Assembly: GCF_029633915.1 (NCBI RefSeq)
Contig: NZ_CP091092.1
Coordinates: 496,001-560,000, forward strand
Direction: 5' to 3'
Source of the DNA: Methanomicrobium antiquum
Lineage (GTDB): Archaea; Halobacteriota; Methanomicrobia; Methanomicrobiales; Methanomicrobiaceae
Length of the DNA: 64,000 nt
Of the stretch, positions 1-64,000 are shown piece by piece. The position numbers and the translations under genes were made by a program. The notes beneath the pieces were generated by a model. That model had not been told where the DNA came from and searched no databases. It was given only the letters and a program-made list of their open reading frames with translations. Position 1 is the first letter of the stretch, and every line of letters starts with the position of its first letter.

Positions 1-602
1 TTGTTACAGTTCCTGAAAGCGGCGGCAGCAGGCTGATTCCTGAAGGCATGGGAAAACCCGGCCAGGTATTTTCTGTTAACAGAAACGAAGATGGAAAGAT
101 TGGGGTATATAAATTTGAACTGCAGGTAGTAGCCGGTTCGGGGAAATATGAAAAATCCGGTCTTGGCTCAAATTCGAAAGCAAAAGAGGCTGTTCAGACC
201 GCTTTTAATTACTTCAAGGCAAATGCCAAATCCGTCAGCCAGAGTATCTCCACAAAAGAGAAAGATTACCAGCTTCATGTACAGGACCTGACAGGTGTCG
301 GAATAGCAGACGGCCTTGCACTTCCTGCATTTATCAGTCTCTGTTCAGGCGCCCTTGAAAAACCCGTACATGAACAGATTGTTATTCTTGGAACCTTCAC
401 TATCGGCGGTTCGATTAGTGTTATTGACAATCTTTCTGACCTTCTTCAGGTCTGCTTAGATGCCGGTGCAAAGAAAGTTTTAATCCCGATATCTTCTGCA
501 GGAAAGATCTCAATGGTCCCTCCGGATCTTTTCAGCAAATTCCAGATATCCTTTTATGAAGACCCTGTCGATGCTGTCTATAAATCACTCGCTTTGTCCT
601 GA
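1..602 (+). CDS. brxL: BREX system Lon-like protein BrxL, C-terminal part (5' end outside window)
   Basis: The window opens inside this gene; the frame is open from base 3 to the TGA at 600-602, about 199 residues. The stretch VPESGGSRLIPEG, just before the first internal Met, and the following Lon-protease-like fold are typical of BrxL, the AAA+/Lon-like component of type 1 BREX phage-defence systems. At the place of the Lon catalytic GPSAG box this protein has GIADG, and the later Gly-Gly segment (GGSISVIDNLSDLL) has no lysine, so the Ser/Lys protease dyad is not visible; this fits a non-proteolytic role. brxL is usually the last BREX gene, so brxA/B/C, pglX and pglZ are expected to the left. 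A divergent TBP gene follows after 33 bases. Confidence 0.85.
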   Translation, partial: VTVPESGGSRLIPEGMGKPGQVFSVNRNEDGKIGVYKFELQVVAGSGKYEKSGLGSNSKAKEAVQTAFNYFKANAKSVSQSISTKEKDYQLHVQDLTGVGIADGLALPAFISLCSGALEKPVHEQIVILGTFTIGGSISVIDNLSDLLQVCLDAGAKKVLIPISSAGKISMVPPDLFSKFQISFYEDPVDAVYKSLALS

Positions 603-635
603 ACAGATTGTTTATAATTAATATACGGGAGAAAA

Positions 636-1157
636 ATGAAGATAACCAATGTTGTAGCCACCATTTCACTAAAAGGGCCTCTGGACCTGGAAAAACTGCA
701 AACAGGACTTCCAGGATCGGAAAAAGGCAAATCACACTGGCTCAAATACCGCCTTCAGCCTGAAAACAAGTATGTGGCATTCTATAAATCCGGAAAATTC
801 CTGCTTACAGGAGCGGATATTATTGAAAATTCAGACTCCCTGATTGAAAGAATCATTGAAAAAATACACGAAGCAGGACTCCCAGCCGAATTAAAAAAAT
901 TCGATATATGCAACATCGTTTGTCACGATAAAATACAAATTAATTCCAGTCTGGAAGCCATTTACGAGCAATTCAGGTCCGGAGAAGAGGTTGATTGTGA
1001 ATATGAACCTGAACAATTCCCAGGGATGGTATGCAAAACCAGGGGAGTTACAATACTCCTGTTTTCTACCGGAAGCCTGGTTTGCACAGGTGCAAAAACT
1101 GTATCTGAAGCTGAAGAAGCGATTTACAACTTCTCTAATTTGCTCTCATCGCTTTAA
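636..1157 (+). CDS. tbp: divergent TATA-binding protein (TBP) linked to BREX
   Basis: A 173-residue protein with the two-repeat TBP layout, close to the usual 180 or so. TBP binds the TATA box and recruits TFB and RNA polymerase. Repeat 2 (about residues 88-165) is canonical, with EYEPEQFPGMV and ILLFSTGSLVCTGAK carrying the intercalating Phe residues. Repeat 1 (about residues 4-80) keeps NVVATISL and AFYKSGKFLLTGA, but the QFPG segment is replaced by a sequence around KSHWLKYRLQ, so one Phe pair is degraded. It starts at ATG 636 after a GGGAG ribosome site, 33 bases behind brxL and in the same direction, so it may be co-transcribed with it. It is probably an accessory TBP rather than the housekeeping one; a TBP-like regulator that competes at promoters is also possible. 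Confidence 0.82.
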   Translation: MKITNVVATISLKGPLDLEKLQTGLPGSEKGKSHWLKYRLQPENKYVAFYKSGKFLLTGADIIENSDSLIERIIEKIHEAGLPAELKKFDICNIVCHDKIQINSSLEAIYEQFRSGEEVDCEYEPEQFPGMVCKTRGVTILLFSTGSLVCTGAKTVSEAEEAIYNFSNLLSSL

Positions 1158-1180
1158 AAGGATTTTAACATAAAAACCCA

Positions 1181-2284
1181 TTATAAAAACCCCCTAACCT
1201 CCACATAACTCATCCTACCATGAACCCCGTCCTTCTTCACAAGATCAACAAGCCTAAGCTCCTCTAATTTTTTGATATACTCAAAAAAGTAGGTATAACC
1301 GATATTCAGCTCATCCTTCGCACGCCGCTGCACCTGTCCTGATGTGACGCCGGCAGCGTCTCCCCTCTCTTTAGACTCCCGTGTCATCTCACCGATAAGC
1401 TCAAAGAGCTGCCTCTCACCGTTCTTCAGAGTCTTAAGGGTCTCATTAACATGCACATCCTTTGAAACCGAAAAGGCCCGGCTCACATCCTCCTCAGTAA
1501 CAGATGTCCTGGCATCGTTCTCCGCATTCATCACAGACCGCTTAATCAGATCAAGGCCGACACGGAGATCCCCAATCTTCATTGAATAGTCAACAATCAG
1601 ATCAAGAATATCCCCTGAGATAACATTCGGATAAACACCCTGGAGGATTCTGGCCTGATAAATATCGTGCATCTCTGCAGCGGAATAAGGCGGGAAATAT
1701 ACCTCAGCCGGCCTGAATGATGACACAACCCCGGCATTAAGGCCATCTAAAATATTCTTATGAACATCTGAGAGAACTGCAAAAACTCCTATTCTGACTC
1801 CCTCAAATTCCTGGTGAAGTCTTAAAGCAGTAAAAAGTGTAGTGTTCATCGCACTCTTACTGCCCATATAATTAACGTCATCAAGGCAGAGAAGAACGAC
1901 TTTATTCTCTTCTGCAATCTTTTTTGCAACCGCTGCAACGAGGTTCTCAAAAGACAAACCTGCGGGCGAAATTTTAGTGTCGGTAACCTTTCGATAAACC
2001 TTTGAATAAATCGAAAACGGAGACCTCTCAATCTGGCAGTTTACATAAACAGTAACAAGCTTTTTTGTGTGCATCTCTGCCTCGGAAAAAAGTTTTCTGA
2101 GACATGTTGTTTTCCCCGTCCCCGGAAGCCCCCTGCATATTGTGTTCACCGGCGAACACCCCTTAAGCGCCGGTCTCAGATTATATGAAAGCTCTCTTAT
2201 CTGCTCTTCCCTGAATAAAAACCGGTCAGGAATATAATCAGATTCAAAGGCTGAAAGATCCCGAAACAGTGTCTCTTCCCCATT
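1181..2284 (-). CDS. cdc6: Orc1/Cdc6 replication initiator, start codon missing or shifted
   Basis: Archaeal origin-recognition AAA+ ATPase. The Walker A box GLPGTGKTT, a Walker B-like LLCLDDVN, and a C-terminal winged-helix region are present. The first Met/Val codon in frame is GTG at 2149-2147, only about eight residues before the P-loop. The frame stays open to 2284 and upstream of that GTG encodes the conserved N-terminus (EETLFRDLSAFESDYIPDRF and onward), so the real protein starts further up. No ATG, GTG or TTG lies in that open stretch. An ATG at 2283-2281 sits one frame off at a run of four G; a fifth G would join it to MGEETLFRD. So either a frameshift, a base-call error, or a CTG start at 2269. 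The gene is convergent with tbp. Confidence 0.8.
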   Translation of the reverse strand, partial: NGEETLFRDLSAFESDYIPDRFLFREEQIRELSYNLRPALKGCSPVNTICRGLPGTGKTTCLRKLFSEAEMHTKKLVTVYVNCQIERSPFSIYSKVYRKVTDTKISPAGLSFENLVAAVAKKIAEENKVVLLCLDDVNYMGSKSAMNTTLFTALRLHQEFEGVRIGVFAVLSDVHKNILDGLNAGVVSSFRPAEVYFPPYSAAEMHDIYQARILQGVYPNVISGDILDLIVDYSMKIGDLRVGLDLIKRSVMNAENDARTSVTEEDVSRAFSVSKDVHVNETLKTLKNGERQLFELIGEMTRESKERGDAAGVTSGQVQRRAKDELNIGYTYFFEYIKKLEELRLVDLVKKDGVHGRMSYVEVRGFL

Positions 2285-2352
2285 TCAACAACTGATTCAT
2301 ATTTTCAGGTCACTTTTAAGAGCAGATAAACCTGCAGGCGTTTTACTTTCAG

Positions 2353-2364
2353 ACCGCCCGCGGT
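2353..2364. promoter_or_regulatory. short perfect palindrome upstream of orc1/cdc6
   Basis: ACCGC-CC-GCGGT, five-base arms with a two-base spacer, in the 171-base gap between the Orc1/Cdc6 and recombinase genes. It is GC-rich in an otherwise AT-rich gap. It could be an operator or part of an initiator-binding region; I do not see a recognisable ORB element. Only the symmetry supports it. Confidence 0.25.
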
Positions 2365-2455
2365 GGATTTATTGTGTGCAGTATTTTTGCGGGTTAGATA
2401 GTTAAAAGGCGCACTGTGGTTAAAAAGAAGTCTTTAGGTTTGGGTTTTTTAAAAA

Positions 2456-3688
2456 TTATAGAGATGTTTTTGCCTGCATTTTCTCCTCAAGGATCTTCTC
2501 AATCATCTGTTTTAGCAGGTTGGGATTTTTGCTGATGTCTTCTGCCATCTCTTCAATGGTTGCTGTTGCTTCATCGGTGAATGATCGTCCGCAGCGGTTG
2601 CAAAATTCGGCTTTCGGCGGGTTTATCGTCATGCACTTTGGACACATTACCGGTTCAAGTGCATGGGTTTCCTTTTCGTCTTTTGAAACGATTCCATAAT
2701 TTCCGAGAACCTCACGGTCGATGTCACGTCCGGTCAGGTGTGCGTATGTCTGAAACATCGGTGTGTTGATGTTTCCCCACATCATTAGCTTTATTACTGA
2801 TTCATTCATCCCGTCATTGATCAGGTGTGTGATTCTGCTGTGCCTGAAGATGTGCGGTGTTATGTGTTTATGAATACCTGTTCTTATCCTTAAAGTGTGA
2901 AGGATTTTCATTACAGTGCCGTGGTTAAATGGAGTTTTTTGCTGAGTGATAAAGACGAGGTTGTTATCTTTCGGTTCAAAGGGATAGTCCTGGCGCCATG
3001 CCAGAAGGTAAGGTTTTGACATAACTATCCGGACATATCTCTGCTTACTGCATTTTGTATCTTCAACTGTCAGAATGATTCCATACTCGTCAAACTGTAT
3101 TCTTCCCCATGTGAGCCGGCCGATTTCTCCGATTCTGCATCCTGATTCATAAAGAAGTGCGATTAATGCCCGGTCTCTTGAATTTGTGCAGCCTGAGAGC
3201 AGCGTCTCTATCTCTTCTTTTGAAAGCATCTGTTCAGGAAGTTTTGTGCTGAAGTTTGCGCTTGGCGGTTTTATTTTGTTTATTTTTTCTTTCGGAAGAT
3301 CATTATAGCCATTTTCAATCATCCAGAGGCTGAATCTTTTCAGAAACATGACGTAGTCATGAATTGTGTTGGCCTTATATGGCCTGTCCCTGCTGCTCTT
3401 TGCTGTTTTGAGATCTGAAATCGCTTTGTAGATATCAGAGATTTTTGCCTCTTTGTAAGGACAGATGAAACGTCTCCATGTAATGAGAGCATAAATTATT
3501 TTGTTTGTTCTTGCAAGGCCGATGTTTTGTGATGCCTGAAGCTCGGATATAAATTCATAGATGAGATCTAAGTCATACTGGAGAATCTGGCCTTCTGTGA
3601 GTGCCCGTTTAATTGACCGGTCTGCATAGACTGGCTTGACGTAATGAAAATTACTGTCGGTCCTGGTGGGTGCTGTGGTACTTCCCAT
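2456..3688 (-). CDS. tyrosine recombinase/integrase with C-terminal zinc ribbon
   Basis: A 410-residue site-specific recombinase of the XerC/D-lambda integrase family. An N-terminal SAM-like DNA-binding domain (about 30-150) is followed by the catalytic domain (about 170-340). Visible catalytic residues are Arg in SGCRIGEIGRL, Lys in the TKCSKQR region, His-x-x-Arg in PHIFRHS, a Trp (MMWGN) near the usual His/Trp position, and the nucleophile Tyr in FQTYAHL. A zinc ribbon (CPKC...CNRC, about 347-366) and an acidic/basic helical tail follow; this extension is common in methanogen and haloarchaeal integrases. The length exceeds that of chromosomal XerA (about 280-300). Its start faces the 3' end of tRNA-Thr, 63 bases away, which fits the role of island integrase. 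Confidence 0.88.
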   Translation of the reverse strand: MGSTTAPTRTDSNFHYVKPVYADRSIKRALTEGQILQYDLDLIYEFISELQASQNIGLARTNKIIYALITWRRFICPYKEAKISDIYKAISDLKTAKSSRDRPYKANTIHDYVMFLKRFSLWMIENGYNDLPKEKINKIKPPSANFSTKLPEQMLSKEEIETLLSGCTNSRDRALIALLYESGCRIGEIGRLTWGRIQFDEYGIILTVEDTKCSKQRYVRIVMSKPYLLAWRQDYPFEPKDNNLVFITQQKTPFNHGTVMKILHTLRIRTGIHKHITPHIFRHSRITHLINDGMNESVIKLMMWGNINTPMFQTYAHLTGRDIDREVLGNYGIVSKDEKETHALEPVMCPKCMTINPPKAEFCNRCGRSFTDEATATIEEMAEDISKNPNLLKQMIEKILEEKMQAKTSL

Positions 3689-3751
3689 GAAAGAAAGTTC
3701 AGAATATGAATATAAAAGAGTTATGGGGGGGAATTGGACATGATGTCTGGA

Positions 3752-3823
3752 AGCCTCAGGAGGGAATTGAACCCCCGACCTGCTGATTACAAATCAGCCG
3801 CTATGCCGCTAAGCCACTGAGGC
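3752..3823 (-). tRNA. tRNA-Thr (anticodon UGU)
   Basis: On the minus strand the acceptor stem GCCTCAG/CTGAGGC (3817-3823 with 3753-3759) is perfect over seven pairs. The anticodon arm GCTGA-TTTGTAA-TCAGC gives anticodon TGT (Thr). The T arm has GGTTCAATTCC. The discriminator base is T, as expected for archaeal tRNA-Thr, and CCA is not encoded. A TATA-like run lies on the minus strand at about 3845-3856, roughly 25 bases upstream. The 3' end points at the recombinase gene, making it the likely integration site. Confidence 0.93.
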
Positions 3824-3949
3824 GCTCTACTAATGTTGGCTGTTTACTATAAAAAAGATGACGTTTTGCATCTGCCAAAAATTCAATCACCTGATTAAAA
3901 GACCATTATTTAATCCCTTATCGCAACAAAACATTGTGAAGGATACAAT

Positions 3950-5194
3950 ATGGCGCATCTTACCGTAGACCTGGGAGGAAGTCCCGGAGTAGACTGCCGG
4001 GGTTTTTGTAAATACTGCTATTTCAAAGGCCTCAAAAAAGAGGATGAACCCGAACCCTTTGGATGTAAATACTGCCTTCCTTTTACAAAAGGCTGTGAAT
4101 ACTGTACTGACGGAGTCCGGGAAAAATATGAGAGATTCAAGGATTTGCGTGATGTTGCAGACGACATCCTTGCAAATCTGCAGTTAATGGACGGTGAACT
4201 TGAAAAAATAACAATAAGCGGCGGAGGAGATCCTTCCTGTTATCCTGAATTTAAGGATTTAATGGAGATTCTTGGAAGTATGGAAGTTCCGATTCACATC
4301 GGATATACATCCGGAAAAGGCTTTGACGATCCTGAAATTGCAGATTTCATGGTCGAAAACGGCCTGTCTGAGATATCATTCACAGTATTTTCAAGCAACC
4401 CAAAACTTCGCGAAGAATACATGGGAGACAAGACACCGGAAGTGTCGCTTGAAGTCTTCAAAAGACTGTGTAAAAAAATAGATGTTTATGCCGCATCTTT
4501 GGTAATTCCCGGTGTAAATGATGCAGAAGTCCTTGAAGACATGTGCCGATATTTAGAGGAATGTGGTGTAAAGGGACTTATTCTGATGAGGTTTGCAAAC
4601 CGCACTGATCAGGGACTGATTCTTAAAAACGCTCCTATCATTAAGGGTCAGAGAGTTCATACAGTGCGTGAATTTGCAGAACTTGTAGCCTCCTTAAATT
4701 CCAGATACAGCTTTAAAATAAATGGAACTCCGCTTGGAGACCCCGAGATAGGATCTCCGTTTGCAATCATGGACGAACCGGACCTTCTTGAAAAACTGCC
4801 AAAAGTAGAAAAAGATGCAACTATCATCACAGGAAGTATTGCGGCACGGCCGATTCAGGCGATTTTAGACGCCTGTGGAAATAAAACATGGGTTTATGGA
4901 ACAAAAAAAGAGATAGCATGTTTAATTACAATCGATGATCTAAAAGAAGTTGATTTATCCCGTGTTGGAGAAGTTGTAATAATCCCCGGAAGAGCTTTTG
5001 TGCATGAAAAAGAAGCCGCAGAAGTCTTATCTTCAGACGGAGTTGAGAGGACTGTTATAAGAGGGCCTGACATGCTTACAGCCGATGCTGAAACAAGCAT
5101 GGGAATGGATAAAAACGGAGTTCTTCAGATGGAAATGGATGGTTTCTCAGATCTTATAAGGCTTATTAACATGTACGGGAAACAAAGATGCTGA
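3950..5194 (+). CDS. mmp10: methanogenesis marker protein 10, McrA arginine methyltransferase
   Basis: A 414-residue radical SAM protein matching methanogenesis marker 10, which C-methylates the active-site-loop arginine of methyl-coenzyme M reductase subunit McrA. The N-terminus MAHLTVDLGGSPGVDCRG is characteristic of the family. The radical SAM cysteines are C16, C20 and C23 (CRGFCKYC), and more cysteines follow (CKYCLPFTKGCEYC). The family also uses cobalamin, which fits the salvage genes at 47.9-51.7 kb. It starts at ATG 3950 after GAAGGA. It is transcribed away from the tRNA; the next gene is convergent. The C-terminal third has no clear motif I can name. Confidence 0.93.
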   Translation: MAHLTVDLGGSPGVDCRGFCKYCYFKGLKKEDEPEPFGCKYCLPFTKGCEYCTDGVREKYERFKDLRDVADDILANLQLMDGELEKITISGGGDPSCYPEFKDLMEILGSMEVPIHIGYTSGKGFDDPEIADFMVENGLSEISFTVFSSNPKLREEYMGDKTPEVSLEVFKRLCKKIDVYAASLVIPGVNDAEVLEDMCRYLEECGVKGLILMRFANRTDQGLILKNAPIIKGQRVHTVREFAELVASLNSRYSFKINGTPLGDPEIGSPFAIMDEPDLLEKLPKVEKDATIITGSIAARPIQAILDACGNKTWVYGTKKEIACLITIDDLKEVDLSRVGEVVIIPGRAFVHEKEAAEVLSSDGVERTVIRGPDMLTADAETSMGMDKNGVLQMEMDGFSDLIRLINMYGKQRC

Positions 5195-5211
5195 AGATAA
5201 AAATTGAAAGA

Positions 5212-5553
5212 TTAAAGTAGTTTAGTCTCTGTTGTTGGAGTTGGAACTTTCACAACAAGCACTTTAAACACTTTATCTGATTCATTAATCCATCTGTGAG
5301 GTATGTTTGCAGGACTGTTTATTATTGAATCTTTTGATGCCATATCCTTATCATCTCCTATTTCAACGACACCTGTTCCTTCAAGCACATAGAAGAATAC
5401 ATCAACCGGTGTCTTATGCTTTTTTAAAGATTCTCCGGGATTTAATGTTATTACAACTGCTGTTGCATGCTTTGTCTCATATATCTTTCTTGCATCCACA
5501 TTGTGCGGATTTTTCTGCGATTGAATATCTGCTACCTTTTTTATATCAATCAT
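5212..5553 (-). CDS. single-domain cupin protein
   Basis: A 113-residue small beta-barrel protein of the cupin_2 type. The two cupin motifs are visible around GESLKKHKTPVDVFFYVLEG (residues 40-60) and NIPHRWINESDKVFKVLVV (about 84-102). The first motif keeps only one clear His, so the metal site may be incomplete. Cupins of this size can be small isomerases, dioxygenases or ligand-binding proteins; the substrate cannot be read from sequence. It lies convergent to mmp10 (17 bases apart) and divergent from the radical SAM/SPASM gene, sharing a 185-base upstream region with it. Confidence 0.75.
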   Translation of the reverse strand: MIDIKKVADIQSQKNPHNVDARKIYETKHATAVVITLNPGESLKKHKTPVDVFFYVLEGTGVVEIGDDKDMASKDSIINSPANIPHRWINESDKVFKVLVVKVPTPTTETKLL

Positions 5554-5738
5554 AAAGAACTCCTCTCAAATATTGAGTATTTTCCTATATGCTAAAGGAA
5601 AGTATATATCATCTTCCCTCTGTTTTTGTTTCTCCTGTCATAATTTTCAGACTTTGCATATATCATGTAGCTTAAATCTCATTTGGCTCTCGTAAATTTA
5701 AGAAAAATTATACCATGTAGAATGCCTAAAATATCCTG

Positions 5739-6905
5739 ATGAAAAGTCCGTTTCATGTGATGATTATCCCTACTCTCGGGTGTCCTTCAAATTGCGTATA
5801 CTGCTGGAGTTCTGAAGAGGATTCCCCGGTAATGACTGTTGAAACAGTCAGAAAAACGGTTGAATGGCTAAAAAATCTTAAAAATTATCAGGTTACTGTA
5901 ACTTTCCATGGGGGTGAACCACTGCTTGCCGGAGCAGAATTTTACAAAGAAGCCCTTCCAATATTATCTGAGGGCTTAAAACATCTTGAGCCAACCTTTG
6001 CGATTCAGACAAATCTCTGGAGGATGACTCCTGAGATTGCAAAGATTCTTGCTGAATACAACATTCCTGTCGGCTCAAGCATTGACGGGCCGGAAGAGAT
6101 AAATGATATTCAGAGGGGATCTGGGTACTATGAAAAAAATATGAAAGGCTTTAAAACAGCAACCGAAAACGGACTTGATGTCAAATACATCTGCACCTTT
6201 ACCTCTGATTCGTATGAGAGAAAAGAGGAGATTTTTAAGTTTTTTATGGATAACGGATTTCCGCTGAAACTTCACCCTGCACTTCCGTCACTTCGTGGAA
6301 AAGAACCGGAAAAATATGCTCTCGAACCTGAAAAATACGGCGAACTTTTAGTGTACCTTCTTGATATGGCGATAAAATACATTAATAAAGCTGAGATTAT
6401 GAACATAAACGATCTCGTAAGATGTGTTTTTACAAGAAGAGGAAATGTCTGCACATTTGCCGACTGTATGGGAACAACGTTTGCAATCGGACCTGACGGC
6501 GGGATATATCCATGCTATCGTTTTGTCGGGATGCAGGAATATCTTATGGGAAATGTGCATGACAACCCGTCACCCGATGAAATAGAAAGTTCAAAGGCAT
6601 GGATTCTTATGCAGGAGTTTAAAAGTTTTGTAGATGAATCTTGCAAAAACTGCCGCCATATAACATATTGTCGTGGAGGATGTCCTTACAACGCAATTGC
6701 TCCAACCGGAGGTGAGGTACGGGGAGTAGATCCGCATTGTCCTGCCTATAAACGCATATTTGACGAAATCGCAGACAGGTTAGATGAGGAAATGTATGAA
6801 ACATCTCCCGGAGGAATGGGTTATGGAGGAGGTAACAGCGCCTCTAAAAGACGGAGAAGAAAGCCCGGTGTTACTGATTTGATGCACAAAATTGTGATGA
6901 AATAA
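5739..6905 (+). CDS. radical SAM/SPASM peptide-modifying enzyme (methanogen family)
   Basis: A 388-residue protein with an N-terminal radical SAM core (CPSNCVYC, Cys 15, 19 and 22; FHGGEPL at about 58) and a C-terminal SPASM region that should bind extra Fe-S clusters (cysteines in VCTFADC, YPCYRF, CKNCRHITYCRGGCPYN and DPHCPAYK). This layout is that of anaerobic sulfatase-maturase and peptide-modifying enzymes; it resembles the putative peptide-modifying family known from Methanospirillum and relatives (family name from memory). After the SPASM domain comes an unusual tail with GGMGYGGG, then SKRRRRK. I see no convincing precursor-peptide ORF in the flanking 185 and 242 bases, so the substrate may be encoded elsewhere or be a full-size protein. 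Confidence 0.85.
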   Translation: MKSPFHVMIIPTLGCPSNCVYCWSSEEDSPVMTVETVRKTVEWLKNLKNYQVTVTFHGGEPLLAGAEFYKEALPILSEGLKHLEPTFAIQTNLWRMTPEIAKILAEYNIPVGSSIDGPEEINDIQRGSGYYEKNMKGFKTATENGLDVKYICTFTSDSYERKEEIFKFFMDNGFPLKLHPALPSLRGKEPEKYALEPEKYGELLVYLLDMAIKYINKAEIMNINDLVRCVFTRRGNVCTFADCMGTTFAIGPDGGIYPCYRFVGMQEYLMGNVHDNPSPDEIESSKAWILMQEFKSFVDESCKNCRHITYCRGGCPYNAIAPTGGEVRGVDPHCPAYKRIFDEIADRLDEEMYETSPGGMGYGGGNSASKRRRRKPGVTDLMHKIVMK

Positions 6906-7094
6906 AATTAACAATTTATCTAAACAATTAATCTAAACAATTAACCAATAGAAAAAAAAGACCCGTAAAATAATAAAAAAACAGATCAATTAATCAAATT
7001 TAAAAAAGAGATTCATTAATCAAATTTAAAAAAACCCGTGAAACAATAAAAAAAGGATCCATTAATCAATCAAAAAATAATCCCTAAAAAATGT
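6906..7094. repeat. AT-rich degenerate repeats between convergent genes
   Basis: An intergenic stretch of nearly pure A/T with repeated words: CAATTAATCTAAA-like units at 6915-6940 and two copies of ATTAATCAAATTTAAAAAA-type sequence around 6990-7035, with a related ATTAATCAATC near 7062. No reading frame of note. It ends in the hairpin at 7095. Confidence 0.5.
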
Positions 7095-7119
7095 ATGTTT
7101 GAAAAAAAACATTTTTTTT
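7095..7119 (+). terminator. hairpin plus T-tract after the radical SAM/SPASM gene
   Basis: ATGTTT (7095-7100) pairs with AAACAT (7107-7112) and runs directly into eight T. It sits between convergent genes and could serve the plus-strand gene. Confidence 0.5.
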
Positions 7120-7147
7120 AATAATTGAATGAATGTTTCTGAATAAT

Positions 7148-8989
7148 TCAGAGAACTTTTTGAAGTTCGGATTTTAGAGCTTCGCTAATCACTTTACCGT
7201 CAACGCGGCCACGCATCTCTTTCATGACAACCCCCATTAAAGGCCCCAATGCCCTCATCCCCTGCTCTTTTACAAAGTCTTTTCTCTCTTCAATAACGGC
7301 TGAAATTACACTTAAAAGCTCTTCTTCAGAGACAGACGGAGCAATTTTTTCCATTGCTGATTTAACACTGTCTCCTTTGCAGACTGCTTTTATTATATCG
7401 GGAATAGCCTCTTTTGCCGCTTTTTTATCTTCGACTGCCAATAAGATATCAATAATTTCTTTATCTTTTAGAACTGATGTGTCAAATCCTTCCCGTTTTA
7501 CCTCTCTCAGTGTCGAATAAAGAGTTCTTGCCGCAAGGTTTGGTTTAACACCTTTTGATACAGCCTCTTCAAAGAGCCTGCACCTGACAGAATATGCCAT
7601 GTTCTTCGAAAGTGCAGGGTCCAGCCCGAACTCCTCTGAAAAGCGTCTTTCTTTTTCTGTTAAAAGTTCTGGAATCTGAAGCAAATCCCAGTAATCCTCT
7701 GTTATGTCTGATGCGAAAACATCGGTCTCCGGGTACATCCTTGCCGCGCCCGGAAGAGGTCTCATATATGAAGTGGAACCTTCCTCCAGCATCTTTCTGG
7801 TCTCTTCTAAAACACCTTCAAATGAAAGCCTGGAGCGCTTAATTATCTGGCCGATTGCACATGCTGCCTTCTTTTTGGAGTCTGCAACCAGAATAACACA
7901 GTCATCAGGTCCGGCATTTGTGAAAATTTTTAATTTTTCAACTTCATCTTCGGAAACTCCGTATGCCGGAAGTTCGTCAGTATGAAACAGGCCTCCTACA
8001 CCACATTTCTTTGCATAATCTGAAATTTCACTTCCAAGCCTTCGGCCGGGCTGAATTTCTCTTCCGACAATGCCTGCAAAACCATTCAGACGGACTGCAA
8101 GAATTGATTTTGCCCGCTTTAAAATTGCAGAGCCTGTTTCAGAAAAGATTTCTGTGACATCAAAAATTTCTTCAGAGACAGAGGCGTTCTTCTCTTTGAG
8201 CTCATCTCTTATTGCAATAAGATTCTGCTGGCGCAAAACCTCTCGTCTTACAACCTCATCAATTAAATTTAAGTCCTGAACACCTTTAATCTCAACTCTT
8301 GCCCCGCCTTTTATTGATATATTGACATCCTGGCGGATTGTTCCAAGTCCGCGTTTTACTCTTCCGGTTGAGCGAAGAAGCATTCCGATGTATGATGCAA
8401 CCTCTTTTACCTGCTCCGGAGTTTTCATATCAGGCGCAGTTGTAATTTCTGCAAGAGGAATTCCAAGTCTGTCCAAAGAGAATACATCTCCTTCTACCCG
8501 CTGTGCCGCTTCTTCTTCAAGACAGATTGACTCAATTCCGGCACCGCCTGGAATGCAGGGTATTCTTCCGTTTAGAGCAACAAGAGAGGTTCTTTGAAAA
8601 CCGCTTGTGTTTGAACCGTCAATTACAAGTTTTCTCATTACATGCACCTGTTCAACAGGAGTCATGTTCATCATTTTTGCAAGAATGAGGGAAAGTTCGA
8701 GCGCTTCGGTGTTCATCGGCGCGGGAGGCTCTTCATCGTTTTCTACAAGACACGTTGTATCATATTCATAATATGTGTAAATTCTGTCCTGCTTTTTCAT
8801 CTCCTCTTCAGCCGCACGGTCAATTTCGCCCATCTCACTTTCTGTTGCACGAAGGAATCTTTTGAACTCTCCGCATTTTTCAGTAACATCACGAAGTTGG
8901 GTCGGGCAGTGGCAGAATAATTTTTCTTTCGTGTTTAGCTGTTGATGGATTTCAATTCCGGCTTTAAGGCCAATATCTTCATAATTCAT
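7148..8989 (-). CDS. gatE: glutamyl-tRNA(Gln) amidotransferase subunit E
   Basis: A 613-residue archaeal GatE, the tRNA-binding and kinase/transamidase partner of GatD; together they convert Glu-tRNA(Gln) to Gln-tRNA(Gln) in archaea that lack glutaminyl-tRNA synthetase. The N-terminus (LKAGIEIHQQLNTKEKLFCH) is diagnostic of the GatB/GatE cradle domain; HCPTQL supplies a Cys pair of the zinc region. A GAD-type insertion (about 270-400) separates GatE from bacterial GatB, and the C-terminal YqeY-like tail is present. Its start overlaps the end of gatD by 11 bases and argH lies upstream, so argH-gatD-gatE is one operon read right to left. Confidence 0.96.
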   Translation of the reverse strand: MNYEDIGLKAGIEIHQQLNTKEKLFCHCPTQLRDVTEKCGEFKRFLRATESEMGEIDRAAEEEMKKQDRIYTYYEYDTTCLVENDEEPPAPMNTEALELSLILAKMMNMTPVEQVHVMRKLVIDGSNTSGFQRTSLVALNGRIPCIPGGAGIESICLEEEAAQRVEGDVFSLDRLGIPLAEITTAPDMKTPEQVKEVASYIGMLLRSTGRVKRGLGTIRQDVNISIKGGARVEIKGVQDLNLIDEVVRREVLRQQNLIAIRDELKEKNASVSEEIFDVTEIFSETGSAILKRAKSILAVRLNGFAGIVGREIQPGRRLGSEISDYAKKCGVGGLFHTDELPAYGVSEDEVEKLKIFTNAGPDDCVILVADSKKKAACAIGQIIKRSRLSFEGVLEETRKMLEEGSTSYMRPLPGAARMYPETDVFASDITEDYWDLLQIPELLTEKERRFSEEFGLDPALSKNMAYSVRCRLFEEAVSKGVKPNLAARTLYSTLREVKREGFDTSVLKDKEIIDILLAVEDKKAAKEAIPDIIKAVCKGDSVKSAMEKIAPSVSEEELLSVISAVIEERKDFVKEQGMRALGPLMGVVMKEMRGRVDGKVISEALKSELQKVL

Positions 8990-10205
8990 TGTGAAGGCAC
9001 CTCTCTGTTTCGCCGCGAAGGTTTGTTCTCATAAGCTCTTTTACTGTTGAGGGATTATTTTCCTGTCCCAAAACCCACATAAGTTTTACAAAAGCGACCT
9101 CCGGAAGTATATCCTCTCCTTCAATAATTCCAGAAGTTAAAAGATCGCGTCCTGTATCATAAACTCTGTCACAGACACGGCCGTTTAAACACTGCGATGT
9201 CATCACAACATTTGTTCCTGTCTCTGAAAGTGCTTTTATTGAATCAATGCAGAGCGATGATGTGTGTCCAAGGCCGGTTCCGGCAATTACAAGCCCTTTG
9301 TAGCCGGAAAATGCATCAATAATATCAGGCTTCATCCCCGGATAGAAATATAGGAGCCCGACATTTTCTTCAAGCTTGTCAAAAAGCTCAGATTTGTTTT
9401 GATTTCGTCTTATGGCGTGTTCTTCGAGTGAAACATCAAGCGAGGGATAGTCAACACGTCCGAGCGGTTTTATGTTTAAGCTTTTAAAGGCATCACGCCT
9501 TGATGTGTGCATTTTACGGACTCTTGTACCTCTGTGAATTGCACAGAAGTCATCGTTTGTTGAGCCGTGCATTACAACCGCTACTTCTCCAAGGTCTGAA
9601 AGGGCGGCTTTTGCACTGCACATTCCGTTCATTACATTATCGCTTGACGGCCTGTCAGCAGAACGCTGTGACCCGACAAAAATAATTGGAACCGGAGTTT
9701 TCACCATGAAACTTATTGCCGCGGCAGAATAGGCAAGGGTGTCTGTTCCATGCGTAACAATAATCCCGTTTGTGTTATTCTTAATCTCATCATATATTGT
9801 TCTTGCAAGAGTTTTCCATATCTCAGGAGTCATATTCTCTGAAAGAATTGTTGCAGGAACATGTGCACTGAAGCATGCAATATCTTTAAGACCGGGTATT
9901 GCCCGAAGAATGTCTTCGGCCTCAAACTGGCTTGTAACAGCACCTGTTCTGTAATCTATCTTTGAGGCTATTGTTCCGCCTGTTGAGATAATTGAGAGTG
10001 CAGGGAGATTTTTGTCCTGTTCAATCTTTTTTGGGACTGCTCTTTTAGCCTTTGGTGATTCAGTTTTTTTAACTGCTGATATGTCAACTCCAATATTATA
10101 GCCGTTTTCAAGCTTGATGACCGCTTTTTTGTTTCGCTCTGTTATGTATGTTCCTTTAAGCTCTGTTCCTGCATAACTAAAGAGAACCTTATCTCCGGAT
10201 TCCAT
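8979..10205 (-). CDS. gatD: glutamyl-tRNA(Gln) amidotransferase subunit D
   Basis: A 408-residue asparaginase-like subunit that releases ammonia from glutamine or asparagine for GatE. An N-terminal SH3-like domain (about 1-48) and a charged linker precede the L-asparaginase domain. The two threonine motifs are clear: STGGTIAS with Thr78 and VTHGTDT with Thr154-Asp155. Length is normal for GatD (about 410-440). Only two bases separate it from argH upstream and it overlaps gatE downstream, so translation is probably coupled. Confidence 0.96.
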   Translation of the reverse strand: MESGDKVLFSYAGTELKGTYITERNKKAVIKLENGYNIGVDISAVKKTESPKAKRAVPKKIEQDKNLPALSIISTGGTIASKIDYRTGAVTSQFEAEDILRAIPGLKDIACFSAHVPATILSENMTPEIWKTLARTIYDEIKNNTNGIIVTHGTDTLAYSAAAISFMVKTPVPIIFVGSQRSADRPSSDNVMNGMCSAKAALSDLGEVAVVMHGSTNDDFCAIHRGTRVRKMHTSRRDAFKSLNIKPLGRVDYPSLDVSLEEHAIRRNQNKSELFDKLEENVGLLYFYPGMKPDIIDAFSGYKGLVIAGTGLGHTSSLCIDSIKALSETGTNVVMTSQCLNGRVCDRVYDTGRDLLTSGIIEGEDILPEVAFVKLMWVLGQENNPSTVKELMRTNLRGETERCLHNEL

Positions 10206-10207
10206 TG

Positions 10208-11689
10208 TTAATTAATCAGCTCCTCAGCCTGTTTTATCATATTTTTAAGAGATTTGTCAATATTATTTCTAACTGAAAAAGTCCACTCTATGTCTTCTTT
10301 TAATGCATAGTTTCGCTTTTCAATGCTTTTTGAAACAGCCGCCGGTGACGGTCCTCCTGTTTTGTCTCTTTCACGGACTGAAAATTCAACATCCAGTGCT
10401 TCTGAAACTGACTTTTCATCCATTCCCCTTTCTTTGAGAGAAATATCTGCCATTTCAAGGGATGCTTTTTCAAGTGTTTCAAGGTCAAGTTTTCCAAGCC
10501 TTACTGAACGCCCGACAATTCCGTGAGCTGTTCTGAATGGAAGCCCGTAGTTTCTAACCATAACGTCGGCAAGCTCGGTTGCAGTGGAAAATCCTTTTCC
10601 TGCCTCATCTGCCATTTTTTCAATATTGAATCGGGCAGTTTTAATCATGCCTGTCATAATTTCAACAGATGATTTTGTATCTGAAACTGCTCTCCAAAGA
10701 TGCGGCCATAAATCCTGCATGTCTCTGTTGTAGCTCATCGGAAGCCCTTTTATCTGGGCAATTGATGCGGAAAGCGCTCCGGCAACAGATCCTGCCTTTC
10801 CGCGCATTATTTCCGCGCAGTCCGGATTTTTTTTCTGCGGCATTATGGAACTTGTCGAACAGTAAGAATCGTCAAGATTTACAAATCCGGCAAAAGAAGA
10901 GCTCCATATGATTAACTCTTCACAAAGACGGCTTAAGTTTGTCATTATTATAGCACATGCAGAGATTGTCTCAAGGCAGAAGTCGCGTCCGGAAACACAG
11001 TCCATTGAGTTTTCAAGAACTCCTGAAAAGCCCAGTAGTTCTGCAGTATATTCTCGGTCAATAGGGTATCCTGTTGATGCAAAGGCCGCGGCGCCAAGCG
11101 GGCATAAGTCTACTCTTAATAATGAGTCGCCAAACCGCTCAAAATCACGTCCGAAGGCCTGTTCATAGTTCATTAAATAATGCGCAAGCGTAGTTGGCTG
11201 TGCATACTGAAGATGTGTAAATCCCGGCATGAATGAAGTTTTATTCTCTTCTGCAAGCTCAATAAGAACTCCTCTAAGACCGGCGATTCTGTACAGAATT
11301 TCTAATATGTCTTCCCGCAATCTGATGCGGACGCAGGTTGCAACTTCATCGTTTCTTGATCTGCCCATATGAAGCCTGCCGCCTTTATCAGAACCGGTTT
11401 TATCGATAATATATGCCTCGATTCCGGCGTGAACATCCTCAAATTTAGGGTCAAAAACAGAGTCGCAAAGACCCTCTTTATGAAGGCTTAAAAGAACCTC
11501 CATTATGGCCTTTGCTGAATCGCTGTCGATAATTTTCTGCCTGTTCAGCATCAGGAGGTGGCCGATGTCAACTAAAATATCGGATTCTCCAATGAATTTG
11601 TCGGCATCTTTTGACGACAGATACTCCCATACCTCGGATGGGCGTCCATCGCCAAGCCGCCCTCCTCTAAGCGGGTCTTTACTCATCAC
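10208..11689 (-). CDS. argH: argininosuccinate lyase
   Basis: A 493-residue member of the fumarase/aspartase superfamily that splits argininosuccinate to arginine and fumarate, the last step of arginine synthesis. The superfamily signature SSIMPQKKNP is visible near residue 283, and HMGRSRNDE and GFTHLQYAQPTT are family hallmarks. It is the first gene of an operon with gatD and gatE. The start is ATG at 11689 after GGAGATTTG. Fumarate released here could feed the fumarase encoded at 18.5 kb. Confidence 0.96.
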   Translation of the reverse strand: MMSKDPLRGGRLGDGRPSEVWEYLSSKDADKFIGESDILVDIGHLLMLNRQKIIDSDSAKAIMEVLLSLHKEGLCDSVFDPKFEDVHAGIEAYIIDKTGSDKGGRLHMGRSRNDEVATCVRIRLREDILEILYRIAGLRGVLIELAEENKTSFMPGFTHLQYAQPTTLAHYLMNYEQAFGRDFERFGDSLLRVDLCPLGAAAFASTGYPIDREYTAELLGFSGVLENSMDCVSGRDFCLETISACAIIMTNLSRLCEELIIWSSSFAGFVNLDDSYCSTSSIMPQKKNPDCAEIMRGKAGSVAGALSASIAQIKGLPMSYNRDMQDLWPHLWRAVSDTKSSVEIMTGMIKTARFNIEKMADEAGKGFSTATELADVMVRNYGLPFRTAHGIVGRSVRLGKLDLETLEKASLEMADISLKERGMDEKSVSEALDVEFSVRERDKTGGPSPAAVSKSIEKRNYALKEDIEWTFSVRNNIDKSLKNMIKQAEELIN

Positions 11690-11794
11690 AAATCTCCTGC
11701 CATAATTATATGTTCAGATGCATATTTAAGGCGACTATTGATTTTACATCAATTTGTGAATCTTATATTGTTCATCTTATCTGATGCCGGTTAA

Positions 11795-11853
11795 CTTTTG
11801 TAAATTAATTTTTGTAAATTGATTTTTGTAAATTGTTTTTTGTAAATTGATTT
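11795..11853. repeat. 14-base degenerate tandem repeat, about four copies
   Basis: Four imperfect copies of a unit like TTTTTGTAAATTGA lie in the 263-base divergent region between argH and the surface-protein gene. The remainder of that gap contains a TATA-like TTTATTTAAAT at about 11923-11933 for the plus-strand gene. Confidence 0.7.
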
Positions 11854-11952
11854 ATTGTGGATAAATTTTGGAATAACCAGATTTCATGTGAGATAGAAAA
11901 ATCCCTGATGAAAATCAAAAATTTTATTTAAATCTGATAAAAACAAAAAAAT

Positions 11953-14295
11953 GTGGACTCTCCGGTCAGTTTTAGATTGATATATATTTTTGTGTTTTTA
12001 GGTTTGATTTTTTTTTCAGCACCTGTTGCATCCGCTTCTGCCACATCAGATGAATATGGATGGAATTTTACTGTTATTGATACAGATGGAAATGCAGGCG
12101 GCTACTGTTCTGTTGCTTTTAGTCCGGTGACACATAATCCTGTAATAAGCTATACTGAAATTGTATCAAAAGATCTCAGGGTTGCCTGGTATGATGGCAG
12201 TCAGTGGAATATAAACAGAGATATTGCAAAAAATGCTTCATATAATGATATTTCTTTTAATTCAACAGGATATCCTGCAATAGTCTTTTATTCAGACACT
12301 CCTGAAATAACTCTGAGATTGACAGGAGCTAAAAATTTTGAATGGGAATCCTCTCAAAACTGGGATGAGAGTATAATCAATCCTAAAGTCGGGACAACAA
12401 AGCCTTCTATTGTCTATAATAATTCGGATATACCCTTTGTATCTTATTTTAATAGTGCTAATAAAATTTCGTATGCTTACAGTATAAATGAAATATGGCA
12501 GAATTTTGAAATTTCATCCAGCTCAGGAGGCTCTAAATATTCATCTATTGCTTTGAATCCTCTGACGGGATATCCTGCGATTGTTTATTTATATCCTCAA
12601 TCAGATCAGAAAATTTATTATCGCGAATATGATGGTGAAAATTGGAAATCTGATAAAATAAGCTACAACTCATCCAATATCGGATTTGGCTGTTCTCTTG
12701 CTTTTAATTCAGACGGATATCCGGGAGTGAGTTATGTTAAAAATACAGGGGATCTTTATTACGCATGGCACAACGGGATTTCCTGGAATTATATTCTGGT
12801 CGATGATGTGGGCTCAGATAGTAAAGAGCGCCCTTATCCTTATACAAGTCTGGATTACAACAATTCTGACTGTCCCGGAATAAGTTATTATGACAGACGC
12901 GATGGCACTAATGGTGATCTAAAGTTTGCAACCTGTAATTTTGAAAAAGTGGGTGACCCCTCGGCCTGGGAGATAGAAAACGTATTTTTTGAGGCAGATT
13001 CAGGTTTATACAACGATTTTGGATTTGACCCTGAAACAGATCTTCCGTACATTGCCTTTTACAGGGAAGACGGCGAAAATTTAAATTACGGATCACTTTA
13101 CTTTGCAATGAAGGGCAAAACGCCTGAGCCTGATTTTAATGCAATTGTATATCCGGTATCGTCAAATATGACTGTTTCTTTTTCTGATATGACTTATTCG
13201 CAGACTTTTGCAGAGAATTATCTCTGGAATTTTGGAGATAATTCTTCATATTCCGGAAAAAATCCTCCTGCACACAAATATCCATGTGCCGGAATCTATA
13301 CTGTGTCGCTTAATGTCTCAAACCGGTTTGGAGAATCATATTGCGAAAAAGAGATAACAGTTCCGACATTCTCGAACATTTCTGTAAATAAAACTTCAGG
13401 AACTGCGCCTTTGCATGTAATGTTTTCAGATAAGAGTATAGGCGTTCCTGACACCTGGAATCTCTCATTTGGAGATGGAAGCTTTTATAATACATCTGAT
13501 ATTTTTTCAGACGATGGTATGGGAATTACACATGTCTATGAAAATCCCGGTAATTATACGGTAAGTCTTTCAACAGAAAAAAATGGTATTTTCAATGAGA
13601 CTGTTTATGAAAAATTCATTGTAGCAGAGGCTTACGTGAATGAAACCGGAGGGAATGGAAATGAAGATGATGGGGATGGAGAAGATGAAACCGGAGGGAA
13701 TGGAAATGAAGATGATTCATCCGAAAATAGTAATAACAATTTCAAAAGCTCAGGAAGTTACTATGGAAATGCTCCAAATAAGCTGTATAATGTAAGATGC
13801 TCGCCTTATCTTTCATCTGCCTGTAGCAGTAATCTCAAAAAAGGTGACATATTTTCATTTTATATTAATACCGGTTTCATGCGAAAATTTTCAGCCGCTT
13901 TTGGCGAGGATGTCTCAAATGTTATGTTTGAAGTTTCAAAAGTTGATTTTGCAAGGGATCTGTTCAAAGAGCCTTTGGGACCTGTTTATGGATATGGAGC
14001 AGTTCATATGTCAGGTGCGCCGGAATCATCGGTTGTTGCATTATCTGCTTCATTTGAAGTAAGCAAAAACTGGCTCTCTGATGTCAGTATGACAGAGAAT
14101 GATGTTACCTTTCTTATGTATGTTTTGGAAAACAAAACCTGGGTGGAATTGCCTGTCGAATTTGAGGGTTGCGATGATGAATTCTGCTCTTATACAGTAA
14201 GAATACCAAAAATTTCATATTATGCTGTAAGCGCCCGCAAAAATACAAAGCATATGCCAAAAAATACTATGGATTTAAAGGATGTTTTGATTTAA
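11953..14295 (+). CDS. secreted propeller/PKD surface protein with PGF-pre-PGF-like domain
   Basis: About 780 residues. An N-terminal signal peptide (hydrophobic to about residue 30, ending SAPVASASA) directs export. Residues 40-390 contain seven repeats, each with a pattern like SxAFNxxGYPxISYY, suggesting a seven-bladed beta-propeller. Two PKD-like domains follow (about 395-560; LWNFGDNSSYSGKNP and LSFGDGSFYNTS). A Gly/Asn/Asp/Glu-rich linker holds a duplicated ETGGNGNEDD. The last 165 residues resemble the PGF-pre-PGF domain of archaeal surface proteins, but the PGF-CTERM anchor that normally follows is absent. GTG 11953 is the listed start; TTG 11974 would also leave a full signal peptide. 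Function unknown, presumably cell-surface binding. Confidence 0.75.
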   Translation: MDSPVSFRLIYIFVFLGLIFFSAPVASASATSDEYGWNFTVIDTDGNAGGYCSVAFSPVTHNPVISYTEIVSKDLRVAWYDGSQWNINRDIAKNASYNDISFNSTGYPAIVFYSDTPEITLRLTGAKNFEWESSQNWDESIINPKVGTTKPSIVYNNSDIPFVSYFNSANKISYAYSINEIWQNFEISSSSGGSKYSSIALNPLTGYPAIVYLYPQSDQKIYYREYDGENWKSDKISYNSSNIGFGCSLAFNSDGYPGVSYVKNTGDLYYAWHNGISWNYILVDDVGSDSKERPYPYTSLDYNNSDCPGISYYDRRDGTNGDLKFATCNFEKVGDPSAWEIENVFFEADSGLYNDFGFDPETDLPYIAFYREDGENLNYGSLYFAMKGKTPEPDFNAIVYPVSSNMTVSFSDMTYSQTFAENYLWNFGDNSSYSGKNPPAHKYPCAGIYTVSLNVSNRFGESYCEKEITVPTFSNISVNKTSGTAPLHVMFSDKSIGVPDTWNLSFGDGSFYNTSDIFSDDGMGITHVYENPGNYTVSLSTEKNGIFNETVYEKFIVAEAYVNETGGNGNEDDGDGEDETGGNGNEDDSSENSNNNFKSSGSYYGNAPNKLYNVRCSPYLSSACSSNLKKGDIFSFYINTGFMRKFSAAFGEDVSNVMFEVSKVDFARDLFKEPLGPVYGYGAVHMSGAPESSVVALSASFEVSKNWLSDVSMTENDVTFLMYVLENKTWVELPVEFEGCDDEFCSYTVRIPKISYYAVSARKNTKHMPKNTMDLKDVLI

Positions 14296-14439
14296 TTTGC
14301 TAATGATTTAAACAAAAATTCCTTATTGTATAAAAAATTTATTTTTTTATAACCTCAATGTATTAATTACGTTACCCAAAAAGATATTATCTTATATTCT
14401 TCCCTCTCAAAAGTTATTGTTTAATTAAAGAAGGGGAAA

Positions 14440-15459
14440 ATGATGAAAAAAATAACTGGTCTTTTTCTGGTATTAATGCTGACAGCCGGATTTATGCTAA
14501 TAGCCGGCTGTACTGAAACGCCTTCCCAGCCGGGAACGGAGAAAAAAGCTGAAATAAATTTTGGTTATCAGCCAAGTACACATCAGCTTGCATACATGAC
14601 TGCAATGAAGAAAGGATGGTGGACAGAAAACCTCGCACCATATGGAATCACTGTTGATGCATCAAAGAATGAGTATTTGTTCCCCACAGGAGCACCTGAA
14701 ATGCAGGCAATGCTTGGAGGAGAAATTGATGTCGCATATGTTGGTGCGGCGCCTGTATTATCCGCGATTGCAACCGGTCTTGACGCAAAAATTGTTGCGG
14801 CTGTCCAGACTCAGGGTTCAGCACTTGTTGTAAAGCCTGATATTGAATACACCGGCCCTGATTCACTTAAAGGGCATACTATTGCCACATTCCCGTCAGG
14901 AACAATTCAGGACACTGTTTTAAGAGACTGGCTTTTGTCAAACGGTATTGACCCTGAATCTGATGTGGATATAAGGCCGATGGGGCCTGGCGATGCAGTC
15001 ACAGCAATCACTGCCGGACAGATTGATGCAGTATTTTTACCTGCACCTTCGCCCACAATCATAAAAGAGGACGGTTATGGGAAAATTGTTCTTAATTCAG
15101 GAGAAATGAGTCCAAATCATCCCTGCTGTGTCCTTGTAGTCAGCGGAAAACTTATCCGTGAAAATCCAGATGCAGTAACAGAAATTGTAAGAACACAGAT
15201 AAAGGCTTCTGAATATAACCTTGAGCATACTGATGAAGCAGCACAGATATATTCGGATTACACCAAGAATACAAAAGAAGTTGCGGCAAAGTCCTTTGAA
15301 AACTGGGACGGAGAATGGGTTTCAGATCCAAATCTCATTGTAGATGGCGTTCTTTCATATGTAAAATCGCAAAACGAACTTGGATATATCGAGAAAAATC
15401 TCACTGCCGATGATATCTTCGATTTATCATTCTACGAAAAAGCAACTGCAACTGCTTAA
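14440..15459 (+). CDS. ABC transporter substrate-binding lipoprotein (SsuA/NrtA/ThiY-like)
   Basis: A 339-residue solute-binding protein. A signal peptide ends in the lipobox LIAGC with Cys24 as the lipid-anchored residue. The periplasmic-binding fold has the features of the nitrate/sulfonate/taurine (SsuA) group: FGYQPSTHQLAYMTAMKKGWW near the start and GEIDVAYVGAAPVLSAIATG. The ligand cannot be told from sequence. It is the first gene of a three-gene set with the permease at 15796 and the ATPase at 16594, but 336 bases with a tandem repeat separate it from the permease. ATG 14440 and ATG 14443 both follow AGAAGGGG. Confidence 0.88.
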   Translation: MMKKITGLFLVLMLTAGFMLIAGCTETPSQPGTEKKAEINFGYQPSTHQLAYMTAMKKGWWTENLAPYGITVDASKNEYLFPTGAPEMQAMLGGEIDVAYVGAAPVLSAIATGLDAKIVAAVQTQGSALVVKPDIEYTGPDSLKGHTIATFPSGTIQDTVLRDWLLSNGIDPESDVDIRPMGPGDAVTAITAGQIDAVFLPAPSPTIIKEDGYGKIVLNSGEMSPNHPCCVLVVSGKLIRENPDAVTEIVRTQIKASEYNLEHTDEAAQIYSDYTKNTKEVAAKSFENWDGEWVSDPNLIVDGVLSYVKSQNELGYIEKNLTADDIFDLSFYEKATATA

Positions 15460-15795
15460 AAAAAGCTCGAAAAATTAAAAACCAAAACTTCTTTTTTTTA
15501 TAAAAATATGAATTAGAACAAATATATGAATCAAACAAAAAAATATGAATTAGAACAAATACATGAATCAAACAAAAAAATTGAATTAGAACAAATATAT
15601 GAATCAAACAAAAAATTGAATTAAAACAAATATATGAATTAAACCAAAGTTTATTCTGATTAAATATCTGGAAAAACCAAAAGAATTTTGGGTATTAAAT
15701 GTGGCAAAAAAAATCTTTAAAAAAGTGGGAGATTATTTTTTCAATTGCCATAATTATATCATAAATTGAGTTTACTTTTCATAAGGACAGAAAAT
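15460..15795. other. 336-base intergenic stretch inside the ABC transporter locus
   Basis: It contains a T-rich run at 15490-15499 just after the binding-protein gene, the 37/36/35-base tandem repeat at 15506-15645, and a probable promoter near the end (TTATTTTTTC around 15733 and AATTATATCATAA around 15750) for the permease. A short minus-strand ORF across the repeat is an artefact of the repeat. Confidence 0.5.
15506..15645. repeat. four-copy tandem repeat, period 37-36-35 bases
   Basis: Four copies of a unit beginning ATATGAATTAGAACAAATAT and continuing with ATGAATCAAACAAAAAA. Successive GAATTA words start at 15510, 15547, 15583 and 15618, so the period drops one base each time. A half-unit repeat (GAATTAGAAC / GAATCAAAC) is nested inside. 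Confidence 0.85.
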
Positions 15796-16593
15796 ATGGC
15801 TTCTAAAAAAAAGGACTATACAAAAAAAATATTATTTCCTGCCGCAACTCTGATAGGTTTTCTTTTAATATGGCAGCTTATAGCTGAATATTATGTTGGA
15901 AATCCCTTTCTTTTACCAAGTTTTACTGATATAGTTTCGGCATTCTGGAATATGGCATTTGGTCCTAAGGGCACTCTTCTAAAGGACCTTGAGTACAGTC
16001 TTTTGCATTTTGCAATAGGGATGTGTGCCGCAATAGCTGTCGGAATTCCGGTTGGAATTGCTATGGGCTGGTTTAAAGAGGCTGATATGGCATTAAATCC
16101 TTTAATTGAGCTTTTCAGACCAATACCTCCACTTGCATGGATTCCATTTGCAATCATCTGGTTTGGACTCACCAATGCCGCCGCCGGATTTATAATTTTT
16201 ATCGGAGCGGTATTTCCGATTCTTGTAAATACATATACCGGATTTAAGGGAGTTCCAAAGGTTTTTATTGAAGCCGGAATGGTGCTTGGATGTACAAGCA
16301 GTTTGAGTCTTATAAGGAGGGTTGCCTTTCCTTCAGCTATTCCTTCGATAACTTCCGGAATCAGAATTTCAATGGGTGTTGGCTGGATGTGTCTTGTTGG
16401 TGCAGAAATATTTGGCGCAGGCAGTGGTAAATACGGTCTTGGGAAAAACCTGTGGACTTATTATAATCTTCACCAGATGCCAAACGTTGTTGTTTACATG
16501 GTGATTCTTGGACTAATAGGACTCCTGATAGATCTCGTGTTTAGACGTTATGTGAACAGACAGATGCTGAAATGGCAGGATGAGGAGCTTTAA
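15796..16593 (+). CDS. ABC transporter permease (SsuC/TauC type)
   Basis: About 265 residues and six hydrophobic segments. The EAA-type cytoplasmic loop (EAGMVLGCTSSLSLIRRVAFP) that docks the ATPase is clear, as is the family sequence around FRPIPPLAWIPFAIIWFG. I choose ATG 15796 (MASKKKDY) because AAGGA at 15784-15788 lies at ribosome-site distance; the TTG at 15766 has none. The ATPase gene starts immediately after the stop codon. It works with the lipoprotein at 14440. Confidence 0.9.
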   Translation: MASKKKDYTKKILFPAATLIGFLLIWQLIAEYYVGNPFLLPSFTDIVSAFWNMAFGPKGTLLKDLEYSLLHFAIGMCAAIAVGIPVGIAMGWFKEADMALNPLIELFRPIPPLAWIPFAIIWFGLTNAAAGFIIFIGAVFPILVNTYTGFKGVPKVFIEAGMVLGCTSSLSLIRRVAFPSAIPSITSGIRISMGVGWMCLVGAEIFGAGSGKYGLGKNLWTYYNLHQMPNVVVYMVILGLIGLLIDLVFRRYVNRQMLKWQDEEL

Positions 16594-17349
16594 ATGTCAC
16601 TTTTATCAATAGAAAATCTCAAAAAAGTCTTCTCGGAGGGAGAGGAAGATGAAGTTGTTGCACTTGACAATATAAACCTTGCAATTGAGGATGAAGAGTT
16701 TATCTGCCTTGTAGGGCCGTCCGGGTGCGGAAAGACAACACTTTTAAGAATTATTGCAGGTCTTGACACTCCGACATCAGGTCAGGCGCTTTTGGTGGAT
16801 AAAGCAATTGAAGGGCCTGATCCTGAACGTGGAATGGTCTTTCAGGAGTACTCTCTTTTTCCATGGCTCAGTGTCATTGACAATATCGCATTCGGACTTG
16901 AGATGAAGGGGGTTTCAAAACCAGAGAGGATGCAGACGGCAGGAAAATATCTTGAGCTTGTAGGTCTGTCACAGTTTTCAAACTCATATCCACATGAACT
17001 GTCCGGAGGAATGCGCCAGCGTGTTGCTATTGCACGTGCACTGGCAAATGATCCCAAACTTTTACTAATGGACGAACCTTTTGGAGCACTAGATGCGCAG
17101 ACAAGAAATATGATGCAAAGAGAGCTTCTTGAAATCTGGCACAGAGCTAAAAAAACAATCATCTTTATCACTCACAGTGTTGATGAGGCTGTATTTTTGG
17201 CTGACAGAATTATTGTCATGTCTCCGCGCCCCGGGAAAATAAGAGATGTTGTTGAGATTAATATTCCAAGGTGCAGGGAGAGAACTTCTCCTGAGTTTGC
17301 AGATCTTCGAAAATATGTTCTTTCCCTGATGGGAGAGGGAACTAAATAA
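16594..17349 (+). CDS. ABC transporter ATP-binding protein (SsuB/TauB type)
   Basis: A 251-residue ATPase with Walker A GPSGCGKTT, Q-loop FQEYSLFPW, signature LSGGMRQRVA, Walker B LLLMDEPFGALD and the H-loop THS. The EYSLFPWLSV and SPRPGKI motifs are typical of the nitrate/sulfonate/taurine group. The start codon abuts the permease stop (no gap), so the two are translationally coupled. It is followed after 28 bases by a two-hairpin element with a T-tract that may end the transcript. Confidence 0.93.
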   Translation: MSLLSIENLKKVFSEGEEDEVVALDNINLAIEDEEFICLVGPSGCGKTTLLRIIAGLDTPTSGQALLVDKAIEGPDPERGMVFQEYSLFPWLSVIDNIAFGLEMKGVSKPERMQTAGKYLELVGLSQFSNSYPHELSGGMRQRVAIARALANDPKLLLMDEPFGALDAQTRNMMQRELLEIWHRAKKTIIFITHSVDEAVFLADRIIVMSPRPGKIRDVVEINIPRCRERTSPEFADLRKYVLSLMGEGTK

Positions 17350-17376
17350 AAAAATAAGGAAAAATACTTAATTTTT

Positions 17377-17445
17377 TACATGAAAGTTATTTCGGAAACT
17401 TACATGAAACCGGTGCATGAAATATAATTTCATGGACGTTTTTTT
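17377..17445 (+). repeat. two-hairpin intergenic element, copy A (probable terminator)
   Basis: Hairpin 1 pairs AAGTT and AACTT around a TTCG loop (17384-17400). Hairpin 2 has perfect eight-base arms CATGAAAT (17416-17423) and ATTTCATG (17427-17434) with a three-base loop, then GACG and seven T. Nearly the same 66 bases recur at 18205-18270 and, more degraded, at 30268. Located 28 bases after the ATPase stop. Confidence 0.8.
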
Positions 17446-17583
17446 AAAAAAAAGTTCATCAAAAAAATATTTCATGCATTTTTTTTGTAAATCACAACCG
17501 GTTTTCATGAAAAATATAGTTAGGTTTATTAGGATTTATCCCCATTTTTTATAGCACATTAGATAGCGAGGAGTTTATAAAAA
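17446..17583 (+). promoter_or_regulatory. L10e upstream region with promoter and partial inverted repeat element
   Basis: Contains a partial hairpin copy (TTCATC...TTTCATGCA then T8, about 17455-17487), and at 17497-17512 an inverted piece of the element (CCGGTTTTCATG is the reverse complement of CATGAAAACCGG). A TATA-like AGTTAGGTTTATTAGG / TTTTTTATAGCA lies at 17518-17555, and GCGAGGAG at 17567-17574 is the ribosome site for L10e. Confidence 0.45.
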
Positions 17584-18099
17584 ATGGTTCGAAAACCCGC
17601 AAAAATGTATAGGGCGCTTGCGAAGAAGGCTTACACCAGACGCGAATATATGGGTGGTGTGCCCGGCTCCAAGATTGTCCAGTTTGATATGGGAAATACA
17701 AAACAGGTTTTTCCTGTTGAAATAACAATTCAGGCCGATGAGGCATGTCAGATTCAGCACAAGGCTCTTGAAGCGGCACGTATGTCTGTAAACAGGAAAC
17801 TTCAAAAGGAGATTGGAAGAATGAACTATCACTTCAAGCTCCGCACATTCCCTCACCAGGTTCTGCGCGAGAACAAGCAGGCTACCGGTGCAGGTGCAGA
17901 CCGTGTTTCAGAAGGTATGAGGATGGCTTTTGGAAAGGCAGTAGGAACTGCGGCACGTGTTGAAGAGCGCCAGAAGATTTTCACAGTATATACTACTGGA
18001 GAATATGCTGAAAAGGCAAAGAAAGCCTTGAAAACTGCAGGATACAAACTCCCTACGCCAACACGTATTACAGTAACTGTAAAAAACGTTCAGGCATGA
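17584..18099 (+). CDS. rpl10e: 50S ribosomal protein L10e (uL16)
   Basis: A 171-residue ribosomal protein of the archaeal/eukaryotic L10e family, the counterpart of bacterial L16, in the large subunit near the A site and central protuberance. [10 protein letters not shown] at the start, [18 protein letters not shown] and [15 protein letters not shown] are conserved family sequences. It stands alone with its own promoter and is flanked on both sides by the same 66-base two-hairpin element. Confidence 0.97.
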
Positions 18100-18534
18100 A
18101 AATATCCCAAATCAAATTTTTAACTGAATAATTTATTATTCAATATTTGTAAAGGCGGTTTTTCAGCCTGATTTTTTTTTTTGGGCTGTTTCTTTTCTTA
18201 AATTTACATGAAAGTTACTTCGTAACTTACATGAAACCGGTGCATGATATATAATTTCATGGACGTTTTTATGGGAAATGCTTTCTGCAGTTTAATTCAG
18301 TATGGAAATTTGATTATTTAATTTTTTATTTTAATTCTAATTTCGATTTTTAATTTTAATTTTTAATTTTCATTTTTTTTTCTTTCTGATGTTTTTTGAT
18401 ATTGTTTTATGTTTTTTGATATTTTTTGGTTTTTTTCTGCAGTTGTTTTTAGTTTTTCTCTGATTCAGGCGCATGTTTAAGAAATATTGTGTAAATAAAT
18501 AAATAACTCAAAAATTCGCCGGTATGATGATAAA
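18100..18534. other. 435-base intergenic region between L10e and fumarase
   Basis: Contains T-rich runs right after L10e (GATTTTTTTTTT near 18170-18182), the second two-hairpin element at 18205-18270, a long T/A-rich stretch (18290-18460) with repeated TTTTAATTTT and GTTTTTTGATATT words, and a probable promoter for the fumarase (AAGAAATATTGTGTAAATAAATAAATAA at 18480-18507, split here into shorter AT words). No convincing ORF. Confidence 0.5.
18205..18270 (+). repeat. two-hairpin intergenic element, copy B
   Basis: Hairpin 1: AAGTTAC / GTAACTT around TTC, seven perfect pairs. Hairpin 2: CATGATAT (18243-18250) with ATTTCATG (18254-18261), one mismatch, then GACG and five T. It differs from copy A at few positions, and the hairpin-1 changes keep pairing. 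Located 106 bases after the L10e stop. Confidence 0.8.
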
Positions 18535-19371
18535 ATGCTAAAATTAAGGATTTCAAAAGCCACAGAAAAAGCAGTCCGTGAAGCTGAAATACATCTTCCT
18601 GATGATTTTAAGCTTGCACTTGAAAAAACGATAAAAAAAGAGACAAATCCGGTTGCAAAGGCAGAATATGAAAATATACTGGAGAATTTAAAACAGGCTG
18701 AGAGTCTTTGCGCTCCAATCTGTCAGGACACCGGTCTTCACATATTTTTTGTAAATCTCCCGCCGGAAATTCCTCTGTCTTTTGACATTTATGAAGGAAT
18801 CTATGAAGGTGTCAGGCAGGCAACAGAAAAAATACCTCTTCGTCCAAACGCTGTTGACCCGATAACAAGAAAAAACTCCGGTGATAATACAGGAACGGGC
18901 ACACCTGCGATTCACATAATTCCAGGAGAGGCGGGAAGTGCATTTACAATAACAGCCATTCCTAAGGGCGGCGGAAGTGAGAATATGTCTCGGCTTTGTA
19001 TGCTTCTTCCGTCTGAAGTCTCAAAAATAAAAAGTTTTGTTGTCGAAACAATGCTTATTGCCGGAGGAAGACCATGTCCTCCGGTAGTTTTGGGGGTTGG
19101 TATCGGAAGCACATTTGATGGTGTTGCGGCGCTTGCAAAAGAAGCCCTGCTTGAGCCTGTTGACGTGATGGATGAATTTGAGCAGGAAATATGCGACAGT
19201 GTAAATGAACTTGGCATAGGGCCTATGGGCCTTGGCGGCGACACAACCTGTATTGCAGTTAAGGTAAAACGCGGCCACTGCCACACGGCATCACTTCCTG
19301 TTGCAGTAAATGTCCAGTGCTGGGTTAACAGACGTGCTACTGTTGAGGTTGACATGGAGGGATTATTTTGA
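18535..19371 (+). CDS. fumarate hydratase, alpha subunit (class I, Fe-S)
   Basis: A 278-residue N-terminal half of a two-subunit class I fumarase (TtdA-like). The cluster-binding cysteine motif APICQDTG is near residue 60, and GSENMS and GLGGDTTC hold further conserved residues. It interconverts malate and fumarate with the beta subunit encoded next, whose start overlaps this stop by four bases. In Methanomicrobiales this enzyme belongs to the partial TCA pathway. Tartrate dehydratase is the alternative activity within the family, but the kor-suc operon downstream favours fumarase. Confidence 0.92.
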   Translation: MLKLRISKATEKAVREAEIHLPDDFKLALEKTIKKETNPVAKAEYENILENLKQAESLCAPICQDTGLHIFFVNLPPEIPLSFDIYEGIYEGVRQATEKIPLRPNAVDPITRKNSGDNTGTGTPAIHIIPGEAGSAFTITAIPKGGGSENMSRLCMLLPSEVSKIKSFVVETMLIAGGRPCPPVVLGVGIGSTFDGVAALAKEALLEPVDVMDEFEQEICDSVNELGIGPMGLGGDTTCIAVKVKRGHCHTASLPVAVNVQCWVNRRATVEVDMEGLF

Positions 19372-19919
19372 TTAAAACTCCGGTTTGTCTTAAAACACCT
19401 CTTGGAGATGAAGTGCTTGAGCTTTGTGCAGGTGACAGGGTATATCTTTCAGGAACAATTTATACTGCCCGTGATGAAGCGCATCTTGAGATGCAAAAAT
19501 CAGGTATTCCTTTCAATCCCAAAGGTGCTGTCATATATCACTGCGGGCCGGTTATAAAAGATGGAAAGGTGGTTGCCGCAGGTCCGACAACGTCTGCAAG
19601 GCTCAGCAACCTATGTGGTTTTTTAATCGATGCCGGTGTAAAAGCCTTTATTGGAAAAGGCGGTATGGGTGAAAATGTAACTGAAATGCTCCATAAAAAT
19701 GGGGTATATCTTGCCTATACCGGCGGATGTGCGGCGCTTGCGGCATCGAGGATGAGTTTAAAAGGCGTTTTTTATGAAGAACTTGGAATGGCAGAAGCAG
19801 TCTGGGAGATAGAAGTAAACCAACTTCCCTTAACTGTTGCAATCGACTCAAAAGGAAATGATCTCTACAGGGAAGTTTCTGACAGGGCTTTTGAAATGTT
19901 TAAAAAACAGCAGTTCTGA
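19368..19919 (+). CDS. fumarate hydratase, beta subunit
   Basis: A 183-residue C-terminal-half subunit of class I fumarase. Typical sequences are GDRVYLSGTIYTARDEAHL and CGPVI, GPTTSARL and GKGGMGE, where substrate-binding residues lie. It begins with TTG at 19368 inside the end of the alpha subunit (overlapping stop), so the two are made together. A 256-base gap follows before korD. Confidence 0.92.
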   Translation: MIKTPVCLKTPLGDEVLELCAGDRVYLSGTIYTARDEAHLEMQKSGIPFNPKGAVIYHCGPVIKDGKVVAAGPTTSARLSNLCGFLIDAGVKAFIGKGGMGENVTEMLHKNGVYLAYTGGCAALAASRMSLKGVFYEELGMAEAVWEIEVNQLPLTVAIDSKGNDLYREVSDRAFEMFKKQQF

Positions 19920-20175
19920 GGACCATTCTGCACTTTAAATAATTCTTTTAGGAGACTGATGCATTTTTTTTAAGATACAGAAAGAGATTTTATAAGATAC
20001 AGGAACAGATCTTTCAAATTTAAGAAATGATTGGGTTTTTAAACTTCTAAATAAACCCCTGGAAATTTGTAATTGGTTTTCAAAACTGCTTTCTCTTAGT
20101 CTTAAAAGAAGATATTTAGTAACATTGGCGCGCAATAATAATATCAGATAATTTTAAAAAAACGGGTCGTAATTC

Positions 20176-20448
20176 ATGAAACTAATTATTGATGAGAGTC
20201 GCTGTAAAGGATGCAATCTCTGTACACTTGTCTGCCCATATAATATATTTCAGGAAGGATCAGAATTAAACAGCAAAGGAATTGTTGTTCCTTCCCTTGA
20301 CAGACCCGGCAGGTGTACAAACTGCAGGCTTTCCAAATTATATCAGAGGCGTTTGTGTGGCGTATGCCAGTTAATCTGCCCTGATCAGGCTATTCACTGG
20401 GTTGAGGAAGAGCCTTATGAACCTCTTGGAGTGGTGATAGAGTTTTGA
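20176..20448 (+). CDS. korD: 2-oxoglutarate:ferredoxin oxidoreductase, delta (ferredoxin) subunit
   Basis: A 90-residue 2[4Fe-4S] protein. The first motif CKGCNLCTLVCP is standard; the second is CTNC...CGVCQLICP with about 15 residues inserted between its first cysteines, a spacing seen in KorD/VorD subunits. It carries electrons between the catalytic KorAB and free ferredoxin. It starts the operon korDABC-sucCD; its stop overlaps the TTG of korA by four bases (TTGA). Confidence 0.92.
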   Translation: MKLIIDESRCKGCNLCTLVCPYNIFQEGSELNSKGIVVPSLDRPGRCTNCRLSKLYQRRLCGVCQLICPDQAIHWVEEEPYEPLGVVIEF

Positions 20449-21545
20449 GCAGAATAGAATTTATGCAGGGAAATATTGCCTGTGCCGAGGGTGCACTCGC
20501 GGCAGGATGCACATTTTTTGGCGGATATCCGATTACACCCTCAACCGAGGTTGCAGAGCATATGGCAAAAGAGATGCCCGGGCTTGGCAGGACTTTTATT
20601 CAGATGGAAGATGAGATAGCAAGCATCTCCTCTTTGATTGGTGCATCCTGGACAGGTGCAAAGACAATGACTGCAACCAGCGGACCCGGATTTTCGCTGA
20701 TGATGGAAAATATTGGTTATGCAGTAATGACTGAAACACCGCTTGTTATTGTAAATATCCAGAGGGGCGGGCCTTCGACAGGACAGCCTACAATGTCTGC
20801 ACAGGGGGATATGATGCAGTGCAGGTTTGGATCACACGGTGACTTTTCGATAATTGCTCTTACTCCCTCAACTGTTCAGGAGATGTATGAACTAACAGTA
20901 AAGGCTTTTAATCTTTCAGAAAGGTTCAGATGTCCTGTATTTGTAATGTCTGATGAGACAATCGGACATATGCGTGAGAGAGTTATAATCCCGGACAGTG
21001 TTGAGACTGAATACAGAAAGCCGCCAGAGATAGGAAAACTTCCCTTTGAAGCTGATTCAACTCTTATTCCGGGATTTCCGGTATTCGGACAGGGTCATCG
21101 TGTGCATGTAACAGGTCTGACTCATAATGAAAAGGGCTATCCTGATACCAATGATCATGAAACACATGAAAAACTTGTAAAAAGGCTTGTTTGGAAGGTT
21201 GAGTCAAAGCGTCATGAGATAGCAGATTATGATATTGAAAATACCTCATCTGAGATTGTATTTTTAACATACGGTCCTGCAACAAGGACTGTAAGGCAGA
21301 TTATAAAAGACAGGCCTGACTTAAACATCGGCCACATAAACCTCCGCATTGTCTGGCCTTTCCCTGAAGAAGTTCTCTCAAAGTTTAAATCCGCAAAAGT
21401 ATTCATTATTCCTGAAATGAATCTTGGGCAGATTGCAAGGGAAGTCGGGCGGCATACAAATGTTCCAATACACTCACTTCCAAAAATCGGCGGAGAAATG
21501 CACAATCCAAAAGAGCTTATTCATGCAGTGGAGGAATACCTGTGA
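20445..21545 (+). CDS. korA: 2-oxoglutarate:ferredoxin oxidoreductase, alpha subunit
   Basis: A 366-residue subunit of the ferredoxin-dependent 2-oxoacid oxidoreductases. The motif GGYPITPSTE, MEDEIASIS and ATSGPGFSLM are hallmarks of the alpha chain. It begins with TTG at 20445, overlapping korD by four bases. In methanogens the enzyme runs reductively, making 2-oxoglutarate from succinyl-CoA for glutamate synthesis. 2-oxoisovalerate oxidoreductase is a close paralogue, but the direct linkage to sucCD points to 2-oxoglutarate. Confidence 0.92.
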   Translation: MSRIEFMQGNIACAEGALAAGCTFFGGYPITPSTEVAEHMAKEMPGLGRTFIQMEDEIASISSLIGASWTGAKTMTATSGPGFSLMMENIGYAVMTETPLVIVNIQRGGPSTGQPTMSAQGDMMQCRFGSHGDFSIIALTPSTVQEMYELTVKAFNLSERFRCPVFVMSDETIGHMRERVIIPDSVETEYRKPPEIGKLPFEADSTLIPGFPVFGQGHRVHVTGLTHNEKGYPDTNDHETHEKLVKRLVWKVESKRHEIADYDIENTSSEIVFLTYGPATRTVRQIIKDRPDLNIGHINLRIVWPFPEEVLSKFKSAKVFIIPEMNLGQIAREVGRHTNVPIHSLPKIGGEMHNPKELIHAVEEYL

Positions 21546-22339
21546 GTCCTTCTGTTGAGGAATGGTACAGACAGGACCGCATGCCGCATATATTCTGCAC
21601 AGGATGCGGCAACGGGACAGTTATAAACTGTACGCTAAACGCTGTTGTAGAAATGGGATGGGAGATTGACGATACAATCTTCATCTCCGGAATTGGCTGT
21701 TCATCCCGTGCACCGGGATATGTCGCGACAGATTCACTTCATACCACACATGGTCGTGCGCTTGCGTTTGCAACCGGCGTTAAGATGGCAAAGCCTGATT
21801 TTAATGTTGTTGTATTCACAGGAGATGGTGATCTCTCAGCAATTGGCGGAAATCACTTTATCCATGCATGCAGGAGAAACATCGATATTACTGTTGTTTG
21901 CATGAACAACATGATTTATGGAATGACCGGAGGGCAGGGAAGTCCGTGCACTCCTTCAGGCGCATTTTCGACAACAACACCCTATGGAGCAAGCGAGCCT
22001 GTTTTTGACCTGGCCGAACTTGCAGTCGCCGCAGGTGCAAATTATGTTGCCCGCTGGACTACATACCATGTAAAAGAGCTTACAAAGGCAATTAAAGCAG
22101 GAATGGAGACTCCCGGTCTTTCATTTATTGAATCGGTAACACAGTGCCCGACTTCTTTTGGCAGAAGGAATAAGCAAAGACAGCCTTCTGATATGATAGA
22201 TCATATGAAGACGCATACAATACTTCTTTCAAAGAAAAAAAGGCTTGAAGAAGCAGGTCAGAAAGTACCTGATGATTATTTTGCCGTTGGGGAGTTTGCA
22301 CGCCGTAATCGTCCTGTAATGGGGGTTAAAAATAAATGA
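21542..22339 (+). CDS. korB: 2-oxoglutarate:ferredoxin oxidoreductase, beta subunit
   Basis: A 265-residue thiamine pyrophosphate-binding chain. The cluster/TPP segment FCTGCGNGT near the start and the TPP-Mg motif GDGDLSAIGG...NNMIYGMTGGQ are clear. It starts with GTG in the overlap GTGA with korA and ends in an ATGA overlap with korC. It forms the active site together with KorA. Confidence 0.94.
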   Translation: MSPSVEEWYRQDRMPHIFCTGCGNGTVINCTLNAVVEMGWEIDDTIFISGIGCSSRAPGYVATDSLHTTHGRALAFATGVKMAKPDFNVVVFTGDGDLSAIGGNHFIHACRRNIDITVVCMNNMIYGMTGGQGSPCTPSGAFSTTTPYGASEPVFDLAELAVAAGANYVARWTTYHVKELTKAIKAGMETPGLSFIESVTQCPTSFGRRNKQRQPSDMIDHMKTHTILLSKKKRLEEAGQKVPDDYFAVGEFARRNRPVMGVKNK

Positions 22340-22878
22340 GGCATGAAGTTTTGTTCTCAGGATTTGGAGGTCAGGGAATTATTCTTTCTGCTGTTGTTCT
22401 GGGTCGTGCCGCCGCTATTTATGACAAAAAATATGCTGTTCAGACTCAGGTTTACGGCCCTGAGGCAAGAGGCGGTGCCTCAATGTCTGCTGTTGTGATA
22501 GATGACGAGGAGATTTTATACCCTGAGGTATCTGAGCCTGACATTTATGTCATTATGTCACAGCAGGGTTATGAGAAATACGGGCTGGATGCATCAGATG
22601 AATCTTTTATGATTCTTGATTCAGCTCTTGTTTTTTCGCGTCCGGAATGCAGGAATCTGCCTGTTTCTGCAACAGAAGAGGCAAAAAGGCTCACCGGACG
22701 TGCAATTGTTGCAAATATAATAATGCTTGGAGCACTTGTCAGTGCTACCGGCGTTGTAACAAAAGATGCAATAGAAAAGGCAGTTTTAGACAGCGTTCCC
22801 AAAGGAACGGAAGAATTGAATTTAAAAGCCCTTAATGCCGGTTTTGAACTTGGGATGAAAGGAGGAAGTCAGAGTTGA
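22336..22878 (+). CDS. korC: 2-oxoglutarate:ferredoxin oxidoreductase, gamma subunit
   Basis: A 180-residue gamma chain of the 2-oxoacid:ferredoxin oxidoreductase family, with the typical FSGFGGQGIILSA start and VYGPEARGGAS. This chain helps bind CoA. It overlaps korB by ATGA and sucC by TTGA. Confidence 0.94.
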   Translation: MRHEVLFSGFGGQGIILSAVVLGRAAAIYDKKYAVQTQVYGPEARGGASMSAVVIDDEEILYPEVSEPDIYVIMSQQGYEKYGLDASDESFMILDSALVFSRPECRNLPVSATEEAKRLTGRAIVANIIMLGALVSATGVVTKDAIEKAVLDSVPKGTEELNLKALNAGFELGMKGGSQS

Positions 22879-23963
22879 AGCTTTTGGAGTTTGAAGCAAA
22901 GGAAATTTTTAAAAAATCCAAAATACCTGTTGGTAAAGGGTTTGTAATAAAAAGTCCGGATGAACTGGACGCCGGTATGGGAGAAATGGGCGATGGCGTT
23001 GTGCTAAAAGCCCAGGTTGATGTCGGCGGCCGTGGAAAAGCAGGCGGAGTCATAATAACTGACGCAGAATCTGCAAAAGAGAATGCAAAAATTCTCTTTT
23101 CCAGAAAAATAAAAGGAATTTCAGTTGACAAAATCCTTGTCGAGGAAAAGCTTGCAATTGAGAATGAATATTATGTAAGCATAACTCTTGACAGGGCAAA
23201 AAAGATGCCTGTAATTTTGTTTTCCGCAACAGGCGGTGTCGATATAGAAGAGACTGCAAAAAACAATCCCGATGCTCTTCAAAAAGTATGGATTACGCCT
23301 CTTTTACATGATATTCCCTCCTTTATGATGAGACGTCTTTTAAATGGTGCTCCAAAGGAATTAGGGCCTGTTATCAACTCGCTTTATCGTGTTTACTGTG
23401 AGTCTGACGCAATGCTTGCCGAAATCAACCCTCTTGTAACCACAAAAAAAGGAGTCTATGCCGCAGATGCAAAGCTGATAATAGATGATAATGCTTTGTA
23501 CAGGCAGGGAATAGAGGTAAACCGCGATTTAACAGATCGCGAAAAAAGAGCTGAGAAGTTTGGATTTTCATATGTTGAGCTTAATGGATCGATAGGTGTT
23601 GTTGGAAACGGTGCAGGGCTTACTATGTCAACACTTGATTTGATCAGCGTTTACGGAGGAAAAGCGGCAAATTTTCTGGATGTCGGTGGTGGCGCAGGAG
23701 AAGACAGAGTCTGCAATGCTGTAAAACTTGTATCTGAGATGCCCGGAGTCAGTGTTATAATTGTAAATCTTCTTGGCGGAATCACAAGATGTGATGAGGT
23801 TGCACGGGGAATTGTAAAGGCAAATATTCCACAGAAGGTTGTTGTAAGGCTTGCCGGCACAAACGAGGGAGAAGGAAGAGAAATTTTAAAACAACACGGC
23901 TACATGATGCTCGATACAATGGATGAGGTTGTTAAGTATGCAGTTTCGGAGGCAGGACTATGA
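22875..23963 (+). CDS. sucC: succinyl-CoA synthetase (ADP-forming), beta subunit
   Basis: A 362-residue ATP-grasp subunit that binds nucleotide and succinate. MKLLEFEAKEIF, LKAQVDVGGRGKAGGV and GNGAGLTMSTLDLI are family sequences. The start is a TTG overlapping korC (TTGA). With SucD it makes the succinyl-CoA that KorDABC carboxylates. Slightly shorter than bacterial SucC (about 388), as is common in archaea. Confidence 0.95.
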   Translation: MKLLEFEAKEIFKKSKIPVGKGFVIKSPDELDAGMGEMGDGVVLKAQVDVGGRGKAGGVIITDAESAKENAKILFSRKIKGISVDKILVEEKLAIENEYYVSITLDRAKKMPVILFSATGGVDIEETAKNNPDALQKVWITPLLHDIPSFMMRRLLNGAPKELGPVINSLYRVYCESDAMLAEINPLVTTKKGVYAADAKLIIDDNALYRQGIEVNRDLTDREKRAEKFGFSYVELNGSIGVVGNGAGLTMSTLDLISVYGGKAANFLDVGGGAGEDRVCNAVKLVSEMPGVSVIIVNLLGGITRCDEVARGIVKANIPQKVVVRLAGTNEGEGREILKQHGYMMLDTMDEVVKYAVSEAGL

Positions 23964-24826
23964 TTTACGGCGATAAAAAAACAAAGGTCATAGTCCAGGG
24001 TGCAACCGGAAATCAGGGTGCATTTCACATTGACCTGATGAATCGGTATGCAGAAGAGGTTGGAGGATTTGGAGTTGTTGCCGGAGTAACGCCCGGCAAG
24101 GGCGGCCAGGAAGTCCATGGTGTTCCTGTTTACAATTCTGTAAGAGAAGCACTTCTCGAACATGATGCATCTACAAGTGTTCTTTTTGTTCCGGGTGGTG
24201 CCGCGGGAGACTCTATAATGGAGGCGGCATACAACGGGCTTGAACTTGTTGTTGCAATTACAGAACACATCCCTGTTCATGACGCGATGAAGGCGATATC
24301 CTATGCACAGCTTGAAGGGTGCAGTGTGATAGGGCCAAACTGTCCCGGAACACTATCTCCGGGAGAGCTTAAGCTTGGAATAATGCCTGTAAACCTTTCA
24401 GTTCCGGGAAATGTAGGGATAATCTCAAGGAGCGGAACGCTTACCTATGAAGTTGTAAATGAGCTTACCCGTTCTGGAATCGGCCAGAGTACGGTTGTCG
24501 GAATTGGAGGTGATCCTGTAATCGGTCAGACTTTTGTTGATGTTTTAGAAAGGTTTGAAAAAGATTCTCAGACAAAGGCAGTTGTTTTGATAGGTGAAGT
24601 GGGCGGGAATTTAGAAGAAGAAGGAGCATCGTTTACCAATCTTCCAATTGTAACTTATGTTGCAGGAGTTTCAGCCCCGCCTGAGAAGCGTATGGGTCAT
24701 GCCGGTGCAATTGTTGCCGGAGGCGAAGGTGATGCAGGCTCAAAGATAAGACGTCTTGAGTCTATGGGTATCACTGTTGCAGAAAAACCCTCTGATATTC
24801 CTCATTTGATAGGAGAAATGCTTTAA
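23960..24826 (+). CDS. sucD: succinyl-CoA synthetase (ADP-forming), alpha subunit
   Basis: A 288-residue CoA-binding subunit. VQGATGNQGAFH near the N-terminus is the CoA-binding Rossmann motif, and MGHAGAIV (about residue 245) contains the phosphorylated histidine. It starts in an ATGA overlap with sucC. It is the last of six genes linked by four-base overlaps, and the diadenylate cyclase gene follows after 23 bases. Confidence 0.95.
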   Translation: MIYGDKKTKVIVQGATGNQGAFHIDLMNRYAEEVGGFGVVAGVTPGKGGQEVHGVPVYNSVREALLEHDASTSVLFVPGGAAGDSIMEAAYNGLELVVAITEHIPVHDAMKAISYAQLEGCSVIGPNCPGTLSPGELKLGIMPVNLSVPGNVGIISRSGTLTYEVVNELTRSGIGQSTVVGIGGDPVIGQTFVDVLERFEKDSQTKAVVLIGEVGGNLEEEGASFTNLPIVTYVAGVSAPPEKRMGHAGAIVAGGEGDAGSKIRRLESMGITVAEKPSDIPHLIGEML

Positions 24827-24849
24827 ACAAAAAGCGAGATGTTATTCCA

Positions 24850-25656
24850 ATGGTATCTGCCGATTCACTGATGATGCTTCACAAAGCCCGCGAGCTTGCA
24901 GAAAATATAGGAGCAAGAGCTATAGTCTCATTCATAAAACCGATATCTTTTGAATCGGAGATACCCGTTATCTGGGTGGAGGACCTTCAGCTTGATGTCT
25001 TAAAAGATCTGACAATGCACGATATTTTGGAGATATCTGAAAAACACCTGCATGACGCAGCTGTTCAGATATATCTTAGCAAAAATTTTGAGGAAGGTCA
25101 GGTTGTTGGAGTATTTCCATATGCAATCTTAATTTATGATATAAAAGAAGGTCCGGGTTTTATTAATGTCCGTGACTATGACGGGATTGCAAACCGTGAT
25201 GTTGTATCAGCGGTGCTTAGGCTTGCACTTGATATTGCAGTTGAGGGAAGAGAAGGAAGAAAGATAGGTACAGCTTTTATCATCGGCAATTCTGATGACA
25301 TTATGAAAAACTCTCATCAGGCAATTATCAATCCGTACAAAGGCCAGCATCCTGATGACTGCGATATAAAAAACGAGCATAACTGGGAGAGTGTAAAAGA
25401 GTTTGCACAGCTTGACGGTGTTTTTGTAGTTGACAATGAAGGAAGGATAGCCGCTGCAGGAAGGTACCTGAATATAAATACAGGTTTAATCACGCTTCCC
25501 GGCGGAATGGGTGGAAGGCATCTTGCGGCGGCGGCGATAACACTTGATCTGCCTGTAATTGGTATAACAGTCTCTGAGTCAGGCGGAATTGTAAGAATTT
25601 TCCGTGACGGAAAGGTTGTTCAGACAATTCGTTCTGATGTCAGAGTCAGGCGATAA
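24850..25656 (+). CDS. dacZ: archaeal diadenylate cyclase (c-di-AMP synthase)
   Basis: A 268-residue protein with an N-terminal domain of archaeal type and a C-terminal DisA_N (DAC) domain. The catalytic motifs are visible in variant form: DGVFVVDNEG for the DGA motif and GGRHLAAAA for the RHR motif, with LPGGMGG in between. It makes cyclic di-AMP from two ATP; in euryarchaea this messenger is linked to osmotic and potassium homeostasis. It lies 23 bases after sucD in the same direction, so it is probably on the kor-suc transcript. ATG 24850 is the listed start; a clear ribosome site is not seen. Confidence 0.85.
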   Translation: MVSADSLMMLHKARELAENIGARAIVSFIKPISFESEIPVIWVEDLQLDVLKDLTMHDILEISEKHLHDAAVQIYLSKNFEEGQVVGVFPYAILIYDIKEGPGFINVRDYDGIANRDVVSAVLRLALDIAVEGREGRKIGTAFIIGNSDDIMKNSHQAIINPYKGQHPDDCDIKNEHNWESVKEFAQLDGVFVVDNEGRIAAAGRYLNINTGLITLPGGMGGRHLAAAAITLDLPVIGITVSESGGIVRIFRDGKVVQTIRSDVRVRR

Positions 25657-25862
25657 AAAATCACAATTAATTTTTCAGTCTTATATTTTTTCAGACTTAA
25701 TTTGGCTTTGCCAGCATCTGCGCGCCTGATTTTACAAACTTATATTTTTGTTTTGTATAAGGACATATTTTTTTATTTTCTGTATATGTTTCGTGATAGT
25801 AATTTATTATGGGATAAAATACTACTACTAATAATAAATTATTCCCGGAGAATGAATTATCA

Positions 25863-27068
25863 ATGCCAAGAAATATTGCAGTAGAAAAGCTATTACAGAC
25901 ACCTATTGAAAAGCAGAGGACTGAAATTGTTGAAAGAAAGTGTGTCGGCCACCCTGACAGTCTTGCAGACGGAATTGCAGAGTCTGTTTCAAGAGCCCTT
26001 TCAAAGGCATATCTTGAAGAATGTGATGCCGTTCTTCACCACAATACAGATCAGGGTGAGATTGTTGCTGGCGAATCAATGCCTAAGTTTGGCGGCGGAA
26101 AGGTAACAAGGCCAATTTATGTTCTTTTAACAGGAAGAGCAACAAAAACGTTTGACAATGTCACAATTCCAACAGACTCTATTGCAGTTGAAGCTGCAAG
26201 AAAGTACTTAAAAGAGACACTTCAGTTCCTGAATATGGACAGCGATGTTATTGTTGACTGCAGAATGGGTGTTGGATCATCTGATCTTCGTGATGTCTTT
26301 AAGGCATGTGGAAATAACACGCTTCCACACGCAAACGACACTTCATTTGGTATAGGACATGCACCTTTTAGCGATCTTGAAAGTATTATTCTTGGCGTTA
26401 GCAGTCATATTGACGAGACAGTCAGGCCAAAACATCCTGTTATCGGGACAGATATTAAGATAATGGGTCTTCGTAGTGATGATGATATATCACTCACACT
26501 CTGTGTTCCTATGGTGGATCGTTTCTGCTCTGATATGAGCGATTATGTAGAGGCAGTTGAGTTTATAAAAGAGGATGTCTCAAAGTTTGCATCTTCCAAA
26601 ACCAGCAGAAAAGTAAACGTTTTTGTAAATACAGGAGATCGTGTCTCTGAAAACAGTGTCTTTTTAACAGTTACAGGGACTTCTGCCGAGATGGGTGATG
26701 ACGGCAGTGTCGGTCGTGGAAACCGTTGTAATGGTCTGATTACACCACAGCGTCCGATGAGTATGGAGGCAACATCCGGTAAAAACCCGATTAATCATAT
26801 TGGGAAGATATACAATCTCCTTGCAACTGATATTGCGACAAAGTGTGTCAATGAAGTTGACGGCATAGAAGATTTATACGTCCGTCTTTTATCACAGATA
26901 GGAAAGCCCATTGATCAGCCTTTTGTTGCAAGTGCACAGTTTATATCAGACGGCACCTGTGATGACGCAAAAATAGAAAAAGAGATAAACGCATTACTCG
27001 ACGATTCACTTGAAAACATCAGTGAAATAACCCGGAGAGTCATTCGTGGCGAATTAAAAACTTTCTGA
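25863..27068 (+). CDS. metK: S-adenosylmethionine synthetase (archaeal type)
   Basis: A 401-residue methionine adenosyltransferase of the archaeal family, which shares little sequence with bacterial Met[19 protein letters not shown] at the start and [20 protein letters not shown] are diagnostic. It supplies AdoMet, which Mmp10 and the radical SAM/SPASM enzyme in this window consume. It has its own promoter in the 206-base gap upstream and is followed by a perfect hairpin with T-tract. Confidence 0.96.
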
Positions 27069-27119
27069 TTCAATAGGTTATTCAGGCTTTGAAGGTTGTC
27101 TGATAAAAAAAATTGCGTT

Positions 27120-27146
27120 CATGAAATTAATTTCATGGATGTTTTT
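27120..27146 (+). terminator. palindromic CATGAAAT hairpin after metK
   Basis: CATGAAAT (27120-27127), TA, ATTTCATG (27130-27137), then GATG and five T. Perfect eight-base arms, 51 bases after the metK stop. Same family as the elements flanking rpl10e. Confidence 0.7.
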
Positions 27147-27424
27147 ATTACAACAGACAGATTTTACTTCAAAATTATATTTTATAATTTATAGTTCATG
27201 ATTTTACTTGATTTAATTTGATGTAAATTCATGATTGAACATTTCTTCATTGCTTTTAAGACAAAAATTGTGTAAATAAAAATGCGTAAATAAAATTGTG
27301 TAAATAAGCTTCATTTTAAATCGCACACTAAGTCTAAGGGTTATTAATGTTTATTATAGTCCTGTGGTTTTCTTTTCAAATAAACCTCTGATACACTTAT
27401 TTTTAGAATTCTTCCAGAACCTGT

Positions 27425-27467
27425 TACAAAACATTTACAGAACATTTACAAAACATTTACAGAACTT
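27425..27467. repeat. 11-base tandem repeat, four copies
   Basis: Units of TACAAAACATT alternating with TACAGAACATT. In the gap before hisG. Confidence 0.75.
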
Positions 27468-27648
27468 TTGGTAAATTCTAAAAAAATTAACGCTAAAATA
27501 AATTACTCTGAAAATAATTGCCTAAAAATAATTCACCTCCTAATAAATTACTCTGAAAACAATTACTCTAAAAAAATACTAAAAAAAATACAACCAAAAA
27601 AAATAACAAATGTCTTTTTAATGTAATACAAAATACTCTTTAGATTAA

Positions 27649-28533
27649 ATGAGTCCGAATACAAAAGTCCGTAATGTCTTAAGGCTTGCAATACCAAACA
27701 AAGGCCGGATTGCCGATCCGATAATAGAACTTGTTGAGGCGGGAGGCTTAAAGCTTGAGAACAGCAGGACAAGAAAACTTATTACAAAAACATCTGATTC
27801 AGAGATAGAGGTTCTTTTTGCAAGGCCGATTGACATTCCTGAATATGTTGCAAACGGTGCGGCAGATATAGGCATAACAGGGCGTGACATGGTCCTGGAG
27901 CGTGGTTCTGATGTGGAAGAAATTTTAGATCTTAAGTCCGGAAATGCAAGGCTTGTTCTGGCAGTCCCTGAGGATTCAGGAATAAAGAGTGCAAGTGACT
28001 TAAACGGACTTCGGGTTGCAACCGAATTTCCGGGCATTTGTGAGAAGTATTTTAATGAGCAGAATATTTCAGTATCACTTGTTCCTGTCGGCGGGGCTTG
28101 CGAGGCCGCACCATATCTTGGAATAGCAGATGCTGTGGTAGATCTTACAAGTTCAGGAACGACTCTTGCAACCAATAATTTAATAATTATTGACGAAATT
28201 CTCAATTCAACAACAATTCTGATAGGAAATAAAAATTCAAAAGTTAAATTCTCTGAAAAAATTGAGGAGTTCTGCACAGCAATTGACAGCGTAATCCGTG
28301 CACGCGGCCAGCGTTATCTCATGATGAATGTCGAACGAAAATGCCTTGACAGAGTAAGAGATGTTCTTCCGGGGCTTTCAGGTCCGACTGTAATGGATGT
28401 TGTATCATCAGACAATATGGTTGCTGTACATGCGGTTGTATCAGAGGATCATCTCTATTCCTTAGTCAGCACTTTAAAGCGTGCAGGTGCAAAAGACATA
28501 CTTGTAGTGCCTATTGAAAGGATGATAAGGTAA
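27649..28533 (+). CDS. hisG: ATP phosphoribosyltransferase (long form)
   Basis: A 294-residue HisG, first step of histidine synthesis (PRPP plus ATP). [14 protein letters not shown] starts the catalytic domain; [18 protein letters not shown] binds PRPP. The C-terminal 75 residues are the regulatory ACT-like domain of the long form, which is normally inhibited by histidine and does not need HisZ. It opens the operon hisG-hisA-hisB. Confidence 0.96.
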
Positions 28534-28538
28534 GGCAT

Positions 28539-29249
28539 ATGAGAGTTTTTCCGGCAGTTGATATCCTTGACGGCAGATGCGTTCAGCTCGTGCAGGGAAA
28601 ACGTGAAAATAAAACGGAATACGGAAGTCCGCTTGACAATGCAAAAAGATGGATAGATGAAGGTGCAGATGCACTTCATGTCATAAACCTTGACGGGGCA
28701 TTTGAAGGCAGTCTGAAAAATGCAGGTCTGATAAAAGAGCTTATTTTGGAGACCGGCGTTTTTGTTCAGCTTGGCGGAGGAATCCGAAGTGTTGAGGATG
28801 CCGCAGGCTGGCTTGATGCCGGAGTTGACAGGGTTATTCTTGGAACACTTGCAATAGAAGAGCCGGAATCTGTTAAATTTTTATCAGAGGAATATGGACG
28901 TGAGGCAATAGTTGCCGGCGTTGATGCAAAGGCTGGCCAGGTTGTTGTAAGAGGTTGGGAGAAGTCTGCCGGCGATTATATCGAATGGGCCAAAAAATTT
29001 GAGATGCTTGGTGCAGGTTCACTTCTTTTTACAAACGTTGATGTAGAGGGTCTTCAGAGAGGAATCAGTATTGATCCTGTAAAAAGACTGGTTGAGAGTA
29101 CGTCTATTTCTGTGATTGCCGCAGGAGGCATTTCAAGCCCTTCAGATGTCGCAACACTAAAGAACACAGGTGTTGATGGTATAGTGTTGGGATCAGCGCT
29201 TTACAGCGGGAGAATAGCCCTTAAGGATGCACTGGAGATTTGTATATGA
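28539..29249 (+). CDS. hisA: phosphoribosylformimino-AICAR ribotide isomerase
   Basis: A 236-residue TIM barrel. [17 protein letters not shown] has the first catalytic Asp; LGGGIRS, GVDAKAG and FTNVDVEG are typical, the last with the second catalytic Asp. Five bases after hisG; the end overlaps the hisB start (ATGA). Confidence 0.95.
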
Positions 29250-29818
29250 GAAGTTGTGAGATTACAAGAGATACAAAAGAGACTGCAGTTAAGCTGAGCA
29301 TATCACTTGACGGCACAGGTATTGTTGAAGCTGATACAGGCATTCCATTTTTTGATCATATGCTTTCAGCTTTCGGGCGTCATGGCGGATTTGATCTGAA
29401 AGTAAATGTGAAAGGCGATCTTTTAGTGGATTATCACCACACAATAGAGGATGTCGGAATAGTTCTTGGGCAGGCGGTTTTGGAAGCTCTTGGGGATATG
29501 AAGGGAATTGAGAGGTTTGCACACATTGCCGTTCCAATGGACGAGGCAATTTCGTATGTAACATTGGATATCAGCAAAAGGCCTTATCTTGTAATGAACG
29601 GTGAATTTTTAGGAGGGCTTCCTTTCCCTGACACTCTTGTAGAGCACTTTTTCTATAGCTTTTGCACCAATGCCAAAATAACTGCTCACCTGTCATTTTC
29701 AGGAAGAGACTCACATCACATGTGTGAGGCGCTTTTTAAGGCATTTGGAGTTGCTTTAAAGACTGCGTCAAGGGTTGATTCAAACAAAGGCATCCCAAGT
29801 ACAAAAGGCGTTTTGTAA
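29246..29818 (+). CDS. hisB: imidazoleglycerol-phosphate dehydratase
   Basis: About 190 residues, the dehydratase of histidine synthesis. The two metal-binding histidine motifs [14 protein letters not shown] plus [10 protein letters not shown], and the later [15 protein letters not shown], are intact. I choose ATG 29246, which overlaps the hisA stop as ATGA, over the TTG six bases upstream. Confidence 0.95.
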
Positions 29819-29982
29819 GACGGGAATTTTGTAAGAAAGGTATTTTGTGAGAAAGCTACTTTGTGAGGCATTAAATATGCAGTCCGCAGGCACTTGCAGA
29901 AAGCAAAAAAAGCCTTAATAACCTCAAAATTCTCAAAATCCTCAAAAACCAATTTAATAATTTAGGTTTTCCAAATTACAGG

Positions 29983-30030
29983 TTTAGCTTAGTAAAGATT
30001 TAGCTTAGTAAAGATTTAGCTCAGTAAAGA
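29983..30030. repeat. 16-base tandem repeat, three copies
   Basis: Three copies of TTTAGCTTAGTAAAGA, the third with a single change (CTCAG). Confidence 0.85.
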
Positions 30031-30267
30031 TTTCAAAATTGAAATTTCAAAGAGAAGTGTTGTAAAAAGAAGCGAAAATTACACACAGAAAAACGATTTT
30101 TATGTAAATCCAACCTGATAAAATATCTGAAAAAATTCCTTTTTTAAAAGATTCTGGCTTTTAATATAATTCCTTTTTAATTTTGTTTGATTTAATTTCC
30201 GGGATTAATTTTTTAAAACGTTTAAAATCTTTAAAACTTTTTTAACTTTTAAATTAATCTTTAAATT

Positions 30268-30331
30268 TACATGAAAGTTATTTTTTAACTTAAATGAAAA
30301 AGTGCATGAATTATAATTTAATGAACGTTTT
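30268..30331 (+). repeat. two-hairpin intergenic element, copy C (degraded)
   Basis: Same order as copies A and B: TACATGAAAGTTA...TAACTT, then GCATGAATTATAATTTAATG, then AACGTTTTA. Hairpin 1 is intact (AAGTTA/TAACTT); hairpin 2 has lost pairs. Confidence 0.65.
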
Positions 30332-30364
30332 ATGAATTTTTTTTGAATTTTTGTTGTAATTTAC

Positions 30365-30393
30365 CATGAAAAATATGTTTCATGAACGTTTTT
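30365..30393 (+). terminator. CATGAAA hairpin with T-tract near the histone 3' end
   Basis: CATGAAA (30365-30371) pairs with TTTCATG (30378-30384), then AACG and five T. It lies just beyond the histone stop on the convergent side; on the plus strand it could end the his transcript. Confidence 0.6.
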
Positions 30394-30409
30394 ATAAAAG
30401 GAGAAGTGT

Positions 30410-30616
30410 TCAGGCGTTTACCGCCATATCAACATCTTCCTTCTTGATTGTCTTTCTGCCAGCGTGAAGAGCGTACTTGCTTGCCTCTTTTGTGAGTTTT
30501 GCAATGTAGTCTTCTGATGCGTCAACAATAGCCTGAGCAGCATCGCTGCCTACTCTCTCTGCACCATTCTTCTTTGCAATCCTTACGACTGCTGCAATTG
30601 GTAGATCATTTGCCAT
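30410..30616 (-). CDS. archaeal histone
   Basis: A 68-residue HMf-type histone, essentially one histone fold: MANDLPIAAVVRIAKKNGAE, AAQAIVDASEDYIAKL and AGRKTIKKEDVDMAV. It forms dimers that wrap DNA. I choose ATG 30616 because GAGGTGG lies just upstream at about 30625-30631; the frame extends 13 codons further but those residues do not belong to the family. Confidence 0.95.
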   Translation of the reverse strand: MANDLPIAAVVRIAKKNGAERVGSDAAQAIVDASEDYIAKLTKEASKYALHAGRKTIKKEDVDMAVNA

Positions 30617-30808
30617 TTTTAATTCCACCTCAAATGAAAGTATATCGGTGAGCATAAATACTTTTTGGGGAATTAGACCATTTTTACCTTTGAAAAGTCA
30701 TATCTGGGTGTTTGTACCTTTTTTTTTTAATTATCTCATCTTAAAACAAAAATTCAAACAAATGGTTTTTAGCGCTCCAATATCAATAATAGGTTCTATA
30801 TGTCGTTT

Positions 30809-31552
30809 TTATTTTTTTACCAAAGAAATGGCGAGCAAAACCGCATTTGAATAATCAATGCCGGCGCGCGATGTATCTACGAAGATTTTGCCTATATTTA
30901 GCACGGGTGCTCCATGTGCATCACCACCTCCAAGAAGGCATAAGGTTCTAAAAATAAGGTTGCCTGAAATGCCGTCCGGAGCTATTATTATCCCGTGATT
31001 TAAGACAGCATCTTCGATTAATATCTCACAGTTGTCAGAGCCTGTAAGCTCTGATATTCTTTCAGCATCGCTGATAGTTTTATCAACAATTTTGTGCCTT
31101 CCGATATCTCCGAAGCGTCCGCCTGAAAGAACAGCAACCGAATTATTTAATCCAATTTTATCAGCGAGAGGTTTTGCCTCCCTGATAAACTCTATTTTTT
31201 CATCAACACTCCAGCCTTCATCAACTCCGACAGGTGCTAAAAGAAATTTTTTGTTGTCTGCAGTCTGAAGAATAGCCACACGTCTTAATTTGTTAGTTCC
31301 TGCTCTTTTCTTCAGGGCTTTCATGGTTTTGTTGGACGGAAGAGTTCCCCTTACAGCGGCATCAATTTCACCGTTGAAAAGTGCATCAACGAGCCTTATT
31401 TCCGGTTCTTCTGATATGTCGTAATGAATCCAGTCTAAAGGCTCATCTAAAACATCTTTTAAAAAAAGAACGTATTCTGCTTTATCCTTAATTTTTTCAA
31501 GGCTCTTTTGAATTTTGGCAGGATCAGCCCCGCAGCCAATGCCGATTTTCAT
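30809..31552 (-). CDS. mtxX: methanogenesis marker protein 4 (MtxX)
   Basis: A 247-residue protein of the MtxX/methanogenesis marker 4 family, related to phosphotransacetylases and described as methyltransferase-associated; its reaction is not established. Typical features are [32 protein letters not shown] and [12 protein letters not shown]. It is found only in methanogens. It follows marker protein 2 in the same direction with 148 bases between, which include a perfect palindrome. Confidence 0.9.
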
Positions 31553-31673
31553 AATATCGCGCCGGAAAATTTTGATGAATTCTTTATTGATTATATTTGT
31601 TGAATTTTTTTAATCATGAATGCTGATATGAATCTTTACATTAAAATTCGGTTGTGATATAAAATAAAAGTTG

Positions 31674-31699
31674 CATGAAACAATTGTTTCATGAACATT
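31674..31699. repeat. perfect 20-base palindrome at the 3' end of marker protein 2
   Basis: CATGAAAC (31674-31681), AATT, GTTTCATG (31686-31693), then AACATTTT. It is symmetric throughout and can fold on either strand. Both neighbouring genes are on the minus strand, where the element lies immediately after the stop codon; T-rich sequence follows on that strand too. Confidence 0.7.
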
Positions 31700-31700
31700 T

Positions 31701-32690
31701 TCAGTCAAAAAGGCCCATTATCCCTTCTTTTCTCAGATCAAATACCGAAGATTCCTTATCGTTGTATTTTATTGAAAGATGGCGGGTGTCGTTTACAACT
31801 CCTATTTCTGAAGCAGTAATTCCGACATTATTAAACATTGATATAACTTCGGCTACATTCTCCTCTTTTGCAGTGACAATAAAACCCATTCCCGGATACA
31901 TCCTGACCCACTGTGAAAATGTGATTCCAAGCGAGAAAAGATCAGGTCTCGGAATCTTTGAAAGTTCAATCTCCGCACCTGCTTCGCTTGACTCAAGAAG
32001 CATCCCAAGTGTTCCGATAACTCCCGGATTGCTTATGTCCTTTCCGGCCGTTAAAAGATGCTTTGCACCGAATTTTTGCATGACATTAATCTGGTCTCTC
32101 ACCTCTTGTGCACTTCTAAGAGTTGCAGAATCCCAGTTAAGAGCACATGAAGGATGAATCCTTCCGTTTAAGTCAATTGCCGCAATAACTCTGTCACTGG
32201 CCTTTGCTGTGTGGGAAAATATAGCATCCTCAATTTTTACAATTCCCATAATTGCAACATCTATTGCTGAAAATTCAGAATCGGGATGAAGATGCCCGCC
32301 TACAACAGGAACATTAAACTTTTTTGATGCATCCGCCATTCCGCGTAAGACTTCATGGCATACCTTTTCGTTCTGGATTGAGAGTATATCGACCATTGCA
32401 AGAGGTCTTCCGCCCATAGCTGCTATATCATGAACATTTACCAAAACTGAGCAGAATCCTGCCCAGTATGGATCTGCTTCCATGAGCATACTCCATATAC
32501 CGTCGGCTGCCAGAAGGATTCCATCATCATTATTTTTTATTAGTGCGGCATCCTCTCCAAATGAAACTAAAACATCATCTGAATCAAGCTTTAAGCAGTG
32601 GATAATCTCACCTATTGCATGTTTCCTCCTGACGCCTGCATATTCTCTGACTGCTTTTGCAATCGATTCTGTGGAACAGTTGTTCTCCAC
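31701..32690 (-). CDS. methanogenesis marker protein 2 (AIR synthase-like)
   Basis: A 329-residue protein of the PurM/SelD/HypE superfamily assigned to methanogenesis marker 2. The ATP-binding N-terminal domain has GEDAALI and NVHDIAAMGGRPLAMVDI; VGGHLHPD and GKDISNPGVIGTLGML mark the family. The conserved occurrence in methanogens suggests a maturation role, but the substrate is unknown. GTG is used as start. It is divergent from rfcL and precedes mtxX. Confidence 0.9.
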   Translation of the reverse strand: MENNCSTESIAKAVREYAGVRRKHAIGEIIHCLKLDSDDVLVSFGEDAALIKNNDDGILLAADGIWSMLMEADPYWAGFCSVLVNVHDIAAMGGRPLAMVDILSIQNEKVCHEVLRGMADASKKFNVPVVGGHLHPDSEFSAIDVAIMGIVKIEDAIFSHTAKASDRVIAAIDLNGRIHPSCALNWDSATLRSAQEVRDQINVMQKFGAKHLLTAGKDISNPGVIGTLGMLLESSEAGAEIELSKIPRPDLFSLGITFSQWVRMYPGMGFIVTAKEENVAEVISMFNNVGITASEIGVVNDTRHLSIKYNDKESSVFDLRKEGIMGLFD

Positions 32691-33073
32691 AATAACACCA
32701 ACTAAACTACTTTTTTGGTTTTGTATACAATAAAATATAATCTGCTATTTTGATTTTATCATTTTGGCATTAAACTGTTTTCAAATTAATACAATTTTTT
32801 CATGACGAAAAAAGAGGCATTATGAAAATTTGTAATTCAGAGAATTCCTATGTTATTATGGCTGTTCTTCATAAGCCTGGTTTCAGAACGTTTCTTTTTC
32901 GAAAATCCAAGGCTTATTGTGGTTTTTCAAAGCCTCTGATATGAGATGTATATTAGATCTTTGTATCATAAAATATGTTTAATCAATTATGAATTCTTTT
33001 ACGAATTCTTTTCATCAGTTACAGATACCGCTTAATTAAATTAGATATGAAATCAATAAATTAGTATAACCGC
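32691..33073. other. 383-base divergent region between marker 2 and rfcL
   Basis: Apart from the small ORF at 32822 it is AT-rich, with promoter-like sequence for rfcL near 33030-33060 and for the minus-strand gene near 32720-32745 (TATACAATAAAATATAA region). Confidence 0.45.
32822..32944 (+). CDS. possible 40-residue small protein
   Basis: An ORF of 40 codons in the gap between marker 2 and rfcL. AGAGG lies five bases before the ATG. The protein is basic, starts MKICNSENSYVI and contains KPGFRTFLFRKSK and two cysteines (4 and 33). I recognise no family. It may be noise; the ribosome-site spacing is what makes it worth recording. Confidence 0.2.
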   Translation: MKICNSENSYVIMAVLHKPGFRTFLFRKSKAYCGFSKPLI

Positions 33074-34579
33074 ATGCATGACTGGGTAGAGAAATACAGG
33101 CCGGAATCCTTAGGCGATATTGTTGGAAATCAGCAGGCAATTCGGCAGATGATGGAGTGGGCAAAAAACTGGAAAACAGGCACCCCTCCGCTTCTTTTAT
33201 ACGGAAAGCCGGGAATTGGTAAGACTTCTTCAGCCTATGCTCTGGCAAATGACATGAACTGGGAGGTCGTTGAGCTAAATGCAAGTGATCATCGAACAAA
33301 AGGCATAATTGAAAGGATTGCAGGCTCTACTGCAACCACAATGAGCCTTTTGGGATCTTCTCGGAAGCTTCTTTTGCTTGACGAGGCGGACAATCTGCAC
33401 GGGACAGCAGACAGGGGAGGAGCGCGTGCAATAATTGATGTAATCAAAAATTCGCGTCAGCCGATAATCATGATTGCAAATGACCTTTACGGGGTTGCAA
33501 AAGAGTTAAAGGCATTATGTGAGCCTGTTCAGTTCCGGGCGCTTCAGACTGCAACCATAATAAAACATTTACGATATATCTGTTCAGCGGAAAAAAAGTC
33601 CTGCAGTGATGAGGCCCTAAAAGAAATATCCGAGAGCTCCTCAGGGGATATGAGATCAGCTGTCAATATGCTCTATGCCGCAGGAACAGGAATTGACAAT
33701 CTGACTCTTGACAATGTGAGCACCGCAAAAAAAGATGAACGTGCAACAATCTTTGAGCTTGTCGGTGCTGTTTTGAAAGGAAAGGATGACAGGCGTTTAA
33801 TGGAGATGTCGTATGAGCTTTCAGACACTCCTGATACAATTATCCAGTGGATTGAAAAGTCACTCTCCCAGATAAAAGATATAAAAAACCGTGCTGAAGC
33901 ATACCGGTATCTCTCCTATGCAGACGATTATATTGGAAAAACCTACAAGAGGCAGTATTACACGCTATGGAGATATGCAACCGCAGTTATGATTCTTGGA
34001 ACAGCACAGGCGGCAGATGGAGCAGGTGTTTCAGACAGAATCATGCCTCCTTCAAGGTGGGGCAGGATGTCTGGTGCGAGAAGGCAAAAAGCACTCCGTC
34101 AGTCTGTTTTAAACCGGCTTTCATCCGGTTATCATATTCCTGAAGATACGCTTAGGGATGAATACTTAAAATCAGTCTCTGTTCTTGCATCAAAAAACCC
34201 TCTTGCTTTTGCAAAAGAGTTTTCACTAGACAAGGATGAGCTTGACTTTTTGATTCACGACAAGGCTGTCTCGTCTGAAGTTATAAAAACCATAAAAAAA
34301 GAAATAAAAGAGCTTGAAAAAAAGGAGAAGGTGACAAAAAAGAAGGCAAACGGCAATAAAAATAAAGCCTCTCCTTCAGGTGAATCTGATGCATCAGATG
34401 CATCCAAAGATGCTACATCTTCGATAAAAAATCCCAAATCAACATTTTTATCAGATTATAACGGGGATGAAAAATCCTCTGAAAGGGAAGATTTGGATAA
34501 TAAGAAAGTTGATGAATCCTCTGAGAAATCATCAGAAAAAAAGGTTTCTCCTTCACAGTCAACCCTTTTTTCATTTTAA
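33074..34579 (+). CDS. rfcL: replication factor C large subunit
   Basis: A 501-residue clamp-loader subunit that with RfcS loads PCNA onto DNA. MHDWVEKYRPESLGDIVGN, Walker A GKPGIGKTSS, Walker B LLLDEADNLHG and the sensor regions are typical. After about residue 410 comes a Lys/Ser/Glu/Asp-rich low-complexity tail that ends in the PCNA-interacting motif QSTLFSF. Length and tail fit archaeal RfcL. Confidence 0.96.
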   Translation: MHDWVEKYRPESLGDIVGNQQAIRQMMEWAKNWKTGTPPLLLYGKPGIGKTSSAYALANDMNWEVVELNASDHRTKGIIERIAGSTATTMSLLGSSRKLLLLDEADNLHGTADRGGARAIIDVIKNSRQPIIMIANDLYGVAKELKALCEPVQFRALQTATIIKHLRYICSAEKKSCSDEALKEISESSSGDMRSAVNMLYAAGTGIDNLTLDNVSTAKKDERATIFELVGAVLKGKDDRRLMEMSYELSDTPDTIIQWIEKSLSQIKDIKNRAEAYRYLSYADDYIGKTYKRQYYTLWRYATAVMILGTAQAADGAGVSDRIMPPSRWGRMSGARRQKALRQSVLNRLSSGYHIPEDTLRDEYLKSVSVLASKNPLAFAKEFSLDKDELDFLIHDKAVSSEVIKTIKKEIKELEKKEKVTKKKANGNKNKASPSGESDASDASKDATSSIKNPKSTFLSDYNGDEKSSEREDLDNKKVDESSEKSSEKKVSPSQSTLFSF

Positions 34580-34619
34580 AATAGTTTTTCTTTTTGAGTG
34601 AATTTTTATAATTATAATT

Positions 34620-35030
34620 TTAGCGCGGTGGTTTGTAGTATCTGTGGAGTATGACTCCGCAGTCAATTAATTCTCCGCCGTCTTTGTATATTTCATTTCC
34701 AAGATGATATACTAAAAGTTCACATTCGGCTTTTTTTGCAATCTCTATTAATGCCGGCATCATTTCAACTCCGGGTCTTATTGAGTATATCAGGTCGGCA
34801 TCAGTGTATAAGGAAATATCCGGGCTGAAAATGTCATCTGTCCTGTATGAAATACTTGTGAGATCTGGATTTTTCTTTATATCCGAAGCTTTAATGAGAT
34901 ATCCTTCGTGATGCAGTTTTTCTGCTACATAGAAATTTTTTCCAATTCCGATTTCAATTATTTTGGTAGTTTTTGGATATTTTTTCAGATGGGAAAAAAT
35001 TTTTTCTTCAATACCCTTATGATTCTCCAT
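34620..35030 (-). CDS. UPF0146 family protein (small methyltransferase-like)
   Basis: A 136-residue protein of the UPF0146 family. IIEIGIGKNFYVAEKL resembles a Rossmann SAM-binding motif and IYSIRPGVEMMPALIEIA is the family signature. Function unknown. The frame runs 55 codons further upstream, but that part overlaps the divergent archaemetzincin gene; ATG 35030 gives the family N-terminus. The two start codons are 18 bases apart, so the genes share a very short promoter region. Confidence 0.85.
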   Translation of the reverse strand: MENHKGIEEKIFSHLKKYPKTTKIIEIGIGKNFYVAEKLHHEGYLIKASDIKKNPDLTSISYRTDDIFSPDISLYTDADLIYSIRPGVEMMPALIEIAKKAECELLVYHLGNEIYKDGGELIDCGVILHRYYKPPR

Positions 35031-35048
35031 TGCTAATATTATTCTTAA

Positions 35049-35591
35049 ATGAGTATCCTTATTTTTTGGGATAATGACGTCTCGATGGGAATAATGCATC
35101 CGGTTGCAAGGATGATATCTGATATAATTGATATGCCGGTTTTTGCTGAAGAAAATCCTGTAATGCTTAGAGGATATGACCGCTCGCGAAATCAAAATGA
35201 TGCAAGCAGAATACTTGGTGATATGCAGGATGTATATACACGCAGGATGGGATGCGCTGATTCGATTTTAATTGTTACAGGAAAAGATCTTTTTATTCGT
35301 GGAAGGGACTTTGTATTTGGTCTTGCAAGGCCTGGTGTTAATGTGTCAATTGTATCTGCGGCAAGGCTTATGAACAGCTGGTACGGACGGGCAGACAGGG
35401 ATGAGGATTTAATGGACAGGATTGTAAAAGAAGGCACACATGAGCTTTGCCACTGCATGGGGCTTGACCATTGTGATAATCCGGAATGCATCATGTATTA
35501 TCCGCAGACACTGGATGAGCTTGACAGGAAAAAAAAGATGTTATGCCCCAAATGCAGAGAGAATTTAAATATTTACAAGTTTTCTGAATAA
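35049..35591 (+). CDS. amzA: archaemetzincin, zinc metallopeptidase
   Basis: A 180-residue archaemetzincin. The metzincin motif HELCHCMGLDHC (His131, Glu132, His135, His141) is intact, followed by the CIMYY Met-turn and by the extra zinc site CPKC near residue 166. The physiological substrate is not known. Start codons of this gene and the UPF0146 gene are 18 bases apart and divergent. Confidence 0.95.
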   Translation: MSILIFWDNDVSMGIMHPVARMISDIIDMPVFAEENPVMLRGYDRSRNQNDASRILGDMQDVYTRRMGCADSILIVTGKDLFIRGRDFVFGLARPGVNVSIVSAARLMNSWYGRADRDEDLMDRIVKEGTHELCHCMGLDHCDNPECIMYYPQTLDELDRKKKMLCPKCRENLNIYKFSE

Positions 35592-35700
35592 CTGATGATG
35601 GGAAAAATTAATATCTGCAATTTATGATCATTTCGATTATAATTAATTAATAGAAAGGACAAACATTTTTAAAATAAAATATTGCTCTTTGGTATTTGCA

Positions 35701-36798
35701 ATGAATTCAAGATTTTATGACATATTGTCTTTAGTAGGCGCTTTGCTGATTGTGATTGTAATTGCATTTGTCATGAATCCCGCGATTGTTTCTGAAGATA
35801 CATCAGAGAAAGGTGATTTAACCAAAAAACTACCCTCTTCATCTGAGGATCTTTTCCTTTCTGATGAGACTTATGTTTCATCAGGCTATTCTTCTTCAGA
35901 ATCTTTTAAAAATAATGATATGTGGATGCTTGCAAGCAGAATATCCGGAGCAATGGATTATTATGAGCCTGTAACAAGAGATTTTGCATTAAGGCTGATA
36001 CCTGAGGAACATAGTGGTGATTTTTCTATTGCACAGGCCTGTGATTTGTGGGACAATGCGAAGAAAGACTGGACATACGAGTATGACAGTTACGGGATAT
36101 GGGATGTTTCTCCTGCAAGCAGAACAATAAATACAGGTTTTGTCGGGGATCAGAACGATTTTTCAGTCTTCGTTGCATCTCTAATCAAGTCAACAGGCGG
36201 CCAGTCCAGAATAAAACTTGCAAACACTCCTCAGGCAGGAGAGCATGCATATGCTGAATTGTACCTTGGGAACAATGAGGACTTTAATAAAAAAATAATT
36301 AATTCAACAGCATTCTCAGATTTTAAGTCTAAATATTCAGGTATTTTTGCAAAAGATCCATATGGATTCAATATTTTCAAATATAAATATGTAAATATCG
36401 AATCCGGCGGGACATCTTTACTGGCTCAATATCCTTTAAATCATATTTTGAATGAGCCTGAAAAATACTCTTCAATGTGCTATGAATATCCAAAGATGAT
36501 TGAATATATACTCATAAATCAGGACATGAATGAAATAGACTTTCAGATTATGTATCTGAAATTCAGGTATGGAGGATACACAAATCCATATGTTAGTGAA
36601 TATTCTGATGTATCAACTCTGAGGGATATTTCATACTCATCAGAACTTGAAAAGAACAACGACAAGTCCTTCTGGCTGAAACTGGACTGGTTTGGAAGTT
36701 ACCCGGGAGACAGTTATTATAATGACTTAAATTACGCAACAGTGTTTTATTCAGATTCTTCGTGGAATAATATAAGATTTAGCTCCCTTTCAGGCTGA
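35701..36798 (+). CDS. membrane-anchored transglutaminase-like protein lacking the catalytic Cys
   Basis: About 365 residues from ATG 35701. One N-terminal membrane segment (about 10-28) anchors an extracellular domain. Comparison with the next gene shows a transglutaminase-like core: ACDLWDNAKKDWTYEYD matches AFDMWDYLQKNWVYAND, and GEHAYAELYLG matches GHAYPELFIG. The nucleophile segment GDCDDYSVF of the paralogue reads GDQNDFSVF here, so the catalytic Cys is Gln151 while the His is kept. It also carries an insert of about 80 residues. It is therefore probably not a cysteine enzyme; it could bind peptide or pair with its neighbour. The 12 bases upstream (TTG 35689) could extend it by four residues. 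Confidence 0.75.
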   Translation: MNSRFYDILSLVGALLIVIVIAFVMNPAIVSEDTSEKGDLTKKLPSSSEDLFLSDETYVSSGYSSSESFKNNDMWMLASRISGAMDYYEPVTRDFALRLIPEEHSGDFSIAQACDLWDNAKKDWTYEYDSYGIWDVSPASRTINTGFVGDQNDFSVFVASLIKSTGGQSRIKLANTPQAGEHAYAELYLGNNEDFNKKIINSTAFSDFKSKYSGIFAKDPYGFNIFKYKYVNIESGGTSLLAQYPLNHILNEPEKYSSMCYEYPKMIEYILINQDMNEIDFQIMYLKFRYGGYTNPYVSEYSDVSTLRDISYSSELEKNNDKSFWLKLDWFGSYPGDSYYNDLNYATVFYSDSSWNNIRFSSLSG

Positions 36799-36872
36799 AT
36801 TGAAATATACCTCAGATTATATTATGCAAATTAATAACTTATATATTAAAAAAATCCAAGTATTATATAGCA

Positions 36873-37751
36873 ATGATATCCGGGTTTGATATTCTCAAAT
36901 ATTTATCGATAGCAGTTATTCTAAGCCTTGTAGTAACCGGTGGTTTTTTCATGGTCTCTGCAGGCAGTGATAATGCACCGGATAGTATTTCAGGCACTAA
37001 AGACTCAGTATCAGGTTATCAGTCAGAACCATTTGAAGTAATAACTGTATATACTTCCTCTTTAGCTTCTGATAAATCAGTTATCAGCTATTCTGAAGCG
37101 ATGGATTATAAAAATCCTGCTGTACAGTCATTTGCATATTTAAGAATATCTTCCGGTAATGCCGGGGAATATTCATACAATCAGGCATTTGATATGTGGG
37201 ATTATCTTCAAAAAAACTGGGTTTATGCAAATGATCCAAAAGGTCCTGAATATATTTCGAAAGCATCTGATACAATAAAAGCAGGTCTTAGAGGTGACTG
37301 CGATGACTATTCTGTATTTTTATCCTCTCTTATCCTGTCTCTTGGCGGAAAATGCAGAATAATAGAGTCTCCTCCTGTTGATGGTTCTAATACCGGTCAT
37401 GCTTACCCTGAACTATTCATCGGCACTGACAAAAATCAGGTGGTAGATATCAGCAGAAGTATTTCAGCAGAGTACGGGTGTGAAAAAGTGTATTACAGTA
37501 TTTCAAATAATGACCAAATGACTGAATACTGGTTAAATCTTGACTGGTCTGGTAAAAATTTATCTATAGATTATTATCGTTATGGAGATTCGTCATACAT
37601 TAAAAACAGCAATCATCCGGGCAGAGAATACTATAACGCCAATTCAGAAGTTACAATTTATTATCCTGATGGAAAATCTATAAAATCAACGCCTCAACAT
37701 GGCTATTATATGCAGAAGATGAACGGAGTGGATACACTCAATGCATTATAA
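36873..37751 (+). CDS. membrane-anchored transglutaminase-like protein with intact active site
   Basis: A 292-residue protein with an N-terminal membrane segment (about 9-30) and a transglutaminase-like domain: LRGDCDDYSVFLSSL with Cys143 and GHAYPELFIG with His176, followed by VVDIS for the third residue. Such archaeal domains act as cysteine peptidases or transglutaminases outside the membrane. It follows its inactive paralogue by 74 bases and overlaps the lipoprotein gene downstream, so the three probably act together at the cell surface. Confidence 0.78.
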   Translation: MISGFDILKYLSIAVILSLVVTGGFFMVSAGSDNAPDSISGTKDSVSGYQSEPFEVITVYTSSLASDKSVISYSEAMDYKNPAVQSFAYLRISSGNAGEYSYNQAFDMWDYLQKNWVYANDPKGPEYISKASDTIKAGLRGDCDDYSVFLSSLILSLGGKCRIIESPPVDGSNTGHAYPELFIGTDKNQVVDISRSISAEYGCEKVYYSISNNDQMTEYWLNLDWSGKNLSIDYYRYGDSSYIKNSNHPGREYYNANSEVTIYYPDGKSIKSTPQHGYYMQKMNGVDTLNAL

Positions 37752-38340
37752 AAGCATATTGACAATTTTTCTTTTGATAATCATATCGACATCTTTTCTG
37801 CTTTGTTGTGGATGTACTTCATCAGAGAACAATTCCTGTAATGCGACTATTTCTGAAATGACGAATCTTATAAATTCCGCTGTAGATCGCTTCAGTTTAA
37901 TGGATTTCTCGAATCCTGATGATTTTTTTAAATTTCAGGCTGAACAGTCAAAAAAAGAAATGTCAACTGCCCTTTCATTAATGGCGTCTGAAAATGTCAG
38001 GAAATGTTTTGAGAAGAATGAATACAAAAATCTAATCAGACTTTTAGAGCTTGAATATGGACTTATGGATGTTTATTTTGAATATGCTGATGTTTCTAAA
38101 ACTATATCTGACAATTCAGATAAAAACTATTCCGAGTACCAGAAAAATTTAAAAGATGCATCGTTCAGGCTTGGTAATTTGCGATATTCGATACAGGAAC
38201 TGCTCATCCTGGCCGGAGATATTGATGAATCTTCTTTCCCTGAAGGCATAAATCCTGATATTTCAGGTGCTAAAAACCAGCTTGAAAGCCTTCTTGAAAA
38301 AATAGATAAGGATATTTCAGATTTGAATGTTTACAGATAA
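37741..38340 (+). CDS. small lipoprotein of unknown function
   Basis: A 199-residue protein. The signal peptide ends in LLCCGC (Cys at 22, 23 and 25), a lipobox with the likely anchor at Cys25. The mature part is mostly alpha-helical and charged, with two conserved-looking cysteines at about 33 and 87. I recognise no family. The start overlaps the end of the transglutaminase-like gene by 11 bases, which ties it to that pair. Confidence 0.65.
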   Translation: MHYKSILTIFLLIIISTSFLLCCGCTSSENNSCNATISEMTNLINSAVDRFSLMDFSNPDDFFKFQAEQSKKEMSTALSLMASENVRKCFEKNEYKNLIRLLELEYGLMDVYFEYADVSKTISDNSDKNYSEYQKNLKDASFRLGNLRYSIQELLILAGDIDESSFPEGINPDISGAKNQLESLLEKIDKDISDLNVYR

Positions 38341-38600
38341 AATCATCTTTTTTGTTTTTAGTTATTTGTGGCTTTTGCTATGATAGTCAAAATCCCGGAT
38401 AGGCTTATCAGGATTTTTGTGTGATCAGAATTTATGTGTGATTAAAAAAGCTCATTATGTGAGTTTGCTATAAAACTAATTTGAGAACCATTCGTTTTTC
38501 TATTTTTATTTAAGTTACTGGCCTTTAAACTTTGATGGTTGGAAAAATATTAATCACTAATAACTCTTATAGTACCCAATCATCAGTTTGGACGATTAAG

Positions 38601-39140
38601 ATGGGATATTATTCTTCACTTATCAACAGAAAATTCAAGGACGTGGTGGGAAACCGCTACGAAGGGATTATTAAGGAATACAAGGAGTTTTTGCTGACAG
38701 AAGAAGAGGTTGTAAAAGACGTTAAAACAATCCTTCTTCCTCTGGATATTTTTGTTAAGGAGATTCCTAATACACTCTATGAATTGTTAAGCATTTATGG
38801 CGCAGAAGTAACGCTTGTCTATATTGTTGACCGTGATGCAATAGCAATGGTCAAAGAGATATTAGGCGAGGATTCAGCAAAAGAATATGCGGAGAAAAAG
38901 GAAAAACACGGCTATAAACTTATTGAAAAAATCTCTGCCGAACTTGAAGACAGAGGGATTTCATCAAAGGAGAGACTATTTGCCGGGCATAAGCTCGACA
39001 ATATCGAAACAATGTCAAATGATTTTGATCTTGTTGCTATATCAAAAAGCTATGGCGGCGGACGCGGTGACGAAAACGAGATTAGTCCTGTATCTCAGAG
39101 GCTTATAAGCCAGATAAATGCGGCGGCTGTACTCTACTGA
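38601..39140 (+). CDS. universal stress protein family, long form
   Basis: About 179 residues from ATG 38601 (MGYYSSLINRKFKDVVG). The region ILLPLDIFVKEIPNTLYEL and VTLVYIVDRDA, ending DLVAISKSYGGG, has the universal stress protein fold, preceded by a 45-residue N-terminal extension. The glycine-rich nucleotide motif is partly kept (SKSYGGGRG). The frame extends upstream to 38532, but the extra residues look unrelated. It lies 21 bases before an ion transporter gene and another Usp lies after it. Confidence 0.7.
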   Translation: MGYYSSLINRKFKDVVGNRYEGIIKEYKEFLLTEEEVVKDVKTILLPLDIFVKEIPNTLYELLSIYGAEVTLVYIVDRDAIAMVKEILGEDSAKEYAEKKEKHGYKLIEKISAELEDRGISSKERLFAGHKLDNIETMSNDFDLVAISKSYGGGRGDENEISPVSQRLISQINAAAVLY

Positions 39141-39161
39141 CAAATATTTGAGTGATAACAA

Positions 39162-40490
39162 ATGATTCCAATTGAAACTTTAATTGCAGTAGTAGTTTTC
39201 CTGCTTACATATGCTTTGATTATTGACGAGAGAATCCACCGTGCTGTTGCCGCTATGGCAGGTGCGTCTGTTTTAGTGTTTATCGGGATTGTTCCATGGG
39301 ACAGTATATTAGAGCACATTGATTTTGGAACGATTTTCCTGCTAATGGGAATGATGATTATCGTCAATGTCGCAAGCAACAGCGGTCTTTTTGAATATCT
39401 TGCAATAAAAACTGCAAAAGCGGCAAAGGGAAGCCCGATTATGGTCCTCCTTCTTTTCTCCCTGGTAACAGCCGTTACAAGTGCATTTCTGGACAATGTA
39501 ACAACCGTTCTTTTGCTTACGCCAATGCTTCTGTACATTGCAAAGGTAATGAATTTAAATCCAATTCCTTTCCTGCTTGCTGAGATTATGGCTTCAAACG
39601 TTGGCGGAATGGCAACACTAATTGGAGATCCACCAAACATCATGATTGCATCATCAGCAGGTCTGACATTTAATGAGTTTATTGTGACAATGGGGCCAAT
39701 AGCGGCAGTTGATCTGGTAATTGTTCTGGTGCTTTTTGTATTGATGTATGGAAAGCAGATGAAGGTTACAGATACTGAAAGGTCAGCTATTAAAAAGACA
39801 ATAGATTCACTAGATGAGCGTGCCGCAATTCAGGATGCAAAACTTTTCAAGAAGTCTATAATCACACTTATAATTGTTGTAGCGCTTTTCTTTGTCCATA
39901 ATAACATCGGAAGCATGCTGAATGTCATACTGCCGTTTGTTGATCCTTCAATGTCTCTTGAGCCTGCAGAGGTGGCTTTAATTGGAGCTTCTTTGATTTT
40001 ATTCTGGTCAAGAACATCACCTGAGATGATATTTGAGAAGGTTGAATGGCCTGCACTGTTCTTCTTTGGTGGTCTTTTTGTCCTTGTCGGAGGACTGGTT
40101 AACACCGGCGTAATCTCAGATCTTGCCCAGGTGGTAATCAACAATGTAAGCACAACCGGTGAGGCTATGTTTGTTATTGCGTGGTTTTCAGCTATTGCTT
40201 CCGCAATTGTAGATAATATCCCGCTTACAGCCGCTTTGATTCCTCTTATTCATGATATTGGTGCAACATCCACTACAATTGATACATATCCTCTATGGTG
40301 GGCGCTTTCACTTGGAGCATGTCTTGGAGGTAACGGAACTGCTATAGCGGCTTCTGCAAATGTTGTGGTTTTGGGAATTGGAGAAAGAGAAGGAATAAAA
40401 ATTACATTTATAGATTTCTTAAAAGTCGGACTTTTGGTTTTGTTCATAACTGTCGCAGTCGGACTTGGAATTTTATATCTGATGTTTTAA
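39162..40490 (+). CDS. ArsB/NhaD-type membrane ion transporter
   Basis: A 442-residue protein with about 11-12 membrane segments of the ion transporter (IT) superfamily. The two inverted half-repeats carry the signature FLDNVTTVLLLTP and later IVDNIPLTAALIPL, and DPPNIMIAS and GGNGTAIAASAN supply the re-entrant loops. The substrate may be arsenite, sodium/proton or a dicarboxylate; SLC13/NhaD-like proteins are the nearest relatives. It is flanked on both sides by universal stress protein genes that probably regulate it. Confidence 0.85.
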   Translation: MIPIETLIAVVVFLLTYALIIDERIHRAVAAMAGASVLVFIGIVPWDSILEHIDFGTIFLLMGMMIIVNVASNSGLFEYLAIKTAKAAKGSPIMVLLLFSLVTAVTSAFLDNVTTVLLLTPMLLYIAKVMNLNPIPFLLAEIMASNVGGMATLIGDPPNIMIASSAGLTFNEFIVTMGPIAAVDLVIVLVLFVLMYGKQMKVTDTERSAIKKTIDSLDERAAIQDAKLFKKSIITLIIVVALFFVHNNIGSMLNVILPFVDPSMSLEPAEVALIGASLILFWSRTSPEMIFEKVEWPALFFFGGLFVLVGGLVNTGVISDLAQVVINNVSTTGEAMFVIAWFSAIASAIVDNIPLTAALIPLIHDIGATSTTIDTYPLWWALSLGACLGGNGTAIAASANVVVLGIGEREGIKITFIDFLKVGLLVLFITVAVGLGILYLMF

Positions 40491-40506
40491 GTGAGGTGTA
40501 ATATTT

Positions 40507-40965
40507 ATGAAAATGTTAGTTTTGATGGACGGCACAAAATGGAGTCAGAAGGCCGCAATGCATGCATTAATGCTTGCAAAGGAGAAGGGAGAGGATTTAA
40601 CAGAGGTTGTATTGTTTTCTGTCCTTGACAGAAATGAGGTTCGCTCGTCTGCTTTTTACCTCTGCAAGCAAAGCAATATGTGTGACAGAATTGCAGAGCA
40701 TGAAGCAAAAATTGCCCGTGATATGAGAAAAAATATCGGCGATGATGTGGCAGATATGATACTTCACCTAAACCGGGCAGGCATAAACTGCTCTTCAAAG
40801 ATTGTTGAGGGCAAAAGAGCTGAGGAAATCTTAAAAGAAATTAATTCAGACAACTACAGCCTTATTGTTATGGGAGCATTTGGAAAGAAATCAAATGTTT
40901 TGGTTGGAACACTTTATTCAGAAATTGCAAAGGATGTTGATGTTCCAATTCTGATTGTAAATTAA
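40507..40965 (+). CDS. universal stress protein (UspA family)
   Basis: A 152-residue single Usp domain. MLVLMDGTKWSQKAAMHAL and the C-terminal LIVMGAFGKKSNVLVGTLYSEIAKDV carry the ATP-binding pattern GxxGxxxxxxGS in variant form. It follows the transporter by 16 bases, after GTGAGGTG as ribosome site. Confidence 0.85.
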   Translation: MKMLVLMDGTKWSQKAAMHALMLAKEKGEDLTEVVLFSVLDRNEVRSSAFYLCKQSNMCDRIAEHEAKIARDMRKNIGDDVADMILHLNRAGINCSSKIVEGKRAEEILKEINSDNYSLIVMGAFGKKSNVLVGTLYSEIAKDVDVPILIVN

Positions 40966-41096
40966 AAAACATCTGACATAACTTTTTTTTAAATTTTTTC
41001 AATCCGGATTACTGTTAAAAGTAAATTTTGTCAAACTGCTTAAATACTGCAAACCTTTTTAAGTTCATCTCGACTGATTAATTAATCGTAGTCAAT

Positions 41097-43853
41097 ATGA
41101 ACAACAAAGAGGCAAAAAAGAGTATTTCCTGGCACTCACTTCCAATAGAAGATGTCTATGAAAAATTAGCCACAGGAACAGATGGCATTTCAGATGAGGA
41201 AGCATCAGAGCGTCTGAAACATTACGGAAAAAACAGCCTGCCGGTAAAAAAGCCTCCCGGAATAATAGTTGTCTTTCTTCACCAGTTCAAAAGTCCTCTA
41301 ATCTATATTCTTCTTGCCGCGGCGTTTGTCTCTTTTTTATTAAATGACTATAAAGACGGTTTTTTCATTCTTGCAGTTGTTTTTCTAAACGCTTTTATCG
41401 GAATGTTTCAGGAGTGGAAGGCTGAGAAGAGTGCAACTAAGCTTCAAAGCCTTCTTCATATCACAACTACTGTCATAAGAGACGGAAAAGAACAGTATAT
41501 TGATGCTGAAAACCTAATTCCCGGCGATTTGGTCTCTCTTGAATCAGGAAGTCGTGTTCCGGCTGATCTACGTCTTATACATGAGGCCAATCTTTTGATA
41601 GATGAATCACTTCTAACGGGTGAATCAGTTGGTGTTGAAAAAAAGCTTACAGTTCTAAAAGACGGTGAATCTATAAGCGAAATGAAAAATATGGTCTTTG
41701 GTGGAACTACTGTTTTAAACGGAAGAGGCAGGGGAATTGTAGTTGCAACAGGTCTTAAAACCGAAGTTGGAATTATTGCAAAGAGTGTTTCATCAGAAGA
41801 AGCCTCCAAACCCCCGCTTCTTATTCGTATGGAAAAATTTTCAAGGGATATTGGAATTTTAGTCATACTGGCATGTTTTTTGATGGCGTCTGTTATGCTT
41901 TATAATGGAACAGGCTTTACAGATGTGTTCTTCTTCGCAGTTGCCCTTTCAGTCTCGGCAATTCCTGAAGGACTGCCTGTTGCAATTACGGTTGCACTTT
42001 CGATTGCAACAACCCGTATGGGTGGGAAAAATGTAATTGTGCGGCGTCTTGCCGCCGTTGAGAGTCTTGGAAGCTGTACAATGATTGCAACTGACAAGAC
42101 CGGAACACTGACTGTAAACGAACAGACTGTTAAAAGAATAATTTTGCCGGAAGGAGATATCTATGATGTATCAGGCGCAGGATATACAGGTTTTGGAGAA
42201 ATTTATCCTGCCGGAGAAGATAAAGAGAGCTTTGATTTTTCCTCAGATAAGAACAGGGGTGTTCTTCAAAACCTGGCTTTGACAGGGGTTATCTGCAATG
42301 AGGGAAGTCTTTACAAAGAAGGCGATTCATGGATCATACATGGCGATTCAATGGATGTTGCCCTGCTTTCATTCTCATACAAAGCAGGAATTGATCCGGA
42401 TTCTCTTTTAAACAGCATTGTCGTTGAAAAAACAGTTCCCTTTGAGCCTGAGAAACGCTACTCTGCTGTTTACTATACTGATAGTTCGGGTCAGTTAAAG
42501 ATTGCAGTTAAAGGCGCATTTGAGGTAATATCAGAGTTTTGCAGTCATGTTGCAGTAAAAGACGCAAAAATGCTGATAAATAAAGAAGAGCTTGAATACC
42601 AGCTTCACTCTCTTGCAAAGGATGGTTATCGTGTCCTTGCTTTTGCAGAAGGTTGTATTGATGAGATGCCGAAAGGAAATCCCGGGTTGTCAGATGTAAA
42701 GCCGGACCTGGTATTTCAGGGCATAGCAGGCTTCATAGATCCCTTAAGGCCGGGTGTATTTGACGCAATAAAAAAATGCAGGGATGCAGGTGTTGAGGTC
42801 TCAATGATAACCGGAGATCATCCTGATACCGCACTTGCTATTGGAAAAGAGCTTGGTATTGCATCTGATGACTCTGTTGTGATGACTGGCAATGACCTTT
42901 TAGAGGCAGGAACGCCTGATCTTCCCATTTTTATAAAAAAATTAAAAAATGTGCGTATATTCGCCCGTGTAAACCCTCTTCAAAAACTGATGATTGTGGA
43001 TACTATGGTTAAAAGCGGACATTTTGTTGCGGTTACCGGTGATGGTGTAAACGATGCTCCGGCCCTTAAAAAAGCAAATATCGGTGTTGCAATGGGTTCA
43101 GGAACAGACGTTGCAAAAGACACTTCGTCTATGATTATAACCGATGATGATTTCGCATCAATAGTCTCCGGAATAGAAGAGGGAAGATATGCATATGACA
43201 ACATCAGGAAAGTTACGTATCTTTTGGTATCAACCGGATTTGCAGAGATAATTCTCTTTACACTGGCACTTTTTGCCGGACTTCCGCTTCCTCTGATTGC
43301 AGTTCAGCTTTTATGGTTAAATCTTGTTACAAACGGAATACAGGATGTTTTTCTTGCGTTTGAAAAAGGTGAGCCTGAAACTATGAAGCGAAAGCCAAGG
43401 GATCCAAAGGAGAGTGTTTTTAATTCTTTGATGATCCAGGAGTCGGTTCTTTCAGGAATGGTTATCGGTCTTATTGCATTTTCTGTGTATTTCTGGCTCA
43501 TGTCTGAAGGCTTTGATGAATTTTCAGCAAGAAGCATTCTTGTTCTTCTGATGGTTCTTTTAGAGAATTTCCACGCTTTAAACTGCCGTTCTGAGTATCA
43601 CTCGGTATTTGGGGTGCCTTTGAAGAACAATTATTATCTGATATTTGGAATTATCTTTGCACAGGGAATTCATATCCTTGCCATGATGACTCCTTTTATG
43701 CAGGACCTTTTAGGTATCAGCCCTGTTAATCTTGAAACATGGTTTGTTCTTCTTGCAATATCCTCATTGATACTGGTTGTAATGGAACTTTTCAAATTTT
43801 TTAAATTCAGGCTGATAAAATCGTCCCAAGTTTATAAAAACCCTGTTCCATGA
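41097..43853 (+). CDS. P-type cation ATPase (P2A, calcium-pump-like)
   Basis: A 918-residue pump. Motifs in order: actuator loop LLTGESVGVEKK, IPEGLP in M4, phosphorylation site DKTGTLT, nucleotide-binding KGAFE, and TGDGVNDAPALKKAN. PEGLP and the length fit the P2 (SERCA/PMR1-like) group; M5-M10 with NLVTNGIQDVFLAFE suggest Ca2+ or Mn2+ as ion, though Na+/K+ types cannot be excluded. It is preceded by the Usp-transporter-Usp genes after 131 bases. Confidence 0.92.
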   Translation: MNNKEAKKSISWHSLPIEDVYEKLATGTDGISDEEASERLKHYGKNSLPVKKPPGIIVVFLHQFKSPLIYILLAAAFVSFLLNDYKDGFFILAVVFLNAFIGMFQEWKAEKSATKLQSLLHITTTVIRDGKEQYIDAENLIPGDLVSLESGSRVPADLRLIHEANLLIDESLLTGESVGVEKKLTVLKDGESISEMKNMVFGGTTVLNGRGRGIVVATGLKTEVGIIAKSVSSEEASKPPLLIRMEKFSRDIGILVILACFLMASVMLYNGTGFTDVFFFAVALSVSAIPEGLPVAITVALSIATTRMGGKNVIVRRLAAVESLGSCTMIATDKTGTLTVNEQTVKRIILPEGDIYDVSGAGYTGFGEIYPAGEDKESFDFSSDKNRGVLQNLALTGVICNEGSLYKEGDSWIIHGDSMDVALLSFSYKAGIDPDSLLNSIVVEKTVPFEPEKRYSAVYYTDSSGQLKIAVKGAFEVISEFCSHVAVKDAKMLINKEELEYQLHSLAKDGYRVLAFAEGCIDEMPKGNPGLSDVKPDLVFQGIAGFIDPLRPGVFDAIKKCRDAGVEVSMITGDHPDTALAIGKELGIASDDSVVMTGNDLLEAGTPDLPIFIKKLKNVRIFARVNPLQKLMIVDTMVKSGHFVAVTGDGVNDAPALKKANIGVAMGSGTDVAKDTSSMIITDDDFASIVSGIEEGRYAYDNIRKVTYLLVSTGFAEIILFTLALFAGLPLPLIAVQLLWLNLVTNGIQDVFLAFEKGEPETMKRKPRDPKESVFNSLMIQESVLSGMVIGLIAFSVYFWLMSEGFDEFSARSILVLLMVLLENFHALNCRSEYHSVFGVPLKNNYYLIFGIIFAQGIHILAMMTPFMQDLLGISPVNLETWFVLLAISSLILVVMELFKFFKFRLIKSSQVYKNPVP

Positions 43854-43992
43854 ACTTAATTTTAAATAGGATTACTTATTTTCCTGTTTTCTGAAAGGGC
43901 TTGATGTGGGTAAAAAATAAAAAAAAGAAAAAATATTCAAAAAAAAGTGTTGAAGATCAAAGACAAAAGTCTGCATAAATATTTATACAGTA

Positions 43993-44010
43993 ATGAACAA
44001 ATATGTTCAT
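43993..44010. promoter_or_regulatory. palindrome downstream of a TATA box before the ECF genes
   Basis: ATGAACA-AATA-TGTTCAT, seven-base perfect arms, 10 bases after TTTATACAG. Half of it (ATGAACAAACATAT) recurs at 44707-44721 before the second S-component gene. This suggests an operator for a repressor controlling both ECF genes. Confidence 0.4.
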
Positions 44011-44104
44011 AGATGAAGAAGGAATGCATTTTTAAAAATAATAATTCAAAACTGCAAAGTCGTAAGAACAATCTTTTAGCTTGTGATTTCGGGGGTATTA
44101 CCAG

Positions 44105-44641
44105 ATGAAATCAAAAGATATCGCAATTGTCGGAATATGTCTTGCCGTTGGTGCAATTCTGAGATTTGCGGCAAACATGTTTCCGGGTGCAATCGTTGGC
44201 AATCCGGTTATTGCACTTTATTGTCTTGCGATTATTCTGATAAGGCCTAAGCTTAAGGAAGCTGTTGGAATTGGTCTTGTTGCGGCAGTTGTATCTATGC
44301 TCATAAGCCACTCGATATTCCCGCCTGCAAACTTAATATCCGAACCCTTAGGTGCTTTGACATGTGCAGGAATCTATGGTCTTTTAGGAGATTCCAAAAA
44401 GTTAGAGAAGATTTCGCTTTTATCTCCTGCGATTACAACATTCATTGCAACGCTTGTAAGCGGCTTTTCATTCATTGGTATCTGTATGGTTGTAATGCTT
44501 GCATCATTCATATCAATTCCAAGCGGAACTGTCATCGGATTTTTCGGAATGGTTGCACCTATTGTAATAATCACTGCAGTTTTCAACTGTATTGTAACAC
44601 AGATTCTATATATTCCGGCAAAGCGGATAATCTCCCGCTAA
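44105..44641 (+). CDS. ECF transporter substrate-binding (S) component
   Basis: A 178-residue protein with about five to six membrane segments of the ECF S-component kind (TrpP/QueT-like in general shape). MKSKDIAIVGICLAVGAIL contains the helix-1 segment that contacts EcfT, and ISHSIFPPANLISEPLGAL is shared with the fused paralogue that follows. The vitamin or metal transported cannot be read. It likely shares the EcfT and ATPases of the next genes. Confidence 0.8.
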   Translation: MKSKDIAIVGICLAVGAILRFAANMFPGAIVGNPVIALYCLAIILIRPKLKEAVGIGLVAAVVSMLISHSIFPPANLISEPLGALTCAGIYGLLGDSKKLEKISLLSPAITTFIATLVSGFSFIGICMVVMLASFISIPSGTVIGFFGMVAPIVIITAVFNCIVTQILYIPAKRIISR

Positions 44642-44766
44642 AAATTTAATTTTTTTAAATTCAAAAAAAAAAATCCGTATGTTTTATCATAAACAATTTA
44701 ACTCTTTGATGAACAAACATATACAATAATGAGTGTTGTAAGCACTTCTTTTTGAGGATATTCAAT

Positions 44767-46884
44767 ATGAAATCAAGAGATATTGCAATAGTTGGAATTC
44801 TTCTTGCAATCGGTGCAATTCTAAGATATATTCTGAATGTTGTTCCAGGGGCAATCGTTGCAAATCCGATAATCGCTCTTTATTGTCTTGCGATAATACT
44901 GATTGCGCCAAAGATAAAGGATGCACTTGGAATAGGAATTGTTGCGGGAATTATATCTGCAATTATAAGCCATTCTATATTTCCGCCTGCAAACTTAATA
45001 TCCGAGCCGTTGGGAGCACTTGTCTGCCTGCTTGTTTATGTATTTTTAAAGGGTAGAATTCCTCTGGCACCGGGAATTTCAACATTTATAGCAACGCTTG
45101 TAAGCGGCTTTTCATTCCTTTTAATAAGCCTGGTCGTTATTGTATCAGGTGTTATTACAGAGCCTTATGAGTCTTTCACAGTCGGACTTTTTGTTGTTAC
45201 ATTATCGCCGATAATTATTCTGACAGCGGTTGCAAACTCGGTTATAACACAGGCTCTCTTTATTCCCTCCTCTAAGATTCTTATGAGAAGTGCATCTTCA
45301 ACTGAAGAGATAAAATATAAGCCAAAGGAATTTGAAGTGGAAGAGTCTGAGTTAGAAGAGGATTTTGATTCACATGCTACAGGAGGTGTAAAATCCCCTC
45401 TGCATGTTTCTGAAGGTTCTTTTGGAACTGATGAAAAAAGTGATTCTGCAATAAGCTTTGAAAATTTCTCATACAAATATCCGTCAGCAGATTCACCTGC
45501 ACTTTCAGGTATAACTCTTGATATAAAAAAAGGCGAATGTATCCTGGTAAACGGAACAACAGGTGCCGGAAAAACAACATTTTGTCTTGCCGCCGCCGGA
45601 ATAATATCGCATGAATATGAAGGAATGCGTGAAGGAAATATCCGCATTTTTGGAAAAGACGTCTCGGAATACAAAGACATGGGGGATATCGGCAGTAAAA
45701 TCGGTGTTGTGTTTGACGATGCAGACGCTCAGCTGATATTTACAACTGTTGAGGAAGAGGTGTTGTCCGGCCTTGAAAACCGTGGTCTAAGCCCTTTAGA
45801 TGTTAAAGAAAGGCTTGAGAGGATAATGAGTATAACAGATATCGAAAAACTCAGATATCGTGCACCACACACTCTTTCAGGAGGGCAAAAACAGCGAGTG
45901 TCTCTTGCCGCAACGCTTGCATCAGGAACAGAATGCATCATACTTGATGAAGCAACAGCAGAACTTGACACCTCGGCAACCTCTGTTATTATATCTGTTT
46001 TAAAGAGGCTGAAAGAGCAGGGGAGCACAATCATTGTTGTTGAACAAAAGCCGCGTGAAATGGCGGAAATTGCCGATCGTGTTACATTAATAGACAATGG
46101 AAGAATTGTGTCTGTTTTATCATCAGATGATTTTTTCAAAAACTACACTGATGATGAATCCGGCCGCTTTGAAAAGCCTGCTGACTGTAAAATATCTTTT
46201 AATGAGACACCTGTTGTTGAAATCAGAAATCTTGTTCATGATTACGGTGAACACCGCGGACTTGATGATATTTCCTTAACGATTATGCCAGGAGAACTTA
46301 TCGCTATAATCGGTGAGAATGGTTCAGGAAAGACTACACTTTCAAAGCACTTAAACGGACTTTTAAAGCCAACTTCAGGTGAGGTTTTTGTCTGTAACAT
46401 TAAAACAAAAGATGCAGGTGTAACAGAACTTGCAAGGCATGCAGGCCTTGTTTTTCAAAATCCTGATACAATGCTCTTTGAGGATACTGTTGAGCGTGAA
46501 GTGGCATTTGGGCTTAAAAACATCGGAATGGACCTAAAAGATGATTCTGATTATATCGAAAAGATTCTTGATGAAGTGGGGCTTTTTGGAAAAGCAGAAG
46601 TATTTCCGCGTTCAATGAGCAGGGGTGAGCGCCAAAGACTTGCAATCGCCTGCGTTATTGCAATGAAGCCTGAGATTATAATTCTTGATGAGCCTACAAC
46701 CGGTCTTGACTTCAAAGAATCCCGAAGAATAATGTCTATTCTTGAAAAATTAAGCAGTCAGGGTCATACTGTAATCATGGTAAGCCATGATATGGGAATT
46801 GTGAAAAACTATGCAAGAAGGATAATTACAATGGCTGACGGAAAAATAACAGGCGACAGCGGAATTTGTCCGGGAGGTATTTAA
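44767..46884 (+). CDS. fused ECF transporter: S component plus two ATPases
   Basis: About 705 residues from ATG 44767. Residues 1-175 are a membrane S component closely related to the preceding gene. A charged linker (about 176-225) leads to two ABC ATPase domains. ATPase 1: Walker A NGTTGAGKTT, signature LSGGQKQR, Walker B LDEATAELD. ATPase 2: Walker A GENGSGKTT, signature altered to MSRGERQR, Walker B LDEPTTGLD, H-loop VSHD. It is followed by EcfT after one base. Fusing S to both EcfA and EcfA' is unusual, since S subunits are normally separate and exchangeable. The start at 44752 adds five residues and is less likely. Confidence 0.87.
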   Translation: MKSRDIAIVGILLAIGAILRYILNVVPGAIVANPIIALYCLAIILIAPKIKDALGIGIVAGIISAIISHSIFPPANLISEPLGALVCLLVYVFLKGRIPLAPGISTFIATLVSGFSFLLISLVVIVSGVITEPYESFTVGLFVVTLSPIIILTAVANSVITQALFIPSSKILMRSASSTEEIKYKPKEFEVEESELEEDFDSHATGGVKSPLHVSEGSFGTDEKSDSAISFENFSYKYPSADSPALSGITLDIKKGECILVNGTTGAGKTTFCLAAAGIISHEYEGMREGNIRIFGKDVSEYKDMGDIGSKIGVVFDDADAQLIFTTVEEEVLSGLENRGLSPLDVKERLERIMSITDIEKLRYRAPHTLSGGQKQRVSLAATLASGTECIILDEATAELDTSATSVIISVLKRLKEQGSTIIVVEQKPREMAEIADRVTLIDNGRIVSVLSSDDFFKNYTDDESGRFEKPADCKISFNETPVVEIRNLVHDYGEHRGLDDISLTIMPGELIAIIGENGSGKTTLSKHLNGLLKPTSGEVFVCNIKTKDAGVTELARHAGLVFQNPDTMLFEDTVEREVAFGLKNIGMDLKDDSDYIEKILDEVGLFGKAEVFPRSMSRGERQRLAIACVIAMKPEIIILDEPTTGLDFKESRRIMSILEKLSSQGHTVIMVSHDMGIVKNYARRIITMADGKITGDSGICPGGI

Positions 46885-46885
46885 G

Positions 46886-47683
46886 ATGGCTGAAATTTTG
46901 CAGTACATTAGAATTGACGGATTATTTCACCGGATGAATGCTCTGACAAAGATAATTTTTCTGGTCTTAGTAATTTCAATTGCTGTTATATCCACAAAAC
47001 CTGAAATAATTGCAGTACTTGTTTTAGTTCTTTTCCTGCTTTCAGCTTTAGGAAAGTTTTCAAAAGAACTCTTAAAGCAGGTTCCGATGCTTATTTTCCT
47101 GTCACTCGGGCTTTTGCTCCTGACAATTCTTACTATGCAGTCCGGAGATGTTATCGGATATCTTATTCCATCAGCAATTCCTTATATTGGCGGAAATATC
47201 GCAATAACAGCAGGTGCTCTTAATTTTGCAATGATACTGTCTCTTAGATTTTTTGCCATGCTATTTGCATTTCAGATTTTAATATTGTCAACACAGCCAA
47301 GGGATCTTGTACATGCACTTCAGACTATGAGGCTTCCTGTTGACTATACTCTTATGCTTCTGATTGCGATACGATTCATTCCAAGTCTTCAGCTTGAGGG
47401 AAAAAGGATTCATGAAGCACAGCTTGCAAGGGCACTAAATCCGGGGAAAGGAGTTGTTGGAAAGCTAAAATCACTGACACCTATTATGATTCCGCTTGTT
47501 TCAAACGCTCTTGGAAAGGCAAACGTTCTTGGACTTACAATTGATTTACGTGGACTTCGGACTATGAAAAGAACACCGCTTGTTGAAAAAGAGTTCTGCT
47601 ATGCAGACTATATGCTGATATCTCTGCTGATTTGTTCAATAGCAGTAATAGTTTATCTTTTTGGTCTGGGGCTATTCCCTTAA
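46886..47683 (+). CDS. ecfT: ECF transporter transmembrane (T) component
   Basis: A 265-residue protein with about five membrane segments and the two cytoplasmic Ala-Arg-type coupling motifs (the AQLARALNPG region near 175 and DLRGLRTMKRTPL near 215). EcfT joins the S subunits to the ATPases. It starts two bases after the fused ATPase gene ends and is followed by a good hairpin-T7 terminator. Confidence 0.9.
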   Translation: MAEILQYIRIDGLFHRMNALTKIIFLVLVISIAVISTKPEIIAVLVLVLFLLSALGKFSKELLKQVPMLIFLSLGLLLLTILTMQSGDVIGYLIPSAIPYIGGNIAITAGALNFAMILSLRFFAMLFAFQILILSTQPRDLVHALQTMRLPVDYTLMLLIAIRFIPSLQLEGKRIHEAQLARALNPGKGVVGKLKSLTPIMIPLVSNALGKANVLGLTIDLRGLRTMKRTPLVEKEFCYADYMLISLLICSIAVIVYLFGLGLFP

Positions 47684-47697
47684 CATTAGTATAATGC

Positions 47698-47727
47698 CAT
47701 GAGACTACATCTCATGAACCTTTTTTT
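47698..47727 (+). terminator. hairpin plus T7 after ecfT
   Basis: CATGAGA (47698-47704), loop CTACA, TCTCATG (47710-47716), AACC, then seven T. Seven perfect pairs, 14 bases after the stop codon. Same design as the CATGAAAT hairpins elsewhere in the window, with a changed but still paired stem. Confidence 0.8.
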
Positions 47728-47875
47728 CACAAACAAAATGTGATATTAAAGATCTGAATTTTTACAAGTTGTATTTTGGATTATTAAAATTTAGAAAGCA
47801 AAAATTTGGGAAAGTAAGAGTGATTAAAACAGGAAATATAGTGAATGGGCTTATTTAATTTTTAAAAATCAGGAA

Positions 47876-48391
47876 TTAAAATTCAATTCCTTCGCGTGCT
47901 TTGACACCGTTGTCAAAGTAATGCTTTACTTTTTTCATCTCGGTTACAAGGTCTGCTGCATCTATCAGTTCAATTGGTGCGTAACGGCCTGTAAGTATAA
48001 CTTCAGTCGCCTCGTTTTTGTTCTTCAAAACCTCCATTACATCTCCGGTTTCCAAAAGGCCGCTATGTATTGCAACATTAATCTCATCCATTACAACAAG
48101 AGAATATTTCCCTGAGGACAAAGCTTCACTGCATCTCAAAAGACCATTTTTTGCAAGCTGAATATCATTGTCATCAGGCTCTTTGAAGATAAAACAGCCA
48201 TCGCCGAACTGTTCGATATGAAAATTATTAAAATATTCTGAAAGCTTTAGCTCTCCGCTGTTCTGCCCTTTGATGAACTGACCGAAAAAGACTTGTCTTC
48301 CGGCGATTAAGGTGCGAATACATGTCCCCAGTGCGGCTGTTGTCTTTCCCTTGCCTTCTCCTGTGTTTATCTGAATATATCCTCTTGTCAT
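47876..48391 (-). CDS. cobO: cob(I)yrinic acid a,c-diamide adenosyltransferase
   Basis: A 171-residue CobO/CobA (BtuR)-type P-loop enzyme with the motif NTGEGKGKTTAALG. It adenosylates corrinoids. YSLVVMDEINVAIHSGLL and VILTGRYAP are typical. It is 36 bases downstream of the btuD-type ATPase gene in the same direction, in a cobalamin uptake and salvage group. Cobalamin is needed by Mmp10 and by methyl-transfer steps. Confidence 0.94.
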   Translation of the reverse strand: MTRGYIQINTGEGKGKTTAALGTCIRTLIAGRQVFFGQFIKGQNSGELKLSEYFNNFHIEQFGDGCFIFKEPDDNDIQLAKNGLLRCSEALSSGKYSLVVMDEINVAIHSGLLETGDVMEVLKNKNEATEVILTGRYAPIELIDAADLVTEMKKVKHYFDNGVKAREGIEF

Positions 48392-48427
48392 CTTTTAAAA
48401 ATCCTTTTTGGTTATCTGCTCTAAAAT

Positions 48428-49663
48428 TTATATAAGCTCTGATAATAATTCATCAACATCAGAGATTACTTTTGCCTCTTTTATCATGCGGTTGTAGATT
48501 TCTGTTGCCAGGCCATTTGTCATATCAATTTTTCTGAAGTTTTTGTCAGCGTTTACGAAGAAAAACTCCTTTTTGCCTATGTATTCAAGAGCGGTCTTTA
48601 GGTTTGCCAGATTTCCAAAGCCGACATTTGTTGCGATAAAACAGATTGCATCTGATGAGTCGCACATTTTTTTAAGCTTTAAAACATCTGTATCCGAATA
48701 ACCTGAAAATGGAGGTGCTGAGATAGTTTCAACTCCTGCAGAGGTGCAGGTGTCATAGTCCTGGTCGCCGACATTTAAAATTCCTGCCGTTACATGAAAT
48801 CCGGCAGATTTCAAGGATAGAATTATCTGTCTGCCACGCCCTTCTCCTGATATTACATGGATATGCTTTTTTTTGCCAGATTTTATATCCGGCGGAAGTG
48901 AGAATACAAACTGTTCTTTTCCTCCCTCCGGATGCTTATACTGCATTGCAAGAACGCCGAAGACCTCTTCTATATTGTCGGTTTTGAGAACTTCAGATGC
49001 ACGGCCTTCTTTTAGGACACTGCCGCCTTTTGTTATAATTATGTCATCGCAGTATGCAGATGCCTGGTTAATTTCGTGTATTATGCAGAGAACTGATTTA
49101 TCCTTTGATATGTCTGAGAGAAGTTTCATCATTTCAAGCTGATGCCTGATATCGAGATGTGATGTTGGTTCATCAAGAAGAAGGTACTCAGGCTCCTGTG
49201 CAAGAGCACGTGCAATCATAACCCGCTGGAGTTCTCCGCCGGAAAGTTCGTTAATCTTTCGGGTCTGAAATGAAAGCATGCCGGTATCTTTTAAGCTTTC
49301 TGTCACAATTCTGTGATCTTCTTCGGAATCTGCCGTAAAATTCTTCTGATATGGTGTCCGCCCAAGCATTACATAGTCATACACTGGAAATGAGAAAGGA
49401 GAATAGACGCTTTGTTCTACAACTGCACGCAGTTTTGCAAGTTCTATTGAATTAAGGGAATCTGTAGTTTTGTTATTGTAGTAAACACTCCCTGATTTTG
49501 GTTTAAGAAAGCCTGCGATAATCTTGAGAACTGTTGTTTTTCCGCATCCGTTTGGCCCGATTATGCCTGTAATCCTGTTGTCGTGGCATGTAAAATTCAT
49601 GTCAGTTAAAACATCAGATGAGTCACTGTATCCGAATCTGACATTTTTTACTTCTATTGGCAT
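48428..49663 (-). CDS. btuD: cobalamin ABC transporter ATPase with extra C-terminal domain
   Basis: A 411-residue protein. Residues 1-255 are a FecE/BtuD-type ATPase: Walker A GPNGCGKTT, signature LSGGELQRV, Walker B LLLDEPTSHLD, IIHE. Residues about 265-411 form an additional domain starting KKHIHVISGEGRGRQI and including NVGDQDYDTCTSAG and FIATNVGFGN, which looks Rossmann-like. Similar extensions are known from archaeal BtuD proteins; the role is not established. It overlaps btuC by one base. Confidence 0.9.
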   Translation of the reverse strand: MPIEVKNVRFGYSDSSDVLTDMNFTCHDNRITGIIGPNGCGKTTVLKIIAGFLKPKSGSVYYNNKTTDSLNSIELAKLRAVVEQSVYSPFSFPVYDYVMLGRTPYQKNFTADSEEDHRIVTESLKDTGMLSFQTRKINELSGGELQRVMIARALAQEPEYLLLDEPTSHLDIRHQLEMMKLLSDISKDKSVLCIIHEINQASAYCDDIIITKGGSVLKEGRASEVLKTDNIEEVFGVLAMQYKHPEGGKEQFVFSLPPDIKSGKKKHIHVISGEGRGRQIILSLKSAGFHVTAGILNVGDQDYDTCTSAGVETISAPPFSGYSDTDVLKLKKMCDSSDAICFIATNVGFGNLANLKTALEYIGKKEFFFVNADKNFRKIDMTNGLATEIYNRMIKEAKVISDVDELLSELI

Positions 49664-50703
49664 TACAGCTCACCTTTCCTTGATCTCAAAAGATACAAAA
49701 AGAACGGAGCACCACATAGAGCAGTTAAAATTCCCAATGGGAGCTCTGAGGGTGCAATAATTAACCTCGCAATCATATCTGCAATGACTATAAAGAGTGC
49801 TCCGGCAAAAATACAGACCGGAATAAGTATCCTGTGATCGGGACCTGTTACAAGCCTTACGATGTGTGGAATTATAAGGCCGACAAACCCGATAATTCCG
49901 CTTACCGATACTGCCGCACTTGTTATAAGAGCGGTTGTAATAAGAAGAATTTTTTTTAGCCTTTCCACATTGATTCCAAGATACAGTGCTGATTCTTCAC
50001 CAAACATCATGGCATTAAGCTGTCTTGTAAGAACCATCATAATGATTATTCCAAGAATTGTAAAGGGGAGCATTATCCAGACATAATCCCAACCCCGTCC
50101 TGAAAGACCCCCCATTGTCCAGAACATTATAGCATTGAGATTGTGGCCTGCTGAGAACATCAGGAATGAGTTGCAGGCAGAAAGAAGAGCTGATATTGCA
50201 ATACCTGATAGAAGAAGAGTGTTTACCGGAACGAGATTTCCAATTCTTGCAACATTGTATACAAGAAACATTGTTCCAAGGCCGAAGATAAACGCCATTA
50301 CCGGAATGCTGTATATTGTAAAAAAAGCAGTTGCTCCATATACAAAGACCAAAAGTGCTCCTAAAGCAGCCCCGCTTGAAATTCCAAGGATATACGGGTC
50401 TGCCATAGGATTTCTAAAGAGGCTTTGAAGCGCCGCTCCTGAAAGTGCAAGACATGAGCCTACTAGTGCTCCTAAGATGATTCTTGGCAGACGGATTCCA
50501 AGAACTATTGTCTCTTCACCGCCTGTCCAGTAAGGAACCTGTGTTAAATGAGGTATGAATCCTGACAAGGGATATGTGAGGATATCAAATACTTTTTTTG
50601 CACTTATTCCTGATTCTCCGACACCAATTGAGATTACCATTACAACTATTGTTGCGATGAAAAGCCCTGCTGATATGGCTATTGTTCTTCGCCGCTGATA
50701 CAT
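49663..50703 (-). CDS. btuC: cobalamin/siderophore ABC transporter permease
   Basis: A 346-residue FecCD-family permease with about ten membrane helices. RLPRIILGALVGSCLALSGAALQSLFRNPMADPYILG is the family signature in two parts (the GAALQ...NPLADP-like box), and GFVGLIIPHIVR contains the ATPase-contact loop. It overlaps btuF by 25 bases. Confidence 0.93.
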   Translation of the reverse strand: MYQRRRTIAISAGLFIATIVVMVISIGVGESGISAKKVFDILTYPLSGFIPHLTQVPYWTGGEETIVLGIRLPRIILGALVGSCLALSGAALQSLFRNPMADPYILGISSGAALGALLVFVYGATAFFTIYSIPVMAFIFGLGTMFLVYNVARIGNLVPVNTLLLSGIAISALLSACNSFLMFSAGHNLNAIMFWTMGGLSGRGWDYVWIMLPFTILGIIIMMVLTRQLNAMMFGEESALYLGINVERLKKILLITTALITSAAVSVSGIIGFVGLIIPHIVRLVTGPDHRILIPVCIFAGALFIVIADMIARLIIAPSELPLGILTALCGAPFFLYLLRSRKGEL

Positions 50704-51701
50704 TGATATAAAATCTCCAGGGCCTCTCCGATTCTTGGTCCGGGCCTTGAAATAAGATCGTCATCGACTGAATAGACTCTTCCTGATTTAACGGCAGGAA
50801 TATCTGCAAGCTCTTTGTTGTTTAGAATCTGTTCTCTTAAGTCAATGCCGGAGTTCATCACACCGTCTATTACAATGATTACCTCCGGCTGGCGCATAAT
50901 AATAGACTCTGTTGTTGCGACAAAATATCCTTCTGTGTCTGAATAGATGTTTTCTCCTCCGGCAAGCTCGATTAGTTCATTTAAGTATGTATTTTTCCCT
51001 GTTACATACATTGGATCTGCTGATACTGCATACATTGTCTTTGGCGGATTTGCAGGATGGTGTCTTTTTGAAATTTCATCAATCTCTGCTTTTATTTTTT
51101 CCGTTAGACTGACAGCACTTTTCTTTTCGTTTAAGACTTCTCCGATAACTTCTATGTTTTTATAAATATCATCTACAGATTCAATATGAAAGAGAATGAC
51201 GGGGTATTTGTTATCCCTTAACTGCGAGACCATCGTTGTGTCAACCATTGTTGTTGCAAAAATAAGATCCGGCTCTTTTGAGATTACTGATTCGATGCTT
51301 GTTCCTGTTGTCATTCCACCTATTGATTCCACTAAAAGCGCCTCTGGCGGGTGTGTGTCATATGCTGTTCTTCCAACAAGTTTTGCGCCGGATTTTTCTG
51401 TATTAATCGCGAAGAAAAGTTCTGTTATGCTTGGCGCAAGTGAGATTACTCTTTTTGGATATTTTTTGATCTCTGATTCAAATCCGGTATCGTCAGTTAT
51501 TTTTAAAAAATCTGTATTTGAATCTGAAATCTCTGATGTGTCTTTTATACTGGTCTCATTTTCATCTGCATACGGTTGGAGGACGGATGTTTCCTGTGAT
51601 TCTGATAAAGAATCAGGATTAATCTGTGTTTCTGTGCATCCGCAGGCAAAAACTGCTGATACTATTACTGCTATTAAAAAAATCAGCGGGAGGTATTTCA
51701 T
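50679..51701 (-). CDS. btuF: cobalamin-binding lipoprotein (BtuF-like)
   Basis: A 340-residue solute-binding protein with the lipobox VFACGC (Cys20 or Cys22 as anchor). KRVISLAPSITELFFAI, VGRTAYDTHPPEA and SVISKEPDLIFA are typical of BtuF/FecB-like cobalamin or iron-chelate binders. The nearby cobO favours corrinoid as ligand; a siderophore or haem is the alternative. The first gene of btuF-btuC-btuD-cobO. Confidence 0.88.
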   Translation of the reverse strand: MKYLPLIFLIAVIVSAVFACGCTETQINPDSLSESQETSVLQPYADENETSIKDTSEISDSNTDFLKITDDTGFESEIKKYPKRVISLAPSITELFFAINTEKSGAKLVGRTAYDTHPPEALLVESIGGMTTGTSIESVISKEPDLIFATTMVDTTMVSQLRDNKYPVILFHIESVDDIYKNIEVIGEVLNEKKSAVSLTEKIKAEIDEISKRHHPANPPKTMYAVSADPMYVTGKNTYLNELIELAGGENIYSDTEGYFVATTESIIMRQPEVIIVIDGVMNSGIDLREQILNNKELADIPAVKSGRVYSVDDDLISRPGPRIGEALEILYQCISGEEQ

Positions 51702-52004
51702 ATTAAGGAATTTGATGTTTTGAAATAAATATTTACTTAAGTAAAAGTTTTACCCTGAATGGGTGCATCCGGTTACTCATGCTTTTGTCCGGACATACTC
51801 CTGAATGTCCTGATTTTTAAATTTATTCTATCTGACTCCATTTTGGTCTGTATTTTTTTTAATTATAAAACGGGTTTTGTATAAATCATTATCTGGTAAT
51901 CCGTTTTTTCACAAATCCCTGTAATTATCATGAGGTTTTTCAGATCTCTTCTCGTAAAAGGGATTTTAGTAAAAGGCATTTATATCTCTTTTTCATAGCA
52001 GGTG

Positions 52005-52153
52005 TGCAGGCTGAAAATATTTAGTTTGAGCTTATTTTTGCATTTTAGAGACGGTTGTAAAGGAGGGTTTTCAATAAAGGCAATACGTCCGTATTAGAAT
52101 GATTAAAGGTCGGAAAGCACCCCTGTAGTGGCCCGCTATTGCCCTCTTTTTTT
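52005..52153 (+). ncRNA. candidate small structured RNA with terminator
   Basis: TTTATATC at 51979 could be a TATA box, giving a transcript start near 52005. An outer stem GGCAATA (52079-52085) with TATTGCC (52137-52143) is perfect over seven pairs and is directly followed by CTC and seven or eight T. Inside, TCCG (52088-52091) pairs with CGGA (52111-52114), and CAC with GTG forms a third small stem. No ORF fits. I recognise no known RNA family; an attenuator for the downstream pilins is an alternative, though they start 340 bases later. Confidence 0.35.
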
Positions 52154-52407
52154 CAGACGATGTTTATATAGGGAAGGGTTGAGATAATCCAACACATGGC
52201 TTCTGTGAAGGTGAGATTTTCTGGCGTTTTGTGCCAATTTTACATCATATTTTAGCTTTATAGTATACTTCCATAATGCCGTATTGCAGTAATCCTGCAA
52301 AAGATATTTTCTTAAAAATATTTTTTTTACAATAGTCAGTTTGAAATTTTGTAGAATTAAATTGTGGAATCACATCTCAAAACAAATATATGTTAGAATA
52401 ATAAAAT

Positions 52408-52431
52408 AACTCATTCAACTTATGTTGAGTT
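52408..52431. promoter_or_regulatory. nested palindrome upstream of the pilin operon
   Basis: AACTCATTCAAC-TTAT-GTTGAGTT: CAAC/GTTG inner arms plus AACT/AGTT outer arms. Sits about 65 bases before the ribosome site, a plausible operator position. Confidence 0.3.
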
Positions 52432-52493
52432 AACCCAATTTATTTTTGATGTGCTGGTTTTGACATAAGCTCCCCAATGAAATTGGAGGTATT

Positions 52494-53135
52494 ATGGAAA
52501 TGTTTAGGAAAAAAATTGAAAATTTAGAGGCAGTGTCACCGGTTGTCGGAGTGATGCTGATGCTGGTTGTAACGATTATTATAGCTGCAGTTGTAAGTGG
52601 GTTTGCCGGAGGTCTTGTCGGGAATACTCAGACAGCGCCACAAGCAGCCATTGATGTGAGAATAGGATATGGTGATGTGGGCATGGGAAGTAATGGCTAT
52701 AATATGGAATTTGAACTCCTGAGCGGAGATTCCATGCCGACAAAGGATCTGGCTATCATCACCTACTACACAAATAATAGCGGGAAGACATTCCACCATG
52801 AACAGACTGCCACAAGTGAAGCAACGCACTTTGTTACAAAATATGGTTCCGAATATTACATTCCAACTCCATTCCTAAATGATATGAGGGACGGATATGC
52901 TTACGCGACTCCTTCAAAATGGTTTGGAAACTTCACATGGAAGACTGGTGATATTATGGATACTGGGGGGTCTTATAGTGAAGCAGGACTTGCACAGATG
53001 CTTGGGATCAGTGAACCGGATTCCCCATATGAAATAGGAGATCCCGACTTTGGAACAGGCAGTGTAGTTGACGTAAAAATCATGCACATCCCAAGTGGTA
53101 AATATATCTATGACAAGGAGGTTGTTGTAGCATGA
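52494..53135 (+). CDS. archaeal type IV pilin-like protein 1
   Basis: A 213-residue protein with the euryarchaeal pilin N-terminal domain: a short charged leader MEMFRKKIENLE, then AVSPVVGVMLMLVVTIII, the hydrophobic stretch that packs in a pilus core. Cleavage by a prepilin peptidase is expected just before AVSPV. The rest is a secreted beta-rich domain without a recognised family. TTGGAGG lies seven bases before the ATG. It overlaps the next pilin gene by four bases. Confidence 0.85.
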   Translation: MEMFRKKIENLEAVSPVVGVMLMLVVTIIIAAVVSGFAGGLVGNTQTAPQAAIDVRIGYGDVGMGSNGYNMEFELLSGDSMPTKDLAIITYYTNNSGKTFHHEQTATSEATHFVTKYGSEYYIPTPFLNDMRDGYAYATPSKWFGNFTWKTGDIMDTGGSYSEAGLAQMLGISEPDSPYEIGDPDFGTGSVVDVKIMHIPSGKYIYDKEVVVA

Positions 53136-53833
53136 AAGGAATAAATAATGAAGCAGTATCGCCGGTAGTCGGCGTCATGCTTATGCTTGTAGTGACAATT
53201 ATAATTGCTGCAGTTGTTAGCGGATTTGCCGGAGGACTGGCAGGAAATCAAAAGATGGCCCCGCAAGTAACAATCACTGCAGAACCTGTTGTCAAAGCTT
53301 TCCTAGACCTAGATAAAACAAACTCCGAGGCCGATTACGGCACATCTGATTTTACTGCAAACAATGGTATAGAATTTGAAAATACGGGTGGAGATTCTTT
53401 CTCTTTAACTGATATTGACGTACAACTCAGTTCAGGGACCACAAAATATACCCTGTCATATATAGATCAGGTTGACTATTCTTCTGATTGGACCTGTTTG
53501 GAAGAGAACATTACTGCCGGTGTTGATTTTGAATATGATCAAAACTATGTATCTGTACCTATAGCATGGAATCATTTCGCGAAGATTGGAGGTTCGAGTC
53601 TTCAGGACATCTCTATTTCACCTGGTGACAAATTTATGCTCTATGCATGCGGATGTTATGACACTACTGATTCGGCGTATGGACCATCATCCAGCAATGG
53701 AAAATATCTTGTATGGGAACCAAAAGGTACAATTAACGGATTTGGAGCACAGTTTGGAAAGGAGATTGGATACAAACTAATTGATAAGGATTCAGCAAAG
53801 ATTATAGCAAGTGGTGCTGTTGTATTCAAATAG
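53132..53833 (+). CDS. archaeal type IV pilin-like protein 2
   Basis: A 233-residue paralogue of the preceding pilin. The N-terminal leader is only MKGINNE, then AVSPVVGVMLMLVVTIII almost as in gene 1, while the C-terminal domains differ completely. Start in an ATGA overlap with gene 1, so the two pilins are made together. No pilus ATPase or membrane platform gene is in the window. Confidence 0.85.
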   Translation: MKGINNEAVSPVVGVMLMLVVTIIIAAVVSGFAGGLAGNQKMAPQVTITAEPVVKAFLDLDKTNSEADYGTSDFTANNGIEFENTGGDSFSLTDIDVQLSSGTTKYTLSYIDQVDYSSDWTCLEENITAGVDFEYDQNYVSVPIAWNHFAKIGGSSLQDISISPGDKFMLYACGCYDTTDSAYGPSSSNGKYLVWEPKGTINGFGAQFGKEIGYKLIDKDSAKIIASGAVVFK

Positions 53834-54341
53834 ATAATTAATGAGGTTTACAACATCCTCAATATCTTTTTTTATTGCTCAAAATTAAAATCATATTTTA
53901 AAAAGAGAAATTCAACAGAATTAATTTTTTTATTCTTTTTTAGAAATTTTATTGACGGAAACCTGTCGTTTTTATGCGATTAAATTTTTACCAGCATATT
54001 TAGTGTTTTGATAGTATCCGGACTACTTTGATTGGGCACCTCTGTGTACTCACTTAGCCAAATATACTGACCGAGGGGTTTGCTCCCACAGCAATCAGTG
54101 AAGATGCTGATATCTTTCAATCACTCAGACCTTGCTGAGATTACAAAATAACTTTTATCAGATTGATAAATTTCAGAAAAACAAATTACAAAATGTTTTT
54201 AATTTGATATAATTACAAAAAAAGTAGAGAATAGATCACTATTTTCTCTCATGCAATTTGTATATCTGTTGTGAAGGAACATTTCTCAAAATCCCTATAT
54301 TACACCATTAATCACAATTATTGTATATATTGGTGGAAAAT
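53834..54341. other. 508-base region after the pilins, possible gene remnant
   Basis: The sequence is AT-rich apart from about 54010-54150, which has mixed base use and a short hairpin CTCAG...CTGAG (54124-54139). One plus-strand frame there reads without stops through LLPQQSVKMLISFNHSDLAE before a stop, but has no start. This could be a decayed gene; I cannot name it. Confidence 0.3.
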
Positions 54342-56123
54342 TCAAACGCCACAAGCAGGTACGCTGATCTCATTATTTATCATATCCAGCGGCTGAGGCA
54401 GTCCCTGAATATAATTTATAAGTGCATCAATATCCGCCGGGCCGACATTCACATTAACTTCCCAGTCCCATGGCGGTGCTAAAACTCCTCCGCCCATGGC
54501 ATTTCCATAGGCCATATAGTAGTTCATGGCGGCGGTATATATTGCATCTTCGTCAAGCGGAACGCCGTTAATCAGAACTTCTGTTACTTTGCTTCCAGCA
54601 GGCAGGGAGGGATCCCAGGCATATGTTATTCCGGAAACGGAAAGGTACTCCTCCGGCAACGGCTCCTGCCATTGTCTTTCAAGAATTGTTTTAATCTGCT
54701 CTCCTGTGATCTCACGTGATGCAACATGCGGCCGGCTGTACCATCCGCCGTACTCTGCAGCAATGGACGCATCCGCAGGGAGGACTGCTTCCAAATCTTC
54801 CCATGTAATGTTGCCTTTCGGGAGATCTGCTTGAATTGAACCCGGCAGAGTGCCTGCTGTCACAAGTGCAATATCAGTTTTCATGGCAGCCCGCTGGGAA
54901 TCAGCCACAAGACTGCCAAGCGCTGATTCCCCCGAGACATCAGGAATTCGTGAAATATTTGCTTCACTTGTTGCAATAACCTCAGAACGCAGCTTTGAAA
55001 CAGCTATATTCATTTCAGAAAGCAGTTTCTCAGCGGCAGGATCAGGTGATGTCCCCGGCGACTGATCAGCATATACAGGCACAATAACTGCCGATTTTCT
55101 GATAATCTCATTGCTATGAGGGTCAATAAGGAGCTCAACATCTGCATATGCCGCCCCGTAAGCATACGCTTCAGCGACAAGGACATCTTTCCCTCCGGCA
55201 TTTGGAAGATATGCATTTATAAAATCATGAGTGTGGGCGGCAAGGACAACGTCTACATCCTCATCAAGTTCAGATACGATCCCGGTTACCGGACCTGTAA
55301 CATTGCATCCTTTACGTGTCGGCCCTGAATACGCCTCCTGATTTCCTCCGTTGTGAAGCAGAACAACAATAGCATGTATTCCCTGTTCCTGAATTTCGGG
55401 TACATAACTGTTTATTGCCTCACTTTCGTTTATAAACGATATTTCTTCAATATTCTGTGGAAGCTCAAGAATGGTTGTTTCAGTAGTAACGGCACCGATG
55501 AAAGCCATCTTTGCACCATTTATTTCACGGATTGTGTATGGCGGGAAAACGGGCGTTTTGTTATCTTTCCACACAACATTTGCACAGATGTAATCCGCCA
55601 TAGCGCCTGGATATGGATTTGTGATGTGCTGTATTTTTGTGTCCCCGTTTCCGCCGTAGATAATACGCATCAGCTCATCCATTCCGTCATTAAATTCATG
55701 ATTGCCGGGAATCGAGATTAAATTGCATTTTGTGCATTTTCCGCTGTCCCGCGGATTGCATTCATTGTTCACTAATGAATTAAAGAACTCAATTGCGGGC
55801 TCATCCTGAAGGAGAGCTGATTCTACCGGAGATGCCCCAATAGTATCGCCCGTCAGAGCTATTACGGTATAATCCGCATCTGATGAATCCATGGCCGAAT
55901 TAAGATATGATGCCAGAATGGGAGCACTCCCTGCCGGGCGGCAATTCAGCTCCTGTTCGGGATAGAGATGCCCGTGGAAATCGTTGACCGCTAAAATGGA
56001 TACATTAATCGGATTTGAAGAGTAATGCGTGTTTTGGCATCCTGCTGAAAAAGAAACCGCCGCCAGAGCCACAATAACCAGGCAGATGAGGATGTTTCGT
56101 TTGATGTTATGCGATAATGTCAT
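54342..56123 (-). CDS. secreted 5'-nucleotidase/UshA-like lipoprotein
   Basis: A 593-residue calcineurin-type phosphoesterase. The signal peptide ends in SFSAGC, with Cys29 as lipid anchor. Metal motifs in order: NDFHGHLYP, TGDTIGASP, GNHEFNDG and AAHTHD. The C-terminal 5'-nucleotidase domain (about 390-560) includes GSLVADSQRAAMKTDIAL and YSVSGITYAWD-like sequence. It hydrolyses nucleotides, or related phosphoesters, outside the cell. An extra cysteine-rich piece (CNPRDSGKCTKC) sits in the catalytic domain. It is divergent from cobN. Confidence 0.88.
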   Translation of the reverse strand: MTLSHNIKRNILICLVIVALAAVSFSAGCQNTHYSSNPINVSILAVNDFHGHLYPEQELNCRPAGSAPILASYLNSAMDSSDADYTVIALTGDTIGASPVESALLQDEPAIEFFNSLVNNECNPRDSGKCTKCNLISIPGNHEFNDGMDELMRIIYGGNGDTKIQHITNPYPGAMADYICANVVWKDNKTPVFPPYTIREINGAKMAFIGAVTTETTILELPQNIEEISFINESEAINSYVPEIQEQGIHAIVVLLHNGGNQEAYSGPTRKGCNVTGPVTGIVSELDEDVDVVLAAHTHDFINAYLPNAGGKDVLVAEAYAYGAAYADVELLIDPHSNEIIRKSAVIVPVYADQSPGTSPDPAAEKLLSEMNIAVSKLRSEVIATSEANISRIPDVSGESALGSLVADSQRAAMKTDIALVTAGTLPGSIQADLPKGNITWEDLEAVLPADASIAAEYGGWYSRPHVASREITGEQIKTILERQWQEPLPEEYLSVSGITYAWDPSLPAGSKVTEVLINGVPLDEDAIYTAAMNYYMAYGNAMGGGVLAPPWDWEVNVNVGPADIDALINYIQGLPQPLDMINNEISVPACGV

Positions 56124-56240
56124 AGTTGTCTCTAGAATATATACGGTTTAATTTGTTTTAAATAAAAATAATTTTACCTATGGCCGCTGACTCATTATAC
56201 AATAATTTTTAATCCAGACTTTGAAATGGAGGATTATCAG

Positions 56241-59200
56241 TTGAAAATAGTCTATATAAGCGCCGGAACAGGCGAAAATCCATGGGTAGAGGAGGCTGCG
56301 GCGTCCTGCAGAAAATCAGGACTCCAGATAGAGGTTGTACAGTCAACTTCCGAGGCACTTGATTCAGAGGAGAAAAAATTTGCAGAAATTCTTGAGGATG
56401 TCAAATTATGCCTGCTTTTGGTGGTAAGCAATCACGGTAGTGCAACATATTTCAAGAAATTCGATCGCCTCATAAATACAGCGAAAGAATACAGCATAAA
56501 TACATTTTTTGTAAGTTCGGTCAGAGAGGAAATGGCCGAGAATCGTCATCTCTTTGCACAGAATGAAGAGGATTATAAGTTTTTGCATGCATGCCTTGAA
56601 CTTTCCGGAAAGGAGAATACAAACTGCCTCCTAATGTGGATTTGCAAAAATCTGGGCGGTTTTGATGTTGAAATCCCGCCGCTGCATTATCCGCCCACTG
56701 AAGGATTTTATCACCCGTCCCTGCCTGAAAACTATGATTTTAAAGCTCACTTAAAGAGAATTGACCCGGAAAAACCAACCGTTGGAATTCTTATTCACCA
56801 GTTTTTTTACATCAGGAGAAATCTTCTTGCAGTTGATGCACTGATAAAGGCTGTTGAAGAGAGAGGTATGAATGTTCTGCCTTTTTTCCTTGTAACAAGC
56901 CCTAATGAAGTCACAGGTGCAATTGGTATCAGAAAATTCATTGAAACTTACCTGATAAAAGACGATGTCGCCATAATAGATGTATTAATTCTTAATATGT
57001 CATTTTCACAGCTTTCTTTATCAGATCCAAATGACGGTACAAAAACAGATCCTGTCTACAACTTTTTCTGCGACTTAAATGTACCACTTCTTCAGACGAT
57101 AACGATGTACAGGTCATATGAGCAGTGGATAAATGATGATCAGGGATTATCGGCAATGGAGATCTCATCAGGAATCATCTGGCCGGAGTTTGACGGACAG
57201 ATAATTGCAATCCCTCTCGGCACAACAGGTGAATATGAAGGCAGAAAAAATGTTGCAATTCCTATACCTGGACGCCCCGAAAGAATTGCAGAGATGGCAA
57301 AACGCTGGTCAGAACTAAAAAGAGTACCTGTAAAGGACAGAAAAGTTGTAATTTTCCTCTACCAGTATACCGGAGATATGGATGCTCTCGGTGATGCCGG
57401 CGGACTAGACACTCCGCAGAGTGTCATTGAAATTCTTCATCACTTAAAAGATGAAGGCTATTTTGTAGAAAATATTCCTGAAGATGGAAATGCTCTTATC
57501 TATGAGATGATTGCGGGTCTTACAAATGACACCCGCTGGATGACAAAGGAGCAGATGAAGGAAAGGTCGGCAGGCTTTGTCAGCGCTGATTTATACAGGC
57601 AGTGGTTTTTGAAAATCCCTCAAAAGAACCAGAAAAAAATATCCGAAGACTGGGGTGAAGCACCAGGAGAGCTTTTTGAATATGAAGGAGAGCTTTGCAT
57701 CCCCGGTGTTGTCAAGGGGAATATATTCATCGGAATTCAGCCGCCAAGGGGTCATTTTGAGCAGATAGAAACTATGATTCACTCAACAGATCTTGTAATG
57801 CCCCATCATTATCTAGCATATTACCGATGGATAAAAAATGTGTTCGGCGCACATGCGGTAATTCATATGGGAACACACGGAACTCTTGAATGGCTACCCG
57901 GAAAGGGAAATGCAATGTCAGAGGAATGTTATCCTGATCTGATTCTTGAGGATATGCCTCACCTTTATCCTTACATCATAAACGATCCCGGCGAGGGAAT
58001 GGAGGCAAAAAGAAGAAGCTGGGCCGTTGCTCTTGACTACAACACTCCGGCAATGATGCGTGCCGAAGGATATGGAGAGCTATCCAAACTTGACACAATT
58101 CTTCAGGAATATCTGCGTGCAAGGCGCGGCGGTGAAGCAAAAAAGGCCGAAAACCTGATTGAAGAGGCACGCGGCATTGTAATAGACAAAAATCTCACAA
58201 AGGATCTTGGCCTTTCGGATGAACCCGTATGTGAAGAAATTGCAGAAAACGCTGAACGGCTTTATGATTATATCTGTGAACTTCGTGACGCCACAATAAA
58301 AGACGGCCTGCACATCTATGGACAACCACCCGCCGGCAACCGCTTTTTAGAGATGATTTATGCACTGACAAGGCTTGAGAACGGCATTGTTCCTTCTCTT
58401 AGGGAAAGCATTGCAAAGGCAATGTCCCTGTCGCTTAGGAATTTAATGGAAAGTCCGTCTGATTTCAATGAAACCAGGGGTCAGACAAACGGCGCCCTTA
58501 TTGATCTGATTGACGCTTCCTCCACAGATCTGATTCTTAAAATGGCTGAGTGTGGCTATAATTGCGAAGAAGTGCTTGAACTGATAATTGCTGAATATGG
58601 TCCTGATAATAATGATCTTGAAACCTGTGCGGCATATATCTGTGATGAACTCGTCAAAAACCTGAATCTGACAACTGATGAAATGACAAACCTGATTCTC
58701 GGGCTTGATGCAGGATATGTTCCACCAGGAGGCTCGGGTGATCCAACCCGCGGAAACGCACATCTTCTTCCGACAGGCAAAAACTGCTACTCAATAGACC
58801 CTGCATGCATCCCGACGCCTTCGGCATGGAAGACCGGAAAAGAGCTTGCAGATCAGATGGTTGAGCGCTACATCGAAGAGAAAGGCGAATACCCGCAAAA
58901 GGTGGGAATTGTTGTCTGGGCAACAGATACAATGAGAACAGGCGGAGATGACATTGCATATATTCTGTGGCTTATGGGACTTCGGCCTGTATGGTCGGAC
59001 CGTGGCGGTGCCGTAACAGGTCTTGAGGTAATTCCGGCAGGTGAGTTAAACCGGCCTCGTATAGATGCTTCTTTGCGAATCAGCGGCATGTTTCGTGATT
59101 CTTTCCCAAACCTTGTTAATATGATCGATGAGGGGGTTGAAACAATTGCTTCTTTGGATGAAACAGATGATGTCAACTTCCTTTCAGCCCATTTAAAAGA

Positions 59201-59987
59201 AGATTTGCTTGAGAGGATTAAAGAGGGCTTTCCAGAAGATGAAGCTCGCGAGATGGCGCTTATACGGATATTTGGCGACCCTCCGGGACAGCATGGTGTA
59301 GGAGTGTGTGATGTTGTACATGCATCGGCATGGAAGGACAGAAAGGATTTGGCTGACGTTTTCACAAACTGGGGAGCACATGCGTACGGGAGAAAGTTCA
59401 GGGGTGAAAAATTCCCTGAACTCTTTAAAAAACAGTTTGGCAGTCTTGATGCAACCGTAAAAAACCGCGTTTCACGTGAATGGGATATTCTTGAGACCGA
59501 TGATGATTATGCTGTCCTTGGAGGAATGAATGCGTGTGTCAAGGCATATGGCAATAAAGACCCCGTATCAGTAATAGGCGAGGCATCAGATCCCAAAAAC
59601 ATAAAGACAAAACTTCTTGATGAAGAGATAAGGTTTATTTTTAGAAGCCGCGTTCTAAATCCACGCTGGATTGAAGGATTAAAACCGCACGGGTTTAGAG
59701 GAGTTCAGGAAATTGTCACAACCGTTGAATATGCCTTTGGCTGGGATGTCACATCAGATGCATTAGACGACTGGGAATACCAGGCGGCGGCAGAACATTT
59801 TCTTTTTAATCCTGAAAACAGGCAGTGGATAGAGGATAATAATCCATATGCTCTTCACAGCATCTCAGGAAGGCTTCTTGAGGCAAAGGATCGTGGTTTT
59901 TGGGATGCTGATGAAGAGACAATCCGAAAACTTCAGGAGATTTATCTTGAGTCCGAAGATTTCCTTGAAAGAACGGGCGAGGATTAA
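56241..59987 (+). CDS. cobN: CobN/BchH-type chelatase large subunit
   Basis: About 1248 residues, family of cobaltochelatase CobN and Mg-chelatase H. Typical sequences are VGILIHQFFYIRRNLLAVDAL, HMGTHGTLEWLPGK and GNAHLLPTGKNCYSIDP. It inserts a metal into a tetrapyrrole with the help of ChlI/ChlD-type AAA partners, which are not in the window. The N-terminal ATG at 56226 has no ribosome site, but GGAGG at 56228-56232 is at ideal distance from TTG 56241 (MKIVYISAGTGENPW), so I prefer TTG. Methanogens carry several CobN paralogues; the metal (Co, Ni or Mg) is not certain. It overlaps an ABC ATPase fragment. Confidence 0.88.
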   Translation: MKIVYISAGTGENPWVEEAAASCRKSGLQIEVVQSTSEALDSEEKKFAEILEDVKLCLLLVVSNHGSATYFKKFDRLINTAKEYSINTFFVSSVREEMAENRHLFAQNEEDYKFLHACLELSGKENTNCLLMWICKNLGGFDVEIPPLHYPPTEGFYHPSLPENYDFKAHLKRIDPEKPTVGILIHQFFYIRRNLLAVDALIKAVEERGMNVLPFFLVTSPNEVTGAIGIRKFIETYLIKDDVAIIDVLILNMSFSQLSLSDPNDGTKTDPVYNFFCDLNVPLLQTITMYRSYEQWINDDQGLSAMEISSGIIWPEFDGQIIAIPLGTTGEYEGRKNVAIPIPGRPERIAEMAKRWSELKRVPVKDRKVVIFLYQYTGDMDALGDAGGLDTPQSVIEILHHLKDEGYFVENIPEDGNALIYEMIAGLTNDTRWMTKEQMKERSAGFVSADLYRQWFLKIPQKNQKKISEDWGEAPGELFEYEGELCIPGVVKGNIFIGIQPPRGHFEQIETMIHSTDLVMPHHYLAYYRWIKNVFGAHAVIHMGTHGTLEWLPGKGNAMSEECYPDLILEDMPHLYPYIINDPGEGMEAKRRSWAVALDYNTPAMMRAEGYGELSKLDTILQEYLRARRGGEAKKAENLIEEARGIVIDKNLTKDLGLSDEPVCEEIAENAERLYDYICELRDATIKDGLHIYGQPPAGNRFLEMIYALTRLENGIVPSLRESIAKAMSLSLRNLMESPSDFNETRGQTNGALIDLIDASSTDLILKMAECGYNCEEVLELIIAEYGPDNNDLETCAAYICDELVKNLNLTTDEMTNLILGLDAGYVPPGGSGDPTRGNAHLLPTGKNCYSIDPACIPTPSAWKTGKELADQMVERYIEEKGEYPQKVGIVVWATDTMRTGGDDIAYILWLMGLRPVWSDRGGAVTGLEVIPAGELNRPRIDASLRISGMFRDSFPNLVNMIDEGVETIASLDETDDVNFLSAHLKEDLLERIKEGFPEDEAREMALIRIFGDPPGQHGVGVCDVVHASAWKDRKDLADVFTNWGAHAYGRKFRGEKFPELFKKQFGSLDATVKNRVSREWDILETDDDYAVLGGMNACVKAYGNKDPVSVIGEASDPKNIKTKLLDEEIRFIFRSRVLNPRWIEGLKPHGFRGVQEIVTTVEYAFGWDVTSDALDDWEYQAAAEHFLFNPENRQWIEDNNPYALHSISGRLLEAKDRGFWDADEETIRKLQEIYLESEDFLERTGED

Positions 59988-60412
59988 TGACCGCAATTGA
60001 GACTGCAGATCTCACCAAAGAGTTTGGGAGTCTCTGTGCGGTTGACAGTCTGAATCTGAATATTGATGGTGAGATATTTGGCCTTTTAGGTCCGAACGGC
60101 TCCGGAAAAACAACAACCGTCCTTATGCTTACAACCCTCATCAGACAGACAAGGGGTAGTGCCAGCGTATGCGGCTATGATACCTTAAAAGAGCCTGATA
60201 AGGTAAGAGGCTGCCTCAGTTATGTCCCGCAGGACATGGCGGTTGACACAAATCTTACAGGACGTGAGAATATGCTCATCTTTGCCCGCCTTTACGGGAT
60301 TGATAATCCAAAAGACAAGGTGGATGAGCTTCTTGGAATAATGGATCTTTCGGGGAGTGCGGATGATCTTGCAAAAACCTACTCCGGTGGTATGGAATTA
60401 AGGGAGATTTGA
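59987..60412 (+). pseudogene. truncated ABC transporter ATPase
   Basis: Encodes 141 residues of a DrrA/CcmA-type ATPase: Walker A GPNGSGKTT and Q-loop YVPQDM are present, then DLAKTYSGGM, the start of the signature, is followed by ELREI and a stop. Walker B, D-loop and H-loop are missing, so it cannot hydrolyse ATP normally. Related ATPases are about 310 residues. The start overlaps the cobN stop as TAATG, a sign of a once-intact operon. The sequence after the stop (an in-frame run resembling SLGAEEVFDRFREIW) has no clear family. A deletion or recombination joint near 60400 is likely. Confidence 0.75.
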
Positions 60413-60636
60413 TAAATCTTTGGGTGCAGAAGAGGTTTTTGATAGGTTCAGGGAGATCTGGCTTTGGAGTATATATCTCTGATTTTTGTTCTATTTTTTA
60501 TGAATTATATTGAATAAATATGCCTGCTCGTTTATACGTATTCAACAGTTACACGATTTCATTAAATATTAACATTTAATCTTAATAAATATTATTTTAT
60601 AATATTTAATGCTAATAAATTTTATAAAATTATTGA
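60413..60636. other. 224-base AT-rich gap at a probable joint
   Basis: Starts at the truncated ATPase stop. Contains stacked ATTTAAT/AATATTTA words (60560-60630) and TATA-like sequence before the next gene. No RNA or ORF recognised. Confidence 0.4.
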
Positions 60637-61722
60637 ATGGATAATATGAATAATAAAAACACAACTTCACGAATTTACATACTTGCATCGATTCCCTGTC
60701 AGGGAAAGACAACGACTGCTCTTCTTTTGGAGAAATATTTTCGAGAACGGAATCTGAAAGTTGCCTGTCTTCAGATGGACAAAGGCTATTTTGATGTACA
60801 TTCCTACATTGAAAATGACTGCTACCACTATACAATTCCTCTTGAAGCAACAAAGACCTGGGAGGATTTTGAACGATGTATTCCTGCCGGCTTTGATGTT
60901 TACCTGCTGGAAATTACTTTTGCATACTCTCCCAAAGGAATGGCGTATATCGATCTTTTCAATAATGTGAATGAGGTGATTTCTCATTATTTGAAAGACG
61001 AATGGCAGAAATCAGCTAAAAACGCTGTTTTGGATTGCATGCGTAATCATTATATGATTATAGATGGAGAGAGCGAGGATTATTTGATGGTTTTATGGGA
61101 TTTATTTCATAAAAGAAATGTAAAGATTGTATATACCAAGTCTCCAGTTGAACTTGAAGGACCTTACGTTAATGCCGAATTTGAATTAGTGAATCCTGAA
61201 GAGTTTGTTTACGAAGAGATAAAGCCTCAATATCAATTTCCGTACGGCACGAAAAAAGCGATCGCAGTTGGGGCATTTCCTGCCGAATACTGGGATATTT
61301 TTCCTGATCTGAAATGGTTTGGTTTTGATTATGCGGGCTTTATGGAAAGATTCAGGAAGGAGGATTACGATCTTGCCGTAATCGGAAAGTGTATGAATAA
61401 AAATCTAAAATTTTATGACAGGCCAAAAAATTGTGAAGTGGTCTGCTACCAGCCGTCGGTCTACATCAATTTTTCTGCAGATTACAAACTTAAAACTCAA
61501 AAGGATGATTTTATGGAAGTTTTTAAGAGAATAAAATCAAAAAAGCCCGGAAGTCCTATCGGAAGCGACGAAGGAATGTTTGGATCTTACAACAATAAAT
61601 ACTGGACCTACAGGACACATCCTGACTTTGATATAATAAAAAAGGAAGGTAATATTGTTTTTTGCAACGGCTGGATTCTTCCCCAATATTTAATCCGTGA
61701 CGGATTTTTGGAGGTGGAGTGA
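60637..61722 (+). CDS. P-loop NTPase-like protein of unknown function
   Basis: A 361-residue protein. The N-terminal sequence IYILASIPCQGKTTTALLLE is a P-loop resembling dethiobiotin-synthase/CobB-type NTPases, followed by VACLQMDKGYFDVHSYIEND. No Walker B motif is obvious. The C-terminal 180 residues are rich in Tyr, Trp and Phe (KPQYQFPYGTKKA, PDLKWFGFDYAGF) and match nothing I know. ATG 60637 and ATG 60646 are both possible. The next gene starts one base after the stop, so the two should be co-expressed. Confidence 0.55.
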   Translation: MDNMNNKNTTSRIYILASIPCQGKTTTALLLEKYFRERNLKVACLQMDKGYFDVHSYIENDCYHYTIPLEATKTWEDFERCIPAGFDVYLLEITFAYSPKGMAYIDLFNNVNEVISHYLKDEWQKSAKNAVLDCMRNHYMIIDGESEDYLMVLWDLFHKRNVKIVYTKSPVELEGPYVNAEFELVNPEEFVYEEIKPQYQFPYGTKKAIAVGAFPAEYWDIFPDLKWFGFDYAGFMERFRKEDYDLAVIGKCMNKNLKFYDRPKNCEVVCYQPSVYINFSADYKLKTQKDDFMEVFKRIKSKKPGSPIGSDEGMFGSYNNKYWTYRTHPDFDIIKKEGNIVFCNGWILPQYLIRDGFLEVE

Positions 61723-61723
61723 T

Positions 61724-63454
61724 ATGGGCAATCCCCCGCCGACTCCTCCTGTTGTGACACTCGTTAATCCTTCAGGTTCTGATATCTGTGATCCTGTCGG
61801 TACTATGCGGACGTTCACAGCATCATGTGATCAGCCTGCAATAATGAAAATTTATCTTGGTGTTTCTCTTTTATTTGAGACTAGTTCTACTGTCCAACAG
61901 ATTTCATACGCTTTTCAGAGTGCACCTGTGGGTAGTCACGTAGTCCGGGTGGTTGCAGAGAATGCCAATGGATCCGGGGAAAATTATTGGAACTGGAATG
62001 TCCTGTCAACACCGCCTGTTGTAACACGGGTTGATCCAGGGGAACAGGAAATTACTGATCTTATAAATACAATGCGTCGATTTGAAGCAAGTGTTGATCA
62101 AAATGCTTTAATGAAAGTATATATTGATGATTTTTTAGTATGTGAGTCTGAATATTTTGTCAGGAATATCTCATGTACATTTAATAATACAATATTAGGG
62201 AATTTTGTTGTAAAAATTACTGCAGATAACACAAATGGTAGTGGAGAAACTACATGGAACTGGCATATCCGCTCCGCTGATTCACCTGTTGTAACACTTA
62301 TCAAGCCGGTCTCTGAAGACATTACTGATCAGATTGGCAGTCCCAGGACTTTTATAGCAAGTGCCAACCAGCCGGCATATTTGGAATTTGCTTTTAATGG
62401 CTTGCCGGTATGTAAGAAGCGTGTTATATGGGAAAACTATCCTTGTTCATTTAAATTTGCAAGCAGATCTGCAGGAGATCATAAGGTTGAAGTTACTGCT
62501 GTTAATGCAAATGGAAGAGATAAAAAACATTGGAACTGGCATCTTACCAATCCAACATCATGCATCGAAAATGATTTACAATGTAAAGGGTATGATTTAT
62601 ACAAGTGCATAAATGGTCAGTGGACCGTTTACGAATCAAATTCACCTCAGTGCGGATGGAGTGATCCTTTAACTCTTCGAAAAATCCAACATTATGTGGA
62701 TTTATTCTGTCATCCAACATCTCCTAAGGCAGCTGCTGTTAGCGTTTCTACCGATCCTTTTCATTCAGTTTCAATTGAAACCTATGATTTTAAGTCGTAT
62801 ACATATTCGGGGACAGTGAAATATAAAGCAGATCGGATTTATAGAAACATTGAAGTTGAACCGTTTGTTTACCAGTTGTATTTGTTTGCAGGTGATCCCT
62901 ACTGCTCTTCAGTACCGATAACGGCAGAAAATATTGGTGTAAATATATCAAATGTTAAACCATCGGTTAATAATCTGGTAAATAATTCAGGATATAATGT
63001 TGAGGCAAAGCCAATCCGGGATATTGTTAAACCTGTTTCCGAAATCCAAAAAATTACAGGGATTCATCCTGATACTCAGGGTTATATTTTAAAAATCAGT
63101 GTTCTGGTAAACTGGTATGAATTGATGGTAGCTTTTCCTGATGCTGAATTTTCGGTCGAATTTGATCTTCAATATACAATCACAATGAGGCACTCTGAAC
63201 CCCAGGTAAATACATTTGTCCGCCACTGGGCATATTCAGGAAACGATAATCCTTTAATTCAATTAATGATGATGCTTGCTGGATTTTGTAATACACTTGA
63301 AACAATTCCGGCTACAGCAAACTGGGGTTCTGCTGATGTGGTGTCGGTGGGATTAAGTGGTGCGCAAAATGCAGGCGGTCTGTTAAGAGAACCGTCACAA
63401 TATCAGGATATATATGGGATCAACTGGCCGTATGGATATGGGGATGTTCAATAG
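61724..63454 (+). CDS. triple Ig-like repeat protein without signal peptide
   Basis: About 576 residues from ATG 61724, chosen because GGAGGTGG lies seven bases upstream. Residues 9-93, 97-182 and 188-274 are three related repeats, each starting PVVTxxxP and ending WNW[NH], typical of beta-sandwich (Ig-like) adhesion domains. A small cysteine-rich segment follows (C280, C287, C295, C310; GYDLYKCINGQW), then 265 residues without known family. There is no signal peptide or membrane segment, unusual for an Ig-repeat protein; a phage-like or injection-system particle component would fit. It is directly downstream of the P-loop gene. Confidence 0.6.
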   Translation: MGNPPPTPPVVTLVNPSGSDICDPVGTMRTFTASCDQPAIMKIYLGVSLLFETSSTVQQISYAFQSAPVGSHVVRVVAENANGSGENYWNWNVLSTPPVVTRVDPGEQEITDLINTMRRFEASVDQNALMKVYIDDFLVCESEYFVRNISCTFNNTILGNFVVKITADNTNGSGETTWNWHIRSADSPVVTLIKPVSEDITDQIGSPRTFIASANQPAYLEFAFNGLPVCKKRVIWENYPCSFKFASRSAGDHKVEVTAVNANGRDKKHWNWHLTNPTSCIENDLQCKGYDLYKCINGQWTVYESNSPQCGWSDPLTLRKIQHYVDLFCHPTSPKAAAVSVSTDPFHSVSIETYDFKSYTYSGTVKYKADRIYRNIEVEPFVYQLYLFAGDPYCSSVPITAENIGVNISNVKPSVNNLVNNSGYNVEAKPIRDIVKPVSEIQKITGIHPDTQGYILKISVLVNWYELMVAFPDAEFSVEFDLQYTITMRHSEPQVNTFVRHWAYSGNDNPLIQLMMMLAGFCNTLETIPATANWGSADVVSVGLSGAQNAGGLLREPSQYQDIYGINWPYGYGDVQ

Positions 63455-63487
63455 TTCTTTCAGAGAATGAGAATGGGATTGTATCAA

Positions 63488-64000
63488 TGAAAGAAAAAAA
63501 TGTAATCTCAATTATTGCAATTGTGTTCATCACAGCCGGTGGAATATTAATCTGGGCGTCCGCTTGTGCAGGTGTTCTCCCGGGGAACTATTTTCTTCTT
63601 GAGATTGGTGGAAAATACGACTCCATGTACCCTTCAATCAGCCCTGACGGAGGAGAGATCGCTTATGTCGCCTATTCCTATCGTGAACCTGATTCGTCTG
63701 ATCTCTGGATAGTGAATACCCGGACGTGGAATACACGGAGGCTGACCTCTTTGGAAGATGTCCCCTTTCGCCCTTATTGGAATCCATCAGGAGAAACCAT
63801 CGTGTTTTTAGCCGGAAGGGATCTCTGGACGATCGAGAGAAACGGTAAGAACCTCACCAGGCTCACGGATAGTAAGTCTTTGGCTCTTTGTCGGGGCTGG
63901 AGTCCCGACGGGAGACGGATTGCCTATATCCAGAATAGCTCTCTTAGGGTGATAGATGCCGATGGCGGGAACAGTAAAATTGTTGTTGACGGATGTCATT
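63488..64000 (+). CDS. TolB-like beta-propeller protein (3' end outside window)
   Basis: Open from ATG 63488 to the window end, about 171 residues. An N-terminal hydrophobic segment (about 6-30) is a signal peptide or anchor. PSISPDGGEIAYVAY, RPYWNPSGETIVFLAG and WSPDGRRIAYIQ are WD40-like (PD40) blades as in TolB. The GC content is clearly higher than in the preceding genes, which hints at a different origin. The rest of the gene lies to the right. Confidence 0.72.

Follow-up and report, generated by a model that had tools for sequence, protein, structure and literature searches.

TATA-binding proteins with an altered N-terminal half are linked to BREX and restriction-modification loci in euryarchaea

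We identified in a 64,000-nucleotide stretch of archaeal DNA (the window) a divergent TATA-binding protein (TBP) encoded directly behind a BREX cluster, and we found TBPs with an altered N-terminal half linked to BREX and restriction-modification (R-M) loci. The association is well supported and recurs across the euryarchaea in three lineages (A, which includes the window protein, B, and C). TBP is normally a housekeeping transcription factor in archaea, and general transcription factors are seen as part of the housekeeping machinery. That three TBP lineages found at BREX/R-M loci have changes at the same N-terminal intercalating residues ties promoter recognition to archaeal antiviral defense and suggests that defense clusters carry a general transcription factor of their own. 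Our search of the open-access literature turned up no earlier account of archaeal TBPs linked to BREX or R-M.

The window TBP gene (636 to 1157, + strand) encodes a protein of 173 amino acids that was identified by its Pfam family (PF00352), by a fold search of the PDB with an AlphaFold2 model and by alignment with 11 relatives. It follows the 3′ end of brxL (3 to 602, + strand), a gene that starts upstream of the window (G000:C1:494563-496602) and whose product matches BrxL in PADLOC (1108 bits) and the Pfam families BrxL_ATPase and BrxL_N. The earlier note on this DNA had placed the TBP 33 bp behind the last BREX gene and on the same strand, as is indeed the case; of the coordinates it gave (603 to 1157) the end stands, but 603 is the first base past brxL and the reading frame opens at 636. 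The intergenic stretch (603 to 635, + strand) contains TTTATAATTAATATA at 610-624 and a GGGAG located 5 nt 5′ of the ATG, and could be read as a leaderless promoter or as a ribosome site for co-transcription. Pfam and PADLOC annotations revealed a full BREX cluster (BrxB, BrxC, a split PglX, PglZ, and BrxL) in the 14 kb upstream of the TBP. The pglX gene is in two parts, an N-terminal one of 615 aa and a C-terminal one of 576 aa (L009:10330-15370, equivalent to G000:C1:486830-491870), and an AlbA_2/HATPase/Fic-like_C reading frame overlaps between the two halves, a layout also seen in genome G013.

Convergent with the TBP is an Orc1/Cdc6-like gene (1181 to 2149, − strand; Pfam Cdc6_lid), which appears to lose its reading frame near the 5′ end (~2150-2290), close to a stretch of GGGG, through either a frameshift or a sequencing error. 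Beyond it, the open reading frame of a tyrosine recombinase (2456 to 3688, − strand) belongs to the integrated element that bears the island, and a homologue edges other TBP islands (e.g., L269). Elements of this family carry a tyrosine recombinase, Orc1/Cdc6, a primase-like protein of ~960 aa, and an HTH pair together with varied defense cargo (L009:1-3776, window 1181-3688, L044, L221, L269, L311, and L318). The window genome (G000, a single 2.44-Mb contig) encodes four TBPs in all. The other three, at 1216, 1227, and 1567 kb, are ordinary TBPs with 26-32% identity to the window protein, which is therefore a paralogue; that it might be the sole TBP of its genome, which would have refuted the reading of the earlier note, is thus rejected.

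The window protein matched the Pfam TBP family with 109 bits and with both repeats over the cut-off. The AlphaFold2 model, generated from a 12-member family alignment, had a pLDDT of 94.3, and its fold matches in the PDB were TBPs (TM-score 0.81-0.89). Hence, the protein has two TBP repeats, which are predicted to form the saddle. In TBPs, it is the N-terminal half that recognizes the downstream TATA half-site and kinks it. In a profile alignment with the Sulfolobus TBP (1mp9), repeat 1 aligned without gaps, so that KSHW (codons 32-35; 729 to 740, + strand) replaces the QFPG of the N-terminal stirrup, with Ser33 at the position of yeast F99, and Tyr50 (783 to 785, + strand) stands where this repeat has its second intercalating Phe (yeast F116), assignments that also draw on column counts. 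Of the four intercalating phenylalanines, the window TBP thus retains the C-terminal pair and has Ser33 and Tyr50 at the N-terminal positions. It also keeps, in the EPEQFPG of the C-terminal stirrup (1005 to 1025, + strand), two glutamates that are invariant in all groups and that correspond to the TFB/TFIIB contacts of established structures. The description of repeat 2 as canonical was correct (EPEQFPG and LFSTG are both kept), as was the recognition of a replaced QFPG near KSHWLKYRLQ. "Degenerate," however, was the wrong word for repeat 1, given that the altered repeat is conserved across 11 full-length relatives. The relatives share the pattern WLKxRLxPENxYIAFYxSGK, in which W35, R39, Y46, F49, Y50, S52, G53, and K54 are invariant in Methanomicrobiales, Methanosarcinales-type genomes, and a Methanomassiliicoccus. 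Because the alternative residues are conserved, repeat 1 is rebuilt rather than degenerate or decaying. The window TBP has in common with ordinary archaeal TBPs the fold, the C-terminal Phe pair, the TFB Glu pair, and the minor-groove Asn/Val residues, but differs from them in the replaced N-terminal Phe pair and in its genomic setting.

Searches of 232 genomes of Methanomicrobiales and 186 genomes of the order of G079 set lineage A sharply apart, its members scoring at least 188 bits and all other TBPs at most 115. The 13 lineage-A loci came from seven genomes of the first order, four of the second, G101, and L066, the last of which was recovered by a contig scan among the matches listed, mostly ordinary TBPs. 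We infer that the 232-genome order and the relatives of the window genome are Methanomicrobiales from the trees, in which a named Methanoculleus TBP (L138) groups among the TBPs of that order. An R-M or BREX gene was present within 6 kb of 9 of the 13 lineage-A TBPs and of none of 96 ordinary TBPs (0/37 in Methanomicrobiales and 0/59 in other archaea; Fisher p = 1.7e-10), although the lineage-A rate is inflated because the R-M/BREX protein queries were drawn from lineage-A loci. The Pfam and PADLOC annotations of the neighbors are independent of these queries. Among Pfam-annotated neighbors, type I R-M genes were beside the lineage-A TBP in G018, G326, G079, G101, G611, and G627, type ISP R-M genes in L066, and BREX genes in G000 and G262. 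The TBP of G611 (L219) is inserted in the order hsdS-TBP-hsdM with overlapping reading frames, and that of G079 (L060) lies 13 bp after hsdR. No R-M genes were detected near the TBP in 3 of the 13 loci (G021, G289, where the gene is truncated, and G646) and in G589 the TBP is at a contig edge, so that 3 or 4 loci are without nearby R-M. The TBP copy in L062 is cut short and adjoins a transposase. Genes for NurA, HerA, Mre11-like, and Rad50-like proteins are immediately 5′ of the TBP in G101 (L061:2322-8351). A viral origin of lineage A was considered and rejected, as IMG/VR, phage, and plasmid records contained no lineage-A member.

The only two matches among the control TBPs were another divergent TBP, lineage B. 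Searches detected it in 16 of the 232 Methanomicrobiales genomes but in none of the G079 order. R-M/BREX genes were within 6 kb in 9 of the 16 loci (p = 2e-9) in a test whose queries derived from lineage A and were foreign to lineage B; by annotation, the neighbors at further loci are methylases of type III or type IIG and genes of HEC-01. Some of these TBPs are integrated in the defense operon itself, as in L321 (TBP-pglZ-brxL, within a BREX operon) and L323 (hsdM-hsdS-TBP-hsdR). Others are immediately 3′ of brxL (L324) or follow pglZ-brxL-EVE-DUF91-DUF365 (L325), and the copies in L318 and L322 are disrupted. The dN/dS values of lineage B (0.09-0.22) indicate purifying selection. Most lineage-B TBPs share a cassette with EVE, to which DUF365 and DUF91/NucS-like genes are variably added (L325:6931-9335, L314, L315, L312, L272, and L269); the window genome also has an EVE gene, transcribed divergently from brxB. 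Immediately 5′ of the lineage-B TBP in two loci (L316:7944-10320 and L317:6170-8546) are genes for an AAA ATPase and HEC-01B, a PADLOC candidate defense system.

The closest named relatives of lineage B are haloarchaeal plasmid TBPs (lineage C), represented by 12 records with at least 66% identity from Halobacterium salinarum (7), Halorubrum lacusprofundi, Halolamina, Halorientalis, Natronomonas, and Halorarius. All six plasmid loci examined (five species) have the gene order methylase-helicase-TBP, mostly with 4-bp overlaps, and the remaining records point to the same operon only through a helicase annotation under the match. More distant members of the lineage are housed in BREX loci, in the order PglX-TBP-pglZ-brxL in Haloarcula halophila (L372) and in the BREX-5 systems of Halanaeroarchaeum, Halorarius, and Halococcus, and methylases are near the TBP in Halobacterium DL1 and Natribaculum. 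By comparison, no R-M/BREX genes were near the ordinary plasmid TBPs in 5 of 5 loci. Because its members have lost the N-terminal Phe pair, lineage C appears to be the TbpC family (PMC4230888), and the lost pair and the database names suggest that VNG_RS11040 is the tbpC of strain NRC-1. The Halobacterium tbpC knockout had no apparent phenotype and no transcript was detected in the laboratory (PMC2121645, PMC4230888); in 2014, TbpC was called "nonfunctional or very specialized" in a paper that does not mention BREX, restriction, defense, or methyltransferases (PMC4230888). The dN/dS of lineage C (0.065-0.083) indicates purifying selection, and the low values in lineages B and C disfavor a lost function of TbpC. 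Loss of the N-terminal Phe pair and retention of the C-terminal one are common to TbpC, a dispensable paralogue borne on plasmids, and the window protein. The window protein, however, belongs to a separate methanogen lineage with W-L-K in the stirrup.

One signature unites the three lineages. All 36 full-length sequences compared from A, B, and C have Tyr at the F116 position, where ordinary TBPs have Phe (94/95 and 5/5), and none of the 36 has Phe at the F99 position. The C-terminal Phe pair is retained save for two exceptions, and both TFB-contact glutamates without any. Lineages A (SH-aLRT 100) and B (99) were well supported in the tree, lineage A as a monophyletic group, and all three, plus one viral and one haloarchaeal TBP, fell on the same side of a branch (SH-aLRT 93). 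As the branches are long, a single origin of A, B, and C is possible at most.

The link is not to brxL in particular. A sample of 394 genomes contained 67 brxL places, of which only two share an island with a lineage-A TBP and about three more with a lineage-B TBP; no altered TBP was detected in 20 brxL-downstream regions (8 kb) from these places. Further, G013 carries a syntenic BREX island (BrxL 94% and BrxC 77% identical) in which cdc6 comes after brxL without an intervening TBP. The brxB promoter of G013 (CTGTATAAC) is nearly the same as that of G000 (CTATAAAAC). The BREX operon therefore does not strictly depend on the TBP, which is an optional extra. We therefore ruled out a brxL-specific partner and, with ~5 of 67 places and 0 of 20 downstream regions, a regular member of the BREX operon. 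The proposal that the subtype is tied to defense survives for defense clusters (9/13 versus 0/96) but not for brxL, whose co-occurrence the earlier note had put forward as a check (2/67 for lineage A); most close relatives are beside type I/ISP R-M genes. We also compared promoters of two operons with lineage-A TBPs. The sequence CAATCWATAAAACWAT is common to the BREX promoter of G000 and the hsdM promoter of G018, and its core pattern CAATCWATAAAAC has two matches in the G000 genome and one in G018. This shared motif is not significant, as 30 of 1300 other promoter pairs match equally. A shared dedicated promoter was rejected on these grounds and because the promoter of the TBP-less G013 is almost the same.

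We favor, with a probability of roughly 45%, a role for these TBPs as alternative, TFB-competent factors with changed DNA recognition, which defense islands would carry for their own promoters. The exchange of the N-terminal half for a conserved alternative would change the recognition of the downstream half-site. TFB and RNA polymerase would still be recruited with normal polarity, as expected of proteins that keep the fold of a TBP, its C-terminal Phe pair, and the stirrup that binds TFB. Initiation, at promoters and under conditions that we infer, would be confined to a restricted set with a different downstream half-site. The first targets would be the defense-island promoters and the TBP's own operon, and the factor would act where the host TBP serves such promoters poorly. 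Island transcription may involve the change in promoter choice and the switch during infection that the earlier note envisaged. Counting against the proposed role are the TBP-less island of G013, the lack of a significant motif, the published tbpC results, and the lineage-A loci free of R-M genes. Metazoan TRF/TLF proteins are paralogues of TBP in which intercalating residues have changed, and they serve a promoter class of their own; eukaryotic and without a link to defense, they provide an analogy only. The C proteins of bacterial R-M systems are small HTH regulators encoded with the R-M genes. The altered TBPs are likewise transcription factors encoded with R-M genes, but they are paralogues of a general factor.

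A bolder proposal, unlikely in our estimate, makes these proteins immune general transcription factors: TBPs with a rebuilt N-terminal half would bind DNA only conditionally and then license BREX/R-M transcription in infection, perhaps after a single origin and spread with defense islands across methanogens and haloarchaea. The condition for binding may be a partner, altered or unmethylated DNA, or a blocked host TBP. Also improbable is a spare or decoy TBP, whose altered surface would evade viral inhibitors or hijackers of the host TBP and thereby keep transcription going in infection. Viral TBPs do exist (HRTV-9, HJTV-2, and ANMV-1) and the altered TBPs partner many unrelated systems (type I, III, IIG, ISP, BREX, and HEC-01), as a general helper would. 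Yet gene order binds the TBP to single operons in many cases and, among the positions compared, the change falls in the DNA-kinking N-terminal half. Positions inside R-M operons, even between hsdS and hsdM, would suit, instead of a promoter factor, a part of the restriction/BREX machinery that senses DNA shape or acts as an adaptor, marking foreign DNA or recruiting the effector to it, similarly to the TBPs that are components of the TOTE and TALON conflict systems (PMC12458937). The definition of these systems includes TPR-OB (TPR-CSD) partners, and TALON is reported from Bacillati. TOTE/TALON and lineages A and B all have a TBP in a prokaryotic conflict locus, but the former have TPR-OB partners and the latter BREX/R-M neighbors; the Pfam-scanned neighbors of lineages A and B included no TPR-OB/CSD partner of the TBP. 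A pure sensor would, moreover, have no need for the TFB Glu pair, which lineages A, B, and C keep without exception, and homologous BREX islands do without a TBP, making this role decidedly unlikely.

We consider it very unlikely that the TBP is a mobile-element transcription factor found near defense genes only as co-cargo of integrated elements or plasmids. The window island and other TBP islands do share the integrase, Orc1/Cdc6, primase-like protein, and HTH pair, and lineage C is on haloarchaeal plasmids here. However, the same backbone is without a TBP in L361/L362, TBPs are internal to operons, Methanosarcinales-type and Methanomassiliicoccus loci without the backbone still pair TBP and R-M, and ordinary plasmid TBPs are away from defense genes (5/5). 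Decay into a functionless paralogue, as suggested for a possibly nonfunctional tbpC (PMC4230888) and illustrated by the broken copies in L062, L318, and L322, is hardly credible against dN/dS values far under 1 in lineages B and C and a motif (WLK..R...YIAFYKSGK) kept across orders in lineage A.

As a candidate factor for defense-island promoters, the haloarchaeal TbpC gains a concrete possible function that can be tested in a genetically tractable organism, and the link to defense may explain the plasmid-borne multiplication of TBPs in some archaea. In NRC-1, the methylase gene of the tbpC operon on pNRC200 is broken by an ISH27 transposase (L371:490-6068), while it is intact in strain R1, where it lies on PHS4 (L370). 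Genes for TIR-domain proteins are at the 5′ end of haloarchaeal methylase-helicase-TBP clusters (L366:1-459 and L367:1-568).
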